Assembly (NCBI RefSeq): GCF_030687395.1
Contig: NZ_CP117430.1
Span: 2,728,001 to 2,792,000 of the forward strand
Direction of reading: 5' to 3'
Source: Pseudomonas wuhanensis
GTDB taxonomy: Bacteria > Pseudomonadota > Gammaproteobacteria > Pseudomonadales > Pseudomonadaceae
DNA length: 64,000 nt
Part shown: piece after piece, positions 1 to 64,000 of the stretch
Layout: each line of letters starts with the position of its first letter
How positions within the stretch are numbered: position 1 is the stretch's first letter
Position numbers and translations under genes: made by a program
The notes under the pieces: model-generated
Seen by the model: only the letters and a program-made list of their open reading frames with translations
Database searches by the model: none
What the model was told of the DNA's origin: nothing

Positions 1-1
1 C

Positions 2-109
2 CGTGAGATGGACCAGCACAAGGCGCGGATGGAAGCGCTGGGCATCGAGACCGAACAAACGCAATTGAACCCGGCCTGGCTTGAGGCGGTGAAGCAGACG
101 CAGGTGTAA
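2..109 (+). CDS. C-terminal fragment of an unidentified protein
   Basis: An open frame enters from the left edge and stops at TAA 107-109, giving the last 35 residues of a protein ending in ...WLEAVKQTQV. The fragment is hydrophilic, probably helical and rich in Glu, Gln and Lys. I do not recognise the family from this tail. The 150 bases that follow, up to the cyclase gene, show no further gene. Confidence 0.5.
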   Translation, partial: REMDQHKARMEALGIETEQTQLNPAWLEAVKQTQV

Positions 110-259
110 TAATACGATCGTTGGCGATGAGCATTTTCGTGCAAATCACCTATCGTATCCGTTGATGGGTCATAGTGGTCTGAGCGCCGGCCACGGCTGG
201 CTGGCGCTAAAAGGGCGAACGGGAAAATTCGCCATTGCATAAGGGATTCAGGGAGCGTC

Positions 260-1837
260 ATGGGGCATCCGTTCGTCAAAGATCGTATTGAAAGCACCCG
301 GCTCGCCGCGCCTTGGGTGCCCGGGCAGATTGAGTCGAAACTCAAGGTTCGATACGCAGTCTCCCTACTTGTTGCGGTGTGCCTGTCCATGACGGCCATT
401 GTGATCGGGGAAGGCTGGAACGCGCGGCAGTATCATTTGCGCGGCAGCGAAGTGGAGATGTCCAACCTGGCGCAAACCCTGGCCTCGCAGGCGCGAGCAT
501 CGATCAAACAGGCCGACACGCTGCTGTTTGCCGTGGTGGACCGCCTTGAAAACGACGGTATGGAGCCAGCGAGAATTCCCAGGCTGCAAAGTTTGCTCCA
601 CGCCCAGCGCGGTGAACTGGCGCAGATCCATGGGCTGTTCGTTTTCGACGAAGAAGGACGCTGGCTTGCCAACTCCAATAACGCTGTGTTGCCCAATGCC
701 AATAACTCCGACCGTGAATATTTCATCTACCACCGTGATCATCCCGACCGCGGCCCTCATATCGGTCCATCGATAAGAAGTCGCTCGACCGGTGAGTGGG
801 TCATGACCGTGTCACGCAGGATCAATCACGCCGATGGGCGGTTTGCCGGCGTGGTGGCGGCTTCGATCTATCTCAAACATTTCCTGGACTTGTACAACAG
901 CATCGACATGGGCAATAACGGGGTGGTCAATCTGATCGCCGATAACGCCACCATCGTCGTTCGCCGCCCGTTCAAGGAAACCGATATCGGCACCAGCATC
1001 GCCAAGGGGCCGCTGTTTACCCAGTTGTTGCCCAAGGGCGATTTCGGTACGGCAATCGTCAAATCCTACGTGGACGGGGTGGAGCGGGTGGTGGGGTTTC
1101 GGCGGGTCGAGGGTTATCCGCTTATCGTTTTTACCGCGCTCGACAAGGAAGAAGTCCTGGCCAGCTGGCGGCAGGAGGCAATGCTCAGTGCGGGCATCGT
1201 CTCATTGCTGCTGGGGTTTCTGGGCGTTCTCGGCTATCGCCTGATCCGTGTCATGAAGCAGCAGAATCATATTCAGAACGAATTGCTGGAGGCTCAGGAA
1301 AAACTCATTGAGGTCAACCACAGCCTCAAATTGCTGGCTCTGGAGGATGCACTGACCGGGCTTTCCAACCGGCGTCAATTCGACCTGTTCATCCTGGCGG
1401 AAATGGGCCGTGCCAGACGTACCCACACCAGCCTTGCGTTGCTGATGATCGATGTCGATCATTTCAAGAGTTTCAATGATCACTACGGTCATTTGGCGGG
1501 CGATGAGTGTTTGCGCAAGATCAGCACCATCATCACCGACAACATCCAGCGCCCCGGCGATCTCGCTGCCCGCTTCGGTGGTGAGGAGTTTACGGTGGTG
1601 CTGCCCGGCACCGATTATGTGGGGGCGTTTTTGGTGGCGGAAAAGATCCGTCGCGCGGTTCAGCAAATGGACATCAAGCATAGTGGCAGCCCCGAAGGCC
1701 TCGTCACGGTCAGCCTGGGGGTCTGTGCCTACAACCAGACGGCGCAGAGCGAGCCCGAAGATTTGATCGGCGCAGCAGACAAGGCGCTGTATGTGGCCAA
1801 GGCCAGTGGCCGGAACATGAGCGTCATTGCCAACTGA
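260..1837 (+). CDS. Membrane diguanylate cyclase with periplasmic Cache-type sensor (GGDEF)
   Basis: 525 residues. A membrane segment at about 33-52 is followed by a long periplasmic domain (about 55-305) of double-Cache/PDC type, a second membrane segment at about 308-327, a short coiled coil (335-358) and a GGDEF domain (about 360-525). The active site reads GGEEF at 440-444. An RxxD inhibitory site (R431-D434) sits exactly five residues before it, so the enzyme should make c-di-GMP from two GTP and be product-inhibited. The start follows an AGGGAG ribosome site. The sensed ligand cannot be told from sequence. It is monocistronic and convergent with the next gene. Confidence 0.9.
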   Translation: MGHPFVKDRIESTRLAAPWVPGQIESKLKVRYAVSLLVAVCLSMTAIVIGEGWNARQYHLRGSEVEMSNLAQTLASQARASIKQADTLLFAVVDRLENDGMEPARIPRLQSLLHAQRGELAQIHGLFVFDEEGRWLANSNNAVLPNANNSDREYFIYHRDHPDRGPHIGPSIRSRSTGEWVMTVSRRINHADGRFAGVVAASIYLKHFLDLYNSIDMGNNGVVNLIADNATIVVRRPFKETDIGTSIAKGPLFTQLLPKGDFGTAIVKSYVDGVERVVGFRRVEGYPLIVFTALDKEEVLASWRQEAMLSAGIVSLLLGFLGVLGYRLIRVMKQQNHIQNELLEAQEKLIEVNHSLKLLALEDALTGLSNRRQFDLFILAEMGRARRTHTSLALLMIDVDHFKSFNDHYGHLAGDECLRKISTIITDNIQRPGDLAARFGGEEFTVVLPGTDYVGAFLVAEKIRRAVQQMDIKHSGSPEGLVTVSLGVCAYNQTAQSEPEDLIGAADKALYVAKASGRNMSVIAN

Positions 1838-1852
1838 ACTCAACCAGACCGG

Positions 1853-2239
1853 TTACTGCCCTGAACGAGTCGGGTGCCGCAATCTCCATAACCGGATCAG
1901 TCGCAGGTAGATCAGCACGTTGATCGCCAGTACCACGCTGCCCAGCCCCAACTGAATCGTGGGTGTCAGCCCGGCCGGATAAATAATCGGCCACACGTAA
2001 TGTTCAATAAAACCGCCGCCATAACCGGTTTGCCCGGCTGCATGGCGCATGAGGTTTTCCCATTCGGTCAGTGGGCACGACAGGTGGAAAACTTCCACGA
2101 TCACGCCCCACACGGCGGCGGGCAGGTGCCACCAGGCCAGGTGGTGCCATTTGAGCACCAGCAGCCCGCCGAACAGCACGAACAGAATGAACAGCAAGTG
2201 AGACAGCACCAGCCCGTCGGCGGCGATTCGGTAAAGCAT
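1853..2239 (-). CDS. DUF2784 family small membrane protein
   Basis: 128 residues with three or four hydrophobic segments. The sequence begins MLYRIAADGLVLSHLLFIL and carries the W/H-rich core and the HLSCPLTEWEN motif typical of DUF2784 proteins. The function of the family is unknown. An AGGAAG ribosome site precedes the ATG. It lies 60 bases downstream of the DapA-like gene on the same strand and may be read with it. Confidence 0.8.
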   Translation of the reverse strand: MLYRIAADGLVLSHLLFILFVLFGGLLVLKWHHLAWWHLPAAVWGVIVEVFHLSCPLTEWENLMRHAAGQTGYGGGFIEHYVWPIIYPAGLTPTIQLGLGSVVLAINVLIYLRLIRLWRLRHPTRSGQ

Positions 2240-2299
2240 GTCGACTTCCTGACGCGTTATGTGAATCGCTCCATGGTACTCGGGCTGGGCGCGTGTGCT

Positions 2300-3175
2300 C
2301 TATCGATTGCTGTTCTCAAGCACTGCCAGTACTTCTTTCAAACGCACCGCCGTGGCTTCGCTGCTACGTTGCATCGGCGCGCGCAGCTCGTCGTGGATCA
2401 ACCCTTCAAGGGCCAGGGCGGTTTTCACCGGGGCGGGATTGGGCTCGATGAACAGGCTGTGGATCAACGGCAGCAACTGGAAGAACGTCGTCCGGCCATC
2501 CGCTAACCGGTTGTCGCGAAGCTGCTGATACAGCCTCACGAACAGCTCGGGATGAACATGGGCCGAGGCGGCAATCGCGCCTTTGGCACCGAGGCACAAA
2601 GCACCGAATATCTGGTGGTCTTCACCGCACAGCACGTCGACTTTGCCGCTGCAGAGCAGCGCAAGGGTGGTGGCTGGATTACCGCCGCAGTCCTTGATCG
2701 CGACGATCCGCTCGTGGCGGACGATCCGCAGCAAGGTCGCCTGCTCGAAGGCTATGCCGGTGCGATAGGGAATGTCGTAGAGAATCACCGGGACGCTGGA
2801 AGCATCGGCGACGGTCTTGAAAAACGCTTCGAGGCCGGCCTGGGAAGGGCGGATGTAGTACGGCGGTGGAACCAGCAAACCCGCCAGGGCACGTTTCAGG
2901 ATTTCGCCTTGAAATTGCAGCAATTCGGCAAGGTTGTTGCCGGCCAGACCCATGACTACACGTTCTGGTGCAACCCGTTCCAGCACCGCATCGAGCACTG
3001 CCAGTTGCTCATGTTTGCCCAGCGCTGCGGCTTCCCCGGTGGTGCCGCAGACCACAATGCCATCAACGCCTTTTTCCAGCAGATGACTGACCAGCCGCCG
3101 CAACCCTTCGAAGTCGATCGCGCCATTGTGAAACGGCGTAACGATGGGAACCCAGATACCTTGAAACGATGACAT
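2300..3175 (-). CDS. DapA-family aldolase/lyase (dihydrodipicolinate synthase-like)
   Basis: 291 residues, the usual length for the DHDPS/NAL class I aldolase TIM barrel. Visible are the GTTGE carboxylate-binding motif (44-48), Tyr107, Tyr133 in LYDIPYRTG, Arg138 and the Schiff-base Lys161 in IVAIKDCGG. Arg138 and the GTT motif match true 4-hydroxy-tetrahydrodipicolinate synthases. The isolated position, away from lysine genes, suggests a paralogue acting on another 2-oxo acid substrate. An AGGAG ribosome site lies 7-8 bases before the ATG. Substrate is uncertain. Confidence 0.82.
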   Translation of the reverse strand: MSSFQGIWVPIVTPFHNGAIDFEGLRRLVSHLLEKGVDGIVVCGTTGEAAALGKHEQLAVLDAVLERVAPERVVMGLAGNNLAELLQFQGEILKRALAGLLVPPPYYIRPSQAGLEAFFKTVADASSVPVILYDIPYRTGIAFEQATLLRIVRHERIVAIKDCGGNPATTLALLCSGKVDVLCGEDHQIFGALCLGAKGAIAASAHVHPELFVRLYQQLRDNRLADGRTTFFQLLPLIHSLFIEPNPAPVKTALALEGLIHDELRAPMQRSSEATAVRLKEVLAVLENSNR

Positions 3176-3568
3176 GCACTTTCTCCTGAAGGTTGACCGA
3201 TTTCGTCACCGTCAGAAGCGTAGAAGGAAGTCAGCAAGAAGGAGGGAGTGTCCGCCGCGCTCAATGTCCTGTCAGCTCATCTGACGGGACAGCGCGCCCC
3301 GGTCACATGAGCGACTGTTTCTTCGATTTAAGGGCGTGCGCAACGCAACCTTGCGCCTTGGCATTCAAGCCAATGACGACAGTGTTGAGATTGAAGGTTG
3401 CGGACATGGTTGCTTACACCCTGAATGAGGTGCTCAGTTTTAAAAGTCGGCGCGATATTTGTCAATCTCGAAAATCAGCACTGGTTGCGTGCAAGTGCGC
3501 AAGATTGTTCAAGCCATCCACCGTGACTGCTGGCACAGTCTGGGGTCTTTCCCTGGTTGCAGAGCGTT
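3176..3568. other. Intergenic region with no supported gene
   Basis: A 393-base gap between the DapA-like gene (leftward) and azlC (rightward). A 10-bp near-perfect hairpin lies near 3266-3290 (GTCCTGTCAG pairing with CTGACGGGAC) without a U tract. No gene with a convincing ribosome site was seen. The open frames crossing it run into azlC in another frame and are not supported. Confidence 0.5.
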
Positions 3569-4267
3569 ATGTCCAACTCACTCCTGCCGCGCAGTGCATT
3601 CCTTCGCGGTGCCGTGGCCATCATGCCGTTGTCCCTGGCGACCGCGCCTTGGGGGTTGCTGGCCGGCTCCATGGCCATCGAGGCCAATCTCACTCCGCTG
3701 CAAGGTCAGGGGCTGTCGAGCATCGTGTTTGCCGGCGCAGCTCAATTGGTCGCCATCGGCATGCTCAAGGGCGGCGCCGGGGTCTTTTCGATTCTGTTGA
3801 CCACGCTGTTGCTGACCTCCCAGCATTTGCTTTACGGGATGAGCATGCGTTCGGTGATTTCCCCGTTGCCGGGCCGCTGGCGTGTGGGGCTGGGTTTTTT
3901 GCTCACCGACGAGTTGTTCGCCCTGACCAGCCAGCATGACAAACAGCAGTTCAATCGTTGGTATGCCCTGGGCGTGGGCCTGACGTTTTACATCGCGTGG
4001 AACCTCTTCACCCTGGCGGGCATTGTGCTGGGCAGCAGCATTCCGGGCCTTGAACACCTGGGGTTGGATTTCTCTATCGCGGCGACCTTTATCGCCTTGA
4101 TCACACCAGTGGTGCGCAACGTTCCGACGGTAGTCTGCGTGGCGGTCTCGCTGTTCTGTTCGGTGCTGTTCAGCTATTGGCAATGGGGCTCGGCCCTGGT
4201 GTTGTCAGGGTTGGCGGGCATGACCGCAGGCTTTATCTGCAACAAACTCTACGTGGGGCGCACATGA
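3569..4267 (+). CDS. azlC: AzlC family branched-chain amino acid exporter, large subunit
   Basis: 232 residues, mostly hydrophobic, with about five or six membrane segments. The AzlC signature appears as the N-terminal segment RGAVAIMPLSLATAPWGLLA and the SIVFAGAAQLVAI motif. AzlC pairs with AzlD to export branched-chain amino acids or analogues through the inner membrane. The start is taken at the ATG 3569, because the upstream TTG in frame has no better ribosome site. Its stop overlaps the azlD start (ATGA), so the two are translationally coupled. Confidence 0.88.
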   Translation: MSNSLLPRSAFLRGAVAIMPLSLATAPWGLLAGSMAIEANLTPLQGQGLSSIVFAGAAQLVAIGMLKGGAGVFSILLTTLLLTSQHLLYGMSMRSVISPLPGRWRVGLGFLLTDELFALTSQHDKQQFNRWYALGVGLTFYIAWNLFTLAGIVLGSSIPGLEHLGLDFSIAATFIALITPVVRNVPTVVCVAVSLFCSVLFSYWQWGSALVLSGLAGMTAGFICNKLYVGRT

Positions 4268-4578
4268 TGGTCTGGGCTGTGATTATCGGGATGGGCCTGC
4301 TGGTGTTCCTGAACCGCTACGTATTTCTCGAGCCTCGGCTGCCGGTGCGCTTGAGCAGCAATGCCCGGCAGTTCCTCGGTTTCGCGGTGCCGGGCATGCT
4401 CACGGCGATTTGCGGACCGATCGTGTTCATGCCCGACAAGCAGCTGAACCTGCAATGGGACAACCCCTACCTGATCAGTTCGCTGGTGGCCGTGGGCCTG
4501 GTACTTTACACCCGCAATACGTTGCTCAGCATGTTGTTGAGCATGGGTTTTTTCTTTTTGCTGCGGTGGTGGCTGTGA
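4264..4578 (+). CDS. azlD: AzlD family branched-chain amino acid exporter, small subunit
   Basis: 104 residues with four hydrophobic segments and the AzlD-type pattern GMLTAICGPIVF. It starts at ATG 4264, overlapping the azlC stop by four bases (a second Met codon follows at once). The small subunit is required with AzlC for transport. No separate promoter is visible. Confidence 0.87.
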   Translation: MMVWAVIIGMGLLVFLNRYVFLEPRLPVRLSSNARQFLGFAVPGMLTAICGPIVFMPDKQLNLQWDNPYLISSLVAVGLVLYTRNTLLSMLLSMGFFFLLRWWL

Positions 4579-4639
4579 GTTGTCCGGGGCGAAACTGAAC
4601 TACGCTTAACGGATGATCCCTTGAGGACGGGAGGTGGAC

Positions 4640-4798
4640 ATGGCCACTGAACCAAAGCGTCCAGACCTGGATGAAGACACCGATGAACCCACGCAAGAAG
4701 AGATCGAGCGGCAGAGGCGTTCGACGCCGGACTGGAAGCACCCCGACGACGGTAAAGAACTGTCGGACCGTGACCAGGAGCGCCCGTTGAAACCCTGA
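4640..4798 (+). CDS. Small charged protein of unknown function (52 aa)
   Basis: A 52-residue hydrophilic reading frame rich in Asp, Glu, Arg and Pro (starts MATEPKRPDLDEDTDEPTQE). It has a strong ribosome site (GGGAGGTGG) seven or so bases before the ATG and is followed 17 bases later by a good terminator. These two signals are the support for it being real. The composition suggests an unstructured protein. I do not recognise a family. Confidence 0.6.
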   Translation: MATEPKRPDLDEDTDEPTQEEIERQRRSTPDWKHPDDGKELSDRDQERPLKP

Positions 4799-4815
4799 TC
4801 GGTCTGCACATGCCC

Positions 4816-4846
4816 AAAAGCCCCGCCATTGATGGCGGGGCTTTTT
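4816..4846 (+). terminator. Rho-independent terminator
   Basis: Stem AAAAGCCCCGCC / GGCGGGGCTTTTT with an ATTGAT loop, following the 52-residue gene. The A and T runs on both sides would let it work in either direction. Confidence 0.85.
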
Positions 4847-5053
4847 AATTTCCGATGCCTGAAATGCAATCACCTGTGGTAAGGCAATGTGCCGTTGCAG
4901 ACAGAGAAATGTACCGGGAAATACAGTCTGTTGAGCCACTGTTGCTGGGTAAACACAGGCTGTTCCCCGTCATGAGCTTATGCATAAATAGAATTTAAAA
5001 TTGCACCTGTAAGCGCGTTATGGTCTATAAAAATAACCCTTCAGGAGCCCCTG

Positions 5054-6001
5054 ATGAATCTGTCCCGATACCTGCGCGGTCTGTTGGCCAGCGCCCTGTT
5101 TGCCGCGCCTTTGACCTACGGCGCCGACCCCGTGGTGTTGCACGTCGGCGATCAGAACTACTACAACATTCGCGCCTCGGTGGAGGCTTCAGGGGTGCTG
5201 CAAGGAGCGCCCTATACCGTCGACTGGAAGCACTTCCAGGCCGCTGCGCCGCTGGCCGAAGCGCTGAATACCGGCGCGTTGGACCTGGGTTTTCTCGGTG
5301 ATTCAGGTTTTCTGTTTCTGGCCGCCAAACAGGCACCGGTCAAGCTGATCGGCGTGTCGCGGCAGAACCCGGACACCATCGCCTTGCTGGTACCCAAGGA
5401 TTCGCCGGTCAAAACCATCGCCGACCTCAAGGGCAAGAAAGTCGCTTACTGGCCCGGCGCCTGGAGCCAGCAGTTGACCTTGCGCGCTCTGGAGCAAGCC
5501 GATTTGCCGGAGAACTACGTCGACTTCATCAAACTGATGCCAATCGACGCCGCTGCCGCGTTACCCCAAGGCAGCATCGACGCGTTTCCGGTCTGGGAAC
5601 CCTACATTTCCCAGCAGATACTGTTCTCCGGCGCCCGACCGATTCTCACCGCCAAAAACCTGATGCCCGGTCTCAGCGCCATCGCCGCCTCGACGCCTTC
5701 GATCGACAGCAAACGCGAAGCCATTGCCGACTTCCTGGTGCGCCTGAAAAAGGCCCGGGCCTGGGTCGACAATCACACCGACGAGTACGCCGATCTCTGG
5801 GCGAAGAAGGCCAACCTGGACCAGAACGTGTCGCGCCTTTGGCTGCGTCAGGCCCACATGACCGTCGGCCCGGTGGATCAGCAGGCTGCGGTGGATCTGC
5901 AAAGCACCGCGGACTTCCTGTTCAAGGTCAAGGCATTGCCGGCCGCCCTGGCGACGGCACCGATTATCGACAGCTCGTTCCGGCAGGCACTGGCGCAATA
6001 A
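5054..6001 (+). CDS. Aliphatic sulfonate/taurine-type ABC transporter substrate-binding protein
   Basis: 315 residues. A signal peptide (1-23, cleaved after TYGA) is followed by an SsuA/TauA-like NMT1 domain: periplasmic ligand binding with the patterns GALDLGFLGDSGFLF and IADLKGKKVAYWPGA. Family members deliver sulfonates, taurine or nitrate analogues to an inner-membrane ABC transporter. No permease or ATPase gene is adjacent, so this is an orphan binding protein. A CAGGAG ribosome site precedes the ATG, and a TATAAA-like -10 lies 23-28 bases upstream of it. The exact ligand is unknown. Confidence 0.82.
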   Translation: MNLSRYLRGLLASALFAAPLTYGADPVVLHVGDQNYYNIRASVEASGVLQGAPYTVDWKHFQAAAPLAEALNTGALDLGFLGDSGFLFLAAKQAPVKLIGVSRQNPDTIALLVPKDSPVKTIADLKGKKVAYWPGAWSQQLTLRALEQADLPENYVDFIKLMPIDAAAALPQGSIDAFPVWEPYISQQILFSGARPILTAKNLMPGLSAIAASTPSIDSKREAIADFLVRLKKARAWVDNHTDEYADLWAKKANLDQNVSRLWLRQAHMTVGPVDQQAAVDLQSTADFLFKVKALPAALATAPIIDSSFRQALAQ

Positions 6002-6170
6002 CCGAAAATGGAAGGCATAACGCGAATCCGGGAGCGGGCGCCGGAACCAAACACTGTGTACCCTTATCCAACCTCGGCTTGCAGCGATCTGCGGGCCGGT
6101 CAAGGGATGAATGGGCGAGGGGTTTTTGCCATTAAACGTAATGACCGCAAGGTCTGGTCCAAGGCAAAAC

Positions 6171-7070
6171 ATGAAGCAGCTGGTCAAGGTTCTCTCCGCG
6201 TTCGCCATCGCAGTCGGCCTGTTTGGCTGCATCGCCGCGCCCATTGAAATGACGCCGCAGACGCAACAGGGGCTGCGCACTCAAGCGCCCATCCGCTTTC
6301 TGCTGACCTTCGACGACGGGCCCAGCGCGTCCGGTTTTTACAACCCGACGGTCACCGTGCTCGACAGCCTCGCGCGCAATCCGCTGCAACCCGACATTAA
6401 AGCGGTGTTCTTCGTACAGACCCGTGACTCACGCGCCGGCGGCAGTGAGGCAGGTCGACAGATCATGCGTCGCGAACACGCCGAAGGTCACTTGCTGGGC
6501 TTCCACACGGCCACGCGCCGGCACACCAACCATCGTTCTCTGGACCCGGAAGCACTGGAACAGTCGCTCACTGATGGCAGCGCAGATATTGCCGCGATCA
6601 CTGGCGCGTTGCCGACCCTGGTGCGCCCGCCGTTCTGGAACTACGACAAGCGCACCTTCGCGGCCTATCAACAGCATGGCATGCACGTACTGCTGACCGA
6701 CCTGAGCGCCAATGACGGCAAGATCTGGGGCTTCAACGCCAGCCCCCGTCGGCGGGCCAACCTGCTGCGGCAACTGTCCGAAGTCCGCGAGCGCATTGCC
6801 CTCGGTGAGTTGCCGACGGTGGACGGGGTGATTCCGGTGGTGGTGACTTTTCACGACCTGAATCGCTACACCGCCCGGCATACCCGCGAATACCTGCAAA
6901 TCCTCCTCGACAGTGCCAGTGCCACCGGCTTGGTCACAGCCCAGAAAGCCTTTTACGACGACACGGCAGCACTGCAGCAGGCGGCCATGGCGCGTACTGT
7001 CCGGGACAGTTCAGAGGCGGTGGAGTTGCCAGGGATCTGGAACTGGTTATGGGGCGCAGATACCCACTGA
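6171..7070 (+). CDS. Polysaccharide deacetylase family lipoprotein
   Basis: 299 residues from the chosen ATG. The N-terminus is a lipoprotein signal with lipobox LFGC (Cys20). The rest is a NodB-type carbohydrate esterase 4 fold: LTFDDGPS supplies the catalytic Asp and a metal Asp, GFHTATRRH the metal His residues, and VRPPFWNYD the third motif. It probably removes N- or O-acetyl groups from an envelope or exported glycan, at the membrane face. Upstream in-frame Met codons would bury the signal peptide, so the start at 6171 is preferred despite a weak ribosome site. Confidence 0.8.
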   Translation: MKQLVKVLSAFAIAVGLFGCIAAPIEMTPQTQQGLRTQAPIRFLLTFDDGPSASGFYNPTVTVLDSLARNPLQPDIKAVFFVQTRDSRAGGSEAGRQIMRREHAEGHLLGFHTATRRHTNHRSLDPEALEQSLTDGSADIAAITGALPTLVRPPFWNYDKRTFAAYQQHGMHVLLTDLSANDGKIWGFNASPRRRANLLRQLSEVRERIALGELPTVDGVIPVVVTFHDLNRYTARHTREYLQILLDSASATGLVTAQKAFYDDTAALQQAAMARTVRDSSEAVELPGIWNWLWGADTH

Positions 7071-7202
7071 GCGATGTCGGACGATTGATTGTGTAGCAGC
7101 TGTCGAGCTTGCGAGGCGGCTATAGAACTCGCTGGCGTGTTGCGCAAGTTGAACTATTCTCAGTGGATCCAATCGCGAAACCATCCAGGGGAGGCATCCG
7201 CC

Positions 7203-7454
7203 ATGGTTCAACTTGCGCAGCTTTGCCAAATTGTGGAGTCCGGTTTCAAACCGCTGTCCTGCGAATGCACCGTGAATCACGATGAAACATTGCGGATCAA
7301 GGTCTTCGATCGCACCAGCGGACGGATTGAGCTGTTGATCACCGGTGTATCGCCCGAAGAATTGACCAGTGTCCGCGATATTTCCAACCTGATCGGCGAA
7401 CTTCGCACCGAAATGCGCGCCGGTCGCAGAGCTCTCGCCGGTGTCATGGCCTAG
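7203..7454 (+). CDS. DUF1652 family protein
   Basis: 83 residues: a small soluble alpha/beta protein of the Pseudomonas DUF1652 family (core GFKPLSCECTVNHDETLRIKV), with unknown function. The start at 7203 follows GGGGAGG. It ends four bases inside the 3' end of the convergent catR gene. Confidence 0.78.
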   Translation: MVQLAQLCQIVESGFKPLSCECTVNHDETLRIKVFDRTSGRIELLITGVSPEELTSVRDISNLIGELRTEMRAGRRALAGVMA

Positions 7455-8341
7455 AGTCTGTCGCGCGGCAGCAGTTCATCAATCATCTGCAAACAATGAT
7501 TCAACCCCGGCGATACATCGCCCACGCGCCTGCTGAGGATGATCGGCGAGGTGGCGTTGTCTTCCAGCACCGGTGTGAAGCCGATATCGTCGCGGTGCAG
7601 CAACTGCACTGAGGCCGGGACCAACGTCACCCCGATTCCCGCACCCACCAGGCCGATTGCTGTTTGCAATTCGTTGGTCCATTGCGCCACGTTGATGTGT
7701 ACGCCATAGGATTCAAACAACGCGATCACGTGGTCGGCGTAGCTGGGGCGCGGGTTGCCGGGGTAGAGCACGAAGGGTTCTTTTGCCAGTTCACGAAGGC
7801 TGATGGGCCCGGCCAGTAATGGATGGCCGGCGGGGAGGGCGGCGACCAGTCGGTCTTCAGTCAAAACAGTCTGGATGATCGCCGGGTCGTCGATGCGGAT
7901 TCGCCCGAAACCAATATCAATGCGCCCCGCCTTGAGCGCCTGCACCTGTTGCAACGTGGTCATTTCCGAGAGCCCCAACTCGAGCGCCAGCGGCTCACCG
8001 CTGCGCAGTCGGCGGATCAGTTCCGGCAGCACGCCATAGAGGGTCGATGGCGCAAAGCCGATGCCCAGCCAGGTCTTTTCGCCCAGGCCAATCCGCCGCG
8101 TGTTGTCGCAGACCTTGCCCAACTGCTCGAGCAGGGCGGTGGAATGTTCATGGAAAAACCGCCCGGCGTCGGTCAGCTTTAGCGGTCGGCCGCGTTCCAG
8201 CAGCAGTACCCCGAGTTCATCTTCCAGCTGCTGGATCTGCCGGCTCAGCGGCGGTTGGGCGATGTGCAGCAGTTCGGCGGCGCGGGTGAAGTTGAGGGTT
8301 TGAGCCAACACCTGAAAATACCGCAGGTGACGCAGTTCCAT
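7451..8341 (-). CDS. catR: LysR-type activator of catechol catabolism, CatR
   Basis: 296 residues. The N-terminal winged helix-turn-helix (1-60: MELRHLRYFQVLAQTLNFTR, then AELLHIAQPPLSRQIQQLE) is of CatR/BenM/CatM type and is followed by the effector-binding domain (about 90-290). CatR activates catBC in response to cis,cis-muconate. It is divergent from catB with a 130-base gap that holds a LysR-type palindrome. The gene position and sequence both support CatR. Confidence 0.9.
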   Translation of the reverse strand: MELRHLRYFQVLAQTLNFTRAAELLHIAQPPLSRQIQQLEDELGVLLLERGRPLKLTDAGRFFHEHSTALLEQLGKVCDNTRRIGLGEKTWLGIGFAPSTLYGVLPELIRRLRSGEPLALELGLSEMTTLQQVQALKAGRIDIGFGRIRIDDPAIIQTVLTEDRLVAALPAGHPLLAGPISLRELAKEPFVLYPGNPRPSYADHVIALFESYGVHINVAQWTNELQTAIGLVGAGIGVTLVPASVQLLHRDDIGFTPVLEDNATSPIILSRRVGDVSPGLNHCLQMIDELLPRDRL

Positions 8342-8368
8342 GGGGGCCTCCGAACGTCAATCTGTTGA

Positions 8369-8383
8369 ATACCTTTAAGGTAT
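8369..8383. promoter_or_regulatory. Probable CatR operator (T-N11-A palindrome)
   Basis: A perfect 15-bp palindrome, ATACCTTTAAGGTAT, lies between catR and catB and contains the LysR-type T-N11-A core. It is close to the catR start, as expected for a site serving autoregulation of catR and activation of catB. Binding by CatR is inferred from position and symmetry. Confidence 0.6.
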
Positions 8384-8471
8384 CGAGTCAGACCAATTCT
8401 ATATTGGCTTCCCGAAAAAAGCCGTACCAGAATCGGTTCCAGAACTTTAAGAACCTGACGGGTATCGCGAC

Positions 8472-9620
8472 ATGCTTGCAACAGCCATTGAATCGATCGA
8501 GACGATCATCGTCGATCTGCCGACCATTCGCCCGCACAAGCTGGCGATGCACACGATGCAGAACCAGACCCTGGTGATCATTCGTGTGCGCTGTGCCGAT
8601 GGCATTGAGGGTGTCGGTGAGTCGACCACCATTGGCGGTCTGGCCTACGGCAACGAAAGCCCGGACAGCATCAAGACCAATATCGACAAGCACTTCGCGC
8701 CACTATTGATTGGCCAGGACAGCGGCAATGTGAATGCCGCGATGTTGCGCCTGGAGCGCAGCATTCGTGGCAACACCTTCGCCAAATCGGGTATCGAAAG
8801 CGCCTTGCTCGACGCCCAGGGCAAGCGCCTGGGCCTGCCAGTCAGCGAGTTGCTTGGCGGCCGGGTTCGCGACGCGCTGCCAGTGGTCTGGACCCTGGCC
8901 AGCGGCGACACCGCCAAAGACATCGCCGAAGCGGAAAAAATGCTCGACCTGCGCCGCCATCGAATCTTCAAACTGAAAATCGGCGCCGGCGAGGTCAACC
9001 GCGACCTGGCCCACGTCATTGCGATCAAAAAGGCCTTGGGCGATCGCGCCAGCGTGCGGGTCGATGTCAATCAGGCCTGGGACGAAGCGATCGCGCTACG
9101 GGCCTGCCGGATTCTCGGAAGCAACGGTATCGATCTGATCGAACAACCGATCTCGCGCAACAACCGTGCCGGCATGGTGCGTCTGAATGCCATGAGCCCG
9201 GCGCCGATCATGGCCGATGAGTCCATCGAATGCGTAGAGGACGCCTTCAACCTGGCGCGCGAGGGCGCCGCTTCGGTATTCGCCCTCAAAATCGCCAAGA
9301 ACGGCGGCCCACGCGCCGTGCTGCGAACCGCCGCGATTGCCGAGGCGGCCGGTATCGGCCTGTACGGTGGCACCATGCTCGAAGGCGGCATCGGCACGCT
9401 GGCCTCGGCCCATGCCTTTGTCACGCTGAACACACTGGGCTGGGACACCGAGCTGTTCGGCCCGCTGCTGCTCACCGAAGACATCCTCATCGAGCCATTG
9501 GTCTACCGCGATTTCCAACTGCACGTCCCGTCAACACCGGGGTTGGGCCTGAGCCTGGACGAAGAGCGCCTGGCGTTTTTCCGCCGGGATAAGACAACCA
9601 CTGCCGTTCATCAAGCCTGA
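8472..9620 (+). CDS. catB: Muconate cycloisomerase, CatB
   Basis: 382 residues, enolase superfamily. The catalytic set is complete and in the usual numbering: Lys167 and Lys169 in FKLKIG, metal ligands Asp198, Glu224 and Asp249, and Lys273. It converts cis,cis-muconate to (+)-muconolactone in the catechol branch of the beta-ketoadipate pathway, in the cytoplasm. First gene of catBCA. catC follows after ten bases. Confidence 0.96.
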   Translation: MLATAIESIETIIVDLPTIRPHKLAMHTMQNQTLVIIRVRCADGIEGVGESTTIGGLAYGNESPDSIKTNIDKHFAPLLIGQDSGNVNAAMLRLERSIRGNTFAKSGIESALLDAQGKRLGLPVSELLGGRVRDALPVVWTLASGDTAKDIAEAEKMLDLRRHRIFKLKIGAGEVNRDLAHVIAIKKALGDRASVRVDVNQAWDEAIALRACRILGSNGIDLIEQPISRNNRAGMVRLNAMSPAPIMADESIECVEDAFNLAREGAASVFALKIAKNGGPRAVLRTAAIAEAAGIGLYGGTMLEGGIGTLASAHAFVTLNTLGWDTELFGPLLLTEDILIEPLVYRDFQLHVPSTPGLGLSLDEERLAFFRRDKTTTAVHQA

Positions 9621-9630
9621 GGAGGGCATC

Positions 9631-9921
9631 ATGCTGTTTCACGTAAAAATGACTGTGAATTTACCGGTCGACATGAACCCGGAACGCGCCGCTCAGCTCA
9701 AGGCCGACGAAAAAGCCCTGGCCCAGCGCCTGCAAGAGCAAGGCAAGTGGCGTCATCTGTGGCGCATCGCCGGGCTCTATGCCAATTACAGCGTGTTCGA
9801 TGTCGACAGCGTTCAGGAACTGCACGACCTGCTGATGCAATTGCCGCTTTACCCGTACATGGCGATCGAAGTCACCGCGATGTGCCGGCATCCTTCTTCC
9901 ATTCGCGAGGATGACCGCTGA
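9631..9921 (+). CDS. catC: Muconolactone delta-isomerase, CatC
   Basis: 96 residues, the family's full length, beginning MLFHVKMTVNLPVDM. It isomerises muconolactone to beta-ketoadipate enol-lactone as a decamer of small ferredoxin-like subunits. A GAGG ribosome site lies just before the ATG. It sits between catB and catA in one operon. Confidence 0.95.
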   Translation: MLFHVKMTVNLPVDMNPERAAQLKADEKALAQRLQEQGKWRHLWRIAGLYANYSVFDVDSVQELHDLLMQLPLYPYMAIEVTAMCRHPSSIREDDR

Positions 9922-9972
9922 ACCCAGCCTGTTCAGTTCGCTACGCTAATAATTACAAGATGAGGAACCACC

Positions 9973-10902
9973 ATGAACGTCAAGATTTCCCACACTGCCA
10001 GTGTCCAGAAGTTTCTCGAAGAGGCCAGCGGCCTGCTCAATGACGCCGGCGATCCGCGGGTCAAGGCGCTGGTTTATCGCATCCTGCGCGATTCGGTGAA
10101 CATCATCGAAGACCTGGCCGTGACCCCGGAAGAATTCTGGAAAGCCGTCAACTACCTCAACGTGCTGGGCGCGCGGCAGGAGGCCGGTCTGTTGGTGGCC
10201 GGGCTTGGTCTTGAGCATTACCTCGACCTGCTGATGGACGCCGAAGACGAGCAGGCCGGCAAATCCGGCGGCACCCCGCGGACCATCGAAGGGCCGCTGT
10301 ATGTGGCCGGCGCACCGCTGTCGAACTTCGAAGCGCGGCTGGACGATGGCGTCGATCCGGGCGTCGTTTTGTTCATGCAAGGTCAGGTGCTCAACACCGC
10401 TGGCGAACCGCTGGCCGGGGCGGTAGTGGATGTCTGGCACGCCAATACCGGCGGCACCTATTCGTATTTCGACACCGCCCAGTCCGAGTTCAACCTGCGT
10501 CGCAGGATTGTCACCGATGCCGAGGGTCGCTACCGCTTCCGTAGCATCGTGCCGTCGGGCTACGGTTGCCCGCCGGACGGTCCAACCCAGCAATTGCTCG
10601 ATCAACTGGGCCGTCATGGCCAGCGGCCGGCACACATTCACTTCTTCATTTCGGCGCCGGATCATCGTCACCTGACCACCCAGATCAACCTCGATGGCGA
10701 TCAGTACCTGCATGACGATTTCGCCTACGCCACCCGTGACGAACTGATCGCCAAAATCACTTTCAGTGACGATCCGCAGCGTGCGGCGGCTCATGGTGTC
10801 AGCGGTCGTTTTGCCGAAATCGATTTCGATTTCACCCTGCAGTCGTCCGCTCAGCCAGAGGAGCAGCAACGCCACGAACGGGTTCGCGCGCTCGAGGACT
10901 GA
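9973..10902 (+). CDS. catA: Catechol 1,2-dioxygenase, CatA
   Basis: 309 residues, intradiol dioxygenase. An N-terminal helical dimerisation domain (about 1-100) precedes the beta-sandwich catalytic domain. The Fe(III) ligands are visible as a Tyr in GGTYSYFD (163 or 165), Tyr197, and His221/His223 in PAHIHFF. It cleaves catechol, the product of the ben genes, to cis,cis-muconate with O2. A GAGGAACC ribosome site precedes the ATG. It ends the cat operon. Confidence 0.96.
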   Translation: MNVKISHTASVQKFLEEASGLLNDAGDPRVKALVYRILRDSVNIIEDLAVTPEEFWKAVNYLNVLGARQEAGLLVAGLGLEHYLDLLMDAEDEQAGKSGGTPRTIEGPLYVAGAPLSNFEARLDDGVDPGVVLFMQGQVLNTAGEPLAGAVVDVWHANTGGTYSYFDTAQSEFNLRRRIVTDAEGRYRFRSIVPSGYGCPPDGPTQQLLDQLGRHGQRPAHIHFFISAPDHRHLTTQINLDGDQYLHDDFAYATRDELIAKITFSDDPQRAAAHGVSGRFAEIDFDFTLQSSAQPEEQQRHERVRALED

Positions 10903-10923
10903 TACCCTCGACCCGCCGAACCG

Positions 10924-10957
10924 GGCCGCGAGATAACCGACCGTTTATCTCGTGGCC
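10924..10957 (+). terminator. Hairpin after catA, probable terminator
   Basis: A 13-bp inverted repeat, GGCCGCGAGATAA pairing with TTATCTCGTGGCC, with a short loop, lies 20 bases after the catA stop. The tail (TTCTGTGTTTC) is only moderately U-rich, so termination may be partial. Confidence 0.6.
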
Positions 10958-10981
10958 TTCTGTGTTTCGGCCAGAGCACCG

Positions 10982-11141
10982 AGTGTCCTGTCTCACAAAT
11001 ACTGTTCCTTTTTGACGGCGTCTGTTGCCGTCATGCTGCGTTACCGCTCCTCGCCATAGCTGGCTATGACTCGTCGCGGTGCCTTGCCTGACGACAACAG
11101 CCACTCGTCAAAAGAGGAACGTATTTGTGAGACAGGACACT
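10982..11141. mobile_element. 160-bp MITE-like element with long terminal inverted repeats
   Basis: The element begins AGTGTCCTGTCTCACAAATA and ends with the reverse complement of that sequence. The terminal repeats stay nearly identical for about 35 bases (GTTCC and TTTTGACG included), and the interior is also imperfectly palindromic around CCATAGCTGGCTATG. It encodes no transposase. No clear target duplication is visible. It lies between catA and benR, ending 41 bases before the benR start. It is probably a non-autonomous element mobilised in trans. Confidence 0.75.
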
Positions 11142-11182
11142 ACAATGGCGGCGCCACTGATAACAACAATGAGAGTGATCCG

Positions 11183-12142
11183 ATGATGCAAGCGCAATTG
11201 TTGAGTCATCGCAGCAGAGTCTTCGACCATGCCGACCCGTACGAGGTATCTGGCTACGTCAATCAGCACGTCGGCAACCATTGCCTGCAGATGCCCAGGG
11301 TCGGTCGACCGCTGGCCAGCCTCGATCATCGCAAGTTTGCCAGCCTCGATCTGTGCCGCATCAGTTACGGCGCCAGCGTGCGGGTCACCTCAGGCGCGCT
11401 GGACAGCATCTATCACTTGCAGGTGCTGCTGCGCGGCAACTGCCTGTGGCGCGGCCATGGTCAGGAACATTACTTTGCGCCTGGCGAGTTGCTGCTGATC
11501 AACCCGGACGATCCGGTGGATCTGACCTATTCCAGTGATTGCGAAAAATTCATCCTGAAAGTTCCCACCCGGCTGTTGGAGTCGGTGTGCGAGGAGCAGC
11601 GCTGGCGGTATCCGGGGCAGGGCGTGCGGTTTCTGGAGAACCGTTATCAGCTCAATGAGCTGGAAGGTTTCGTCGGTCTGCTGGCGATGATTTGCCAGGA
11701 GGCGGAAGCCGCCGAGCCGATTCCCCGGGTGCAGGAGCACTATGCGCAAATCGTTGTCAGCAAAATGCTCGGCCTGATGAAGACCAACGTCATGCGCACC
11801 GATCCCGGCTCAGCCTCGGCGACGTTCGAGGCGCTGGTCGATTACATCGCGTGCAACCTCAAGCAGGACATCGACAGCGAAGAACTGGCGCGCCAGGCGC
11901 GGATGAGCCTGCGTTCGCTGTATGGCTTGTTCGAACGCAACGCGGGGGACACGCCGAAAAACTACATCCGGCAGAAAAAGCTCGAACGCATTCACGCCAA
12001 CCTGAGCGACCCGACCTGCAACGTGCGCAACGTCACGGAAGTGGCCATGGATTATGGCTTTTTGCACCTGGGCCGGTTCTCCGACAGCTACCGCAAACAG
12101 TTCGGCGAATTGCCGTCGGACACCCTCAAGCGCCGGCACTGA
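11183..12142 (+). CDS. benR: AraC/XylS-type activator of benzoate degradation, BenR
   Basis: 319 residues from ATG 11183 (a second ATG follows at once), after GAGAGTG. The N-terminal effector and dimerisation domain (about 1-200) resembles the AraC_binding_2 type found in XylS/BenR. The C-terminal domain (about 215-319) has two helix-turn-helix units (DSEELARQARMSLRSLYGLF and VTEVAMDYGFLHLGRFSDSY). Its gene is directly upstream of benABCD and two XylS-type sites precede benA, so benzoate-dependent activation of benA is the likely job. A longer frame upstream reads through the MITE-like element and is not credible. Confidence 0.88.
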   Translation: MMQAQLLSHRSRVFDHADPYEVSGYVNQHVGNHCLQMPRVGRPLASLDHRKFASLDLCRISYGASVRVTSGALDSIYHLQVLLRGNCLWRGHGQEHYFAPGELLLINPDDPVDLTYSSDCEKFILKVPTRLLESVCEEQRWRYPGQGVRFLENRYQLNELEGFVGLLAMICQEAEAAEPIPRVQEHYAQIVVSKMLGLMKTNVMRTDPGSASATFEALVDYIACNLKQDIDSEELARQARMSLRSLYGLFERNAGDTPKNYIRQKKLERIHANLSDPTCNVRNVTEVAMDYGFLHLGRFSDSYRKQFGELPSDTLKRRH

Positions 12143-12169
12143 CCACACAGGCGCCGCCCACCGTTATTT

Positions 12170-12281
12170 GATCGTTCCCACGCTCCCGCGTGGGAATGCC
12201 TCAACGGACGCTCTGCGTTCGGCTCTGGAAGGGACGCGGAGCGTCCCGGGCTGCATTCCCACGCAGAGCGTGGGAACGATC
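12170..12281. repeat. Palindromic intergenic repeat between benR and benA
   Basis: A 112-base interrupted palindrome whose outer arms read GATCGTTCCCACGCTC and GAGCGTGGGAACGATC (one arm base differs in flanking). An inner pair is GACGCTCTGCG / GACGCGGAGCGTC. It is of the dispersed Pseudomonas intergenic type and ends just before the BenR operators. Confidence 0.75.
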
Positions 12282-12288
12282 ATCACTC

Positions 12289-12324
12289 TGCACAAAACGG
12301 ATACAGGTCTGCACCCCGCGGATA
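12289..12324 (+). promoter_or_regulatory. Tandem BenR/XylS operators at the benA promoter
   Basis: Two direct repeats, TGCACAAAACGGATA (12289-12303) and TGCACCCCGCGGATA (12310-12324), both fit TGCA-N6-GGNTA. Their 21-bp period is the arrangement known for XylS at the TOL Pm promoter. A TAGCAT hexamer at 12346-12351 is a reasonable -10. This is the site expected for BenR with benzoate. Confidence 0.85.
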
Positions 12325-12387
12325 GTCCACCCCGTCCCCTCGTCCTAGCATGGCCCTGCCTGAATAAAAACAATGGAGGCGGCGGCC

Positions 12388-13749
12388 ATGACCCTGCGAC
12401 CCGAATACCTTCACTCCCTGCTTGAAGAAGACCCTGAGCAGGGCATCTATCGCTGCAAGCGCGAGATGTTCACCGATCCGCGGCTGTTCGACCTCGAGAT
12501 GGAACACATCTTTGAAGGCAACTGGCTGTACCTTGCGCATGAAAGCCAGATCCCCAACAACAACGATTTCTACACCACCACCATGGGGCGCCAGTCGATC
12601 TTCATCGCGCGCAACAAGGACGGTGAGTTGAACGCCTTTATCAATGCGTGCAGCCACCGCGGGGCGATGCTCTGCCGGCACAAGACCGGCAACAAGAGCT
12701 CCTACACCTGCCCATTCCACGGCTGGACCTTCAACAACTCCGGCAAGTTGCTCAAGGTCAAGGACCCGGCGGCGGCCGGTTACCCGGCGAGCTTCAATTG
12801 CGAAGGCTCCCACGACCTGACCAAAGTCGCGCGTTTCGAATCCTATCGCGGCTTCCTGTTCGGCAGCCTCAAGGCCGACGTGGTGCCGTTGGTGGAGCAC
12901 CTGGGCGAGTCGGCGAAGATCATCGACATGATCGTCGACCAGTCCGCCGATGGCCTGGAAGTGCTGCGCGGTTCCTCCAGCTACATCTACGAAGGTAACT
13001 GGAAACTCACCGCCGAAAACGGTGCCGACGGCTATCACGTCAGCTCCGTGCACTGGAACTACGCCGCAACCCAGAACCAGCGCAAACAGCGCGAAGCCGG
13101 CGATTGCAATCCGACCATGAGCGCCGGCACCTGGGCCAAGCAGGGCGGTGGTTTCTATTCCTTCGACAAGGGCCACATGCTGCTCTGGACCCGTTGGTCC
13201 AACCCCGAGGACCGTCCGCTGTATGAGCGTCGCGACGAGTTGGCCCGGGACTTCGGCCAGGCCCGCGCCGACTGGATGATCGAGAACTCGCGCAACCTGT
13301 GCCTGTACCCGAACGTGTACCTGATGGATCAGTTCAGCTCGCAGATTCGCATCGCCCGGCCGATCTCGGTCAACCGCACCGAAATCACCATTTACTGCAT
13401 CGCCCCCAAAGGCGAAAGCGACCACGCCCGTTCTAGCCGGATTCGTCAGTACGAGGATTTCTTCAACGTCAGCGGCATGGCGACCCCGGACGATCTGGAA
13501 GAGTTTCGCTCCTGCCAGACGGGTTACCAGGGCAGCGTCACCGCCTGGAACGACATGTCCCGTGGCGCCGAGCACTGGGTGGAAGGCGCCGATGACGCGG
13601 CCAAGGAGATCGACCTGCATCCGCTGCTCAGCGGCGTGCGCACCGAAGACGAAGGCTTGTTCGTGCTGCAACACAAATATTGGCAGCAGACCATGCTCAA
13701 GGCCCTGGCTGCCGAACAGTCCGAACTGATTGCAGTGGAGGCCGTGTAA
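12388..13749 (+). CDS. benA: Benzoate 1,2-dioxygenase large (alpha) subunit, BenA
   Basis: 453 residues. The Rieske [2Fe-2S] ligands are Cys88, His90, Cys108 and His111 (CSHRG...CPFHGW). The mononuclear iron site shows Asp214, His217 and His222 in [12 protein letters not shown]. With BenB and the BenC reductase it dihydroxylates benzoate to the cis-diol carboxylate using O2 and NADH. The N-terminus ([20 protein letters not shown]) matches BenA rather than AntA or XylX closely, from memory of the family. GGAGG precedes the ATG. The stop overlaps benB by one base. Confidence 0.95.
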
Positions 13750-14237
13750 TGACTATCACCTATGACGCGGTACGCGATTTCCTCTATCGCGAAGCACGCT
13801 ACCTCGACGACAAGCAATGGGACGACTGGCTGGAGTTGTACGCGCCGGACGCAACCTTCTGGATGCCGTCCTGGGACGACAACGACGAGCTGACTGAAGA
13901 CCCGCAGCGGGAAATTTCGCTGATCTGGTACGGCAACCGCACCGGCCTGGAAGACCGCATCTTCCGCATCAAGACCGAGCGTTCCAGCGCCAGCGTGCCG
14001 GACACCCGCACCTCGCACAACCTCAGCAATATCGAGCTGATCGAACAGGCCGACGGGCTGTGCAAGGTGCGCTTCAACTGGCACACCCTGAGCTTTCGCT
14101 ACAAGACCGTCGACAGCTATTTCGGCAGCAGTTTCTACACCCTCGATGTGCGCGGTGAAAATACGCGGATCTTGGCCAAGAAAGTGATCCTGAAGAACGA
14201 TTACGTTCGCCAGGTGATCGATGTTTACCACCTCTGA
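13749..14237 (+). CDS. benB: Benzoate 1,2-dioxygenase small (beta) subunit, BenB
   Basis: 162 residues, the ring-hydroxylating dioxygenase beta-subunit fold (cystatin-like), with patterns YLDDKQWDDWLELY and RTSHNLSNIEL. It stabilises the alpha3-beta3 hexamer. The ATG overlaps the benA stop codon (TAATG), indicating coupled translation. Confidence 0.95.
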   Translation: MTITYDAVRDFLYREARYLDDKQWDDWLELYAPDATFWMPSWDDNDELTEDPQREISLIWYGNRTGLEDRIFRIKTERSSASVPDTRTSHNLSNIELIEQADGLCKVRFNWHTLSFRYKTVDSYFGSSFYTLDVRGENTRILAKKVILKNDYVRQVIDVYHL

Positions 14238-14247
14238 GGCGGCCGTC

Positions 14248-15261
14248 ATGACTCATTCCATTGCGTTCAATTTTGAAGACGGCGTCACCCGATTCATCGA
14301 CGCCAATGCTGGGGAAACCGTGGCCGATGCTGCGTATCGCCAGGGCATCAATATTCCCCTGGACTGCCGCGACGGCGCCTGCGGCACCTGCAAATGCTTC
14401 GCCGAGGCCGGCCGCTATGACTTGGGCGAGGACTACATTGAAGACGCCCTCAGCGCCGACGAAGCGCAGCAGGGTTTTGTCCTGACCTGCCAGATGCGTG
14501 CGCAGAGCGATTGCGTGGTGCGGGTGCCGGTTTCATCGGATGTCTGCCGTACGCGTCAGGCCAGTTATGACGCGACCATCAGCGCCGTGCGCCAGTTGTC
14601 CGACAGCACCATTGCGCTGTCGATCAAAGGCGAGGCCCTGAGCAAACTGGCGTTTCTGCCGGGGCAGTATGTGAACCTCGGGGTTCCCGGCAGCGAGCAG
14701 ACCCGCGCTTACTCGTTCAGCTCGTTGCAGCGGGACGGTGAGGTGAGTTTTCTGATTCGCAACGTGCCCGGCGGCTTGATGAGCAGCTTCCTGACCGGCA
14801 TGGCCAAGGCGGGCGACAGTATGAGCCTGGCCGGGCCTTTGGGCAGCTTTTACCTGCGCGACATTCGCCGTCCATTGTTGCTGCTGGCCGGTGGCACCGG
14901 ACTGGCGCCGTTTACCGCGATGCTGGAAAGAATCGCCGAACAGGGCAGCGAGCATCCGCTGCATTTGATCTATGGCGTGACCAACGATTTCGACCTGGTG
15001 GAACTCGATCGGCTTGAAGTTTTCGCAGCGCGCATTCCGAACTTCAGCTTCAGCGCCTGCGTGGCCAATCCCGACAGTCGGCACCCGCTCAAGGGCTACG
15101 TGACCCAACACATCGAACCACGGCATTTGAACGATGGCGACGTCGACGTTTACCTGTGCGGCCCGCCGCCGATGGTCGAGGCGGTCAGCCAGTTCATCCG
15201 CGAGCAAGGCATTGCGCCGGTGAACTTCTACTACGAAAAATTTGCCGCCAGCGCGGCCTGA
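14248..15261 (+). CDS. benC: Benzoate 1,2-dioxygenase electron transfer component, BenC
   Basis: 337 residues. An N-terminal plant-type [2Fe-2S] ferredoxin domain (about 1-95; CRDGACGTCKC and a later Cys) is followed by an FAD-binding domain (RAYSFSS) and an NADH-binding domain (LLLAGGTGLAPF, then CGPPPMV). It passes electrons from NADH to the BenAB oxygenase. GAGG lies before the ATG and benB ends ten bases upstream. Confidence 0.95.
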   Translation: MTHSIAFNFEDGVTRFIDANAGETVADAAYRQGINIPLDCRDGACGTCKCFAEAGRYDLGEDYIEDALSADEAQQGFVLTCQMRAQSDCVVRVPVSSDVCRTRQASYDATISAVRQLSDSTIALSIKGEALSKLAFLPGQYVNLGVPGSEQTRAYSFSSLQRDGEVSFLIRNVPGGLMSSFLTGMAKAGDSMSLAGPLGSFYLRDIRRPLLLLAGGTGLAPFTAMLERIAEQGSEHPLHLIYGVTNDFDLVELDRLEVFAARIPNFSFSACVANPDSRHPLKGYVTQHIEPRHLNDGDVDVYLCGPPPMVEAVSQFIREQGIAPVNFYYEKFAASAA

Positions 15262-15278
15262 ACCGCGATGAAAATCCT

Positions 15279-15369
15279 GTGGGAGTGTGGCTTGCCCGCG
15301 AAGAATGCACCGCGGTTTGTCAGGCATTTACGCGTCATCGTTCTTCGCGGGCAAGCCACGCTCCCACAG
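15279..15369. repeat. REP pair between benC and benD
   Basis: Two inverted copies of the Pseudomonas REP (GTGGGAGTGTGGCTTGCCCG and its complement) flank about 40 bases. The transcript of this gap would fold into a long hairpin, which may lower expression of benD relative to benABC or protect the benABC message. Confidence 0.85.
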
Positions 15370-15417
15370 GTTCTCTCACAGGACTACCAGACCGGCATCC
15401 GTCGTCACGAGGTACAC

Positions 15418-16191
15418 ATGAACAGATTCCACAAAAAAGTCGCGCTGATCACCGGCGCTGCCCAGGGCATCGGCCGGCGTGTGGCTGAACGCATGGCCGC
15501 CGAAGGTGCGCGGTTGATTCTGGTCGACCGCTCCGATCTGGTGTTCGAACTCCAGAAGGAATTGGGTCAGAGCAGCCAGGTGCTCGCCCTGACCGCCGAC
15601 CTTGAGCAATACAGCGAATGCAGCCGTGTGATGCGTACCGCTGTCGAGCGTTTTGATCGCCTCGATGTGCTGGTCAACAACGTTGGCGGCACGATCTGGG
15701 CCAAGCCTTTCGAGCACTATGAAGAGGCGCAGATCGAGGCCGAAGTCCGCCGCTCATTGTTCCCGACATTATGGTGCTGCCATGCCGCGCTGCCGTTCAT
15801 GCTCGAACAAGGCAGCGGCGCCATCGTCAACGTTTCGTCCATTGCGACCCGCAGCGTCAATCGCGTGCCGTACGGTGCGGCGAAGGGCGGGGTCAATGCG
15901 CTGACCGCTTGTCTGGCATTCGAAACCGCCGGTCGTGGCGTGCGGGTCAATGCGACTGCCCCCGGTGGCACCGAGGCGCCGCCACGGCTTATCCCGCGCA
16001 ACACCGCGCAGCAAACGGCTCAGGAAAAACTCTGGTATCAGCAGATTGTCGACCAGACCCTCGACAGCAGTTTGATGAAGCGCTATGGCACGCTGGATGA
16101 GCAGGCAAGCGCTATCCTGTTTCTGGCCAGCGATGAAGCCTCCTACATCACCGGCATGATCATGCCGGTCGGTGGCGGTGATCTGGGCTGA
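15418..16191 (+). CDS. benD: Benzoate cis-diol dehydrogenase, BenD
   Basis: 257 residues, classical short-chain dehydrogenase. The cofactor motif is TGAAQGIG near residue 14, and the catalytic Ser and YGAAKG motif (Tyr-x3-Lys) are present. It oxidises and decarboxylates the benzoate cis-diol to catechol with NAD+, which feeds CatA. The ATG at 15418 follows ACGAGG. In-frame upstream Met codons fall in the REP pair and are rejected. Confidence 0.93.
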   Translation: MNRFHKKVALITGAAQGIGRRVAERMAAEGARLILVDRSDLVFELQKELGQSSQVLALTADLEQYSECSRVMRTAVERFDRLDVLVNNVGGTIWAKPFEHYEEAQIEAEVRRSLFPTLWCCHAALPFMLEQGSGAIVNVSSIATRSVNRVPYGAAKGGVNALTACLAFETAGRGVRVNATAPGGTEAPPRLIPRNTAQQTAQEKLWYQQIVDQTLDSSLMKRYGTLDEQASAILFLASDEASYITGMIMPVGGGDLG

Positions 16192-16221
16192 CCTTTCAGG
16201 GGGGACGTCGGCTGCGATGAG

Positions 16222-16584
16222 CTACAAGCGACGCTGAAACGCTTTGACGATTCTGAGCGTGGCGTCGCTTGTGTTCAGGTTCTGGACGGCGTCCAGCGGG
16301 TACCAGATGCAGTCGCAGATTTCATTCTGCGGCCGCGCCTCGGCCACGTTTATGACCGATGCCTCGTAGACATGATGCCGGGTGCTGATCGTTTCCAGCT
16401 CCATCAAGTACAGCAGGCCGTCGACTCCAAGTCCGGTCTCTTCATAGAGCTCTCTTATGGCCGCGCCCGCGATGGTTTCGCCACGCTCGATTTTTCCGCC
16501 CGGCAGGGTCCAGCGCCCCCTGGGTTTGCGCACCAGGAGAATATGCCGGTCCTGCTCGCAAATGACGGTTGCACGTACTTTCAT
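16222..16584 (-). CDS. NUDIX hydrolase
   Basis: 120 residues. The Nudix box is complete ([20 protein letters not shown] followed by ETGL), within a small beta-alpha-beta hydrolase fold. It would cleave a nucleoside diphosphate linked to another group, substrate unknown. It is convergent with benD and has only a weak ribosome site. Confidence 0.85.
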
Positions 16585-16805
16585 GGGTTACCCGACTGCT
16601 GTATGTCACAAAACAGTCATAAAAATGCAATATTCAGACCGAAACCCGCAGAACTGTCTGCTTCAAGGGTTGGAGTCGACAGGGCGGCTGAAAGTGCAAT
16701 GAAATGCCGGAATCCTGACACGACGTCTGGTTGGCACTTCGGTGAAGGTCGGGTGTAAGGTAGTTGAGTTGATCCAGGACTATCACTGCCGAAATGGAGG
16801 TGACT

Positions 16806-17024
16806 ATGAGCGTTCCGATGCTGACTAAAATGCACATGAATGGCTATGACGTACTCAGCGTGAACAACGGCCCCTGGCGGGTGTGCACCAAAGGTGACCG
16901 GCTGGGAGCCTTTGGCAGCAGAGAGGAAGCACTGGCCTATGCGGCTTCGCTTCCCGCCTACAGAGCCCGGTCGGGTAAAGCGTCGCGTAGCCACAAATCA
17001 GAAAGCCAGAAATCAGACAAATAG
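16806..17024 (+). CDS. Small conserved-type hypothetical protein (72 aa)
   Basis: 72 residues after a strong ribosome site (AATGGAGGTGACT). The middle part (YDVLSVNNGPWRVCTKGDRL followed by FGSREEALAYA) resembles the compact beta-beta-alpha pattern of DUF2188-like proteins. The C-terminal 20 residues are Ser/Lys-rich and probably disordered. A terminator follows directly. Function unknown. Confidence 0.65.
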   Translation: MSVPMLTKMHMNGYDVLSVNNGPWRVCTKGDRLGAFGSREEALAYAASLPAYRARSGKASRSHKSESQKSDK

Positions 17025-17032
17025 TGCCCTTG

Positions 17033-17056
17033 AAGCCCCGGTACGCCGGGGCTTTT
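17033..17056 (+). terminator. Rho-independent terminator
   Basis: Stem AAGCCCCGG / CCGGGGCTT with a short loop followed by TTAATT, nine bases after the 72-residue gene. It may also serve osmE from the other side. Confidence 0.85.
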
Positions 17057-17077
17057 AATTGCTGTCAGGCGTGGAGA

Positions 17078-17440
17078 TCAGTAACCGCCGCCACCCATCC
17101 CGCCCGTGGAGGGGGAATACTCTCTGGCTTTTTGTTGGGCACGACTCCATTGCGCGCAGGTCATGAAACTTTTGTGGTCGACCTTGCCCTGGCTGTCGAA
17201 ACTGACGTTATACGGCTGCTGATGGCCGGCCTGGGTCAGCTTGTAGTCAAAGCAGGTGCCAGGTTCTACCGTGCGCTGAGTTATCGATAAAGGCTGGCCG
17301 CCAATCTGCTGGACTTGATCCTTGCTCATGCCGGTCTCGACCTTGGCGACCAGCGGTTGGTCTCGATAAATCTGTGAATCCGTATTACAACCACCTGACG
17401 CCGCCAGCACGGCAATCAGCGCGCAAAGAGGCTTGTTCAT
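17078..17440 (-). CDS. osmE: OsmE-like outer membrane lipoprotein (SmpA/BamE-type fold)
   Basis: 120 residues. A signal peptide ends at a lipobox-like ASGGC (Cys18), followed by a BamE/OmlA-type domain with VETGMSKDQVQQIGGQP. The PGTCFDYKLTQAGHQQPYNV and FMTCAQ segments with paired Cys are typical of osmotically inducible lipoprotein OsmE in Pseudomonas. The role is envelope stress related, exact function unknown. The Gly/Tyr-rich tail (GGMGGGGY) is unusual. Confidence 0.78.
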   Translation of the reverse strand: MNKPLCALIAVLAASGGCNTDSQIYRDQPLVAKVETGMSKDQVQQIGGQPLSITQRTVEPGTCFDYKLTQAGHQQPYNVSFDSQGKVDHKSFMTCAQWSRAQQKAREYSPSTGGMGGGGY

Positions 17441-17451
17441 GACAGCGCTCT

Positions 17452-17691
17452 CTAGTGAGCTTTCGTTCGACTGATGTTCTTTGCTTTCACTTCTTCAGCA
17501 TAGCCCGCCAGTCGCTCTTCATCGCCCTGGAACAACGCGCACAGCCTTAGCGTTGCCTCTGCGTCCACATCATTGCCGGCCAGGCGCAACTGCTCTGCGA
17601 TGCGCAAAAGCTCTACCGCCGACCACCTCAGGTCGGAGGCTACACCTTGCAGGTCGCGCCGAAGTTGCTGTTCATATTCGTTAAGCCACAT
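17452..17691 (-). CDS. Small helical hypothetical protein (79 aa)
   Basis: 79 residues, mainly charged and helical (QLRRDLQGVASDLRWSAVEL, LRLCALFQGDEERLAGYAEE). ATG 17691 is chosen because CAGGAGGTCATC directly precedes it, while the upstream in-frame start has no such site. The gene ends 11 bases before osmE on the same strand and may be cotranscribed. Family not recognised. Confidence 0.65.
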   Translation of the reverse strand: MWLNEYEQQLRRDLQGVASDLRWSAVELLRIAEQLRLAGNDVDAEATLRLCALFQGDEERLAGYAEEVKAKNISRTKAH

Positions 17692-17782
17692 GATGACCTC
17701 CTGCAATTCCCCGCTACGAAATAGTAGTCCCATTTACCTCTCTGGAGCGTTATGTTCGTCTGATCGCAAGAGAGTCGAAATC

Positions 17783-19009
17783 ATGCAACAACCTGTCTAC
17801 CAACTGTTGGAAGTGGCCCACGGCAAACCGATCAAACTCTGGACCGAGGGTGTGCCGGTTGAAAGCGAAGCCCGGCAGCAATTGATCAATACCGCGAAGA
17901 TGTCGTTCATCTTCAAGCACCTGGCGGTGATGCCGGATGTGCACCTGGGCAAAGGGTCCACCATCGGCAGCGTGATCCCGACCGTGGGCGCGATCATCCC
18001 GGCGGCCGTGGGGGTGGACATCGGCTGCGGCATGATTGCCGCGCGCACTTCACTGACCGCCGACGACTTGCCGGACAACCTGCACGGCCTGCGCAGCGCC
18101 ATCGAAAAGGCCGTACCCCATGGCCGCACGCTGAGCCGTGGCCGACGCGACGAAGGCGCCTGGAACCACGTTCCACAGCAGGCCGATCAAGCCTGGGCGG
18201 CGCTGAGCTCACGGTTCAAGGCGATCACCGACAAATACCCGAAACTCGCCAGCACCAACAACCGTCAGCACCTGGGCACCCTCGGTACCGGTAATCACTT
18301 CATCGAGGTCTGCCTGGACGAGGTCAACCGTGTCTGGTTCATGCTGCACAGCGGTTCTCGCGGCGTTGGCAATGCCATCGGGACCCTGTTCATTCAATTG
18401 GCCCAGGCGGACATGCGCCAGCACATCGCCAATCTGCCGGACCGCGATCTGGCCTATTTCAAGGAAGGTAGCCGGCATTTCGATGACTACGTCGAAGCGG
18501 TGGGCTGGGCTCAGGACTTCGCCCGGCAGAACCGCGCGTTGATGATGCAGGCGGTGATTCAGGCCGCGCGGCAAGTGATCCGCAAACCCTTTGAAGTCGC
18601 GCTGGAGGCTGTGAACTGCCACCACAATTACGTTCAGAAAGAGCGGCACTTCGGTGAAGACGTCCTGGTCACTCGCAAGGGCGCGGTGTCGGCGAAGAAG
18701 GGCGAACTGGGGATCATTCCCGGTTCCATGGGCGCCAAAAGCTTCATCGTTCGAGGTCTCGGCAACGAGCAATCGTTCTGCTCCTGCAGCCACGGTGCCG
18801 GTCGTACCATGAGCCGCACCAAAGCCAAAAATACCTTCACTGTCGCAGACCAGATCCGCGCGACCGCTCATGTGGAGTGCCGAAAGGATGCAGCGGTCAT
18901 CGATGAGATTCCGATGGCTTACAAGGACATCGACAAAGTCATGTATGCCCAGCGTGATCTGGTGGAAGTGCTGCACACCTTGCGACAGGTGGTCTGCGTA
19001 AAAGGGTAG
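17783..19009 (+). CDS. rtcB: RNA-splicing ligase RtcB
   Basis: 408 residues, full length. Motifs in order: PDVHLGKGSTIG, VGVDIGCGM (Asp79, Cys82 metal ligands), GTLGTGNHFIE, HSGSRGVGN, NCHHNYV, PGSMG and SHGAGR with His337 as the guanylylated residue. It joins RNA 3'-phosphate or 2',3'-cyclic phosphate ends to 5'-OH ends using GTP and Mn2+. No rtcA, rtcR or archease gene is next to it. ATG 17783 is used because earlier in-frame codons lie in the opposite-strand gene. Confidence 0.93.
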   Translation: MQQPVYQLLEVAHGKPIKLWTEGVPVESEARQQLINTAKMSFIFKHLAVMPDVHLGKGSTIGSVIPTVGAIIPAAVGVDIGCGMIAARTSLTADDLPDNLHGLRSAIEKAVPHGRTLSRGRRDEGAWNHVPQQADQAWAALSSRFKAITDKYPKLASTNNRQHLGTLGTGNHFIEVCLDEVNRVWFMLHSGSRGVGNAIGTLFIQLAQADMRQHIANLPDRDLAYFKEGSRHFDDYVEAVGWAQDFARQNRALMMQAVIQAARQVIRKPFEVALEAVNCHHNYVQKERHFGEDVLVTRKGAVSAKKGELGIIPGSMGAKSFIVRGLGNEQSFCSCSHGAGRTMSRTKAKNTFTVADQIRATAHVECRKDAAVIDEIPMAYKDIDKVMYAQRDLVEVLHTLRQVVCVKG

Positions 19010-19111
19010 GGATGGAAGGTGCTTCCACTGGTCGGGAACATTAACGCGAGTGAACAGCTCTGCTGTCGTATTGAGGTAGTGATTTATTCGCTGGGGCGAG
19101 GCCATCTCGAA

Positions 19112-19348
19112 ATGACGACTACCGATGATTTCAGACACCATGCACATGAGCTGATCGTTGACCTGGATGCGGCAACCACGGAAATGATGAAACTGATCTC
19201 GGCCCATCAGCTGAGCGGTCCGGAATGGGAGCGGGTCACGAAGTGGCAGCATGAAGCGTACGAGCGATGGATGAAGTACCTGAATGCGGGGTCGTATCCC
19301 GATTCCGGCTCAGGGGCCGTGCCGGGGCAGGGCGAAGCCCCTGTTTAA
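19112..19348 (+). CDS. Small hypothetical protein (78 aa)
   Basis: 78 residues, helical and acidic at the start (MTTTDDFRHHAHELIVDLDA), with a WERVTKWQHEAYERWMKYL stretch and a Gly/Pro-rich tail. The ribosome site is weak (GGCGAGG about 12 bases upstream). It lies 100 bases after rtcB. Function and family unknown. Confidence 0.5.
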   Translation: MTTTDDFRHHAHELIVDLDAATTEMMKLISAHQLSGPEWERVTKWQHEAYERWMKYLNAGSYPDSGSGAVPGQGEAPV

Positions 19349-19423
19349 AGACTCGTCGGGTGTCCGCTGGATGTCTGCGCAAGTACAGGCTACATTTCCC
19401 GTTTTTCAGGATAGGGAAGCGTT

Positions 19424-19759
19424 ATGCGCAGGTTGATAGCGGGAATAGCGGTGGCTGTGTTGGCGGGCTGTTCATTACCCGCATCCGTGGTGCCCGGCGA
19501 GCCCAATATCAGCAAATACAGCGATAAGGCGCCCAAGGAATATGCCGCGTGTGTATTGCCGTTGTGGCGTCAGGAGATTCCGGGATCGACGCAATCGGCG
19601 ATTTCCAATGGCTACCGGATCACCGCACCGAGCATCATCACGGCTGACGAAATTCTGGTTATTGTGAAATCGAAGGATGGCAGCCAGGTATCGCTTTACC
19701 AGGGGCCACCGTGGGCCAAGTCAGGGGCGCTGCGCCAGGCTGTCCGGGATTGTTTGTAG
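19424..19759 (+). CDS. Small putative lipoprotein (111 aa)
   Basis: 111 residues. The N-terminus is a lipoprotein signal with lipobox VLAGC (Cys16). The mature part includes EYAACVLPLWRQEIPGSTQS and ITADEILVIVKSKDGSQVSL and ends in Cys-Leu. The two remaining Cys could form a disulfide. A GGGAAG ribosome site precedes the ATG. Probably membrane-anchored in the periplasm, function unknown. Confidence 0.7.
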   Translation: MRRLIAGIAVAVLAGCSLPASVVPGEPNISKYSDKAPKEYAACVLPLWRQEIPGSTQSAISNGYRITAPSIITADEILVIVKSKDGSQVSLYQGPPWAKSGALRQAVRDCL

Positions 19760-20029
19760 CGCTCAATTCGTTCGTCCTTCGTTAGTGCCTGACGACCTGT
19801 GCCGTATGTCGGAGCCATATGTCGGAATCCAGGAACGGTCATTCCTGAAATAACTTCCAAGAGCGAACAGTCCCTGGACGTTTGGCTATGAATGATGATC
19901 GAAAAAAGGCAGCCCTCGATGCCTGGTACCGGCTTTTTGGAGGGTGGAACAGTCAGTAGATGACTTAAAAATAGTGTGGATATTTAATGAGTTAGGAGAT
20001 TTAGTAACTGGATAGTGAGTCAGAATATC
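19760..20029. other. Intergenic region without a supported gene
   Basis: This stretch lies between the lipoprotein gene and the small RNA candidate. The base composition becomes AT-richer from about 19960. A GCAGCC...GGCTTTTT-like element occurs near 19910-19940 but is not a clean terminator. No coding frame with a ribosome site was found. Confidence 0.4.
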
Positions 20030-20058
20030 TTGTTACAAGTCGCACGATTGGGTAATAT
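20030..20058 (+). promoter_or_regulatory. Strong sigma-70 promoter for small RNA candidate
   Basis: TTGTTA (20030-20035), a 17-base spacer and TAATAT (20053-20058) form a near-consensus sigma-70 promoter. Predicted transcription start is about 20065. It reads into a 65-70 base segment that has no reading frame and ends at a terminator. Confidence 0.75.
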
Positions 20059-20064
20059 CGCCCC

Positions 20065-20133
20065 CGCGTTCACCACCACGGTTTATGCATTTTTAAAGCC
20101 CAGGCGTCCATCAGCTGCCTGGGCTTTTTTTTT
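20065..20133 (+). ncRNA. Candidate small RNA with intrinsic terminator
   Basis: From the predicted start near 20065 the transcript would be about 69 bases. It has an unpaired leader containing CACCACCACGG and an AU-rich stretch (TTTATGCATTTTTAAA). The terminator is an 8-bp GCCCAGGC/GCCTGGGC stem with 11-base loop and nine T residues (20095-20133). An AU-rich single-stranded stretch before a terminator with a long U tail is the usual make-up of Hfq-bound small RNAs. No family is recognised. The alternative is a short leader of a lost gene. Confidence 0.55.
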
Positions 20134-20228
20134 GTCTGGAATCTGGAATGGCTTATGAGCGCGCTGCCGGCAGAGGGCCAGCAGCGTCGATGATGAGCGT
20201 GATGGACAAACGTTATTGATGCCTGTCG

Positions 20229-20423
20229 TTACCCGGCCGGATCGGCCTTGCGCCGATCGCTCCCGGATGGGTTGCCAGTGTCAAGAAGCCTCCTCTCTAC
20301 CAGGACATTTTGCAGGGCCTGGCGTGCCGAAGGGCTTAGCTGATGTTCTCTCTCCTTGAGTTCGAGCAAGATGGGGTTGGACCATCCACGATAGGTTTGC
20401 TCGGGAGTTTGATTAGATGTCAT
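20229..20423 (-). CDS. Small hypothetical protein (64 aa)
   Basis: 64 residues, hydrophilic (starts MTSNQTPEQTYRGWSNPILL; contains LSPSARQALQNVLVERRLLD). The ribosome site AAAGGAGAG before the ATG is strong and is the main support. No family recognised. Confidence 0.6.
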   Translation of the reverse strand: MTSNQTPEQTYRGWSNPILLELKEREHQLSPSARQALQNVLVERRLLDTGNPSGSDRRKADPAG

Positions 20424-20611
20424 CTATCTCTCCTTTGTGAGTCGCCCGACAACACAGTGGGCGAAGTCCTGTGCGCTAAAAATCCTAGTTGAGGAAACGA
20501 CTTGTCGCCAGTGAACGCATTGCCTATGAGGTGCCGATCATCCTTCGCGACGCGGGTAGTCCACGATTCGGGCGTACACTAAAAAGGCTACCTCATCAAA
20601 AGGAGCCGCAT

Positions 20612-20806
20612 ATGATCGCCGACCAAATAAACAGACAGGAGTCGGAGCAAAGCGCTGTTTGGGATCAATACTTCTGTGCCGCGTTGATTGCCGAAAGCCA
20701 TCTGACGGCACCGGTGGTTGGAGAAGCCACCCACGAAGACAGGCAGAATCTGTTAATCCAAAGGGCCAAAGCACTCGCCGATAAGATGCTGGAAAACAGA
20801 AGATAA
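20612..20806 (+). CDS. Small hypothetical protein (64 aa)
   Basis: 64 residues from ATG 20612 after AAAAGGAGCCGC. The sequence is acidic and helical (MIADQINRQESEQSAVWDQY, RQNLLIQRAKALADKMLENR). A terminator follows three bases after the stop. The earlier in-frame start upstream has no ribosome site. Function unknown. Confidence 0.65.
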   Translation: MIADQINRQESEQSAVWDQYFCAALIAESHLTAPVVGEATHEDRQNLLIQRAKALADKMLENRR

Positions 20807-20809
20807 CCG

Positions 20810-20843
20810 GAGCCCAGCCATTGCGCTGGGCTCTTCACTTTTT
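20810..20843 (+). terminator. Rho-independent terminator
   Basis: Stem GAGCCCAGC / GCTGGGCTC with a six-base loop and the tail TTCACTTTTT, directly after the 64-residue gene. Confidence 0.85.
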
Positions 20844-20926
20844 GATGTTCTTATCTTTCTTCCAAGTGAACGCTGCTTGGTCGCGGATCGGCTACAGTTA
20901 GTAGTTCATGGATACGGAGATCGAAC

Positions 20927-21232
20927 ATGAAGTGCCTAATCTGTCAGGCTGCCTCTAATACTGTTCACGCGGCTGGAGACTGGTCAGAAGTCAAATGCCC
21001 GGCCGGATGTGGACGCTACAAGGTCTCGGCGAACCTTGTGGCGAAAATGAAACTCAAGAACGAGTTCTTTGACATCGAACGCACAAGACGATGGCTTGAG
21101 ATGGCGCGTAATGACGATCCGGTGCCGTTGATATCCACCTACGATTACAACGTTTCCTTATTGCATCGCGACGCCGAGGAGAGGTCGGTCATCGCGCCGA
21201 GTCGTTCCAGGCAGCCGTTGGTCGCGGATTAG
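20927..21232 (+). CDS. Small CxxC protein, putative zinc ribbon (paralogue 1)
   Basis: 101 residues. Four cysteines are placed as two pairs, Cys3-x2-Cys6 and Cys24-x3-Cys28, as in a small zinc ribbon. After it comes RYKVSANLVAKMKLKNEFFD followed by IERTRRWLEMAR. The gene at 21445 encodes a protein of the same plan (two Cys pairs, then a beta segment, then FDxERTRxxL). A GGAG ribosome site lies before the ATG. The C-terminal half is not shared. DNA, RNA or protein binding are all possible. Function unknown. Confidence 0.65.
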   Translation: MKCLICQAASNTVHAAGDWSEVKCPAGCGRYKVSANLVAKMKLKNEFFDIERTRRWLEMARNDDPVPLISTYDYNVSLLHRDAEERSVIAPSRSRQPLVAD

Positions 21233-21444
21233 AATCCGTCTGTCCTGGCTGTAACCCCGCCCCCCTTCGGCAGCGCCTACAGGGGCTCGCGCAAGTATTG
21301 CTCGATCTATCGACAAAAAAACAAGCAACCTCCATGGATAGCCCCTGTCGATATCCACATGTCCCCGCTATTCATCACACCTACCCAGGTTGTCAGCATT
21401 GATGGCGGGCTGAAAGCGGCTAACTGAATGATCAGGAGGTGGCT

Positions 21445-21699
21445 ATGAACTGTCCGCTGTGTGGAAACACTAATGCGCTGGAAGATCTTTCGTTCGGGGG
21501 CGGCTTGCGCATTTATTGTGAGCCGTGCGGTGGTTTCTATCGGATCTCGACAACCCTGAATACCTTGGCCGACGGGAGGATCTTTGACACCGAGCGCACT
21601 CGAGCCCGACTGAAAAAAAAGCGTGAAACCGACAAGTTGGAAGATCAGGAGCCGGCGCTAGGCGTGGAGGACAAAGACCTGCTCGTCGAGCCCAACTGA
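21445..21699 (+). CDS. Small CxxC protein, putative zinc ribbon (paralogue 2)
   Basis: 84 residues from ATG 21445, which follows AGGAGGT by four bases. Cys3-x2-Cys6 and Cys25-x2-Cys28 form a probable zinc ribbon, followed by YRISTTLNTLADGRIFDTER and a Lys-rich helix, then an acidic tail. The match with the protein at 20927 is in the Cys pairs and the (F)D-x-ERTR segment. No family name can be given with confidence. Confidence 0.68.
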   Translation: MNCPLCGNTNALEDLSFGGGLRIYCEPCGGFYRISTTLNTLADGRIFDTERTRARLKKKRETDKLEDQEPALGVEDKDLLVEPN

Positions 21700-21812
21700 T
21701 GTGTCGCACGACTCGCCTGACCTTGAAGCCGGGTGTCGAACGGGATTCCAGGCCAGGTGAGCGTGCCAGATCCATGCGAACTTTAGTCCTGAGAAACGCT
21801 TAAGCGGCCCGG

Positions 21813-22229
21813 TTAATGATGAGCCTGTGCCACTCCGCGCAAAACCGTCGCGGCGGCGGATTGAGATCGAGTGCTGGCAATGTTTCCCAGCGATACGACG
21901 CCCACCAGACGCTTGTCTCGGTTGAGCACAGGCAGGCGACGCAGTTGCACGTCCGCCATGTTCTTTGCCACATGCTCTATGTCTTCATCCTCAAAGCAAT
22001 AGCGGATGCCGCCAGTCATTACTTTACTGATAGGGGTTTTGCCGGGGAGTCCTTCGGCTACGGCTCTAATGGCTATATCCCGGTCCGTGATCATGCCAAT
22101 CAGACGCTCTTGCTCCTCAACCATGATGGCGCCGCTATCGATCCTGGCCATCATGTTCGCGGCCTCCTGGATCGTCTGGCTTGGCTTGGCTGTTAAAACA
22201 TCTTTCGTCATGACTTCCGAAATCTTCAT
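21813..22229 (-). CDS. CBS-domain pair protein
   Basis: 138 residues made of two CBS domains (MTKDVLTAKPSQTIQEAANM; later VMTGGIRYCFEDEDIEHVAK), ending with VGVVSLGNIAS. Such stand-alone CBS pairs bind adenine nucleotides and sense energy charge, often in stress conditions. It is monocistronic. The partner protein is unknown. Confidence 0.88.
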   Translation of the reverse strand: MKISEVMTKDVLTAKPSQTIQEAANMMARIDSGAIMVEEQERLIGMITDRDIAIRAVAEGLPGKTPISKVMTGGIRYCFEDEDIEHVAKNMADVQLRRLPVLNRDKRLVGVVSLGNIASTRSQSAAATVLRGVAQAHH

Positions 22230-22346
22230 GAAAAGACTCCTTTAAAGTGATGCTTCAGTGAATAAGGGCTGCCAATTTTTTCGACTTGGAGGGGAAGGGC
22301 GGGTTCAGATTGTTTTGTTCCCATTCGTCATGGCGGCGGACTGACG

Positions 22347-23036
22347 TCAATCTCGGCCCTCGATAGGTTCTATCAGTTCTGAGCCCTGGTTCCTGACATT
22401 GCCCACGGCCATGTCCACTTTGAACCATTCGAAGGCATCGCAAGGTTCGCGTTGCTGCAGGAGTATCTGTTCGGCGCGTTCCTTGGGTGTGTAGGGGTCA
22501 ATCCATTCCCGGGCCAGTTCGGGACTGAGCGTCACGGGCCGACGGTCGTGAAGATCCACCATGCCGCCTTCACTGTCCGCGGTGATGATCACGAAGCCGT
22601 CATGCTCGTCCGGCTCCTTTTCGTACCTTGGATACTGACCAATTGCGGCGCACAGGATCGGCGCGTGATCCTTGCGACGGATCAGGTAAGGCTGTTTCTT
22701 CGGACCGCCCTCGTAAACCCATTCAAACCAGTTGTCGATGGCAATAATTGCCCGGTGCGGCCATATCTCCTTGAAGAATGGGTCATGGGCGACTTTCTCA
22801 ACCCTGGCGTTGATCGGTGTCGCATGATCTCTGGCCCAGTGCGGTCGCCAGCCCCAACGAACCCTGTCGGCGTGCAGCATGCCGCTTTCCTCGTGGAACA
22901 AGGCGAGCTGAGTCGATGGCGCGGCGTTGTAGAGTTCGAGCGGCTGATCGCCAGCATTGTTGACCAGGGCGTTGGGCATACTCAGCGCCGCCACGAACTC
23001 GTGAACACCTCGATACTGCGAAAGTCGTCCGCACAT
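22347..23036 (-). CDS. SOS response-associated peptidase family protein (SRAP, YedK/HMCES type)
   Basis: 229 residues when started so that Cys is residue 2 (MCGRLSQY). That Cys forms a thiazolidine link with abasic sites in single-stranded DNA, so its exposure after Met removal decides the start at 23036. Other SRAP motifs are WGWRPHWARD, INARVEKV, HRAIIAIDNWFEWVY, and the C-terminal HDRRPVTLSPE that holds the active His. It shields abasic sites during replication. Confidence 0.9.
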   Translation of the reverse strand: MCGRLSQYRGVHEFVAALSMPNALVNNAGDQPLELYNAAPSTQLALFHEESGMLHADRVRWGWRPHWARDHATPINARVEKVAHDPFFKEIWPHRAIIAIDNWFEWVYEGGPKKQPYLIRRKDHAPILCAAIGQYPRYEKEPDEHDGFVIITADSEGGMVDLHDRRPVTLSPELAREWIDPYTPKERAEQILLQQREPCDAFEWFKVDMAVGNVRNQGSELIEPIEGRD

Positions 23037-23151
23037 GGCTGGGCCCTCATGCTTAATCCTGAGCTTAGACAATAGTTTCAGGGCGATCCATGAGGCTATC
23101 TGACATATCTCACTGGGGGCGTACCCCCGAGCAACCGAAGTCGGATGGGGG

Positions 23152-23415
23152 TCAATGAACCGCCGAGGACCTGGTAACCGGGACGTGATCGAATCTGGAA
23201 ATCGCTTTGATCCAGAAACGACGATATTTGGTCTGGTCGGGCGCCAGTGGTTTGTGATTTGACCAGGGATGCTCGGTTTTCAAGCTGGCGTGGTACACCT
23301 CCCACTCCTTCTCCTCGGCCACTTCCTTGGCCCTTTTCTCATCATCGAACCAGCCAAGTACATAAACTTCGCCCTGATCCATTCCATGCTCGATCAGCAG
23401 ATAGATATCTTTCAT
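23152..23415 (-). CDS. Small hypothetical protein (87 aa)
   Basis: 87 residues: MKDIYLLIEHGMDQGEVYVL, then WFDDEKRAKEVAEEKEWEVY, then an FWIKAI segment near the end. The alternating strand and helix pattern suggests a small soluble domain. A longer in-frame extension upstream runs into unsupported sequence. The ribosome site is weak. No family recognised. Confidence 0.5.
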   Translation of the reverse strand: MKDIYLLIEHGMDQGEVYVLGWFDDEKRAKEVAEEKEWEVYHASLKTEHPWSNHKPLAPDQTKYRRFWIKAISRFDHVPVTRSSAVH

Positions 23416-23610
23416 CAGCTTGAACCCACGACTACACGTTCTAAAATCCCCTGATGCCGGGGCATTGTTTTGACTATCGGCAGTACTTTCGATTATTGAG
23501 TATTGTCGATCAATGGCGCGAAGTCGATCTTGTGTCCGAAAGCCTGGCCGATCGCGCCGCACAGGATCGGTGCCGCGCGGTCCAGGCCGCATCCGGGATT
23601 CGCGGGTTTC

Positions 23611-23624
23611 TTGATTGATGTCAA
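23611..23624 (+). promoter_or_regulatory. Anr/Dnr box upstream of CopD-like gene
   Basis: TTGATTGATGTCAA matches the FNR-type TTGAT-N4-ATCAA consensus at nine of ten positions. A TATTCT hexamer at 23647-23652 sits exactly where a -10 belongs if the box is centred at -41.5. This implies low-oxygen or NO control of the gene at 23690. Confidence 0.75.
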
Positions 23625-23689
23625 TCGCCTGAGTCGAGCTGTTCTGTATTCTGCGGAGAAACCGACAGCTGAAGCGAGGGCGAAAAATC

Positions 23690-24133
23690 ATGCTCTATCC
23701 GCTGTTTCTAACCTTCCATCTGTTTGCCGCCCTGATCTTTATCGGCACGGTGTTCTTCGAAGTCCTTTTTTTGGAAAGCATCCGCAAACAGTTGCCCGCC
23801 AAAGTAATGCTGCTGGTCGAGCAGGGTATTGGCCGCCGAGCCCGCACCCTGATGCCGTGGGTGCTGCTGGTATTGTTCGGCGCGGGGCTGGGCATGGTCT
23901 GGTTGCGCTATTTGCCCGTCCTTGCAACGCCACTGGCCTCATCGTTCAGCACCTTGTTGCTGTTGAAAATCGTGGTAGCCGTGAGCGTGTTGCTGCATTT
24001 CCTGGGTGCCATGTTTTTGTTCAAAAGCGGCCGAATGAGCGCTCGATACCTGCATTTCATCCATGGCAGTCTGTTCTGCCATATGGTCGTCATCGTACTG
24101 CTGGCCAAGGGGATGTTTTACCTGACGTGGTGA
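23690..24133 (+). CDS. Four-helix membrane protein, CopD-like (paralogue A)
   Basis: 147 residues with four membrane segments. A conserved-looking His in helix 1 (LTFHLFAALIFIGTVFFEVL) and another in helix 4 (HGSLFCHMVVIVLLAKGMFY) could bind heme b. It is clearly homologous to the protein at 54250 beside nnrS: both share (H)L(F)AA-x-FIGT-x-FFEV at the start and HMV-x-IV-x-LAK-x-MFY at the end. An Anr/Dnr box precedes it, so it belongs to the anaerobic set. The biochemical role is unknown. Confidence 0.78.
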   Translation: MLYPLFLTFHLFAALIFIGTVFFEVLFLESIRKQLPAKVMLLVEQGIGRRARTLMPWVLLVLFGAGLGMVWLRYLPVLATPLASSFSTLLLLKIVVAVSVLLHFLGAMFLFKSGRMSARYLHFIHGSLFCHMVVIVLLAKGMFYLTW

Positions 24134-24177
24134 CCATTGCTGACCGAAGGTCTGTCCTGCAAGCACTTGGCTTGCGC

Positions 24178-24191
24178 TTGATACAAGTCAA
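24178..24191 (+). promoter_or_regulatory. Anr/Dnr box upstream of the hemN-like gene pair
   Basis: TTGATACAAGTCAA, nine of ten consensus bases. The expected -10 position (24214-24219) holds GACACT, a weak but usable match. Controls the HemN-like gene and probably hemN. Confidence 0.7.
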
Positions 24192-24250
24192 GGAGCATTG
24201 ATCGCCAATCCCGGACACTGCTGATCCGCAGCCAGTCTCGGAGACCTGTC

Positions 24251-25597
24251 ATGCTCGATTTTTCTCACGCCCCCGGCGATCTGATCGCTCGGTGCGATCA
24301 GGGCGTACTCGACCCCAACTGCCATGCCGACACGCAAAAGTTTCATGACGGCATCGGCTCTCTGGATTTGCTTCGTGCCTTGCGCGTCAGCCGCCAGAAA
24401 CGACGCCCGATCGCCCTGAACGTACAGCTGCCTTCCAGCCTCAAGCCAGCCTTTTGTTCCCCGCGCGATGCCTCCTGCGAGCGCGGCGAAATCGAACACT
24501 ACCTTCTGCGCCTGGAGCAGGAGATCGACCTCGTCGGTTGTCATCTGGGAGCGGAGCAACGGGTCGAACAATTTCATCTCGGCGGCGGAACACCCACCAT
24601 CGCTCATCTCGAGCGGCTGATGAATCATCTGCGTGGTCGATTCAATTTTCTCGAGCATGAGTGCGGCGACTACAGCGTCGACGTGGATCTACACCATACC
24701 GATTGGTCGACCATGGGCGCGCTGCGCGCTCAGGGATTCAATCATGTCAGCATTGGTGTTCCGGATATCGACACAGACTGTGACATGTCGGTGGCCTGCT
24801 ACCAGAACCCGGCCCCCATTCATTCACTGATCGATGCCGCCCGTACCTTTGGTTATCGATCGATCAATGTCGATCTGGGTTTTGGCCATGCCTGGCAAAC
24901 GCCAGAAAGCTTCGCGCTGAAACTGGCGGCGATCATTGAGCTGGAGCCGGACAGGCTGATGGTGTTCGACTATGCCCGACCACCACGCCGCTATCGGCCA
25001 AGGCTCGGCGACAAGGTCAGGGAACTGTGCAGCCAGGACGATAAAGGCGCGATGCGCCAGATCGCCTTCGAACAGTTGATCGCCGTGGGCTATCACTACA
25101 TCGGTATGGGGCAGTTTGTGCGGCCCGATGATGATCTGGCGTTCGCTCAGGAGCGCGGCCGATTACGTCGCACCTGTGACGGTTTTACCCGTCACGGTTA
25201 TTGCGACCATATCGGCTTCGGTTTGGGGGCTATCAGTCAAATCGACGATTTGTATACGCAAAACACCGATGCACCCGAGCGTTATCAGCAGCAGCTGGAT
25301 CGGGGCCAATTGCCGACGTCTCGTGGCTGGCGTTTCGAGGCGGGGGATCAGATAAGGCACATGGTCATGGAGCGACTGGCGTGTGATCAAGAGCTGGATA
25401 TCCTCGCCATCGAGCGGCGCTATGGACTGATTTTCTCCAGGTACTTTGCATCTGTCTGGCCATTGCTGGAGCAATTGAGTCGTGACGGGTTGATTGAATT
25501 GTCGGACCGTTTCATCAGCATTCTTCCCGCCGGCCGGCCGGAAGTGGATGCCATCTGCAGCCTGTTTGAAAAGGATTCGGGCAGTGCAACGCATTAA
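24251..25597 (+). CDS. HemN homologue lacking the radical-SAM cluster cysteines
   Basis: 448 residues, aligned over the full length with the true HemN encoded next to it. Shared landmarks are HLGGGTPT, the YIGMGQF-x2-PDDDLA block (YIGMDHFALPDDELA in HemN) and CDHIGFGLGAISQIDDLYTQN. HemN needs Cys-x3-Cys-x2-Cys. Here the three aligned positions are Ser63, Ala67 and Ser70, and the SAM-side Tyr is Asn57. It therefore should not hold the usual 4Fe-4S/SAM centre and is unlikely to be a coproporphyrinogen dehydrogenase. Heme or porphyrin binding, or a partner role to HemN, are possible. It shares an Anr/Dnr box and 22-base spacing with hemN. The intact frame argues against a pseudogene. Confidence 0.85.
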   Translation: MLDFSHAPGDLIARCDQGVLDPNCHADTQKFHDGIGSLDLLRALRVSRQKRRPIALNVQLPSSLKPAFCSPRDASCERGEIEHYLLRLEQEIDLVGCHLGAEQRVEQFHLGGGTPTIAHLERLMNHLRGRFNFLEHECGDYSVDVDLHHTDWSTMGALRAQGFNHVSIGVPDIDTDCDMSVACYQNPAPIHSLIDAARTFGYRSINVDLGFGHAWQTPESFALKLAAIIELEPDRLMVFDYARPPRRYRPRLGDKVRELCSQDDKGAMRQIAFEQLIAVGYHYIGMGQFVRPDDDLAFAQERGRLRRTCDGFTRHGYCDHIGFGLGAISQIDDLYTQNTDAPERYQQQLDRGQLPTSRGWRFEAGDQIRHMVMERLACDQELDILAIERRYGLIFSRYFASVWPLLEQLSRDGLIELSDRFISILPAGRPEVDAICSLFEKDSGSATH

Positions 25598-25619
25598 CCC
25601 TCCTGCGAGTTGATTGATC

Positions 25620-27008
25620 ATGAAACCTGCATTCGATTTCGATCGAGCCCTGGTCGAAAAGTATGACCGTCCGGGGCCGCGCTATACCTCTTACCCCACG
25701 GCGCCGCAGTTTCATCAGGCGTTTGCCATCGACGATTATCAGCGTGCCGCCTCCGACAGCAATCTGGCGGCAGTGCCCAAGCCATTGTCGGTGTATATCC
25801 ATATTCCGTTCTGCAAGAGCCTTTGCTACTACTGCGCCTGCAACAAAATCATTACCCAGAAAACCCATCGGGCGGTCGAATACCTGACGTACCTCAAGCG
25901 TGAAATCGTGATGCAGGCCGCGTTGTTCGACAGCACGCGCAAACTCACGCAACTGCACCTGGGCGGGGGCACGCCGACGTATTTGACCAGTGAGCAGCTG
26001 GCGGACCTGATGGACTGCTTGCACCAGGCGTTCGACATGGACGACAGCGATGACCATGAGTTTTCCATCGAAGTCGATCCGCGCACCATCAGCACCGAGC
26101 AGATCCAGTCGCTGCGCCAACTGGGCTTCAATCGTCTGAGCTTCGGCGTGCAGGACTTCGACCCCGACGTGCAGGTGGCGGTCAATCGCCAGCAAAGTGA
26201 AGAGCAGATCTATGCGCTGGTCGCGGCGGCGCGGGAGGTGCAATTCAAGTCGATCAGCGTCGATCTGATTTACGGCCTGCCACTGCAAACCGTGAACAGT
26301 TTCGACGTTACCCTTGGCAAGATCATTGCCCTGCGTCCGGACCGGATTGCCGCTTACAGCTACGCCCATTTACCCGAGCTGGTGCGCGCACAACGGTTGA
26401 TTCGCCCGGCGGACATGCCGCCACCGGAACGCAAGCTGGAGTTGCTGGAGCTGACCATTCGCCGGCTGACCGAGGCCGGTTATGTTTATATCGGCATGGA
26501 TCACTTCGCCTTGCCGGACGACGAACTGGCGCTGGCCCGCACCCATGGCACCTTGCAACGCAATTTTCAGGGCTACTCGACCCATGCCGACTGCGATTTG
26601 ATCGGCCTTGGAGTGTCCTCGATCGGCAAGGTCGGCGACAGCTACAGCCAAAGCGTCAAGGAGCTTTCGCAGTACTACGCCCGTATCGATCAAGGTTTGT
26701 TGCCGGTGCATCGGGGTTATCGCTTGAGCGCCGATGACTTGCTGCGCCGTGAGGTGATCAGCGACCTGATGTGCCACGGCAGGATCGATTTCGCCAAGTT
26801 CGAAGCGGGTCATGGCATTTGCTTCACCGAGTATTTTGCCGAGGCGCTGGCGCAACTGGACGAGCAGGTGCGTGACGGACTCCTGCAGATTCACAGCGAC
26901 CAATTGGTGCTGTTGCCGCAAGGGCATTTGATGATGCGCAGTGCCGCGATGGCGTTTGACGCTTACCTGGGCGAACAGCAAAAAGGTCAGTTTTCCCGCA
27001 CCGTTTGA
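25620..27008 (+). CDS. hemN: Oxygen-independent coproporphyrinogen III dehydrogenase, HemN
   Basis: 462 residues. The radical-SAM motif is Cys65-x3-Cys69-x2-Cys72 (HIPFCKSLCYYC), with the HemN-specific fourth Cys74 and the N-terminal GPRYTSYPTAPQF trip-wire. It converts coproporphyrinogen III to protoporphyrinogen IX without O2, supplying heme for the cytochromes made under denitrification. The ATG at 25620 follows the cluster-less homologue by 22 bases. It lies upstream of nosR. Confidence 0.95.
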   Translation: MKPAFDFDRALVEKYDRPGPRYTSYPTAPQFHQAFAIDDYQRAASDSNLAAVPKPLSVYIHIPFCKSLCYYCACNKIITQKTHRAVEYLTYLKREIVMQAALFDSTRKLTQLHLGGGTPTYLTSEQLADLMDCLHQAFDMDDSDDHEFSIEVDPRTISTEQIQSLRQLGFNRLSFGVQDFDPDVQVAVNRQQSEEQIYALVAAAREVQFKSISVDLIYGLPLQTVNSFDVTLGKIIALRPDRIAAYSYAHLPELVRAQRLIRPADMPPPERKLELLELTIRRLTEAGYVYIGMDHFALPDDELALARTHGTLQRNFQGYSTHADCDLIGLGVSSIGKVGDSYSQSVKELSQYYARIDQGLLPVHRGYRLSADDLLRREVISDLMCHGRIDFAKFEAGHGICFTEYFAEALAQLDEQVRDGLLQIHSDQLVLLPQGHLMMRSAAMAFDAYLGEQQKGQFSRTV

Positions 27009-27045
27009 GGCTTCGGGAGGCTCTGGCGCACGGAATGTTATCGAG

Positions 27046-27059
27046 TTGATTTCAATCAA
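27046..27059 (+). promoter_or_regulatory. Perfect Anr/Dnr box at the nosR promoter
   Basis: TTGATTTCAATCAA is a perfect FNR/Anr/Dnr consensus site. A TAACAT hexamer at 27082-27087 lies exactly at the class II -10 position, predicting a start near 27094. That start lies downstream of the ATG at 27086, which decides the nosR translation start. Confidence 0.88.
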
Positions 27060-27118
27060 GGGCAGGGCGCACAACGCTCCCTAACATGGCCGAAAGCCCC
27101 TTCGAAATCAGCGAGTTC

Positions 27119-29299
27119 ATGACAATCCATCCGCCTTCGACACATGGCAATCCGCGCATCTGGAGCGTCGGGCTGGTGCTGATGGTCTTGCTGGTGATCG
27201 CAGCGTTCGCGGCGGTGCAGGCCAAGTCTTACGGCGACATCGAGCAGCAGCGCATCGAGAAGGTCTTCCCGCAAACCGATTCGGTGTCCGCAGCCGAAGG
27301 CACGTTCAAGGTGCGCACGCTGTCCGCGGCCGGCAAGGTCATCGGGTATGTGTTCCAGAGCCTGGATGTGGTGGATATTCCGGCCTACTCGGGCAAACCC
27401 ATCAACACCCAGGTGATCCTCGACACCGCCGGCATGATTCAGGACGCCTATGTGCTGGAGCACCACGAACCGATTCTGCTGATTGGCATCCCCGAAGAAA
27501 AACTCCACGGTTTCAGCGCCCGATACAAAGGGATCAAGGTCAGCCAGCGGGTAGTCGTCGGCCATTCCAGTGACCCGAGCGCGGTCACCGTGGATGCCAT
27601 CGCTGGCGCAACGGTCACCGCCATGGTGGTCAATGAGGTCATCATGCGTGCCGCCCATGAGGTGGCCGTATCGCTGAAACTGATCGAGGACAGGAGCGGG
27701 GTGGTGAACAAGCCCGCCATCGTGCGCCAGGACTTTTTCGAGCCTGCCACCTGGGAGCAACTGACCGGTAACGGCGCCATTCGCCGGTTGAACCTGACCC
27801 GTGGGCAGGTCGATGCAGCCTTCAAGGGCACCGAAGCCGAAGGCGTCGACAACGCCGGCCCGGATCAAGTCGATGACACTTTTATCGAGCTGTACACCGC
27901 CGACCTGAACCCGCCGACCATTGGTCGTGCGCTGCTGGGCGACAATCAATATCGCTTGCTCATGCAGGAACTCAAACCCGGCGAGCAGGCCATCTTGGTG
28001 CTGGGGCATGGGCTGTTTTCCTATAAAGGCTCGGGTTATGTGCGCGGCGGGATTTTCGATCGGGTGCAATTGCGCCAGTTCGGCAACGTCATCAGCTTTC
28101 GCGACATGGACCATCAGCGGCTCTCCGACGTGTTTGCCAAGGGCATGCCTGAGTTCAATGAAATGTCGATTTTCATTGTACGCAAACCGGCTGGGTTCGA
28201 TCCGGGATCGCCTTGGTCCCTGGAGCTCCTGGTGCGACGTCAGACGGGACCGGTCAGCGGCACCTTCAGCAGCTTCGAACTGCCTTATCAACTGCCCGAG
28301 CCCTACCTTGAACGACCTGCACCCAGTGCCGAAGAACAGGCGGCCATCGAGGAAGCCAGCCGGCCGATGTGGTTGACCATCTGGTACCAGAAACACTTCC
28401 AGATCGCCGTCCTCGCGAGTGCGTTGTTGCTGCTGACGGCCATCCTGTTCCTGCAAGACAAACTCACCCGTCGGCCACGCTTTCTGCACTGGCTGCGCCG
28501 TGGTTACTTGCTCTTTACCGTGGTCTTTTTGGGCTGGTATGCCCTGGGGCAGTTGTCGGTGGTCAATGTCCTGACCTTTGTGCATGCGCTGTTCGAGCAC
28601 TTTCGCTGGGAGCTGTTTCTCACCGATCCGCTGATCTTCATGCTCTGGGTCTTCACCGCCGCGAGCATTCTGCTGTGGGGCCGTGGTGTGTTCTGCGGCT
28701 GGCTGTGCCCGTTTGGCGCCTTGCAAGAGTTGATCAACGAAGCCGCGCGCAAATTGAAAATTCCCCAGTACGAATTGCCCTTTGCGGTGCATGAGCGGCT
28801 GTGGGCGATCAAATACATCATCTTGCTGCTGCTTTTTGGCATCTCCCTGGAATCGATGTCCACCGCCGAGCTGTTCGCCGAGGTGGAACCCTTCAAGACC
28901 GCCATCACCCTCAAGTTCGACCGCCAGTGGTGGTTCGTGCTCTATGCGGTAGCGCTGCTGGTCATCAATCTTTTCACGCGAAAAGTCTATTGCCGCTACA
29001 TCTGCCCGTTGGGTGCAGCGCTGGCGATCCCAACCAAATTGCGCCTGTTCGACTGGCTCAAGCGCCGCAAGGAATGCGGCAGCCCCTGCCAGTTGTGCGC
29101 CAAGGAATGCGAGATCCAGGCGATTCATCCCGATGGCCGGATCAATGCCAACGAGTGCCACTACTGCCTCGATTGCCAAATGACCTACCACAACGAAGAC
29201 AAATGCCCGCCGCTGATCAACAAGCGCAAGAAGCGCGGCAAACCGGCACCCGTGGCGGTGCAACTGATACCTGTCGTGGAAGTGCCAGCGGCTGAATGA
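27119..29299 (+). CDS. nosR: NosR, membrane iron-sulfur flavoprotein for N2O reduction
   Basis: 726 residues from ATG 27119. Order: N-terminal membrane segment, periplasmic FMN-binding domain with the flavinylation motif AGATVT, further membrane helices with two Cys-x3-Cys-Pro motifs (CGWLCP, CRYICP), and a C-terminal bacterial ferredoxin domain (CQLCAKECE; CHYCLDCQ). NosR is needed for nosZ expression and for electron supply to and maturation of NosZ. The 11-residue longer version from 27086 would start inside the predicted -10 element and so cannot be on that transcript. First gene of nosRZDFYL. Confidence 0.93.
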   Translation: MTIHPPSTHGNPRIWSVGLVLMVLLVIAAFAAVQAKSYGDIEQQRIEKVFPQTDSVSAAEGTFKVRTLSAAGKVIGYVFQSLDVVDIPAYSGKPINTQVILDTAGMIQDAYVLEHHEPILLIGIPEEKLHGFSARYKGIKVSQRVVVGHSSDPSAVTVDAIAGATVTAMVVNEVIMRAAHEVAVSLKLIEDRSGVVNKPAIVRQDFFEPATWEQLTGNGAIRRLNLTRGQVDAAFKGTEAEGVDNAGPDQVDDTFIELYTADLNPPTIGRALLGDNQYRLLMQELKPGEQAILVLGHGLFSYKGSGYVRGGIFDRVQLRQFGNVISFRDMDHQRLSDVFAKGMPEFNEMSIFIVRKPAGFDPGSPWSLELLVRRQTGPVSGTFSSFELPYQLPEPYLERPAPSAEEQAAIEEASRPMWLTIWYQKHFQIAVLASALLLLTAILFLQDKLTRRPRFLHWLRRGYLLFTVVFLGWYALGQLSVVNVLTFVHALFEHFRWELFLTDPLIFMLWVFTAASILLWGRGVFCGWLCPFGALQELINEAARKLKIPQYELPFAVHERLWAIKYIILLLLFGISLESMSTAELFAEVEPFKTAITLKFDRQWWFVLYAVALLVINLFTRKVYCRYICPLGAALAIPTKLRLFDWLKRRKECGSPCQLCAKECEIQAIHPDGRINANECHYCLDCQMTYHNEDKCPPLINKRKKRGKPAPVAVQLIPVVEVPAAE

Positions 29300-29354
29300 A
29301 GCTCGCAAGCGCACGTCTGCAGTGACCGTTTTATCCCTTCAAGGAGCACGCAAC

Positions 29355-31274
29355 ATGACTGACACAGAATCCAAAAAATCCATGCAGGAAGAGGAACAGG
29401 CGGGACTCAGCCGTCGCGGTTTTCTGGGCAGCAGTGCTGTCACCGGTGCGGTGCTGGCGGGGGCCACGACCCTCGGCGGCGCAGTGTTCAGCCGTGAATC
29501 CTGGGCGGCCGCGGTCAAGGATGCGCAGGCGAAAACCCATGTCGGCCCCGGTGAGCTGGACGAATACTACGGCTTCTGGAGCGGTGGTCATCAGGGCGAA
29601 GTGCGGGTACTGGGCGTGCCGTCGATGCGTGAGTTGACGCGTATTCCGGTGTTCAACGTCGATTCGGCCACCGGCTGGGGCCTGACCAACGAAAGCAAAC
29701 GGATCCTGGGCGACAGTGCAAAGTTTCAGAACGGCGATTGCCATCACCCGCATATCTCCATGACCGATGGCAAGTACGACGGCAAGTACCTGTTCATCAA
29801 CGACAAGGCCAACTCCCGTGTCGCGCGCATCCGCCTGGACATCATGAAGTGCGACAAGATGCTTACAGTGCCGAACGTGCAAGCCATTCACGGCCTGCGT
29901 CTGCAAAAAGTGCCCTACACCAAGTATGTGTTCGCCAATGCCGAGTTCGTCATCCCACACCCCAATGACGGCCGCACGTTCGATCTGCAAGACAAGAACA
30001 GCTTCACCCTGTTCAACGCCATCGATGCCGAGAAAATGGAGATGGCATTCCAGGTGATCGTCGACGGCAACCTGGACAACGCCGATATGGATTACACCGG
30101 TAAGTACGCCGCGTCTACCTGCTACAACTCGGAGAAGGCTTACGATCTTGGCGGCATGATGCGCAACGAGCGCGACTGGGTCGTGGTGTTCAACATCCCG
30201 CGCATCGAGGCTGCGATCAAGGCCGGCAGGTTCATCACTCTGGAAGACTCGAAAGTGCCAGTGGTCGACGGTCGTAAAACCGATGGCAAGGACTCCGAGT
30301 TCACGCGCTATATCCCGGTGCCGAAGAACCCCCACGGCCTCAACACTTCATCTGATGGCAAGTATTTCATTGCCAACGGCAAGCTGTCGCCAACGGTATC
30401 GATGATTGCCATCGACCGGCTGGACGACTTGTTCGCCGATAAATTCAAAGACCCGCGTGAGGTTATCGTCGCCGAGCCGGAGCTGGGCCTGGGCCCTTTG
30501 CACACCACTTTCGACGGACGCGGCAACGCCTACACCACGCTGTTTATCGACAGTCAGGTGGTGAAGTGGAACATGGAGGAAGCGATACGCGCCTACAAGG
30601 GCGAGAAGGTCAATTACATCAAGCAAAAGCTCGACGTGCAGTATCAGCCTGGCCATAACCACGCCTCGCTGACCGAAACCAGTGAAGCGGATGGCAAGTG
30701 GCTGGTGGTGTTGTGCAAATTCTCCAAGGACCGCTTCCTGCCGACCGGGCCGCTGCACCCGGAAAATGACCAGTTGATCGATATTTCCGGCGAAGAGATG
30801 AAGCTGGTACACGACGGCCCTGCGTTTGCCGAACCTCACGATTGCATCATGGCGCGCCGGGACCAGATCAAGACCCAAAAGATCTGGAGCCGCAACGACC
30901 CTTTCTTTGCCGCCACCGTGGAGCTGGCCAAGAAAGACGGGATCAACCTGGAGACCGACAACAAGGTCATCCGCGACGGTAATCAGGTGCGGGTCTACAT
31001 GACCTCCATGGCGCCGGCCTATGGTCTGACCGAGTTCACCGTCAAGCAGGGCAACGAGGTCACCGTGATCATCACCAACATCGACCAGATCGAGGATGTG
31101 ACCCACGGTTTCGTCATGACCAACCATGGCGCCAGCATGGAGATCAGCCCGCAGCAAACGTCGTCCATCACCTTTACCGCCGACAAGGCCGGCCTGCATT
31201 GGTACTACTGCAGCTGGTTCTGCCATGCGCTGCACATGGAAATGGTCGGGCGCATGAAGGTCGAGCGGGCCTGA
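29355..31274 (+). CDS. nosZ: Nitrous oxide reductase, NosZ (clade I, Tat-exported)
   Basis: 639 residues. A Tat signal (SRRGFLG) marks folded export, the clade I type. The seven-bladed propeller holds the CuZ histidines (for example DCHHPH). The C-terminal cupredoxin domain holds CuA: Cys619, Trp621, Cys623, His627 and Met630. It reduces N2O to N2 in the periplasm. ATG 29355 follows AAGGAG and is consistent with the Tat motif position. Confidence 0.97.
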   Translation: MTDTESKKSMQEEEQAGLSRRGFLGSSAVTGAVLAGATTLGGAVFSRESWAAAVKDAQAKTHVGPGELDEYYGFWSGGHQGEVRVLGVPSMRELTRIPVFNVDSATGWGLTNESKRILGDSAKFQNGDCHHPHISMTDGKYDGKYLFINDKANSRVARIRLDIMKCDKMLTVPNVQAIHGLRLQKVPYTKYVFANAEFVIPHPNDGRTFDLQDKNSFTLFNAIDAEKMEMAFQVIVDGNLDNADMDYTGKYAASTCYNSEKAYDLGGMMRNERDWVVVFNIPRIEAAIKAGRFITLEDSKVPVVDGRKTDGKDSEFTRYIPVPKNPHGLNTSSDGKYFIANGKLSPTVSMIAIDRLDDLFADKFKDPREVIVAEPELGLGPLHTTFDGRGNAYTTLFIDSQVVKWNMEEAIRAYKGEKVNYIKQKLDVQYQPGHNHASLTETSEADGKWLVVLCKFSKDRFLPTGPLHPENDQLIDISGEEMKLVHDGPAFAEPHDCIMARRDQIKTQKIWSRNDPFFAATVELAKKDGINLETDNKVIRDGNQVRVYMTSMAPAYGLTEFTVKQGNEVTVIITNIDQIEDVTHGFVMTNHGASMEISPQQTSSITFTADKAGLHWYYCSWFCHALHMEMVGRMKVERA

Positions 31275-31301
31275 CGGTTGCCAATCGACGGGAGCGGGCC
31301 G

Positions 31302-32591
31302 ATGACCGATATCAAGTGCAATCCGATCAAGGTGGTCGCGGTTGCGCTCCTGCTGATGTCCGGCAGTGCGCTGGCGGTGCAACCCATCACCACGTTGCCG
31401 TTGCGGGTTGACGCTGAACAACGCTGGCACTTGCCGGCGGGCGAGTACCGTGGCTCGTTCAGCGTCGATCAACCGATGCAGATTCTCTGCGAGCCCGGCG
31501 CGGTGTTTCAGGCGCAAGGGCAGGGCAATGGGGTGATCGTCAGCGCGCCGGATGTCCGGATCGAGGGCTGCACTTTTCTGGATTGGGGGCACGACCTCAC
31601 GGCCATGAACGCGGCGGTGTTCCTCCAGCCGCAGGCCCGTGGCGCGGTGATCAAAGGCAATCGCCTGCACGGTCAGGGCTTCGGTATCTGGGTCGATGGC
31701 ACGCAGGATGCGAGCCTTATCGACAACCACATCCAGGGGGATCCGGGGCTGCGTTCCCAGGATCGCGGCAACGGCATTCATTTGTATGCGGTGCATGGCG
31801 CCAGGGTCATTGGCAACCAGGTGCGCGACACCCGCGATGGGATCTACATCGACACCTCCAACGGCAACCTGCTACAGGGCAATACCCTGGAAGACCTGCG
31901 TTACGGCGTGCATTACATGTTCGCCAACGACAACCGGCTGATCGGCAACACCACCCGCCGCACCCGCACCGGCTACGCCTTGATGCAAAGCCGCAAGCTC
32001 ACGGTGATCGGCAACCGTTCCGAGCAGGATCAGAACTACGGCATCCTGATGAACTACATCACCTATTCAACCTTGCGCGACAACTTCGTCACGGACGTGC
32101 GCGACGGCTCGACCGGCGACAGCATGATCAGCGGCGCCGAGGGCAAGGCGTTGTTCATCTACAACTCGCTGTTCAACCGCATCGAACACAACCACTTCGA
32201 GCACAGCGCCGTGGGCATTCACCTCACCGCCGGCTCCGAAGACAACCGCATCGCCGACAACGCCTTTGTCGGCAACCAACGGCAGGTCAAGTATGTCGCC
32301 ACCCGCCTGCAGGAATGGTCGGCGGATGGCCGGGGCAATTACTGGAGCGATTACCTGGGCTGGGATCGCAACAACGATGGCCTGGGCGATATCGCCTACG
32401 AACCCAACGACAACGTCGACCGCTTGCTGTGGCTGTACCCGCAGGTGCGGCTGTTGATGAACAGCCCCGGGATCGAATTGCTGCGCTGGGTGCAACGAGC
32501 CTTTCCGGTGATGAAATCGCCGGGCGTACTGGACAGCCATCCGCTGATGAATCCCACCACGCAACCCCTGACCCAGGAGCCCACCGCATGA
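31302..32591 (+). CDS. nosD: NosD, periplasmic copper-site assembly protein
   Basis: 429 residues. A signal peptide (ending SALA) is followed by right-handed beta-helix (CASH/PbH1) repeats, seen as recurring I-x-G-N-x-(IVL) units such as [16 protein letters not shown]. With NosF and NosY it delivers sulfur and copper for CuZ assembly in NosZ. GGGAG precedes the ATG. The stop overlaps nosF by ATGA. Confidence 0.95.
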
Positions 32592-33511
32592 ACGTCATCG
32601 ACATGGAAGGCGTCAGCCAGCGCTATGGGTACACGACCGTGTTGCATCAATTGAACCTGAGCCTGGGCGAAGGCGAAGTGCTGGGCTTGTTCGGGCACAA
32701 CGGCGCGGGCAAGACCACCTGCATGAAACTGGTGCTCGGTCTGCTCCAGGCCAGTGAAGGGCTGGTCCGGGTGTTCGGCCGATTGCCCAGTGATCCGCAG
32801 GTTCGGCGCCTGCTGGGCTATTTGCCGGAGAACGTGACCTTCTATCCGCAGATGAGCGGCCTGGAGACCTTGCGTCATTTCGCCCGACTCAAAGGCGCAG
32901 CGCCCGCGCAGGTGGACGTGCTGCTGGAGGAAGTCGGCCTGGCGGGTGCGGCGCATCGACGGGTCAAGACCTACTCCAAGGGCATGCGCCAGCGCCTGGG
33001 ACTGGCGCAAGCCTTGCTCGGCGAGCCGCGTTTGTTGCTGCTCGACGAGCCGACCGTCGGCCTCGATCCCATCGCCACTCAAGACCTCTATCGGTTACTC
33101 GACCGGCTGCGCAGCCAGGGCACCAGCATCATTCTCTGTTCCCACGTATTGCCGGGCGTCGAGGCGCATATCAACCGTGCAGCGATTCTGACCCAGGGGC
33201 GTCTGCTGGCCCTCGGCAGTCTGCGCAGCCTGCGCGAGGAAGCCGGGTTGCCGACGCTGATTCGCGCCAACGGCCTCAAGCACGCCGGGCCCTTGCAGCA
33301 ATCCTGGAACAACGCCGGGCACGTCACCCAGCGCTGGGGCGTGGAGGGCCTTGAAGTGGCTGCGCTCAATGGCAACAAATTGGACTTGTTGCGCCAATTG
33401 CTCAATGAACACGAGCCGGCCGACGTGGAAATCGACCCACCGTCCCTGGAGGACATCTATCGCTATTACATGGGCCGGGCCGGTGCGGCCCCCAGTGGAG
33501 AGACCGTATGA
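32588..33511 (+). CDS. nosF: NosF, ABC transporter ATPase
   Basis: 307 residues. Walker [10 protein letters not shown] (36-44), the signature [15 protein letters not shown] and Walker [11 protein letters not shown] are all present. NosF powers the NosDFY complex that matures the CuZ centre. It overlaps nosD and nosY by four bases on each side, so the three are translationally coupled. Confidence 0.95.
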
Positions 33512-34338
33512 ACCCGATCTGGAACATGGCCCACAAGGAATTCAATGACGGTTTGCGCAACCGCTGGTTGTTGGCGATCAGCTTGTTGTTCGCAGTGTTG
33601 GCGACCGGCATCGCCTGGTTGGGTGCGGCGGCTTCCGGGCAATTGGGCTTCACTTCGGTGCCCGCCACCATCGCCAGCCTGGCCAGCCTGGCGACGTTCC
33701 TGATGCCGTTGATTGCCTTACTGCTGGCCTATGACGCCATCGTCGGCGAAGACGAAAGCGGCACGTTGCTGCTGTTGTTGACCTATCCGCTGGGGCGCGG
33801 GCACATCCTGCTCGGCAAGTTCGTCGGTCACGGATTGATCCTGGCGCTGGCGACCCTCATCGGTTTCGGCTGCGCGATGCTCGCAATTGCGGTGCTGGTG
33901 GAGAACGTCGAACTGAACCTGCTGCTCTGGGCTTTTGGACGATTCATGCTGTCGTCGACGTTACTGGGCTGGGGCTTTCTGGGGCTGGCCTATGTGCTGA
34001 GCAGTGTGTCTGCCGAGAAATCCACGGCTGCTGGGCTGGCGCTGGGGGTGTGGTTCTTCTTCGTGCTGGTATTCGACCTGGCGCTGCTGGCACTGCTGGT
34101 GCTCAGCGAAGGGCAGTTCAACCCGAAGGTTCTGCCTTGGTTACTGCTGCTCAACCCCGCCGATGTCTATCGCCTGATCAATCTCTCCGGTTTCGAGCCC
34201 GGCGCCGGTAGCGCTGGTGTGCTGACCCTGGGCAGCGATTTGCCTGTGCCGGGCTCGATGCTCTGGTTGTGCCTGCTGCTGTGGGTGGCGGTGCCTTTGG
34301 GCTTGGCCTGGTTGCTGTTCCGTCGACGGGCGACATGA
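33508..34338 (+). CDS. nosY: NosY, ABC transporter permease
   Basis: 276 residues with six membrane segments and the ABC-2 permease pattern (starts [20 protein letters not shown]). Membrane partner of NosF. Overlaps nosF by ATGA. Confidence 0.94.
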
Positions 34339-34369
34339 ATTCACACCTTGTTTTTTGGAGCATCTGACG

Positions 34370-34897
34370 ATGAGTAATCTGTATTCGACGACGGTACGCG
34401 CCGTGGCGGGCCTGGTGGTCTGTCTGTTGCTGGCGGCCTGTGACAAACCCGTGCAAGCCACCTACAGCGATGCCGCCGCTGCTTTTCATCCCAGTGATGA
34501 ATGCCATGTTTGCGGCATGATCATCGACGGCTTCCCCGGGCCCAAGGGCGAAGTCGTCGAGCGCAGCGGCATCAAGAAATTCTGCTCCACGGCGGAGATG
34601 ATCGGTTGGTGGCTGCAACCGGAAAATCATCATGGCGAGGCCCGGTTGTATGTCCACGACATGGGCCGCAGCCCGTGGAACGCACCCAATGACGCCCATC
34701 TGATCGATGCCAAGGATGCGTTTTACGTGGTCGGCACCCAGCTCAAAGGCGCCATGGGTGTGGTGCTGGCGTCCTTCTCCAGCCAACAGGCTGCGGAGAA
34801 ACTGGCCACCGACCAGGGCGGTCGTGTGCTGCGCTTCAGCGAGATCGATCAGGCGGTGCTTCAGCAGCAGCCAGCGATGTCGCACTCAACTCATTGA
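34370..34897 (+). CDS. nosL: NosL, copper-binding lipoprotein
   Basis: 175 residues. The lipobox is LLAAC (Cys24) and the conserved copper motif is CHVCGM (Cys45 to Met50). NosL is an outer-membrane-anchored copper chaperone that feeds NosDFY. Started at ATG 34370 after TTGGAG. It closes the nos operon; the tatE gene that often follows in Pseudomonas is absent here. Confidence 0.93.
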   Translation: MSNLYSTTVRAVAGLVVCLLLAACDKPVQATYSDAAAAFHPSDECHVCGMIIDGFPGPKGEVVERSGIKKFCSTAEMIGWWLQPENHHGEARLYVHDMGRSPWNAPNDAHLIDAKDAFYVVGTQLKGAMGVVLASFSSQQAAEKLATDQGGRVLRFSEIDQAVLQQQPAMSHSTH

Positions 34898-34917
34898 TCG
34901 GCGAGCGATCGAGAAAA

Positions 34918-34931
34918 GTGATCGCCGTCAA
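34918..34931 (+). promoter_or_regulatory. Probable Anr/Dnr box upstream of the SDR gene
   Basis: GTGATCGCCGTCAA differs from TTGAT-N4-ATCAA at two positions. AAAGAT at 34954-34959 falls exactly at the class II -10 position for this box, which supports a real site. Confidence 0.5.
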
Positions 34932-35009
34932 GTCGGTATTTCTGCGTCTGTTCAAAGATAGGGGCTCACAACGTCCCCAGTGCTTGGCATTAACGATGCC
35001 CAGGAGAAC

Positions 35010-35756
35010 ATGATGCAAACCGAGTTTCAGGATCGTCTGGCGGTGGTCACCGGTGCCAGCTCCGGGATTGGCCTGGCGTTGTGCGCCGCGCTGTTGCCGC
35101 GTGGGGTCAAGGTGCTGGCGATGTCGCGCACCGTTGGTGAATTGCCGGCCTTGCAACAGATCTACGGCGAACGGCTGCAATGGTGCGCCGGGGACGTCAC
35201 GTGCGAAGAAGACTTGCAAGGGCTGGCCCGGCGGGCGGCGGCGCTGGGGCGGGTGGATTATCTGGTGCCCAACGCGGGCATTGCCGAAATGGCCGACAGC
35301 CTGGACATGCCGGCCTTCCAGCGCCAATGGGCGGTCAATGGTGCCGGGGCGTTGAACACCCTGGCGGCGTTGCGCGGTGAGTTGGCGAACCCGGCTTCGG
35401 TGGTGTTTGTCGGTAGTTTTCTGACCGGGTCGAGCTTTCCCGGTCTGGCTGCCTGCATTGCCAGCAAGGCCGCGCTGGCGGCTCAGGCACGCACATTGGC
35501 GGTGGAGTTCGCGCGTTACGATGTGCGCATCAACCTTGTTTCGCCGGGGCCGACCGCGACTTCGATGTGGGATAACCTGGGGTTGAGCGATGGGGAGCTC
35601 GATGACGTCGCTGATACCTTGGGCAAACGTCTGTTGCCGGGGCATTTTCTTGATGCGTCGGCGGTGGCTAATGTGATTATTTTTCAACTGTCCCAAGGCG
35701 CCCGGGGTGTCTATGGGCAGGACTGGAAAGTCGATAATGGTTATACCTTGGGGTGA
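35010..35756 (+). CDS. Short-chain dehydrogenase family protein with Cys replacing the catalytic Tyr
   Basis: 248 residues. The NAD(P) motif is TGASSGIG (14-21) and NAG occurs at 88-90. Of the catalytic set, Asn110, Ser136 and Lys153 are present, but the position 13 residues after Ser and four before Lys, where Tyr belongs, is Cys149 (AACIASKAAL). The fold is clearly SDR. The usual proton donor is missing, so it may be a binding or regulatory protein or use another mechanism. It lies just after nosL with its own probable Anr/Dnr promoter. CAGGAG precedes the ATG. Substrate unknown. Confidence 0.8.
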   Translation: MMQTEFQDRLAVVTGASSGIGLALCAALLPRGVKVLAMSRTVGELPALQQIYGERLQWCAGDVTCEEDLQGLARRAAALGRVDYLVPNAGIAEMADSLDMPAFQRQWAVNGAGALNTLAALRGELANPASVVFVGSFLTGSSFPGLAACIASKAALAAQARTLAVEFARYDVRINLVSPGPTATSMWDNLGLSDGELDDVADTLGKRLLPGHFLDASAVANVIIFQLSQGARGVYGQDWKVDNGYTLG

Positions 35757-35773
35757 TGGGTGAACTCACAATT

Positions 35774-35882
35774 TTGCGGATGTTCCCGGACCCTTGTGGG
35801 AGCTGGCTTGCCTGCGATGGCGGCCTGAGTCCTTGCGGATGAGCCCGGAACCCTGTGGGAGCGGGCTTGCTCGCGAAAGCGG
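35774..35882. repeat. Two REP units in tandem direct order
   Basis: TTGCGGATG...CCCTTGTGGGAGCTGGCTTGCC is repeated after 59 bases as TTGCGGATG...CCCTGTGGGAGCGGGCTTGC. Most REP pairs in this window are inverted; this one is direct, so it looks like a local 59-bp duplication that has since diverged. Confidence 0.75.
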
Positions 35883-35908
35883 CGTGTTGGGTGACATAGG
35901 TTTTGATG

Positions 35909-36160
35909 GTGTACATATCCGTTGCTGCGGTCACGGCTACTTAGGGTTCCGCTCTTACAGCGGGTTACTTTGAAAAGCGCAAAGTAACCAAACGCTTTCG
36001 CCCCTGACGTACGGTGGCTCGCCTAGGCTCGCCATGCCCTCACTCCGGTCCTGCTCCGTGAGCCCGCCGCCATCGGCCATCCATGGCCGGGGGCGGCTAA
36101 CCCGGCATCCATGCCGGGTTGCCCACTGCGCAGAACCTGCGCTCGGCCTTCCGACGGGGC
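35909..36160. repeat. Left arm of a large inverted repeat
   Basis: About 250 bases, starting GTGTACATATCCGTTGCTGC and ending CTCGGCCTTCCGACGGGGC. The complement of most of it recurs at 36459-36712. It carries an internal hairpin (GGTTACTTTG / CAAAGTAACC) and the segment GCCATCGGCCATCCATGGCC. A third copy lies at the right end of the window. No reading frame here is credible. Confidence 0.9.
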
Positions 36161-36212
36161 AGATCAAGATCAAGATCAAAAGCCAAAGCCAAAGCCAAAG
36201 CCAAAGCCAAAG
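36161..36212. repeat. Hexanucleotide tandem repeats
   Basis: Three copies of AGATCA run directly into about five copies of AAAGCC (in the phase AGCCAA). The array starts exactly where the inverted-repeat arm ends. Six-base units keep any reading frame, but no gene covers it. It is likely to vary in copy number. Confidence 0.85.
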
Positions 36213-36301
36213 CGAGGCGGCCTGATAGCCGGCCTGATGTTGGTTCGGTCAAGTCTGGTCAGCGGCGGTGTACCCGAATGCCATGCCTGACAAATTTTCA
36301 A

Positions 36302-36391
36302 TGTGGGAGCGGGCTTGCTCGCGAAGAGGCCGTGTCAGTCGACATAAATGTTGAATGTAAGTCCGCCATCGCGGGCAAGCCCGCTCCCACA
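36302..36391. repeat. Inverted REP pair inside the large inverted repeat
   Basis: TGTGGGAGCGGGCTTGCTCG and its complement GCGGGCAAGCCCGCTCCCAC flank about 45 bases, in the loop between the arms of the large inverted repeat. Confidence 0.85.
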
Positions 36392-36458
36392 GGGAAATGC
36401 GTACGCTTGAAGAGACAGGCCGGCCGGTAGGCCGCCTCGCGGTGCTTTTGCGGTAGTC

Positions 36459-36712
36459 GCCCCCTCGAGAGGCCGAGAGGAGGTTCTGCGCAGTGGGCAC
36501 CGCGGCAGGGATGCCGCGGTAGCCGCCCCCGGCCATGGATGGCCGATGGCGGCGGGCCCACGGAGCAGGACCGGAGCGAGGGCATGGCGAGCCTAAGCGA
36601 GCCACCGAACGAAAGGGGCAAAAGCGCTTTGGTTACTTTCGCGCTTTTCGAAAGTGACCCGCCGTAAGGGCGGAACCATAAGTCGCCGTGACCGCAGAAA
36701 CGGATATACACC
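36459..36712. repeat. Right arm of the large inverted repeat
   Basis: Reverse complement of the 35909-36160 sequence with scattered differences (for example CCGCGGCAGGGATGCCGCGG where the left arm has CCCGGCATCCATGCCGGG). It ends just before the nirN stop codon, at ACGGATATACACC. Confidence 0.9.
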
Positions 36713-36717
36713 AAGAT

Positions 36718-38211
36718 CTAATGCGAAGTCCCCTCCACAAACTCAATCTTGTTACCGACGTTATATTTACCCGACGGCTTGTTCATCGGCAGGCGCTTGA
36801 TCTCTTTGAGGGTATTACTGTCGTACACAATCAGCGCGCCATCGGTAGCCCAGATACTCAGCAGCAGGTAGCGACCATCCCGAGTGAACTCAACATGGGC
36901 AGCCGTCTTACCAGGCATCGGACGCAAGGTATGGGCGATTTCCAGAGTCTGTTTGTCAATCAGGTGGATCGCATCGTTGTCCGGCCCGAAGAACACATCG
37001 GTCCAGGCATACCGCGAGTTGACGTGACTGCGCATGAAAAAGCCCGGCCCCAGGGTCGGAATTTCCTTGATCAGTTTCCAGGTCTTGAAGTCGATGACCG
37101 AGATCAATCCCTTGCTGATGTTCGGCGTGGCGAACACCCACTCACCGTTGCGTTTCCAGTAGGTCCCGGACCCCAGGTGCGGCATGCCCGGCAACGGTAT
37201 GTCGGTGACCACCTGGCCACTGTCGAGGTCGATCACCTGGCCGCCCTTGGCCTTGCGCGACGTGGCCAGCAATTGCCTGTAGTCCGGTGAAAAGGAAAAG
37301 TCGTCCAGCACATCCCCAGCCTGGATCCGTCGGGGTTCGAAGTCCGGTGTACCGGCGCAGGGCAGCTCCCAGACTTCTTTTACGTCCTTGAGCGCCACGA
37401 TGAAACTGTCCCGTGGCGGGGCTGTGTAGACCGCGCTGACCCGTGATGCGGTGCCGTCCTGGCCGATTGCGGGGATGGTTTTGACCAGTGACAGATCGCG
37501 GGCATCGAGCACCACCAGATTGCCCGGCAGATAGTTGCCCACCAGCACCCAGCGGCCATCCTTGCTCACCGCCAGGTTGCGGGTATTGAGCCCGGCGCGG
37601 ACCTCGGCGATCAGCTTCAGGTTGTGCAAGTCGTACAGGCTGACCCAGCCATCCCGTGAGGCGAGGTAGACGAAGCGTCCATCCGGCGAGAACTTCGGTC
37701 CGCCATGCACCGCAAAGTGCGAAGCAAACCGCGCCAGCACTGAGAAACGATCGCCGTCGAGGATGTCGATGTGATGGTCGCCGGCTTCCACCACCACAAA
37801 CAGGTTCAGCGGATCGGCGCCATGTTGGGGCGTGTCGGGCAGTTTGCTGATATCGGCGAGAATGGAATGACTGCCGCGAATGTCATCGTTATTCCAGGTG
37901 GGCGGGGTGGCGGGTGGTTGCTGAAGGTAATCCACCAGGGCATCGATCTGTGCCGGACTGAATACGTTGGCATACCCGGTCATCTGACTCGCAGGGCGGC
38001 CGTTCTGAATGACGCTGCGGATTTCATCGGGTTTGATCCGGCTCAGACTCTCCGGCAGCAAGGCCGGCCCCGTACCGCCTAAACGGTTGACGCCATGGCA
38101 GCGCTGGCAATGTTGTTGGTAGAGGTCGGCGGCTGCGTCGGAGGATGGAACCGTTGCGCTGGCATGGGCCGCGCCGATCCATAACAATGGGGCAAGCAGC
38201 ATGCGCCTCAT
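36718..38211 (-). CDS. nirN: NirN, c-type cytochrome with d1-type propeller (heme d1 maturation)
   Basis: 497 residues. Signal peptide (about 1-18), then a cytochrome c domain with Cys35-x2-Cys38-His39 (CQRCHG), then an eight-bladed d1-binding propeller like that of NirS. NirN carries out the last side-chain dehydrogenation in heme d1 synthesis and hands the heme to NirS, in the periplasm. It is the last gene of the nir operon and overlaps nirE by ATGA. The length and the unusual position of the c-heme separate it from NirS. Confidence 0.93.
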   Translation of the reverse strand: MRRMLLAPLLWIGAAHASATVPSSDAAADLYQQHCQRCHGVNRLGGTGPALLPESLSRIKPDEIRSVIQNGRPASQMTGYANVFSPAQIDALVDYLQQPPATPPTWNNDDIRGSHSILADISKLPDTPQHGADPLNLFVVVEAGDHHIDILDGDRFSVLARFASHFAVHGGPKFSPDGRFVYLASRDGWVSLYDLHNLKLIAEVRAGLNTRNLAVSKDGRWVLVGNYLPGNLVVLDARDLSLVKTIPAIGQDGTASRVSAVYTAPPRDSFIVALKDVKEVWELPCAGTPDFEPRRIQAGDVLDDFSFSPDYRQLLATSRKAKGGQVIDLDSGQVVTDIPLPGMPHLGSGTYWKRNGEWVFATPNISKGLISVIDFKTWKLIKEIPTLGPGFFMRSHVNSRYAWTDVFFGPDNDAIHLIDKQTLEIAHTLRPMPGKTAAHVEFTRDGRYLLLSIWATDGALIVYDSNTLKEIKRLPMNKPSGKYNVGNKIEFVEGTSH

Positions 38212-39047
38212 ATCGCCACCTTACCGTGGCGTTGCAACACGGGAGCGGAGTAAAAGCGTGCCGGGTATTCCTGCTGTTGGGTCGCGAACAGATCGACCAC
38301 TTTGCCGATCACCGTCAGCGTCGGAATGCCCGGTGGACAATCCTGCGCCAGGGTCGGTAACTGGTGCAGCATGCCTCGGGCGACGTGCTGGTCGGGACGT
38401 GTGCCGTTGCTGATCAGCGCCGCCGGTGTATCGGCGGCCATTCCGGCTTCAATCAAGCGCTGGGCGATAATCCCGAGGTTCGATAACCCCATGTAAAACA
38501 CCAGGGTCTGGCTGTTGTCGGCGAGGCTGCTCCAGGGTAGCGACAACTCACCATCGCGCTGCAAATGTCCGGTAATGAAGCGGCAGGAATTGACCAGGTC
38601 CCGGTGGGTCAGCGGAATGCCGGCGTAAGCACTGCAGCCGGAAGCAGCGGTGATGCCCGGGACAACCTGGCAATCAATGTTGCGTTGCAGCAGATACTCC
38701 AGCTCCTCGGCGCCACGGCCGAATATGAACGGGTCGCCGCCCTTGAGCCGGACCACGCGCTGCCCCTGGTCGGCGAGATCGGCGAGCAGCTCGTTGATCT
38801 GTTCCTGGGGCAGGCTGTGGCAGCCACTGGCCTTGCCGACGTAATGCCGGGCGCAGGTGAGGGGGATCAATGTCAGCAGCTCGGGGCTGATCAGGCGGTC
38901 GTAAACCACGGCGTCGGCCTGCATCAACAGGCTCCAGGCACGCAGGGTCAGCAAGCGTGGATCGCCGGGCCCCGCGCCGACCAGGGCCACTTCGCCCGGT
39001 CTGAACGGGGACGCAAGTGCGGCCGGTAAAACAATCGATGGGTGCAT
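38208..39047 (-). CDS. nirE: NirE, uroporphyrinogen-III C-methyltransferase
   Basis: 279 residues, SUMT family. Motifs VALVGAGPGDPRLLTLRAW, VVYDRLIS, RLKGGDPFIFGRG, VVPGITAASG and a GIPLTHRD segment. Uses two SAM to make precorrin-2, the entry to heme d1. ATG 39047 is chosen since AAGGACG lies seven bases before it and NirE proteins begin shortly before the first motif; two earlier Met codons are less likely. Confidence 0.92.
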   Translation of the reverse strand: MHPSIVLPAALASPFRPGEVALVGAGPGDPRLLTLRAWSLLMQADAVVYDRLISPELLTLIPLTCARHYVGKASGCHSLPQEQINELLADLADQGQRVVRLKGGDPFIFGRGAEELEYLLQRNIDCQVVPGITAASGCSAYAGIPLTHRDLVNSCRFITGHLQRDGELSLPWSSLADNSQTLVFYMGLSNLGIIAQRLIEAGMAADTPAALISNGTRPDQHVARGMLHQLPTLAQDCPPGIPTLTVIGKVVDLFATQQQEYPARFYSAPVLQRHGKVAI

Positions 39048-39117
39048 GGGACGTCCTTGGTTCTTCATCAGGTGGGCCGGCCCCATCCTTTGCCAGATGG
39101 CTCGCCAGGCGGGTGCT

Positions 39118-40296
39118 TCAGTGCATGACGCAAGGGATGGTGATTAATGGCGGCATACCGATTTCTTCGTCGCTGAGATGGCAGCCGGGGTCCTGGCCCC
39201 AGAGGTCGCCTTCGGCCCAGGCGCGGGTGCGGGTATTGCCGTTGCAGATGTTCAACCAGCGGCATTGGCCACAACGGCCACCGACGGCACGCGGATGCAC
39301 ACGCAGTTGCTGCAGCAAGGCGTCCGGCTGGTCCAGCCAGAGCGTGCGGAACGGCGTATGCCGGACGTTGCCCACCGAGTGCTGCCACCAATAGGTGTCG
39401 GGATGCACTTCGCCGGTGTTGTCGATGTTGGCGATGCCGCTGCCCGAGGCGTTGCCGCCCCAGGCGCGGAGCATGTGTTCCAGGCGCGGATAATGTTCGG
39501 GTAGATGCAGGCCCACCCATTGCAGCAAGAGAATCGCGTCGGCATCGTTGTTGCCGCTGACAAAATCGCTGTCGCGACCGTGCTCGATGTCTTCCCAGGC
39601 CTGTTCGAAGATCAGCGTCATCGCCTCGCGGCTCATCTGCTGTCGGGCGTCGAGCTTGCGACTGCGTTTGCCGCGACCGCTGTAATTGAGGTGCGACAGA
39701 TAAAACTTCTGCACGTCGTACTCGCGCATCAGCGCCAGTAACTGTGGCAATTGCTGATGGTTCTCTTGGGTCAGGGTGGTGCGCAGGCCGACGCGAATAC
39801 CCTGTTCACGACAGAGGCGGATCGCCTGCATGGAGCTGGCGAAGCTGCCCTTGAGTTGGCGGAACGCATCATGGGTGGCTTCCAGGCCATCGATGCTGAT
39901 CCCGACATAGTCGAAGTTCGCCGCGCGGATCTGTGCGATGTTCTGCTCATTGATCAGCGTGCCGTTGGTGGACAACGCCACAAAGAAACCCTTGGTGCGG
40001 GCGTAGGCGCTGAGCACAAACAGATCGTCGCGCAACAGCGGTTCACCGCCGGAAAGAATCAGGACCTTCACCCCGGCGTCGTGCAGATCGTCGATCACGG
40101 TCAGCGCGGCGGGCGTATCCAGTTCGTCGCGAAAGACACTGTCGGCGGACGTGGCGTAGCAGTGTTTGCAGGTCAGGTTGCAGCGCCTGAGCAGGTTCCA
40201 GATCACCACCGGCGGCCGGTTGCTGCCCGGTGGGCTGGTTCTGGGGGCAGGCGCCTCGCCGGTCAGGGCACGCAGGTATTGGCTGATCCTCAACAT
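39118..40296 (-). CDS. nirJ: NirJ, radical-SAM heme d1 biosynthesis protein
   Basis: 392 residues. The radical-SAM motif is CNLTCKHC (Cys-x3-Cys-x2-Cys), with SGGEPLL and a C-terminal SPASM-like Cys cluster (GGRCGQCRWLNICNG, then PGC). NirJ replaces the two propionate chains at C3 and C8 by carbonyl groups during d1 synthesis. ATG 40296 follows AAGGAG, and the protein then begins MLRISQYLRAL as expected. Confidence 0.94.
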   Translation of the reverse strand: MLRISQYLRALTGEAPAPRTSPPGSNRPPVVIWNLLRRCNLTCKHCYATSADSVFRDELDTPAALTVIDDLHDAGVKVLILSGGEPLLRDDLFVLSAYARTKGFFVALSTNGTLINEQNIAQIRAANFDYVGISIDGLEATHDAFRQLKGSFASSMQAIRLCREQGIRVGLRTTLTQENHQQLPQLLALMREYDVQKFYLSHLNYSGRGKRSRKLDARQQMSREAMTLIFEQAWEDIEHGRDSDFVSGNNDADAILLLQWVGLHLPEHYPRLEHMLRAWGGNASGSGIANIDNTGEVHPDTYWWQHSVGNVRHTPFRTLWLDQPDALLQQLRVHPRAVGGRCGQCRWLNICNGNTRTRAWAEGDLWGQDPGCHLSDEEIGMPPLITIPCVMH

Positions 40297-40322
40297 GCAA
40301 ATCTCCTTGAACAAGCGCGTGT

Positions 40323-40820
40323 TCAGCGTGGTGGTAGCCGCAAACCGGTTTTCTTCAGGATGCGGCTGCTCACCAGCATCTCGTCGGCGGCGCAGGCGTC
40401 ACCCAGCAAGTAGCGCAGGTGTTCGCGGTAGCTGTCGATTTCCTCGCGGCTGCGGCCATGGACCATGGCGAACAGGTTGTAGCGCCAGGCGGTTCGGCGC
40501 GGGCGTCGATAGCAATGACTGACGAAGGGCTGCGCACCGATCAGTGCGCCAAGGCGCGGCATGTCCGTGTCGCGTACGTCCCAGACGGTCATGCCGTTGT
40601 AGCGAAAGCCCAGGCGATAGTGGTTGGGGACGGCGGCGATGCGCCGAATGGCGCCCTCGGCCTGCAAACGCTTGAGCAAGTCCAGGGTAGATTCGATGTT
40701 TAGGTCCAGCTGTTCAGCGAGCCAGGCCCACGGGTCATCCAGCAACGGCAGGCCGGCCTGGGTCAATTCGATCAAACGGTGGGCCAGGGTGTCTTCAGAC
40801 CGGGAAGTACAGACCGACAT
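40323..40820 (-). CDS. nirH: NirH, siroheme decarboxylase subunit
   Basis: 165 residues, AsnC/Lrp-like fold used as an enzyme. The core CYRRPRRTAWRYNLFAMVHG is shared with NirL, which has [20 protein letters not shown]; this His/Arg/Trp/Tyr block is characteristic of the NirH/NirL branch. Works with NirDLG to decarboxylate siroheme to 12,18-didecarboxysiroheme. Overlaps nirG by 26 bases. Confidence 0.9.
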   Translation of the reverse strand: MSVCTSRSEDTLAHRLIELTQAGLPLLDDPWAWLAEQLDLNIESTLDLLKRLQAEGAIRRIAAVPNHYRLGFRYNGMTVWDVRDTDMPRLGALIGAQPFVSHCYRRPRRTAWRYNLFAMVHGRSREEIDSYREHLRYLLGDACAADEMLVSSRILKKTGLRLPPR

Positions 40821-41238
40821 GGTAAGTCTCCTCTTTGGGCAAGTTGAGCAGCGGCAAACCGGTCAGGGTTTCGATGTGCTGCAGGGTCTCGGCGATACCT
40901 TGTTCGGTCGGGCAGCCGAGCACGAACCACATGTTCCAGGCGTGTTCGCGTCGGTAGTTGTGCGCCACCTCAGGCAGGGCCTGCAGTTGCTCGGCGACGG
41001 CTTCGAAACGCTCTTCAGGCACCGCCAACGCCGCAAGGGTGAAGGCGCCGCCGAGGCGTTCGATGTCGAACATCGGGCCGAAGCGCGTGAGCATGCCGTC
41101 TTCCAGCAATTCATGGAGGCGGTCGAGCAATTCGTTACTGCTGCTGTCCAGTTCGGCGGCCAGTGCCTGCCACGGGTAGCGCACCAGCGGCAGGCCCAGT
41201 TGCAAGCGGTTGATCAGCCGACGGTCGAGGTCATCCAT
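40795..41238 (-). CDS. nirG: NirG, siroheme decarboxylase subunit
   Basis: 147 residues. The [17 protein letters not shown] core resembles [17 protein letters not shown] of NirD, so it belongs to the NirD/NirG branch. ATG 41238 overlaps the nirL 3' end by eight bases; an earlier GTG-type start would add only a Pro-rich stretch. One of four related proteins NirDLGH here. Confidence 0.9.
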
Positions 41239-41746
41239 GGGTGGGGGCTCCGGTGGGTGAGGGTGCAAAGCGTCCGCCGCACTGTTTGAACGCGTGAGTG
41301 CTGAACAGCAGTTGGTGGGGCAGGTCGCTCAGCAGGTGTTCTTCCAGCAACGTCTGAATTTGCGCCTCGACCTGCGCGCGTTGGCGCCCGTGAACCATGC
41401 AGAACAGGTTGTAGCGCCACTGCGGCAAACGCCGCGGCCGTTGATAGCAGAGGGTAATGCCGGGCGCCCGGCCCAGGCGCTGGCCGACTTCGTCGATCAG
41501 CGCGTCCGGCACATCCAGCACCAGCATGGCGTTGGCGGTGAAGCCCAGCGCGCGATGGTTGAGCACCAGACCGACCCGGCGAAACAGCCCTTGCTCGTGC
41601 CACTGGCGCATTTGCGCGAGCACCTGGTTTTCGTCGGCGCCTATCCATTCGGCGAGGGCCTGGTAGGGGCGCGATACCAGCGGCAATCCACCTTCCAGAT
41701 GCCGACGCAGCGCCAGTGCCTGTTTGGGACTCAATCCCGGCTTCAT
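41231..41746 (-). CDS. nirL: NirL, siroheme decarboxylase subunit
   Basis: 171 residues, AsnC/Lrp-like. Core motif [20 protein letters not shown] with HGRQRAQV after it. It carries a longer C-terminal tail than its siblings ([12 protein letters not shown]). It overlaps nirD by ATGA and nirG by eight bases. Confidence 0.9.
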
Positions 41747-42201
41747 GGGCTTTCTCCCAGGGCAAAACCGAGGTCGATGCGGTAAGCGGTCAACATCGGC
41801 AGATCCAGCGGCATGAGGCCGGTGTCTTTCTCAAGTTGTTCGAGAACGCGCTCGATGTGTTGGCGATCAGGGCCGGTCAGCACAAACCACAGGTTGTAGA
41901 AATGCTCCCGCGCGTAGTTATGGTTGACCTCGGGATACTGGCTTACGTGCTCGGCGACCTGTTGCAAGCGATCGGCGGGCACGGCGAGGGCGGCGAGGGT
42001 GCTGGCTCCGGCGCGACTATGTTCGAACACCGGACCGATCCGTGAGAGGGTGCCGGCCTGATCCATTTCTTCCAGACAAGCCATCACCTGGCCCACGCGA
42101 CAACCGAGAATCCGCGCCATCTCCTTGTAAGGTTCCGCGCACAGCGGCATGCCATGCTGGAAGCGGTCGATCAGTTGGCGGCTGAGCAGGTCGAGGTTCA
42201 T
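41743..42201 (-). CDS. nirD: NirD, siroheme decarboxylase subunit
   Basis: 152 residues. The HTH-like N-terminal half ([20 protein letters not shown]) is followed by the core [20 protein letters not shown]. It is separate from NirL here, unlike the fused NirDL of some other bacteria. Starts one base after the nirF stop. Confidence 0.9.
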
Positions 42202-42202
42202 T

Positions 42203-43381
42203 TCAATAGCCCATTTTTTGCGCGCGACTGCTGAAGAAGATGCCGCTCGGCGCGGTGGCGGGAAGGGTGCTCAGCTGCTTCAGGCTGTACGGGTCCCAAA
42301 CCTGAACCTGATCGCCATCGCGTAACGACAGCCACAACTGGTCGCCGCGAGCGGTGAATTCCATGTGCAGCACTGCTGGCCCCGGTCGCAGATCGGCGAC
42401 CACAGCACGGGTTTCGCTGTCGATGACCTGAACCCGATCGTTGTCCGGGTAGGCGAAGTTGACCCACAGCTGTCGACCATCCGGCCGCGATGTGACGAAC
42501 ACCGGTTGGCCAGCCACCGGGATGGCAGCGGTCTGTTTCCATGTGCGCGAATCCATCACCAGCACCTGATGACGGCCGACGGCGGGCACGAAGGCCTGGT
42601 TGTCAGCAACGGCCCAACCCTCCAGATGCGGCATCTTGTAGACGGGTAATTTCGCGAGGCCGCGTCCGTAATCACCGAGCACCCGCTGCACGCCACGTTC
42701 CGGATGCCAGAGGTCGAGTTGCGCCATGCCGTCTTCGCCGAACAGTCCCGCCATGTAATAGCGACCCTCCGGGGTCACCAACGCATCGTAGGGTTGCTGG
42801 CCGATGTCGGTGAAACGGCTGATCCGCGGCGTGCTGCCCTGACTGAAATCGACGGTCCAGATCTCGCCGGTATCGAACAGGCTGAACACAAAACGCTGAC
42901 CGGGCGCGTCGACCAGGCCGACCACCCGTGAGCGCTTGCTGCCATCGGCCAGGGGCGTGGCCGGAATATCGGCCACCAGTTGCAGGGTTTCGGCATCGAA
43001 CACCTTGACCCCGCCGGGCACGTAGTTGGACACGGCGATGAGTTTGCCGTCCTGACTGATCGCGCCGCCGATGCTGTTGCCGCCCTGTATCACCCGTTGA
43101 TCGATGCGTTGGGTCAGCAGGTCGATCTTGCTCAGCCCGCCGTCGCGGCCGAACACATAGGCATAACGCTGGTCGCGGGAAAACACCACCGAGGCATGGG
43201 ACAGATCGCCCAAACCCTCGAGTCGGGCCAGTGCCGTGCGGGTGTCGCTTTCGATGATTTGCACGCTGCCGGTGGCGCGTTCCACCACCACGCCCAGATC
43301 GCCGGTGCCCCGCAACGGAGGCTGAACACACGCGGACAACAACAGCCCGGTCGCCGCTAAAAGCAGGGTTGAACGGATCAT
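42203..43381 (-). CDS. nirF: NirF, heme d1 biosynthesis propeller lipoprotein
   Basis: 392 residues from ATG 43381. Lipoprotein signal with lipobox LLSAC (Cys18), then an eight-bladed propeller related to the d1 domain of NirS and NirN but without a c-heme. It acts in the periplasm on a late d1 intermediate, on or near the membrane with NirN and NirS. The ATG overlaps the nirC stop (ATGA); the earlier in-frame start lies inside nirC. Confidence 0.92.
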   Translation of the reverse strand: MIRSTLLLAATGLLLSACVQPPLRGTGDLGVVVERATGSVQIIESDTRTALARLEGLGDLSHASVVFSRDQRYAYVFGRDGGLSKIDLLTQRIDQRVIQGGNSIGGAISQDGKLIAVSNYVPGGVKVFDAETLQLVADIPATPLADGSKRSRVVGLVDAPGQRFVFSLFDTGEIWTVDFSQGSTPRISRFTDIGQQPYDALVTPEGRYYMAGLFGEDGMAQLDLWHPERGVQRVLGDYGRGLAKLPVYKMPHLEGWAVADNQAFVPAVGRHQVLVMDSRTWKQTAAIPVAGQPVFVTSRPDGRQLWVNFAYPDNDRVQVIDSETRAVVADLRPGPAVLHMEFTARGDQLWLSLRDGDQVQVWDPYSLKQLSTLPATAPSGIFFSSRAQKMGY

Positions 43382-43704
43382 GGTGCGGGGTATCCCTGGA
43401 GAAGAAGATCGACCAGCCAACGGATGTCATCCGGGCTGAGCAGCGGGGCCCAACCGGGCATCGCGGTGCCGGGCCGGCCTTGGCTGACGGTGGCTATCAG
43501 GCTGTCCCTGGATTTGCCCGCCAGCGTTGCGCGGGTCAGGTCGGGACCCAGCCCGCCGGTCATGTGCAGCCCATGACAGGCGCCGCAGTCCTGGGCCAGC
43601 AGGTGTTCGAGTTGTGCCTGACGCTTGGCGTCGGGCGCGGCAACCACGGTTGCGCAAATGAGGAGGAGGGCCGCCAGAATCGCAGCGTGTCGATAAACCT
43701 TCAT
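43378..43704 (-). CDS. nirC: NirC, periplasmic cytochrome c
   Basis: 108 residues. Signal peptide (about 1-22), one heme c site (Cys40-x2-Cys43-His44) and a Met ligand candidate in GTAMPGW. It can donate electrons to NirS and probably takes part in d1 maturation. Coupled to nirF. Confidence 0.9.
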   Translation of the reverse strand: MKVYRHAAILAALLLICATVVAAPDAKRQAQLEHLLAQDCGACHGLHMTGGLGPDLTRATLAGKSRDSLIATVSQGRPGTAMPGWAPLLSPDDIRWLVDLLLQGYPAP

Positions 43705-43720
43705 GACGCCCTCCAGTTGG

Positions 43721-44035
43721 CTATTTGAGACTCAGGACCCAGGTTGCAAGTGTCTTCGCTTCTTCATCCGTCACTGGGTTGGCCGGCATTGGCATCGGGC
43801 CCCAGTTGCCTTGCGTGCCGTTCTTGATGTGGCTGGCCAGGGTGTCCACGGCCCCGGCCACGCCAGCATTCTTGGCCGCGACATCCTTGAGCGCCGGGCC
43901 GACCAGCTTGGTGTCGATGGAATGGCAGGCGGCGCACGGTTTGCTCTTGAACAGCTCCTGGCCGTCTTGGGCCATGGCCGGCTGCACACTCAGCGCAGCG
44001 GTCAGGGCGAACAGTGAAAGCAGAGTATTTTTCAT
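43721..44035 (-). CDS. nirM: Cytochrome c551, NirM
   Basis: 104 residues with a 22-residue signal peptide. Heme motif Cys34-x2-Cys37-His38 (CAACHS) and the GPMPMPAN loop with the Met ligand. Physiological electron donor to NirS in the periplasm. AAGGA lies six bases before ATG 44035. Confidence 0.95.
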
Positions 44036-44059
44036 GGGGATTCCTTGCATTGATGGAGC

Positions 44060-45829
<1,770 letters not shown>

Positions 45830-45855
45830 CTATGCCCGAGCAGGCCAATGCTCGC

Positions 45856-45869
45856 TTGACCGCGATCAA
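45856..45869. promoter_or_regulatory. Anr/Dnr box shared by nirS and nirQ
   Basis: TTGACCGCGATCAA, nine of ten consensus bases, in the 199-base gap between divergent nirS and nirQ. Towards nirS a CATAGC hexamer lies within one base of the class II -10 position. Towards nirQ the matching position (CAGGTT) is poor, so nirS is the better supported target. Confidence 0.75.
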
Positions 45870-45950
45870 GTTTGCCGGCCATGTCACTTGCCAGGTTGTC
45901 GCAGGGGCCCGTAGCGTGTGGCTTGAATCCGCTTTTGGAACAGACAGCCC

Positions 45951-46742
45951 ATGGACCGAATCCAGTCTTGCGAACCCTTCTATCAACCGCTCAATAATGA
46001 GGAGGCGCTGTTCGAGCAAGCCTGGCGACACGGCATGCCGGTGCTGATCAAAGGTCCGACGGGGTGCGGCAAGACCCGTTTCGTCCAGCACATGGCCCAT
46101 CGGTTGAAACTGCCGCTGTACACCGTGGCCTGCCATGACGATCTGAGCGCCGCCGACCTGATCGGCCGTCATTTGATCGGTGCCCAAGGCACCTGGTGGC
46201 AGGACGGGCCACTGACCCGCGCGGTACGTGAAGGCGGTATTTGTTATCTGGACGAAGTGGTCGAAGCGCGCCAGGACACCGTGGTGGTGTTGCATCCGCT
46301 GGCTGATGATCGTCGCGAGTTGTTCCTGGAACGCACCGGCGAAGTACTGCAGGCGCCGCCATCATTCATGCTGGTGGTGTCATACAACCCCGGCTACCAG
46401 AACCTGCTCAAAGGCATGAAACCCAGCACTCGACAACGCTTCGTGGCGATGCGTTTCGGCTATCCGCCGGTGGCCGATGAAGAGTGCATTGTCGCCAGGG
46501 AAGCGCAGGTAGACACCGCGCTGGCGGCGCAAGTGGTCAGGCTGGGACAAGCCCTGCGAAGGCTGGATCAACATGACCTGGAAGAAGTCGCCTCGACGCG
46601 GCTGCTGATTTTTACCGCGCGAATGATCCGCTCCGGCATGAGCCCGCGTGAGGCGTGCATGGCCTGCCTGGCCGAGCCGCTCAGTGATGATCCGCTGACG
46701 GTTGCGGCGCTGATGGACGTGGTTGATGTCCACTTCGGCTGA
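45951..46742 (+). CDS. nirQ: NirQ/NorQ, MoxR-type AAA+ ATPase
   Basis: 263 residues. Walker A GPTGCGKT (35-42), Walker B GGICYLDEV and the sensor region SYNPGYQNLLKGMKPSTRQR. With NorD (at 49694) it activates the NO reductase NorCB, likely by inserting its non-heme iron. Start of nirQOP; overlaps the next gene by 17 bases. Confidence 0.94.
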   Translation: MDRIQSCEPFYQPLNNEEALFEQAWRHGMPVLIKGPTGCGKTRFVQHMAHRLKLPLYTVACHDDLSAADLIGRHLIGAQGTWWQDGPLTRAVREGGICYLDEVVEARQDTVVVLHPLADDRRELFLERTGEVLQAPPSFMLVVSYNPGYQNLLKGMKPSTRQRFVAMRFGYPPVADEECIVAREAQVDTALAAQVVRLGQALRRLDQHDLEEVASTRLLIFTARMIRSGMSPREACMACLAEPLSDDPLTVAALMDVVDVHFG

Positions 46743-47313
46743 GTCCAGACGCGTTGCACCGGGTCACTTGCCGGGTGATCTGGCGATGTGGTTTTTCATT
46801 CTGGCCGAGCTGTCGGTGTTCGCTATCCTGATTCTGGCGTTCGCCGTGACCCAGGCACTCAAGCCGCAGTTGTTCGGTGAAAGCCGTCTATTGCTCAACA
46901 CCTCTACCGGCCTGGCGATGACCCTCAGCCTGCTCACCGCCGGGCTGTTCGCCGCGCTGGCTCAGGAGCAAGTCAAGCGTTCACGGTCTCGCCACGGCGC
47001 TGTCTACCTGCTGGCTGCGTTGCTCGCGGCCAGTGTCTACGTGGTGTTGAAGATCACGGAATACCGACACCTGCTGGCCTCGGGGCTGGGCATGGAGCAC
47101 AACACGTTTTTCACCCTCTACTGGATACTCACCGGTTTTCATTTTCTCCATGTACTGCTCGGCATGGTCATCCTCGGCTGGCTGGCCGAGCGCTGCCGTC
47201 GTGGCCTGTACAACGCGGCCAACCGCAGCGGGCTTGAATCGGGTGTGCTGTATTGGCACATGGTCGATCTGATCTGGGTCCTGCTGTTTCCGCTGGTCTA
47301 CGTTCTGAATTGA
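46726..47313 (+). CDS. nirO: NirO/NorE, cytochrome c oxidase subunit III-like protein
   Basis: 195 residues with five membrane segments and the subunit III pattern (WFFILAELSVFAILI; FHFLHVLLGMVIL; YWHMVDLIWVLLFPLVY). NorE-type proteins raise NO reductase activity without being part of the purified enzyme. ATG 46726 lies inside the end of nirQ. Confidence 0.9.
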   Translation: MSTSAESRRVAPGHLPGDLAMWFFILAELSVFAILILAFAVTQALKPQLFGESRLLLNTSTGLAMTLSLLTAGLFAALAQEQVKRSRSRHGAVYLLAALLAASVYVVLKITEYRHLLASGLGMEHNTFFTLYWILTGFHFLHVLLGMVILGWLAERCRRGLYNAANRSGLESGVLYWHMVDLIWVLLFPLVYVLN

Positions 47314-47324
47314 CGGAGGTTTTG

Positions 47325-47582
47325 ATGTCGGCTTCCAGGTTTTTGCTGGTCTGCTGGGCTGCGCTGGCCACATTAAGCGTGTGCACGGTGGTGCTGGCAC
47401 AGGCGGGCGCGACGTGGCTGCTGTCGGTGGCCATATTGCTGGTGGCGGTTGGCAAGGCCTGGCTGATTGCCGATGGCTTTATGGAGATGCGCCACGCGCC
47501 GCGATTGTGGCGCCGGTTGATGGTGAGCTGGGCGTTGGTGTTGGCCGCCATTGTAGGGCTGACGCTGGTGTTGGTCGGTTAA
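47325..47582 (+). CDS. nirP: NirP/NorF, small membrane protein (COX IV-like)
   Basis: 85 residues with three membrane segments (ATWLLSVAILLVAVGKAWLI core and MEMRHAP). Family members accompany NirO/NorE next to NO reductase genes and support its activity. GGAGG precedes the ATG, 12 bases after nirO. Confidence 0.88.
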   Translation: MSASRFLLVCWAALATLSVCTVVLAQAGATWLLSVAILLVAVGKAWLIADGFMEMRHAPRLWRRLMVSWALVLAAIVGLTLVLVG

Positions 47583-47587
47583 TTAAC

Positions 47588-47621
47588 CTGTGGCGAGGGA
47601 GCTTGCTCCCTCGCCACAGGG
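47588..47621. repeat. REP-like hairpin after nirP
   Basis: CTGTGGCGAGGGAGCTTGCT folds back on CCCTCGCCACAG almost perfectly, four bases after the nirP stop. It may end or stabilise the nirQOP message before the norC promoter. Confidence 0.75.
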
Positions 47622-47672
47622 AAGGTGCCCGGCTTCATGATGCCAATACCCGACCAAAACCATCTGCCTTTC

Positions 47673-47686
47673 TTGATCGCCATCAA
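47673..47686 (+). promoter_or_regulatory. Perfect Anr/Dnr box at the norCB promoter
   Basis: TTGATCGCCATCAA is a perfect consensus. TATCAT at 47710-47715 lies within one base of the class II -10 position; predicted start near 47721, leaving a 20-odd base leader with AGAGGAAG before norC. Confidence 0.88.
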
Positions 47687-47743
47687 GCAGGTTTCAACCC
47701 TTCGCTTTCTATCATGGGTACGCCAAGCAAAGAGGAAGCGACC

Positions 47744-48184
47744 ATGTCAGAGACCTTCACCAAAGGCATGGCCAGGAATATCTACTTCGGGGGAAGCATC
47801 TTCTTCTTCATGATATTCCTGGCCTTGACCTATCACACGGAACAGACCTTTCCAGAGCGCAGCAATGAAGCGCAGTTAACCGAATCCGTGATCCGCGGCA
47901 AGACGGTCTGGGAGCAAAACAATTGCATCGGCTGCCACACGCTGCTGGGCGAGGGCGCCTACTTTGCCCCTGAGCTGGGCAACGTGTTCCAGCGGCGCGG
48001 CGGGGAGGCGGGCTTTAAACCTTTTCTACATGCCTGGATGAAAATGCAGCCGCTGGGCGTACCGGGCCGGCGAGCGATGCCGCAGTTCAAGTTGAGCGAG
48101 CAGGAGGTGGATGACATCGCCGAGTTCCTCAAATGGAGCTCGAACATCAACACCAATGGCTGGCCGCCAAACAAGGAGGGCTAA
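47744..48184 (+). CDS. norC: Nitric oxide reductase subunit C, NorC
   Basis: 146 residues. One N-terminal membrane anchor (about 12-30) and a periplasmic cytochrome c domain with Cys61-x2-Cys64-His65 (CIGCHT). It receives electrons from periplasmic cytochromes for NorB. The ATG follows AGAGGAAG. norB starts three bases after its stop. Confidence 0.96.
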   Translation: MSETFTKGMARNIYFGGSIFFFMIFLALTYHTEQTFPERSNEAQLTESVIRGKTVWEQNNCIGCHTLLGEGAYFAPELGNVFQRRGGEAGFKPFLHAWMKMQPLGVPGRRAMPQFKLSEQEVDDIAEFLKWSSNINTNGWPPNKEG

Positions 48185-49615
<1,431 letters not shown>

Positions 49616-49639
49616 ACGAGCGCAATGGCTAGAAAAGGT

Positions 49640-49670
49640 CGGCCCGGCTGATACAGCGGGCCGTTTTTTT
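49640..49670 (+). terminator. Rho-independent terminator after norB
   Basis: Stem CGGCCCG-CTG / CAG-CGGGCCG with a short loop and seven T residues. norD, 24 bases later, therefore depends on readthrough or on its own promoter, which I could not identify. Confidence 0.85.
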
Positions 49671-49693
49671 GGTTTCCAGCAAGGGCAAGCATC

Positions 49694-51535
49694 ATGGCGT
49701 TTACCGTCGAACTGGAAGAGTGGGTAGGCAGTGTCTGGCATCGTTTTATCACCCGGCGTGCCAGCCCGGACTTCCCTGAAGCACGGGTTGAACTGGCCAG
49801 CCAGCAACGCCCGCTGGCGCTGTTGTTTCGTGCCATGGGCGGTGCCAATGGCATCGGTGTGGAAGCCGCCAGCGACCGCGACCTGCTGCTGCGCCGCAAC
49901 GTGTTGCAGCAGATCGCCGGTACCTGCAAACAAGTGCCGTTGGCGTGGTGCGACGCGACGAACCTGCGCCTGCCGTCGAGCCTGGCGGTCTTCCCTGAAG
50001 TCGCATTGAATGAGGAGCTCTATCGCTGGCTCGCGTTGCTGGCGGCACAGGCCGGGCCGATGCGTCACTGGGGGCGGGACAATCAACGCTGGACGCAACA
50101 GCTGCTGCGACGCTATCCCGCTCTGCGTGCTCGTTACAAACGACTGGTCGATGCCCATCTGCAATTGCGCCCCGATCCGGCCTCGTTGAATGCCGGCGAA
50201 GCGGCTTTGGAGCGGGCGTTATGTCAGGCGTTGCGCGAACCTGGCAGTGTCGAACATTTCCCCCGCAGCGAACGGGCCGCCTGGCCGTTGCCGCTGTGGT
50301 TGTACCCGCCACAAAACCTCGCCAGCCCGCAGGCTGCCGATCTGGGCGATGAATCCGAAGAGTCGTTGACCACGTCGCCCGGCGAACAGAAAGGCGGGCG
50401 TAAACGCGCGACGCGAATCGATGAAGGCAGCCGCGACGGCGGGTTGTTAATCGTGCGCCTGGAGAACCTGTTCAGCTGGACCGAACACGTCGACCTGGAT
50501 CGCTGGTCAGACGACAGCGAAGACCCGGACGCCGCCAGAGTCGCCGACGACCTGGACGAGTTGAGCCTGTCGCGCACCCGTCTGCGCAAGGGCGGCGGTC
50601 TGAAGCTGCACCTGGATTTGCCACCGGCCGATGTCGACGATATTCCCCTCGGCGAAGGCATCAAGTTGCCGGAGTGGGACTACCGTAAACAACAGATGCG
50701 GGACAGCTTCGTCAATCTGCAAATGATGGTGCCCCGCGACTGCGAGGCACAGCCGCTGCCATTACGGTTGAAGGCCTCGGCGCACCGCTTGCGACGCCAG
50801 TTCGAGCACCTGCGTAATGATCGCCAATGGTTACGCCAGCAACCCCAGGGCTCTGAGCTGGACATGCAGGCCTGGCTGGATTTTCACGTTGAGCGCGAGC
50901 ATGGCCAGTGTGCCGAGCGCGGTCTGTTCATGGAGCAACGGCAGACCCGCCGCGACCTGGCGTGCCTGTTGCTGGCCGACGTGTCGATGTCTACCGACGC
51001 TCACCTGAATGATGAGCATCGCGTCATCGACGTTATCCGCGACAGCCTGCTGCTGTTCGGAGAAACCTTGTCGGTGCTGGGTGATGATTTCGCCCTGTAC
51101 GGGTTTTCCTCGCTGCGTCGTCAGCAAGTGCGCATGCAGGAGCTCAAGGCGTTCACCCAGCGTTATGGCGACACCACTCGAGGTCGTATTCAAGGGCTCA
51201 AACCGGGGTATTACACGCGTATGGGCGCGGCCATTCGCCAGGCCACGCAACTATTGGGCATGAGCAAGCGGCGCAGCAAACTGTTGCTGTTGCTCACGGA
51301 TGGCAAACCGAATGATCTGGATCTGTATGAAGGGCGCTACGGTGTTGAAGACACCCGCGAGGCGGTGCTGGAGGCGCGGCGTCAGGGGCTGACGCCGTTC
51401 TGCATCACGATCGATCGCGAGGCCGGGGATTACCTGCCGTACATGTTCGGCGCTAATGGCTACACCTTGATCCGTCAGCCTGAGCAGTTACCTCTGCGCT
51501 TGCCGCAGTTGTATCGCCAGCTGACCCAGCCTTGA
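49694..51535 (+). CDS. norD: NorD, von Willebrand factor A protein for NO reductase activation
   Basis: 613 residues. A long N-terminal part with an acidic, low-complexity middle (about 220-320) is followed by a C-terminal VWA domain. The metal site is DVSMS in LLADVSMSTD, with the later TDGKPND. Partner of the AAA+ protein NirQ in activating NorCB, like other MoxR/VWA pairs. GCAAGG precedes the ATG weakly. Confidence 0.93.
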   Translation: MAFTVELEEWVGSVWHRFITRRASPDFPEARVELASQQRPLALLFRAMGGANGIGVEAASDRDLLLRRNVLQQIAGTCKQVPLAWCDATNLRLPSSLAVFPEVALNEELYRWLALLAAQAGPMRHWGRDNQRWTQQLLRRYPALRARYKRLVDAHLQLRPDPASLNAGEAALERALCQALREPGSVEHFPRSERAAWPLPLWLYPPQNLASPQAADLGDESEESLTTSPGEQKGGRKRATRIDEGSRDGGLLIVRLENLFSWTEHVDLDRWSDDSEDPDAARVADDLDELSLSRTRLRKGGGLKLHLDLPPADVDDIPLGEGIKLPEWDYRKQQMRDSFVNLQMMVPRDCEAQPLPLRLKASAHRLRRQFEHLRNDRQWLRQQPQGSELDMQAWLDFHVEREHGQCAERGLFMEQRQTRRDLACLLLADVSMSTDAHLNDEHRVIDVIRDSLLLFGETLSVLGDDFALYGFSSLRRQQVRMQELKAFTQRYGDTTRGRIQGLKPGYYTRMGAAIRQATQLLGMSKRRSKLLLLLTDGKPNDLDLYEGRYGVEDTREAVLEARRQGLTPFCITIDREAGDYLPYMFGANGYTLIRQPEQLPLRLPQLYRQLTQP

Positions 51536-51558
51536 ACCCCGGTTCGATCAACGCAGCA

Positions 51559-51750
51559 TCAGCTGATGCTGCGCGGCAGCCAGAAAAACATCGTCACGCA
51601 GAAGATCGTCAGGCCGATGCAGAACCACATGAATCGGCGCTGCCGACGTTCTCCGGCGTGTTCGGCCAATGCCGGCAGGGGCATGCCGCATTGGCGGCAC
51701 TCGACTTTTTGTGGTGGGTTGGCATGTTGGCAATACAGGCAGACGGGCAT
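51559..51750 (-). CDS. dnrP: DnrP-type small zinc-ribbon membrane protein
   Basis: 63 residues. Two Cys pairs (CLYCQH and CRQCGMPLP) form a zinc ribbon at the N-terminus, followed by a basic stretch and one C-terminal membrane helix (MWFCIGLTIFCVTMFFWLP). Small proteins of this kind follow dnr in Pseudomonas and are called DnrP. ATG 51750 begins five bases after the dnr stop; a GTG further up would overlap dnr. Function unknown. Confidence 0.75.
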   Translation of the reverse strand: MPVCLYCQHANPPQKVECRQCGMPLPALAEHAGERRQRRFMWFCIGLTIFCVTMFFWLPRSIS

Positions 51751-51755
51751 GGCAC

Positions 51756-52439
51756 TCACTCGAACTGTTCCAGGCGCAGGCGATCAAGAATGGCGATCTG
51801 ACGGCCGTCCTGAGTAATGATGTTTTCATCGATCAAGCGGCGGATGATCCGCGAAAAGGTTTCCGGCTGGATCGACAGATGGCCGGCAATCAGTTGCTTG
51901 GCCATCGGCAACTCGAATTGGCTGTCAACGGTTTGCTGGCGCACCAGTTGCGTCAGCAAATAACGCACGACCCGGTGGGTGGCGTTTTTCAGTGACAGGG
52001 TTTCGATTTCGTTGACCCGTTGATGCAAGCGAACGCAGAGCTTGCCCAGCAGTGCAAAGGTCAGCCGGCTATTGCTCTGCAGCAGGCGCATGTAGGTGCT
52101 GTTGGATAACCGATAGAGCTGGGTGGGGCAGATCGCTTCGGCCGAGGCCACATAGTTCGGGGTGTCCATCAGCATCATCGCCTCGGCGAAGGTTTGCCGA
52201 TCGCTGATGACCTCGAACACTTTTTCCTGCCCATCGGGTGTCAGCCGGTAGATTTTCACCGCGCCGGCAATGATGAAATAGAACGAATCGGCCGGCTCAC
52301 CCTGACGAAACAGCGGCTCGCCCTTATCGATGCTCAGCAAGTGGCTGGTACTCATCAGTTCATCCAGCTGTTCTTCGTTCAACGGCTCGAACAAGTGATG
52401 ACTGCGCAGAATCTGGTGATGGACGCGATGAAGCACCAT
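51756..52439 (-). CDS. dnr: Dnr, Crp/Fnr-family NO-responsive regulator
   Basis: 227 residues. N-terminal cyclic-nucleotide-type sensor domain, long helix, and a C-terminal HTH (LSIQPETFSRIIRRLIDENI) whose recognition residues (E-x2-S-R) fit TTGAT half-sites. No Cys occurs in the first 100 residues, so it is not an oxygen-sensing Fe-S protein like Anr; Dnr proteins instead sense NO through heme. It is the likely activator of the nir, nor and nos boxes in this window. Confidence 0.92.
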   Translation of the reverse strand: MVLHRVHHQILRSHHLFEPLNEEQLDELMSTSHLLSIDKGEPLFRQGEPADSFYFIIAGAVKIYRLTPDGQEKVFEVISDRQTFAEAMMLMDTPNYVASAEAICPTQLYRLSNSTYMRLLQSNSRLTFALLGKLCVRLHQRVNEIETLSLKNATHRVVRYLLTQLVRQQTVDSQFELPMAKQLIAGHLSIQPETFSRIIRRLIDENIITQDGRQIAILDRLRLEQFE

Positions 52440-52475
52440 GAGAATTCATCCTGAAGATAGAGAAGGGGGATCAGG

Positions 52476-52565
52476 TCAGACGAGACCTAGAGAAACGCCG
52501 CTGGCCAGGGCCAGGATTGAGGTCAACACAACAAACCAGGCCAGTGGCTGGATGACTTTTTTCAT
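52476..52565 (-). CDS. 29-residue hydrophobic peptide upstream of dnr
   Basis: A short frame, MKKVIQPLAWFVVLTSILAL through ...SLGLV, forms a single membrane helix with a positive N-terminus. CTGGAG lies six or seven bases before the ATG. It reads in the same direction as dnr and ends 36 bases before it, so it may be a leader peptide or a small membrane protein. Too short for homology claims. Confidence 0.55.
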   Translation of the reverse strand: MKKVIQPLAWFVVLTSILALASGVSLGLV

Positions 52566-52704
52566 GACGACTCCAGGTAATCGAGAGGGATCCAGGATTT
52601 CTAAAAGGTTGCCCAAGCAGAGCAAGACGCGGGCCAGGCTCGGGGGCCCTTGTTTATTGGGGGTGTCAGCGATCAGGGTAAAAAATACCGTGATCTTTAG
52701 GGTT

Positions 52705-52718
52705 TAAATGACCATCAA
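52705..52718 (-). promoter_or_regulatory. Weak Anr-type half-site upstream of the 29-aa gene and dnr
   Basis: On the reverse strand TTGATGGTCATTTA has one perfect half-site and a poor second half. TTTACC lies near the class II -10 position. Control of dnr by Anr is established in Pseudomonas, which makes the location plausible, but the match is weak. Confidence 0.3.
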
Positions 52719-52747
52719 AGGGTCATTTGTACCCTGAACCGATCCCC

Positions 52748-52880
52748 CTGTGGCGAGGGAGCTTGCTCCCGCTGGAGTGCGAAGCACTCCCAACACCGGC
52801 CATCGCAATTCTTCAGATACAACGCATCAGCTGGTTTACGGCTGCTGCGCACCCGAGCGGGAGCAAGCTCCCTCGCCACA
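52748..52880. repeat. REP-like inverted pair upstream of nnrS
   Basis: CTGTGGCGAGGGAGCTTGCT and its complement flank about 85 bases that include a second small hairpin (GGAGTGCGAAGCACTCC). It is the same REP variant as the hairpin at 47588. It separates the dnr and nnrS promoters. Confidence 0.8.
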
Positions 52881-52920
52881 AAGGGCGCGCGCTCGGCATC
52901 GGGGCACGTCCCTTGCACAC

Positions 52921-52934
52921 TTGATCTGCGACAA
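52921..52934 (+). promoter_or_regulatory. Degenerate Anr/Dnr box upstream of nnrS
   Basis: TTGATCTGCGACAA has one perfect half-site and three of five bases in the other. GATGAT at 52957-52962 (four of six to TATAAT) lies exactly at the class II -10 position, which raises the likelihood that it is real. Confidence 0.5.
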
Positions 52935-53030
52935 AGGCAATTGCTCGGTAATACCCGATGATTGCCTCTGGATTTACCTCGGCGCGTGCGGGTTGGCGCC
53001 AGGTCAGCAAACAGGTAGAGGAGTGGTTTT

Positions 53031-54221
53031 ATGCAAGTGCTTGACCGCCGTAAAGCAATGGCAATCACGCCGCTGTTTCGTCTGGCCTTTCGACCATTTT
53101 TCCTCGCCGGTAGCCTCTTGGCGGTGCTGGCCATACCGCTCTGGCTGGCGGCCTTCAGTGGCTCGATTTCCAACTGGCAGCCGGCAGGCGGCTGGCTGGG
53201 CTGGCATCGGCATGAATTGTTGTTCGGGTTCGGCTTGGCGATTATCGCGGGCTTTCTGCTGACGGCCGTGCAGACCTGGACCGGTCGCCCCGGCCTCAGC
53301 GGCAAACCGTTGGCCGCTCTGGCGCTGCTGTGGTTATTGGCACGAGTGGCCTGGCTGGCCAATGCGCCGCGGCCGTTGCTCGCGGTGCTGGAAATGGCGT
53401 TCCCGTTGGCGGTGGCGGTGCTCATGGGCTTCACCTTGTGGAAGGTGCGGCAGAAACGTAACTACCCGATTGTGGTGGTTCTGCTGTTGTTGGCCGCGGC
53501 CGACGGGTTGTCCTTGTACGGCCTGGTCGAGGGGCATGAAGGCTGGCAGCGCCAAGGTGTGCTGACCGGCATTTGGTTGGTGGCGGCGATGATGGGGTTG
53601 ATCGGCGGGCGGGTGATTCCGTTCTTCATCCAGCGTGGCCTCGGCAAGGTCGATGGCGTTGCCCCTTGGCCATGGCTGGATTGGCTGTTGCTGATTGGCT
53701 CGCCCCTCGTGGCGTTGTTATATGCCGCTGGACCTGCGCTTGCCCCCAATCTCTGGGTGGGCCTGTTGTTCGCCGTGTTGGCCGCAGGGCATCTGGTGCG
53801 CCTGGTTCGCTGGCATGATCGCGCCCTCTGGCACGTGCCGTTGCTATGGTCGTTGTACCTGGCTTATGGCTGGTTGGCGGTGGCGTGTCTCGGGATGGCG
53901 CTGTGGCATTTCGGTGTGTCGATTAACCCGAGTCTGGCGGTGCATTGCCTGACCATCGGTGCCATGGGTGGCCTGGTGCTGGCGATGATTGCGCGGGTCA
54001 GCCTCGGGCATACAGGCCGTGCGCTGGAACCGCCGTCGGGGATGACCCTGGCGTTCATCTTGCTCAACCTGGCGTGCCTGAGCCGGGTCGTGTTGATCGA
54101 GTTCTTTCCCTTGCCGGCATTGTGGCTGGCCGGTCTGTGCTGGGCGTTGGCGTTTGCGCTGTATGTCTGGCGCTATGGGCCGATGCTGTTGCGGGCCCGG
54201 GTCGACGGTCATCCGGGATGA
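53031..54221 (+). CDS. nnrS: NnrS family heme- and copper-containing membrane protein
   Basis: 396 residues, about 12 membrane segments. The NnrS signature is visible: LFRLAFRPFFLAGSLLA at the start, WHRHELLFGFGLAIIAGFLL, GGRVIPFFIQRG, and the C-terminal HCLTIGAMGGLVLAMIARVS with HTGR. It protects against NO-linked stress in denitrifiers. GAGGAG precedes the ATG. The CopD-like gene follows 28 bases later. Confidence 0.93.
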   Translation: MQVLDRRKAMAITPLFRLAFRPFFLAGSLLAVLAIPLWLAAFSGSISNWQPAGGWLGWHRHELLFGFGLAIIAGFLLTAVQTWTGRPGLSGKPLAALALLWLLARVAWLANAPRPLLAVLEMAFPLAVAVLMGFTLWKVRQKRNYPIVVVLLLLAAADGLSLYGLVEGHEGWQRQGVLTGIWLVAAMMGLIGGRVIPFFIQRGLGKVDGVAPWPWLDWLLLIGSPLVALLYAAGPALAPNLWVGLLFAVLAAGHLVRLVRWHDRALWHVPLLWSLYLAYGWLAVACLGMALWHFGVSINPSLAVHCLTIGAMGGLVLAMIARVSLGHTGRALEPPSGMTLAFILLNLACLSRVVLIEFFPLPALWLAGLCWALAFALYVWRYGPMLLRARVDGHPG

Positions 54222-54249
54222 GCACGCGAACTGACAGAGGCTGGCACTG

Positions 54250-54687
54250 ATGTATCCCTTTTTACTGGTCACGCATTTGCTGGCAGCGATTGCCTTCATC
54301 GGCACGCTATTTTTCGAGGTGGTCATCTGGCATCGAGCGCGCCAGCAGTTGGCGGATACCGCGCAATCCACGGCGAATCAGGCGATTGCCGTGCGCTCGC
54401 GCAAGGTTCTGCATGGCGTGGTGCTGTTGTTGTATGGCGCCGGCATCGGCCTGGCGTGGCAGTACCGGGGCGCATTGAGTCAGCCGTTAGCCAGTAGCTT
54501 TGGCATGTTGTTGAGCCTGAAGATCCTGTTGGCCCTGAGCATCATCGGCCATTACTTACTGCTGGCCTATTGGCTGACCCATGCGCGCCTGACCGCGACT
54601 CGTGCCAGCTGGATTCGCCGCAGCATCCTCGGGCACATGGTGTTGATCGTGATCCTGGCCAAGGCGATGTTCTATTGGCACGGTTGA
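54250..54687 (+). CDS. Four-helix membrane protein, CopD-like (paralogue B)
   Basis: 145 residues, four membrane segments. Related to the protein at 23690; conserved are a helix-1 His (VTHLLAAIAFIGTLFFEVVI) and a helix-4 His (GHMVLIVILAKAMFYWHG). Likely cotranscribed with nnrS. A heme b-binding membrane protein is a reasonable guess from the paired His. Function unknown. Confidence 0.78.
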   Translation: MYPFLLVTHLLAAIAFIGTLFFEVVIWHRARQQLADTAQSTANQAIAVRSRKVLHGVVLLLYGAGIGLAWQYRGALSQPLASSFGMLLSLKILLALSIIGHYLLLAYWLTHARLTATRASWIRRSILGHMVLIVILAKAMFYWHG

Positions 54688-54701
54688 TCACAAGCAGTTC
54701 C

Positions 54702-54743
54702 GGATAAACAAAACCCGCGTCAACCGGTGGGCTGCCGCGGGTT
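54702..54743 (-). terminator. Terminator for ytfE (reverse strand)
   Basis: Read on the reverse strand, AACCCGCG and CGCGGGTT pair around a 16-base loop and are followed by TTTTGTTT. It lies between the convergent CopD-like gene and ytfE. Confidence 0.7.
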
Positions 54744-54762
54744 GGGTGTGACTGGCGATCGA

Positions 54763-55437
54763 TCAATGGCGAGGGTTCAGGGCATTGATGAACAGCACGT
54801 TGTTTTCCAGATGGATGTGTTGCATCAGGTCGTCTTTGAATTCCAGCAGCCCGCGGTAGAGCGCACGCCAGGTGTTGCAGGCATCGGCAGGCGGGATGAT
54901 GTGATTGGTCAGGGTGAGCATTTTCTCCAGTGCTTCGCCATGTTGATCATGTTCGAAGCGCAACACCTGAATCGGCGGAGCCGCTTGAGGGCCGATGCCT
55001 TGTTGCAGCATCGGGAACAGCACCTGTTCTTCCTTGAGCATGTGGCCTTCGAGTTCTTGTTGCATGTCGGTCAGAAGATCGGCCAAGCCGTTGGGGCAGC
55101 TGCTGCGCGCGCCATGGACCTGCTCGACGCGGCGGGCCAGACGGATCAGTTCCGGCAATTGCTCGCGGTGACGGGCGTGATAGCGCGTCAGAAGGTGGGC
55201 GATCAACAGTTCCAAAGGTTCGTTACGCCAATCGTGCTGGGTTTCGCCGGCGTCTTGCAGAATGTTCAGGGCGTCGGCAATGAGGAGCGGATCGAGGTTT
55301 TTGCCAAGGGCTGCTTCACGCAGGCTTTTATGCCCGCCGCAACAGAAGTCCAGTTTGAAGGTATGGAAGATCCGGGTGGCACCGGGAATGTCGCAGGCCA
55401 GTTGGCCGAGGCTTTGTTCCAATAGGGTCTGGCTCAT
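54763..55437 (-). CDS. ytfE: Iron-sulfur cluster repair di-iron protein (YtfE/ScdA/RIC, DnrN)
   Basis: 224 residues. The N-terminal ScdA domain holds FCCGGHKSL (about 31-39), followed by a hemerythrin-like four-helix domain with His/Glu iron ligands (YHARHREQL, EGHMLKEEQVLF, FEHDQHGE, HIHLENNVLF). It repairs or supplies iron to NO-damaged centres. AAGGA precedes ATG 55437. A sigma-54 promoter and three NorR boxes lie upstream, so it is a NorR target. Confidence 0.93.
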   Translation of the reverse strand: MSQTLLEQSLGQLACDIPGATRIFHTFKLDFCCGGHKSLREAALGKNLDPLLIADALNILQDAGETQHDWRNEPLELLIAHLLTRYHARHREQLPELIRLARRVEQVHGARSSCPNGLADLLTDMQQELEGHMLKEEQVLFPMLQQGIGPQAAPPIQVLRFEHDQHGEALEKMLTLTNHIIPPADACNTWRALYRGLLEFKDDLMQHIHLENNVLFINALNPRH

Positions 55438-55478
55438 CAGGGTTCCTTGTTTGGGTTTCAACGGTTACTCAGGCTCAC

Positions 55479-55494
55479 TGCATCCGGCATGCCA
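55479..55494 (-). promoter_or_regulatory. Sigma-54 promoter of ytfE
   Basis: On the reverse strand TGGCATGCCGGATGCA matches the -24/-12 consensus TGGCAC-N5-TTGCA at nine of eleven fixed bases. It reads into ytfE with a leader of about 30 bases. Confidence 0.82.
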
Positions 55495-55535
55495 TATTTA
55501 AATGGTTGAAAAATATGGATTAATTTTTAGTTGTG

Positions 55536-55590
55536 GTGATAGATACCCTGACGCTTTAGGGTGAATCCAACCATAGAGGGTGATTACTAC
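55536..55590. promoter_or_regulatory. Three NorR enhancer sites between ytfE and norR
   Basis: GTGATAGATAC (55536-55546), GTGAATCCAAC (55561-55571) and GTGATTACTAC (55580-55590) each fit the NorR core GT-N7-AC. Three sites upstream of a sigma-54 promoter is the arrangement known from the E. coli norR-norV gap. The first lies about 42 bases upstream of the -24 element. Confidence 0.82.
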
Positions 55591-55591
55591 C

Positions 55592-57121
55592 ATGCTGCGA
55601 GAAAGCCTGGCAGCCGACCTGATCGTCGAGTTGCCCAATGCCGTGCGGTTACAACGATTGGTCCAGACCCTGCGCGAATACTTCAACAGTGGCGCCGTGG
55701 GCTTGCTGCGTCTGGATGACGACAGCCTCAGGCCCGTTGCGACGGTGGGACTGGTTCATGAAGCATTGGGGCGCCGGTTCGTCATCGCCCAGCATCCGCG
55801 GCTGGCGGCAATCATGGCGTCGCGTGAGCCGACCTGGTTCGAACCCGACAGTCGCCTGCCGGACCCCTACGACGGCTTGCTCGACAACCATGTCGGCGAA
55901 CCGCTGCCGGTGCATGACTGCATGGGCGTGAGTCTTTATGTCGAGGGGCGGATCTGGGGCGCGATCACCCTCGATGCGCTGCACGCCGGGACCTTCGACA
56001 GCCGCGCGCGGGAAGAGCTCAAGCGCTGCACGTTGCAGATCGAAGCTGCTGTGCGGGTTACCCGTCTGGAACAGGAAAACCGCAGCTTGCGTTTGTCCCG
56101 CAGCGATCCCCAGGACTTGCGAATGCCGGTCGAGGAGGGCGAGATCCTCGGGCAAAGTGAGGTGTTGCATCAGTTGCTCAATGAGCTGGATGTACTGGCC
56201 GACTCCGATCTGCCGGTGTTGCTGTTGGGCGAGACCGGCGTTGGCAAAGAGCTGTTCGCCCGGCGCTTGCATCGTCTTTCAAGGCGCCACCATAAACCGC
56301 TGATACACGTTAACTGCGCCGCTTTGCCGGAGTCGCTGGCAGAGAGTGAGTTGTTCGGGCATGTCAAAGGCGCCTTTTCCGGCGCCACCAGTGACCGTGC
56401 CGGACGTTTCGATGCCGCCAACGGAGGCACGCTGTTTCTCGATGAAGTCGGGGAATTGCCATTGGCCGTGCAAGCGAAGTTACTGCGCACCCTGCAGAAC
56501 GGTGAGATCCAGCGTCTCGGCGCCGACAAGCCACTGCACGTGGATGTGCGCATCATCGCCGCCACCAACCGACACCTGCCGGACAGCATCCGCGACGGTT
56601 TTTTTCGCGCCGATCTGTATCACCGGCTCTCGGTGTACCCGGTGCCGATTCCGCCCTTGCGCGAACGCGGTAACGATGTGTTGATGCTGGCCGGGCATTT
56701 CCTTGAACTCAATCGGGCGCGGCTCGGCCTGCGTGGCTTGCGCCTGTCGCCAGCGGCCGAACGCGCGCTGCTGCTTTATACCTGGCCAGGCAATGTGCGC
56801 GAATTGGAACACGTGATCAGTCGGGCTGCGTTGAAGCAGCTCAGTCGCGGGACGAGTCGCGCGTTGATCATGACGCTGGAGCCTGAAATTCTCGATCTCG
56901 ACAGCGCGATGGCGGCATCGGGGACGGTGGTCGAACCATCCCCGGACGTTACGGCTGATCTGCCGTTCCAGCCCTTGGGCGAAGCCGTCGACGATTACCA
57001 GCGCAAGAAAATCCTCCAGGCCTTGAGCCTGTCCGGGGAAAACTGGGCCAGCGCTGCGCGAATCCTGGAAATCGACCCCAGCAACCTGCACAAACTGGCG
57101 CGGCGTCTGCGTCTCAAGTAG
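55592..57121 (+). CDS. norR: NorR, NO-sensing sigma-54 enhancer-binding protein
   Basis: 509 residues from ATG 55592. An N-terminal GAF domain with a non-heme iron NO sensor shows residues equivalent to the known ligands (Arg78, Asp91, Asp94, Cys110, Asp128). The AAA+ domain has Walker A GETGVGKE (213-220) and the sigma-54 loop as GAFSGA (260-265) instead of GAFTGA. A Fis-type HTH lies at the C-terminus (NWASAARILEIDPSNLHKLA). A GTG at 55580 in the same frame is part of a NorR site and not a start. Divergent from its target ytfE. Confidence 0.93.
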   Translation: MLRESLAADLIVELPNAVRLQRLVQTLREYFNSGAVGLLRLDDDSLRPVATVGLVHEALGRRFVIAQHPRLAAIMASREPTWFEPDSRLPDPYDGLLDNHVGEPLPVHDCMGVSLYVEGRIWGAITLDALHAGTFDSRAREELKRCTLQIEAAVRVTRLEQENRSLRLSRSDPQDLRMPVEEGEILGQSEVLHQLLNELDVLADSDLPVLLLGETGVGKELFARRLHRLSRRHHKPLIHVNCAALPESLAESELFGHVKGAFSGATSDRAGRFDAANGGTLFLDEVGELPLAVQAKLLRTLQNGEIQRLGADKPLHVDVRIIAATNRHLPDSIRDGFFRADLYHRLSVYPVPIPPLRERGNDVLMLAGHFLELNRARLGLRGLRLSPAAERALLLYTWPGNVRELEHVISRAALKQLSRGTSRALIMTLEPEILDLDSAMAASGTVVEPSPDVTADLPFQPLGEAVDDYQRKKILQALSLSGENWASAARILEIDPSNLHKLARRLRLK

Positions 57122-57130
57122 GCGACAGTG

Positions 57131-57144
57131 TTGATGGCGGTCAA
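57131..57144 (+). promoter_or_regulatory. Anr/Dnr box upstream of pdxH
   Basis: TTGATGGCGGTCAA, nine of ten consensus bases, begins nine bases after the norR stop. CACACT lies at the class II -10 position (57167-57172; three of six). Predicted start near 57179, with CTGGAG before the pdxH ATG. Confidence 0.62.
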
Positions 57145-57199
57145 GGTGGCTTTGCACAGTGCCTCGCACACTGCGTAAAACCTTCTGGAGATCACCGTC

Positions 57200-57847
57200 A
57201 TGCCGCTTTCCCTGGCCCAAATGCGCCGCAACTACACCCTCAATGGCCTGCAAGATGAGGCTGCGCTGGATGATCCGCTGGCGATGTTCCGGCAGTGGCT
57301 GCAACAGGCCCGCGACACCGAGTGCGCACCTGTCGAGGTCAATAGCATGGTGCTGGCGACGGTCGACCCTGAAGGGCGGCCGCACTGTCGGGTTCTGCTG
57401 CTCAAGGGCTTGAGCGATGAAGGTTTTACTTTTTTCGGCAATTACCAGAGTGACAAAGGTCAGCAACTGGCTGCCAATCCCTATGCCGCGATGACGTTTT
57501 TCTGGCCGGGGCTGGAGCGTCAGGTGCGTATCGAAGGGCGGGTGTCCAGGCTCGATCCGGCGTTGTCGGATGCGTACTTCGATACTCGTTCCATGGCCAG
57601 TCGCCTGGGGGCCTGGGCGTCACCGCAGAGTCGTCCGCTGGCCAGCCGCGCAGCGCTGGAATCCATGCTGGCTGAAACCATCAAACGCTTCGTCGGCCAA
57701 ACTGTGTCGCGCCCCGAGCATTGGGGCGGCTACTGCCTGCACCCCGAGCGTCTGGAGTTCTGGCAGGGGCGGGCTGACCGCTTGCATGATCGACTCGATT
57801 ACCGGTTGCGCGATGGTCTGTGGAAGCGAAGCCGGTTGGCGCCTTGA
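57200..57847 (+). CDS. pdxH: Pyridoxamine/pyridoxine 5'-phosphate oxidase, PdxH
   Basis: 215 residues, complete. FMN and substrate segments include [37 protein letters not shown], and the C-terminal [17 protein letters not shown] with the RLHDR motif. It oxidises PNP or PMP to pyridoxal phosphate using O2. The position after norR and an Anr/Dnr box upstream are unexpected for an oxygen-using enzyme. Confidence 0.95.
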
Positions 57848-57863
57848 AAGCGATGGGGGACAG

Positions 57864-57953
57864 TGTGGGAGCGGGCTTGCCCGCGAAGGCGTCATTTCAG
57901 TCAATACATGTGTTGAGTCGAGTATCGCCATCGCGGGCAAGCCCGCTCCCACA
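57864..57953. repeat. Inverted REP pair between pdxH and moaB
   Basis: TGTGGGAGCGGGCTTGCCCG and the complement GCGGGCAAGCCCGCTCCCAC flank about 45 bases. Same variant as the pair at 36302. Confidence 0.88.
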
Positions 57954-58075
57954 GGTTTTGTGTTCCCGGCACATCTCTCTATGTCCCCGTCGAGGTACCT
58001 CCTTGGAGGAATAGGCTCGCTCGCTATTCCGGTTCAGGCTTCGGGCCATACCCTCATCTACGGGAAGACCTGGAT

Positions 58076-58630
58076 ATGGCCCATCTGGCGCAACGCACGT
58101 TTGAACCCCTGAACATTGCCGTACTGACCATCAGCGATACGCGCACTTTTGACACCGACACGTCGGGACAGACCCTGACGGATTTGCTGCAAACCGCCGG
58201 GCATGTGTTGATCGATCGTGAGCTGGTCAAGGACGACATTTATCAGATCCGCGCCACCGTTTCCCGGTGGATCGCCGACCCTGCGGTGCAAGTGGTGTTG
58301 ATGACCGGCGGCACCGGTTTCACCGCTCGCGACAACACACCGCAAGCGGTCTTGCCATTGCTGGACAAGCACGTTGAAGGCTTCGGCGAACTGTTCCGGC
58401 AGGTGTCGCTGGAGGAGATCGGCATGTCCAGCCTGCAGTCCCGGGCACTGGCCGGCATGAGTAACGGCGTACTGGTGTGTTGCGTTCCAGGCTCGCCGGG
58501 TGCCTGCCGGACTGCCTGGAACAAGATCCTGCTCGAACAACTGGACAGTCGCACCGGCCCGTGTAATTTCGCCCCGCATTTGAAAGCGCAAGCGCAGCGG
58601 GTCATCGACGCCTGCGGGACACGCTCATGA
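58076..58630 (+). CDS. moaB: Molybdenum cofactor biosynthesis protein MoaB
   Basis: 184 residues. MoaB/MogA fold: IAVLTISDTRTFDTDTSGQT, VLMTGGTGFTARDNTPQAV and VVPGSPGACR-like CVPGSPGACRTAW. It adenylylates molybdopterin before molybdenum insertion by MoeA. Needed for nitrate reductase, whose genes are outside this window. Overlaps moeA by ATGA. Confidence 0.9.
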   Translation: MAHLAQRTFEPLNIAVLTISDTRTFDTDTSGQTLTDLLQTAGHVLIDRELVKDDIYQIRATVSRWIADPAVQVVLMTGGTGFTARDNTPQAVLPLLDKHVEGFGELFRQVSLEEIGMSSLQSRALAGMSNGVLVCCVPGSPGACRTAWNKILLEQLDSRTGPCNFAPHLKAQAQRVIDACGTRS

Positions 58631-59862
58631 ACGGTCGGGTATGCGACATCGGCAACCTGATGCCCGTGGACGAGGCCATCAGCCGTCTGCTCAACCAGGC
58701 ACCGCCACCGCCTCTGGCGCAGATGATCCCGCTGGATCAAGCCATGGGACGGGTGCTGGCGGCGGACATCCAGTGTCCGGTGAACCTGCCGGCCTGGGAC
58801 AACAGTGCCATGGACGGTTATGCCCTCAGGGCTGCCGACCTGCCACCGGAAGGTGGCTGTTTGTCGATTGGCGGGCGAATTGCGGCAGGGGATCAAGCGT
58901 GCTCGCCATTGCTTGCGCAGCAGACGGTGCAAATCTTTACCGGTGCGCCGTTGCCACCGGGTGCTGACACTGTTGTGCCGCAAGAGCGCTGCCGGGTCGA
59001 GGGCGAGCGCGTCTGGTTCCCGCCGGTAATCATGGGTGAGCACGTGCGCAAGGAGGGTGAGGAAGTGCGTTGCGGGCATCTGTTGCTCAAGGCCGGCAAA
59101 CGCCTGCGCGCACAAGAACTGGGGTTGCTGGCCGGCGCTGGTATCGCGCGGGTCGAGGTCTACCGGCCGTTGCAGGTGTGCCTGCTCAGCAGCGGTAATG
59201 AACTGCGTGAGCCGGGCGATCCCTTGGCGCCGGGGCAGATTTACAACAGCAATCGGTATTGCCTCGCCGCGTTGTTGCGCGGCTGGGGCGTCGAGGTGCA
59301 TGACTATGGCGTCATGGCCGATGAGCTGGCGGCCAGTCGGCATGCCTTGAGCCTGGCGTCCTCGGAATGCGACCTGCTGCTGAGCTCCGGTGGCGTGTCG
59401 GTGGGCGAGGAAGATCACCTCAAACAGGCCATCGAGGAACTGGGCAGCGTGGATTTCTGGCGGCTGGCGATGCAGCCGGGCAAGCCACTGGCCTTTGGTG
59501 AAGTGGCCGGTAAACCGTGGATCGGCATGCCGGGGAATCCTTCGGCGGCGCTGATTACCGCGCTGGTGGTGGTGCGTCCGTTCCTGCTCAGGGCCCAGGG
59601 CGTGACGGACGTGCTGCCGGTGCCGTTGGCCGTACCCGCCGGGTTCGACTGGCTGCAGCGTAACAAGCGTCGGCAGTACCTGCGGGCCAGATTGACCACA
59701 GGTGCCGACGGCCAGTTGAGCGTGGAACTGCACCCTCAGCAAAGCTCGGCCATGTTGACCGCTGCGTGCTGGGCCGATGGACTGGCGGTGATCGAGTGCG
59801 AACAGCAAGTGCTCAAGCACGACAACGTGATGTTCCTGTCCTTCGCCGACCTGATGCATTGA
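58627..59862 (+). CDS. moeA: Molybdopterin molybdenumtransferase MoeA
   Basis: 411 residues with the four MoeA domains: N-terminal PVNLPAWDNSAMDGYALRAA, IFTGAPLPPGADTVV, the MoaB-like LLSSGGVSVGEEDHLKQAI, and the C-terminal beta-barrel. GMPGNPSAA is also present. It inserts molybdate into adenylylated molybdopterin. Translationally coupled to moaB. Confidence 0.93.
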   Translation: MNGRVCDIGNLMPVDEAISRLLNQAPPPPLAQMIPLDQAMGRVLAADIQCPVNLPAWDNSAMDGYALRAADLPPEGGCLSIGGRIAAGDQACSPLLAQQTVQIFTGAPLPPGADTVVPQERCRVEGERVWFPPVIMGEHVRKEGEEVRCGHLLLKAGKRLRAQELGLLAGAGIARVEVYRPLQVCLLSSGNELREPGDPLAPGQIYNSNRYCLAALLRGWGVEVHDYGVMADELAASRHALSLASSECDLLLSSGGVSVGEEDHLKQAIEELGSVDFWRLAMQPGKPLAFGEVAGKPWIGMPGNPSAALITALVVVRPFLLRAQGVTDVLPVPLAVPAGFDWLQRNKRRQYLRARLTTGADGQLSVELHPQQSSAMLTAACWADGLAVIECEQQVLKHDNVMFLSFADLMH

Positions 59863-59868
59863 TGGCAA

Positions 59869-59882
59869 TTGATTGCCGTCAA
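59869..59882 (+). promoter_or_regulatory. Anr/Dnr box upstream of ubiUVT
   Basis: TTGATTGCCGTCAA, nine of ten consensus bases. TAGACT at 59904-59909 is within one base of the class II -10 position; predicted start near 59917. Confidence 0.78.
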
Positions 59883-59994
59883 GGCCGTGTCTGTCGGTCT
59901 GGCTAGACTGGCAGCGCCTTTTTCGATCGCCCCGGACCCTCGCGTCATGGGCGTCAGGCGATGGCCCGGACGCGTTTTTTCATGAGGATTACCC

Positions 59995-60990
59995 ATGCAA
60001 CTGGTCTGCCCGGCAGGGAACCTGCCTGCGCTTAAAGCGGCGGTGCGCCAAGGCGCCGATGCCGTCTATGTCGGCTTTCGCGATGACACCAATGCCCGGC
60101 ATTTCGCGGGGCTGAACATGGACGACAAACAGTTCGACGCCGCCGTCGCCCACATTCGCCAGCATCAACGCAAACTCTACGTCGCGGTCAACACGTACCC
60201 GCAACCCAAAGGCTGGGAGCGCTGGCAGCGGGCGGTGGATCGTGCGGCCGATTTCGGCGTGGATGCGCTGATCGCCGCCGACCCCGGAGTGCTCAACTAC
60301 GCCAGTCAGCGTCACCCGCAGCTGGCGTTGCACCTGTCGGTCCAGGGCTCGGCGACCCATGCCGCGGCGCTGGAGTTCTATGCGCAGCGCTACGGCATTC
60401 GTCGGGCGGTGCTGCCGCGAGTGTTGTCGTTGGCGCAAGTACGCCAGGTCGCCGCCAGCAGCCCGGTGCCCATCGAAGTGTTTGGTTTCGGCAGCTTGTG
60501 CATCATGGCCGAAGGGCGCTGCCATCTGTCTTCCTACATTACCGGCGAGTCGCCGAACCTGTGCGGTGTCTGTTCGCCAGCCAAGGCCGTGCGCTGGAGT
60601 GAAGACGCCGAAGGCCTGAGCGCGCGGCTCAGCGAGGTGCTGATCGATCGCTACACCCCAGACGAATCGGCCGGTTACCCGACCTTGTGCAAAGGCCGCT
60701 TCCTGGTCGGCGGCAAACGCTTTCATGCATTGGAAGAACCCACCAGCCTCGACACCCTGGACTTGCTGCCGGAACTGACGGCCATTGGCGTCGAAGCGGT
60801 GAAAATCGAGGGCCGGCAACGCAGTCCGGCCTATGTCGAACAAGTCACCCGTGTCTGGCGCGCGGCACTGGATGCCCATCGCGGCGCGCCGGGCAGTTTT
60901 CGGGTCAAGGAAGAATGGCGTCAGGTGCTGGCCGGTTTGTCCGAAGGCAGCCAGACCACCCTGGGTGCTTATCATCGATCATGGCAATGA
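59995..60990 (+). CDS. ubiU: UbiU, O2-independent ubiquinone hydroxylation protein (U32 family)
   Basis: 331 residues, U32 peptidase-like. The four Fe-S ligands known for UbiU are at the same numbers: Cys169, Cys176, Cys193 and Cys232. With UbiV it hydroxylates the ubiquinone ring using prephenate instead of O2, allowing ubiquinone synthesis in denitrifying cells. GAGGA precedes the ATG. Confidence 0.95.
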   Translation: MQLVCPAGNLPALKAAVRQGADAVYVGFRDDTNARHFAGLNMDDKQFDAAVAHIRQHQRKLYVAVNTYPQPKGWERWQRAVDRAADFGVDALIAADPGVLNYASQRHPQLALHLSVQGSATHAAALEFYAQRYGIRRAVLPRVLSLAQVRQVAASSPVPIEVFGFGSLCIMAEGRCHLSSYITGESPNLCGVCSPAKAVRWSEDAEGLSARLSEVLIDRYTPDESAGYPTLCKGRFLVGGKRFHALEEPTSLDTLDLLPELTAIGVEAVKIEGRQRSPAYVEQVTRVWRAALDAHRGAPGSFRVKEEWRQVLAGLSEGSQTTLGAYHRSWQ

Positions 60991-61000
60991 GGGGCTCGAC

Positions 61001-61891
61001 ATGAAACTCAGCCTGGGACCGGTCCTGTTTTATTGGGACAAAGAGCAACTTAGCCACTTTTACGCCGAGATGTCGGCCTTGCCTCTGGATGTGATTTACC
61101 TGGGGGAAACCGTGTGCTCGAAACGCCGGGCCTTTTCACTGGATCAATGGCTGGGATTGGGGCGCGAGTTGCAGGAATGCAGCCAGGCGCAGTTGGTGCT
61201 TTCCAGCCTGACGCTGATTGAAGCGGCGTCTGAACTCTCCAGCCTGCGCCGGCTGTGCGACAACGGCCAATTGTTGGTGGAAGCCAACGACATGGGCGCG
61301 GTGCAGTTCCTGGCCGAGCGCAAGTTGCCGTTCGTGGGTGGCCCGGCCCTCAATCTGTACAACGGTCATGCACTGGCGCAACTGCTCGACAGCGGCATGA
61401 CCCGCTGGGTGCCGCCCGTGGAGTGTTCAGCGGCGCTGATTGGTGATGTGATCGGGCAGGTGCGCGAACTGGGCCGTGCAGTGCCTGAAGTTGAAATCTT
61501 CGCCTATGGTCATTTGCCGTTGGCCTATTCCGCCCGCTGCTTCACCGCTCGGGCGGAAAACCGGCCCAAGGATGACTGCCAATTTTGCTGTATCAACTAC
61601 CCCGACGGCCTGGCGCTGACCAGTCAGGAAGGGCAGGCGCTATTCACCCTCAACGGTATTCAAACGATGTCGGCCGAGGTGACCAATCTATTGGCCGATT
61701 ACTCCGGGCTGCTGGCCTGCGGTGCCGATCTGTTGCGCTTGAGTCCTCGCGCTCAGGGCATGGCCGAGGTGATCGCCGCCTATCAACGGGTTCGTCTGGG
61801 CGAGACACCGCCGTTGTTCGTTGAAGGGTGCAATGGTTATTGGCATGGCCAGGCCGGCATGCTGCGTGTCGAGGAGGTCGGCCTGTGTTGA
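61001..61891 (+). CDS. ubiV: UbiV, O2-independent ubiquinone hydroxylation protein (U32 family)
   Basis: 296 residues from ATG 61001, ten bases after ubiU. The Fe-S ligands Cys39, Cys180, Cys193 and Cys197 match the known UbiV set (Cys196 is an extra). It forms a complex with UbiU. Longer in-frame starts would lie inside ubiU and are rejected. Confidence 0.95.
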   Translation: MKLSLGPVLFYWDKEQLSHFYAEMSALPLDVIYLGETVCSKRRAFSLDQWLGLGRELQECSQAQLVLSSLTLIEAASELSSLRRLCDNGQLLVEANDMGAVQFLAERKLPFVGGPALNLYNGHALAQLLDSGMTRWVPPVECSAALIGDVIGQVRELGRAVPEVEIFAYGHLPLAYSARCFTARAENRPKDDCQFCCINYPDGLALTSQEGQALFTLNGIQTMSAEVTNLLADYSGLLACGADLLRLSPRAQGMAEVIAAYQRVRLGETPPLFVEGCNGYWHGQAGMLRVEEVGLC

Positions 61892-62352
61892 ATCGAAAAA
61901 AATGGCTGTTGAAAGGTGCCGACCGGGTGTTGCCGCTGGTGCGTCGAGTGCCCTTTGCGGTGCAGCGCCTGGCGTTGCAGCAGGCGCTCAATCGCTGCCT
62001 CGCCGATCCATTGCGCGATGGTGAATTTGAAGTATTGCGCGGGCGCTGGCTGTGTCTGCGGATACCGGATCTGGGTTTGTCGTGGTTCCTGACGTTGACC
62101 CGTGAAGGGTTGCGAATTGCTGAACGCGCCAACGCACATGTGACCATCAGCGGTAACTGGCGCGAGTTTTTATTGCTGGCGAGCCGTCAGGAAGATCCGG
62201 ATACGCTGTTCTTTCGCAGGCGTTTGGTGATTGAGGGGGATACGGAGTTGGGGTTGGCGTTGAAGAATCTGATCGACAGTCTGGATCCTGATGTGTTGCC
62301 TGTTTGGTTGTGGCGCAATCTGGAGCGGGCGGGGAAGGGGTTGGCGGCCTGA
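61885..62352 (+). CDS. ubiT: UbiT, SCP2-domain lipid-binding protein for anaerobic ubiquinone synthesis
   Basis: 155 residues. SCP2 sterol-carrier-type domain (LRGRWLCLRIPDLGLSWFLT; ANAHVTISGNWREFLLLASR; DTLFFRRRLVIEGDTELGLA). UbiT binds prenyl lipids and is needed with UbiUV. There is no good ATG. GTG 61885, seven bases after AGGAGG and overlapping the ubiV end, is the best start; TTG 61888 is the alternative. Confidence 0.88.
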   Translation: MLNRKKWLLKGADRVLPLVRRVPFAVQRLALQQALNRCLADPLRDGEFEVLRGRWLCLRIPDLGLSWFLTLTREGLRIAERANAHVTISGNWREFLLLASRQEDPDTLFFRRRLVIEGDTELGLALKNLIDSLDPDVLPVWLWRNLERAGKGLAA

Positions 62353-62371
62353 TAGTCGACCTGTTTTTCGG

Positions 62372-62424
62372 TCGGGGTACATATCCATTTCTGCGGTAAC
62401 GGCGGCTTAGGGTTCCGCCCTTAC
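62372..62424. repeat. Split copy of the large intergenic repeat, left part
   Basis: GGGTACATATCCATTTCTGC and the following GGCGGCTTAGGGTTCCGCCC match the outer end of the 35909 arm. The copy is cut by the IS256-family element after GCCCTTAC and resumes at 63798. Confidence 0.85.
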
Positions 62425-63797
62425 GGGACTGTCAGAAATTTTGTGTTCGGGCATAACATGTTGAAAAGGAGCATGTATGCCGACCAAAAAGAAACCGGCC
62501 TCGGAGGCCAAAACCCAGCTTCCTTCGATTCCGAAGGAGCTGATCGATCAGTTCGTTAAAGGCCCAATGAGCGCCGAGGCGATTCAGGACGCATCCATGG
62601 CGTTCAAAAAGGCGCTTATCGAGCGAGCCCTTGGCGCGGAGCTGGGTCACCACCTTGGCTACCCTCAGGGCGCGGAGCGCCCTGAGGAGTCGAGTAACCA
62701 GCGCAACGGCAAAAGCAGCAAGACCGTGCTGACCGATGATGGCCCGCTGCGTCTGGACATTCCTCGGGATCGCGATGGCAGCTTCGCGCCAATGCTGATC
62801 CCCAAGCATGAGCGTCGGTTCACGGGCTTCGACGACAAAATCATTGCCATGTACGCCCGTGGCATGACCGTCCGAGAGATCCGGGCATTCCTTTCGGAGC
62901 AGTACGGGACCGATGTTTCCCATGATTTCATCAGCTCGGTCACTGACGCAGTGTTGGAGGAAGTGACTGCCTGGCAACAACGCCCGCTTGAGCCGATGTA
63001 TCCGGTGATTTTCTTCGATGCGCTGCGGGTCAAAATCCGTGAGGAAGGACTGGTTCGCAACAAGGCCATCTACCTGGCTCTGGGCGTGCTGCCGGACGGC
63101 ACCCGAGACATTTTGGGCATCTGGATTGAGACCACTGAGGGGGCCAAGTTCTGGATGAAGGTCTTCAACGACCTCAAGACCCGTGGCGTTGAGGATGTAT
63201 TGATCGCGGTAACTGACGGCCTTAAAGGCATGCCAGAAGCCTTGAGTGCGGTGTTTCCGACGACGACCTTGCAGACCTGCATCGTGCACCTGATCCGTAA
63301 CAGTCTTGATTACGCCTCCTGGGACAAGCGCCGCGAGTTGGCCAAAGCCCTCAAGCCGGTTTATCAGGCGCTTAACGTTGAAGCTGCCGAGCAAGCTCTG
63401 GACGCATTTGAAACGGGGCCTTGGGGCAAACAATACCCAACAGTCGTAGCCGCTTGGAGACGTGCCTGGGATCGAGTCATCCCGTTTTTTGTCTTCCCGC
63501 CTGCCATCCGAAAAGTGATCTACACCACTAACGCCATCGAGAGCATCAATGCTCAGTTGCGCAAGATCATCAAGACAAGAGGCCACTTCCCGACTGATGA
63601 TGCAGCGACGAAGCTGATCTGGCTGGCACTGCAAAACATCACGGCCAATTGGGGCAGCGCAGCGCACGACTGGAAGAGCGCAATGAATCAGTTTGCGATT
63701 CTTTATGGCGATCGATTTACCAGGTCAAACTGGTGAAATGAGGGCTTGCCTTATGGCAGGCCGTTACCGGCCCGCACACAAAAAATCTGACACTCCC
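62425..63797 (+). mobile_element. Complete IS256-family insertion sequence (1373 bp)
   Basis: Terminal inverted repeats read GGGACTGTCAGAAATTTTGT on the left and, complemented, GGGAGTGTCAGATTTTTTGT on the right, continuing to GCGGGC. The flanks carry an identical 8-bp direct duplication, GCCCTTAC (62417-62424 and 63798-63805), the size expected for IS256. One intact transposase gene fills the element. Confidence 0.93.
62477..63736 (+). CDS. IS256-family transposase
   Basis: 419 residues, intact. DDE residues appear in FFDALRVKIREEG, in VTDGLKGMPEA and in the E of TTNAIESINAQLRK; the C2H-type spacing (TLQTCIVHLIRNSL) is also present. It catalyses copy-out transposition of this element. A GGAG ribosome site lies before the ATG. 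No frameshift or stop, so the element is likely active. Confidence 0.94.
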   Translation: MPTKKKPASEAKTQLPSIPKELIDQFVKGPMSAEAIQDASMAFKKALIERALGAELGHHLGYPQGAERPEESSNQRNGKSSKTVLTDDGPLRLDIPRDRDGSFAPMLIPKHERRFTGFDDKIIAMYARGMTVREIRAFLSEQYGTDVSHDFISSVTDAVLEEVTAWQQRPLEPMYPVIFFDALRVKIREEGLVRNKAIYLALGVLPDGTRDILGIWIETTEGAKFWMKVFNDLKTRGVEDVLIAVTDGLKGMPEALSAVFPTTTLQTCIVHLIRNSLDYASWDKRRELAKALKPVYQALNVEAAEQALDAFETGPWGKQYPTVVAAWRRAWDRVIPFFVFPPAIRKVIYTTNAIESINAQLRKIIKTRGHFPTDDAATKLIWLALQNITANWGSAAHDWKSAMNQFAILYGDRFTRSNW

Positions 63798-64000
63798 GCC
63801 CTTACGGCGGGTTACTTTGAAAAGCGCAAAGTAACCAAACGCTTTCGCCCCTGACGTACGGCCCTTCGCCTAGGCTCAGGGTACCCTCGCTCCGGTCCTG
63901 CTCCGTGGGCCCGCCGCCATCGGCCATCCATGGCCGGGGGCGGCTACCGCGGCATCCTTGCCGCGGTGCCCACTGCGCAGAACCTGCGCTCGGCCTTCCG
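63798..64000. repeat. Split copy of the large intergenic repeat, right part
   Basis: Continues the repeat after the insertion: GGCGGGTTACTTTGAAAAGC, the AAAGTAACCAAACGCTTTCG segment and the CCGCGGCATCCTTGCCGCGG palindrome, ending at the window edge in CTCGGCCTTCCG. The 8-bp target duplicate opens it. Confidence 0.88.

Follow-up and report, generated by a model that had tools for sequence, protein, structure and literature searches.

The gene studied here encodes a relative of HemN, the oxygen-independent coproporphyrinogen III oxidase, in which the iron-sulfur cluster motif of this radical-SAM enzyme is missing, and it lies directly upstream of a canonical hemN. The locus raises the question of whether such a gene is decaying or has been kept for a different task, and which task this might be. 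The window referred to below is the complete stretch of 64,000 nucleotides of the Pseudomonas wuhanensis genome that was analysed.

Gene neighbourhood and family assignment

The gene, termed pseudo-HemN in the following, is surrounded by genes of denitrification and of the response to NO:

23690 to 24133 (+): CopD-like membrane protein Mem, 147 amino acids, four helices, the tightest genomic partner of pseudo-HemN
24251 to 25597 (+): cluster-free HemN paralogue (pseudo-HemN), 448 amino acids
25620 to 27008 (+): canonical HemN with CX3CX2C (hemN2), 598.5 bits in NCBIfam, probably co-transcribed with pseudo-HemN
27086 to 29299 (+): nosR, NF046105 above cut-off
29322 to 31274 (+): nosZ, TIGR04244 above cut-off
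44060 to 45751 (-): nirS by presumed name, denitrification marker, no NCBIfam match
53031 to 54221 (+): nnrS (PF05940), part of an NO-response group of the kind beside which pseudo-HemN is kept in sister-branch relatives
54250 to 54687 (+): paralogue of the CopD-like protein, the ORF directly after nnrS; the genome has a second mem match, whose place is not given among the matches listed
54763 to 55461 (-): ric/ytfE, iron-sulfur repair protein, NF008221 above cut-off
55580 to 57121 (+): norR, NF003451 above cut-off

NosR, NosZ, NirJ, NorR and Ric were checked with NCBIfam models and NnrS, MoaB-like, MoeA and U32 proteins with Pfam, while nirS, norB, dnr and the other nir and nos gene names are those we presume to apply. 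A transposase-like ORF (62477 to 63736, +), presumably of the IS256 type, borders the stretch of denitrification and molybdenum genes.

The frame at 24251 to 25597 is unbroken over 448 codons, as stated in a preliminary description of this DNA, and the 22-base gap to hemN given there was found again, with the hemN2 ATG at 25620 (the first start called by the ORF tool is a TTG at 25614). The best NCBIfam model for pseudo-HemN is hemN (TIGR00538), an equivalog with a curated cut-off of 324.95 bits, below which the protein stays with 279.9 bits. In Pfam, HemN_C is above threshold, whereas the radical-SAM superfamily model PF04055 remains below its gathering score (21 vs. 29.5 bits). The HemW model TIGR00539 is also missed (54.7 vs. 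205.4 bits). A HemN fold with a C-terminal HemN_C domain was found by Pfam, in an AlphaFold model (mean pLDDT 82.3, from a 71-row alignment including two hemN1, hemN2 and L117, a relative treated below) and by structural matching of this prediction to E. coli HemN (1olt; TM 0.80, 35% identity in the structural alignment).

Loss of the cluster and cofactor sites

The part of the gene corresponding to the cluster loop of HemN is the following:

24431 to 24481 (+): degenerate former cluster loop, codons 61 to 77, with Ser63, Ala67, relic Cys69 and Pro71; residues 66 to 77 with pLDDT under 50

CX3CX2C is absent from pseudo-HemN both in the HMMER alignment against 1olt and in a 186-row alignment (84 crown, 8 sister-branch, 1 intermediate, 20 hemN1 and 73 hemN2 rows, some strains being present twice where named loci and G-handle loci overlap). 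The preliminary description had placed Ser63, Ala67 and Ser70 at the three cluster cysteines and Asn57 at a Tyr of HemN. Ser63, Ala67 and Asn57 were recovered at these positions, while the third cysteine corresponds to Cys69 in both alignments, the assignment of Ser70 having arisen from counting without a one-residue gap. The fourth cysteine of CX3CX2CXC is replaced by Pro71. Judged from its alignment column, Cys69 is a relic and not a conserved ligand: in the crown, cysteine is found here in 47 of 84 rows and a gap in 30, and 32 of the 84 have no cysteine in residues 56 to 82.

A shifted cluster motif, which had been named as evidence that would speak against a cluster-free protein, was rejected at the sequence level for the relatives examined. 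Strict CX3CX2C is missing from the first 115 residues of all 113 relatives of at least 400 amino acids (among the 120 listed of 1279 found), and from residues 41 to 110 of 92 pseudo-HemN rows, compared to its presence in 20 of 20 hemN1 and 73 of 73 hemN2 rows. The looser CX2-4CX1-3C was seen in the first 115 residues of P0023 only, one of the 120 listed.

The SAM-1 site has decayed in all pseudo-HemN other than L117, its Gln being replaced by Pro171. In block 306 to 324, which we take to provide the second-SAM contacts in HemN, a Phe is mostly Cys in pseudo-HemN. Pseudo-HemN is thus devoid of the metal-cluster and cofactor parts needed for the work of HemN, and databases, in which many of its relatives are named coproporphyrinogen III oxidase, very probably mislabel such proteins.

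Origin and a probable intermediate

A tree was built from 49 proteins: 23 pseudo-HemN, 13 hemN1, 11 hemN2, one intermediate and a single HemW row on a very long branch. Within it, the pseudo-HemN rows form one clade (support 100/100) with L117 as sister (100/99). Their grouping with two hemN1 rows has a support of 91/91, and that with all hemN1 as against hemN2 one of 84/81, both below the star of the tool. In agreement with this grouping near hemN1, pseudo-HemN is 44% identical to the third hemN of the genome, a hemN1-type protein, but only 31 to 32% to the neighbouring hemN2. The gene adjoining this third hemN is one we recognise as anr; hemN1 beside anr was seen for the copy of the window genome and for seven matches from other genera. 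The genome also holds one HemW-like protein with the cluster motif, and pseudo-HemN groups with hemN rather than with this protein. By this phylogeny pseudo-HemN arose once, most likely through duplication of the anr-linked hemN type.

L117 (9590 to 10957, -) encodes a HemN relative in which the first two cluster cysteines are Gly and the scaffold is mostly kept. It is 60% identical to hemN1 and scores 53.9 bits with PF04055. Besides GGGTPT, it retains the Tyr, the Gln and the last two of the four cysteines. Its gene is located between norR and moaB. L117 is a probable evolutionary intermediate; since it has the SAM-1 Gln and Gly at the first cysteines, the first cluster ligands were probably lost before the SAM-1 site. 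Alternatively, L117 may have lost its two cysteines recently and independently and have been attracted to the clade in the tree.

The order norR, pseudo-HemN or intermediate, moaB, moeA was found in seven sister-branch loci (L114, L118, L119 and L121 to L124) and in L117. On the norR side of these eight loci lie ric and a CopD-like gene, with nnrS beside the latter in seven (L122 differs). In L116, norR adjoins pseudo-HemN, and L120 has no norR within its stretch. On the origin we favour, a copy of the anr-linked hemN type would have come into an NO-response group, between norR and moaB, and would there have lost the first two cluster cysteines and then the SAM-1 site together with an N-terminal segment.

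Distribution and link to denitrification

A search of relatives for the same replacement of cysteines had been proposed in the preliminary description. Motif-less pseudo-HemN was found in 86 of 398 genomes of the genus at a carrier threshold of at least 416 bits, with the intermediate G288 (411.2 bits) kept apart and a canonical hemN as the next listed match (404.7 bits); these counts apply to one sampled genus and depend on score cut-offs. In the family, four of 198 genomes, all of the same genus, carry pseudo-HemN at E ≤ 1e-122, a cut-off that would miss more diverged forms. Seven matches of 47 to 49% identity in three other genera were rejected as members, being canonical hemN with an intact motif beside an anr homologue. 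Because all carriers found belong to a single genus, pseudo-HemN is no requirement of denitrification in itself.

Within the genus, the link to denitrification drawn earlier is borne out. Pseudo-HemN is present in 63 of the 67 genomes with nirS, and nos or nir genes occur in the fetched stretch of 63 out of 80 named loci, seven of these with nirQ or nirO only. Among the 23 carriers without nirS, norB was found in 16 and nirK above cut-off in seven, together 17 genomes, compared to norB in none and nirK in one of 20 genomes without pseudo-HemN, which were hand-picked from low handle numbers and are not a random sample. Six of the 86 carriers have neither nirS, norB nor nirK as tested; pseudo-HemN is damaged in two of them (G022 and G285) and looks intact in four.

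Four nirS genomes are not counted as carriers (G017, G302, G307 and G317), and the loci of the first three were inspected. In G017 and G302 (L161 and L162), the CopD-like membrane gene is adjoined by a diverged pseudo-HemN of reduced length, with ORFs of 306 to 330 amino acids and about 50% identity. In G307, the membrane gene is present with no pseudo-HemN beside it. L163 (G297) looks like the result of a deletion of the denitrification stretch: next to the CopD-like gene it has short pieces of nirS and of the beginning of pseudo-HemN, lying close to each other.

Anr/Dnr boxes

Three boxes were located in the part of the window concerned:

23611 to 23624: Anr/Dnr-like box TTGATTGATGTCAA, upstream of the CopD-like gene, one mismatch
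24178 to 24191: Anr/Dnr-like box TTGATACAAGTCAA, upstream of pseudo-HemN
27046 to 27059: Anr/Dnr-like box TTGATTTCAATCAA, upstream of nosR

The box ahead of pseudo-HemN, already described, has one mismatch to TTGATN4ATCAA, which we take as the Anr/Dnr consensus. When up to one mismatch was allowed, a box was found ahead of pseudo-HemN in 75 of 80 loci (110 bases scanned), compared to 1 of 400 shuffles. For the CopD-like gene, this was the case in 65 of 74 scannable loci (200 bases; 0 of 370 shuffles), and the nosR box is a perfect match in 29 of 30 scanned loci. No box was found before hemN2 in any of 70 loci (70 bases scanned). With a box ahead of pseudo-HemN and none ahead of hemN2, both genes look like one operon, probably read as one transcript from an Anr/Dnr promoter. 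The proximity of anr and hemN, and Anr boxes ahead of hemN, have been reported (PMC6588701, available part).

Selection and pattern of conservation

A dN/dS comparison, likewise proposed earlier, revealed purifying selection on pseudo-HemN (Nei-Gojobori median 0.167, maximum 0.45 over 1037 pairs). The medians for hemN2 and the CopD-like gene were 0.085 and 0.126; the pairs were drawn from 66 loci (among them the window) that possess the three genes, with hemN2 dS limited to 0.05 to 0.9, and dS is partly saturated. Damage or shortness was flagged in eight of 99 loci: L068 and L131 have an inner stop, L118 an unclear start, and L088, L090, L128, L134 and L135 are short. In these last five, pseudo-HemN ends approximately 75 to 100 codons early, so that much of the C-terminal domain is missing, a recurrent truncation. 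A slowly decaying, functionless gene carried by its neighbours might be suspected from a median dN/dS about twice that of HemN2 and from the stopped or C-terminally truncated copies (L068, L131 and the five short loci). The dN/dS values, the conserved box, the invariant new residues and the 91 unflagged loci make this very improbable indeed, and a pseudogene or sequencing artefact is excluded by dN/dS and reading frames. As a conserved homologue without catalytic residues that is under selection, pseudo-HemN corresponds to what is generally termed a pseudoenzyme.

Across 68 loci with both genes, pseudo-HemN is overall 2.07 times as variable as HemN2, while windows within residues 31 to 55, 187 to 202 and 413 to 429 are less variable than in HemN2. 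The first of these includes the following helix:

24359 to 24397 (+): helix, codons 37 to 49, more conserved than in HemN2, candidate new interface

Strong variation is found in the cluster loop (61 to 77; mean diversity 0.65), the SAM-1 loop (171 to 187; 0.44 for the Q/R loop) and residues 1 to 30 and 250 to 261. Conserved parts are the loops following strands 3, 5 and 6 (0.22, 0.10 and 0.28), and residues 31 to 49 and 212 to 218 vary little (0.15 and 0.10). Strand 3 (0.36 vs. 0.00 in HemN2) and block 306 to 324 (0.23 vs. 0.005) greatly exceed HemN2 in variability, a pattern by which the HemN pocket is not simply preserved.

Family-specific residues were defined by three features: they hardly change within the crown, are the most frequent residue in the sister branch and are seldom found in hemN1 or hemN2. 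Among them are R130, P171, P187, G210, W215, K224, D240, Y248, G287, F312 and E374. G210, W215, D240 and Y248 lie at or near the conserved loops after strands 3, 5 and 6. P171, G210 and D240 are placed by the secondary structure of the model at ends of barrel strands, predicted to be the usual active-site face. A remodelled barrel with a SAM- and cluster-free reaction of its own would accommodate these three invariant positions; it appears quite improbable, as no catalytic motif is recognisable and the former cofactor loops (66 to 77 and 174 to 183) are partly below a pLDDT of 50.

Candidate partners

Pseudo-HemN had been described as paired with hemN. In the named loci (80 of 108, several stretches ending early at contig ends), hemN2 lies downstream in 70 and the CopD-like gene upstream in 78. 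Twelve of the 86 carriers lack the adjacent hemN type and ten of the 80 loci lack hemN2 within the fetched stretch (L097 stops at a contig end), so that the pairing is non-essential and an obligatory association with HemN2 found no support. No HemN2 orthologue was found with the HemN2 query at E ≤ 1e-40 in the twelve carriers (among them G222, 78% complete, and G273, in 1200 contigs). All twelve gave a match of 48 to 50%, of hemN1 type by identity, and pseudo-HemN itself was matched in eleven.

In the 22 pseudo-HemN rows from stretches without hemN2, L41, R42, R45 and S192 are unchanged throughout and S37 in 21, while A188 and T199 vary. The newly constrained surface would therefore be independent of HemN2; HemN1, the CopD-like protein or another protein are possible partners. 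A docking or regulatory subunit, which would pair with catalytic HemN1 or HemN2 and stabilise, shield or control it, is a role that pseudoenzymes often take, and the frequent hemN2 downstream, the newly constrained stretches at about 31 to 55 and 187 to 202 and the hemN1-type match in every hemN2-less carrier are consistent with it. We nevertheless consider it unlikely: the constrained residues are kept in carriers without HemN2, which would therefore not be the specific partner, if there is one, and HemN is described as monomeric.

The CopD-like protein, on which the preliminary description is silent, is the tighter partner. An orthologue, defined by at least 65% identity in the matches listed, is present in 84 of 86 carriers. 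It also occurs in 12 genomes without a counted pseudo-HemN. Mem is predicted to consist of four helices (pLDDT 88.9) and has no accepted Pfam or NCBIfam match. Its identity to a PF05425 member of the same genome is 34% over 74 columns (hhalign probability 63.7), and some relatives are named CopD family copper resistance protein in the source annotation. The comparison with a HemJ profile was not significant; in a multiple alignment, His10 and Lys93 of Mem align with His10 and Lys87 of the HemJ of the genome. Such a His/Lys pair is catalytic in HemJ. Weaker relatives of Mem (41 to 49%) recur in related loci, and the paralogue after nnrS is also present in L167.

The strong co-occurrence with a gene that resembles a PF05425 member and has a paralogue after nnrS could point to copper or heme handling, by which the pair would protect or feed NosZ, NirK or cytochromes, the more so as purified HemN is inactivated in vitro by Cu(I) (PMC9576991, available part). 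This is distinctly unlikely, as the CopD function is assigned by similarity alone at the hhalign probability given and without a significant HemJ comparison, Mem occurs in 12 genomes without counted pseudo-HemN, and neither Cys69 nor Cys309 is fully conserved. Equally doubtful is an NO-proof escort that would dock on the CopD/HemJ-like membrane protein and hand over the HemN product or heme; if true, it would let the heme supply of cytochromes survive the NO made by denitrification itself.

Proposed role

The explanation we tentatively prefer, while giving it slightly less than an even chance, is that of a neofunctionalised HemN pseudoenzyme, an NO-insensitive and non-catalytic binding partner for heme supply in denitrification. 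Purified HemN is inactivated by NO in vitro (PMC9576991, available part). A denitrifier makes NO when heme is most needed, and a cluster-free fold would be immune to this attack. Pseudo-HemN would have kept the HemN barrel and gained new invariant positions. It would act behind an Anr/Dnr box, mostly among denitrification genes, usually before a working HemN and beside the CopD-like protein. Its cargo may be a client protein or a tetrapyrrole, the latter being heme or the substrate or product of HemN. By handing this on, pseudo-HemN would maintain heme supply in the presence of NO, which would harm HemN and other Fe-S enzymes. That a tetrapyrrole is bound is our inference from the conserved part of the barrel, HemW and Campylobacter CgdH2 serving as analogues. 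The NO context of norR, ric and nnrS around the sister-branch copies and L117 counts in favour of a binding partner in heme supply, as do the missing motif in a gene under purifying selection, the single origin, the uneven decay and the link to denitrification genes. Motif loss, descent, selection, co-occurrence and the box are results of computation, from which the order of loss (through L117), expression, non-catalysis, ligand and partner were deduced. The role suggested in the preliminary description, a cluster-less partner of HemN for coproporphyrinogen or heme, is supported in part: occurrence in relatives, selection and the denitrification link agree with it, an essential pairing with hemN does not.

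Evidence to the contrary comes from the variable strand 3 and block 306 to 324, the six carriers with neither nirS, norB nor nirK, the restriction to one genus and the nirS genome G307 with Mem alone. Observations on P. donghuensis HYS also count against it. In the available part of PMC11200716, 'four hemN genes' of this strain, all taken as coproporphyrinogen III oxidase, were deleted and a virulence effect is reported for one of them only; in a gacS mutant, hemN1 and hemN2 were raised 7.2- and 5.0-fold. HYS (L100) has the pseudo-HemN/hemN2 pair beside nir genes, and its three HemN-type matches are pseudo-HemN, a 45% match of hemN1 type and the neighbour. Pseudo-HemN is therefore probably among the four genes deleted, the fourth may be the HemW-like gene, and the hemN1 and hemN2 of that study might be the pseudo-HemN operon. 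Pseudo-HemN is therefore of concern for annotation, in databases as well as in such a study.

A radical-SAM enzyme without its cluster that is yet kept by selection, with a probable intermediate still alive, offers a rare view of the origin of a pseudoenzyme. It makes two questions testable: heme synthesis under self-made NO in denitrifiers, and a tetrapyrrole carrier between HemN and the membrane.

Comparison with known systems

No description of a cysteine-less HemN in Pseudomonas was found in the open-access literature, coverage of which was partial, so that one may exist. HemN/CgdH (TIGR00538; 1olt) has the same fold and descent as pseudo-HemN, which differs in lacking CX3CX2C, in Asn57 for Tyr and Pro171 for Gln, and in its score below cut-off. 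PsgB (TIGR04419, 'HemN-related non-iron pseudo-SAM protein') is alike by the name of the model; the adjacent HemN matches it weakly (26.4 bits) and pseudo-HemN not at all at E ≤ 0.001 (nine families matched). TIGR04347, a pseudo-SAM/SPASM family, is a heme-branch pseudo-SAM by model name alone and relates to NirJ, not to HemN; the NirJ of the window matches it below cut-off. Bradyrhizobium HemN1, compared by description only, is a second hemN copy and an NnrR target in a denitrifier (PMC6710368, available part), and is called nonfunctional in the part of PMC11200716 at hand. HemW and Campylobacter CgdH2 resemble HemN and reportedly bind heme but do not make protoporphyrinogen; unlike pseudo-HemN, both are described with a 4Fe-4S motif or cluster (PMC10320005, available part).
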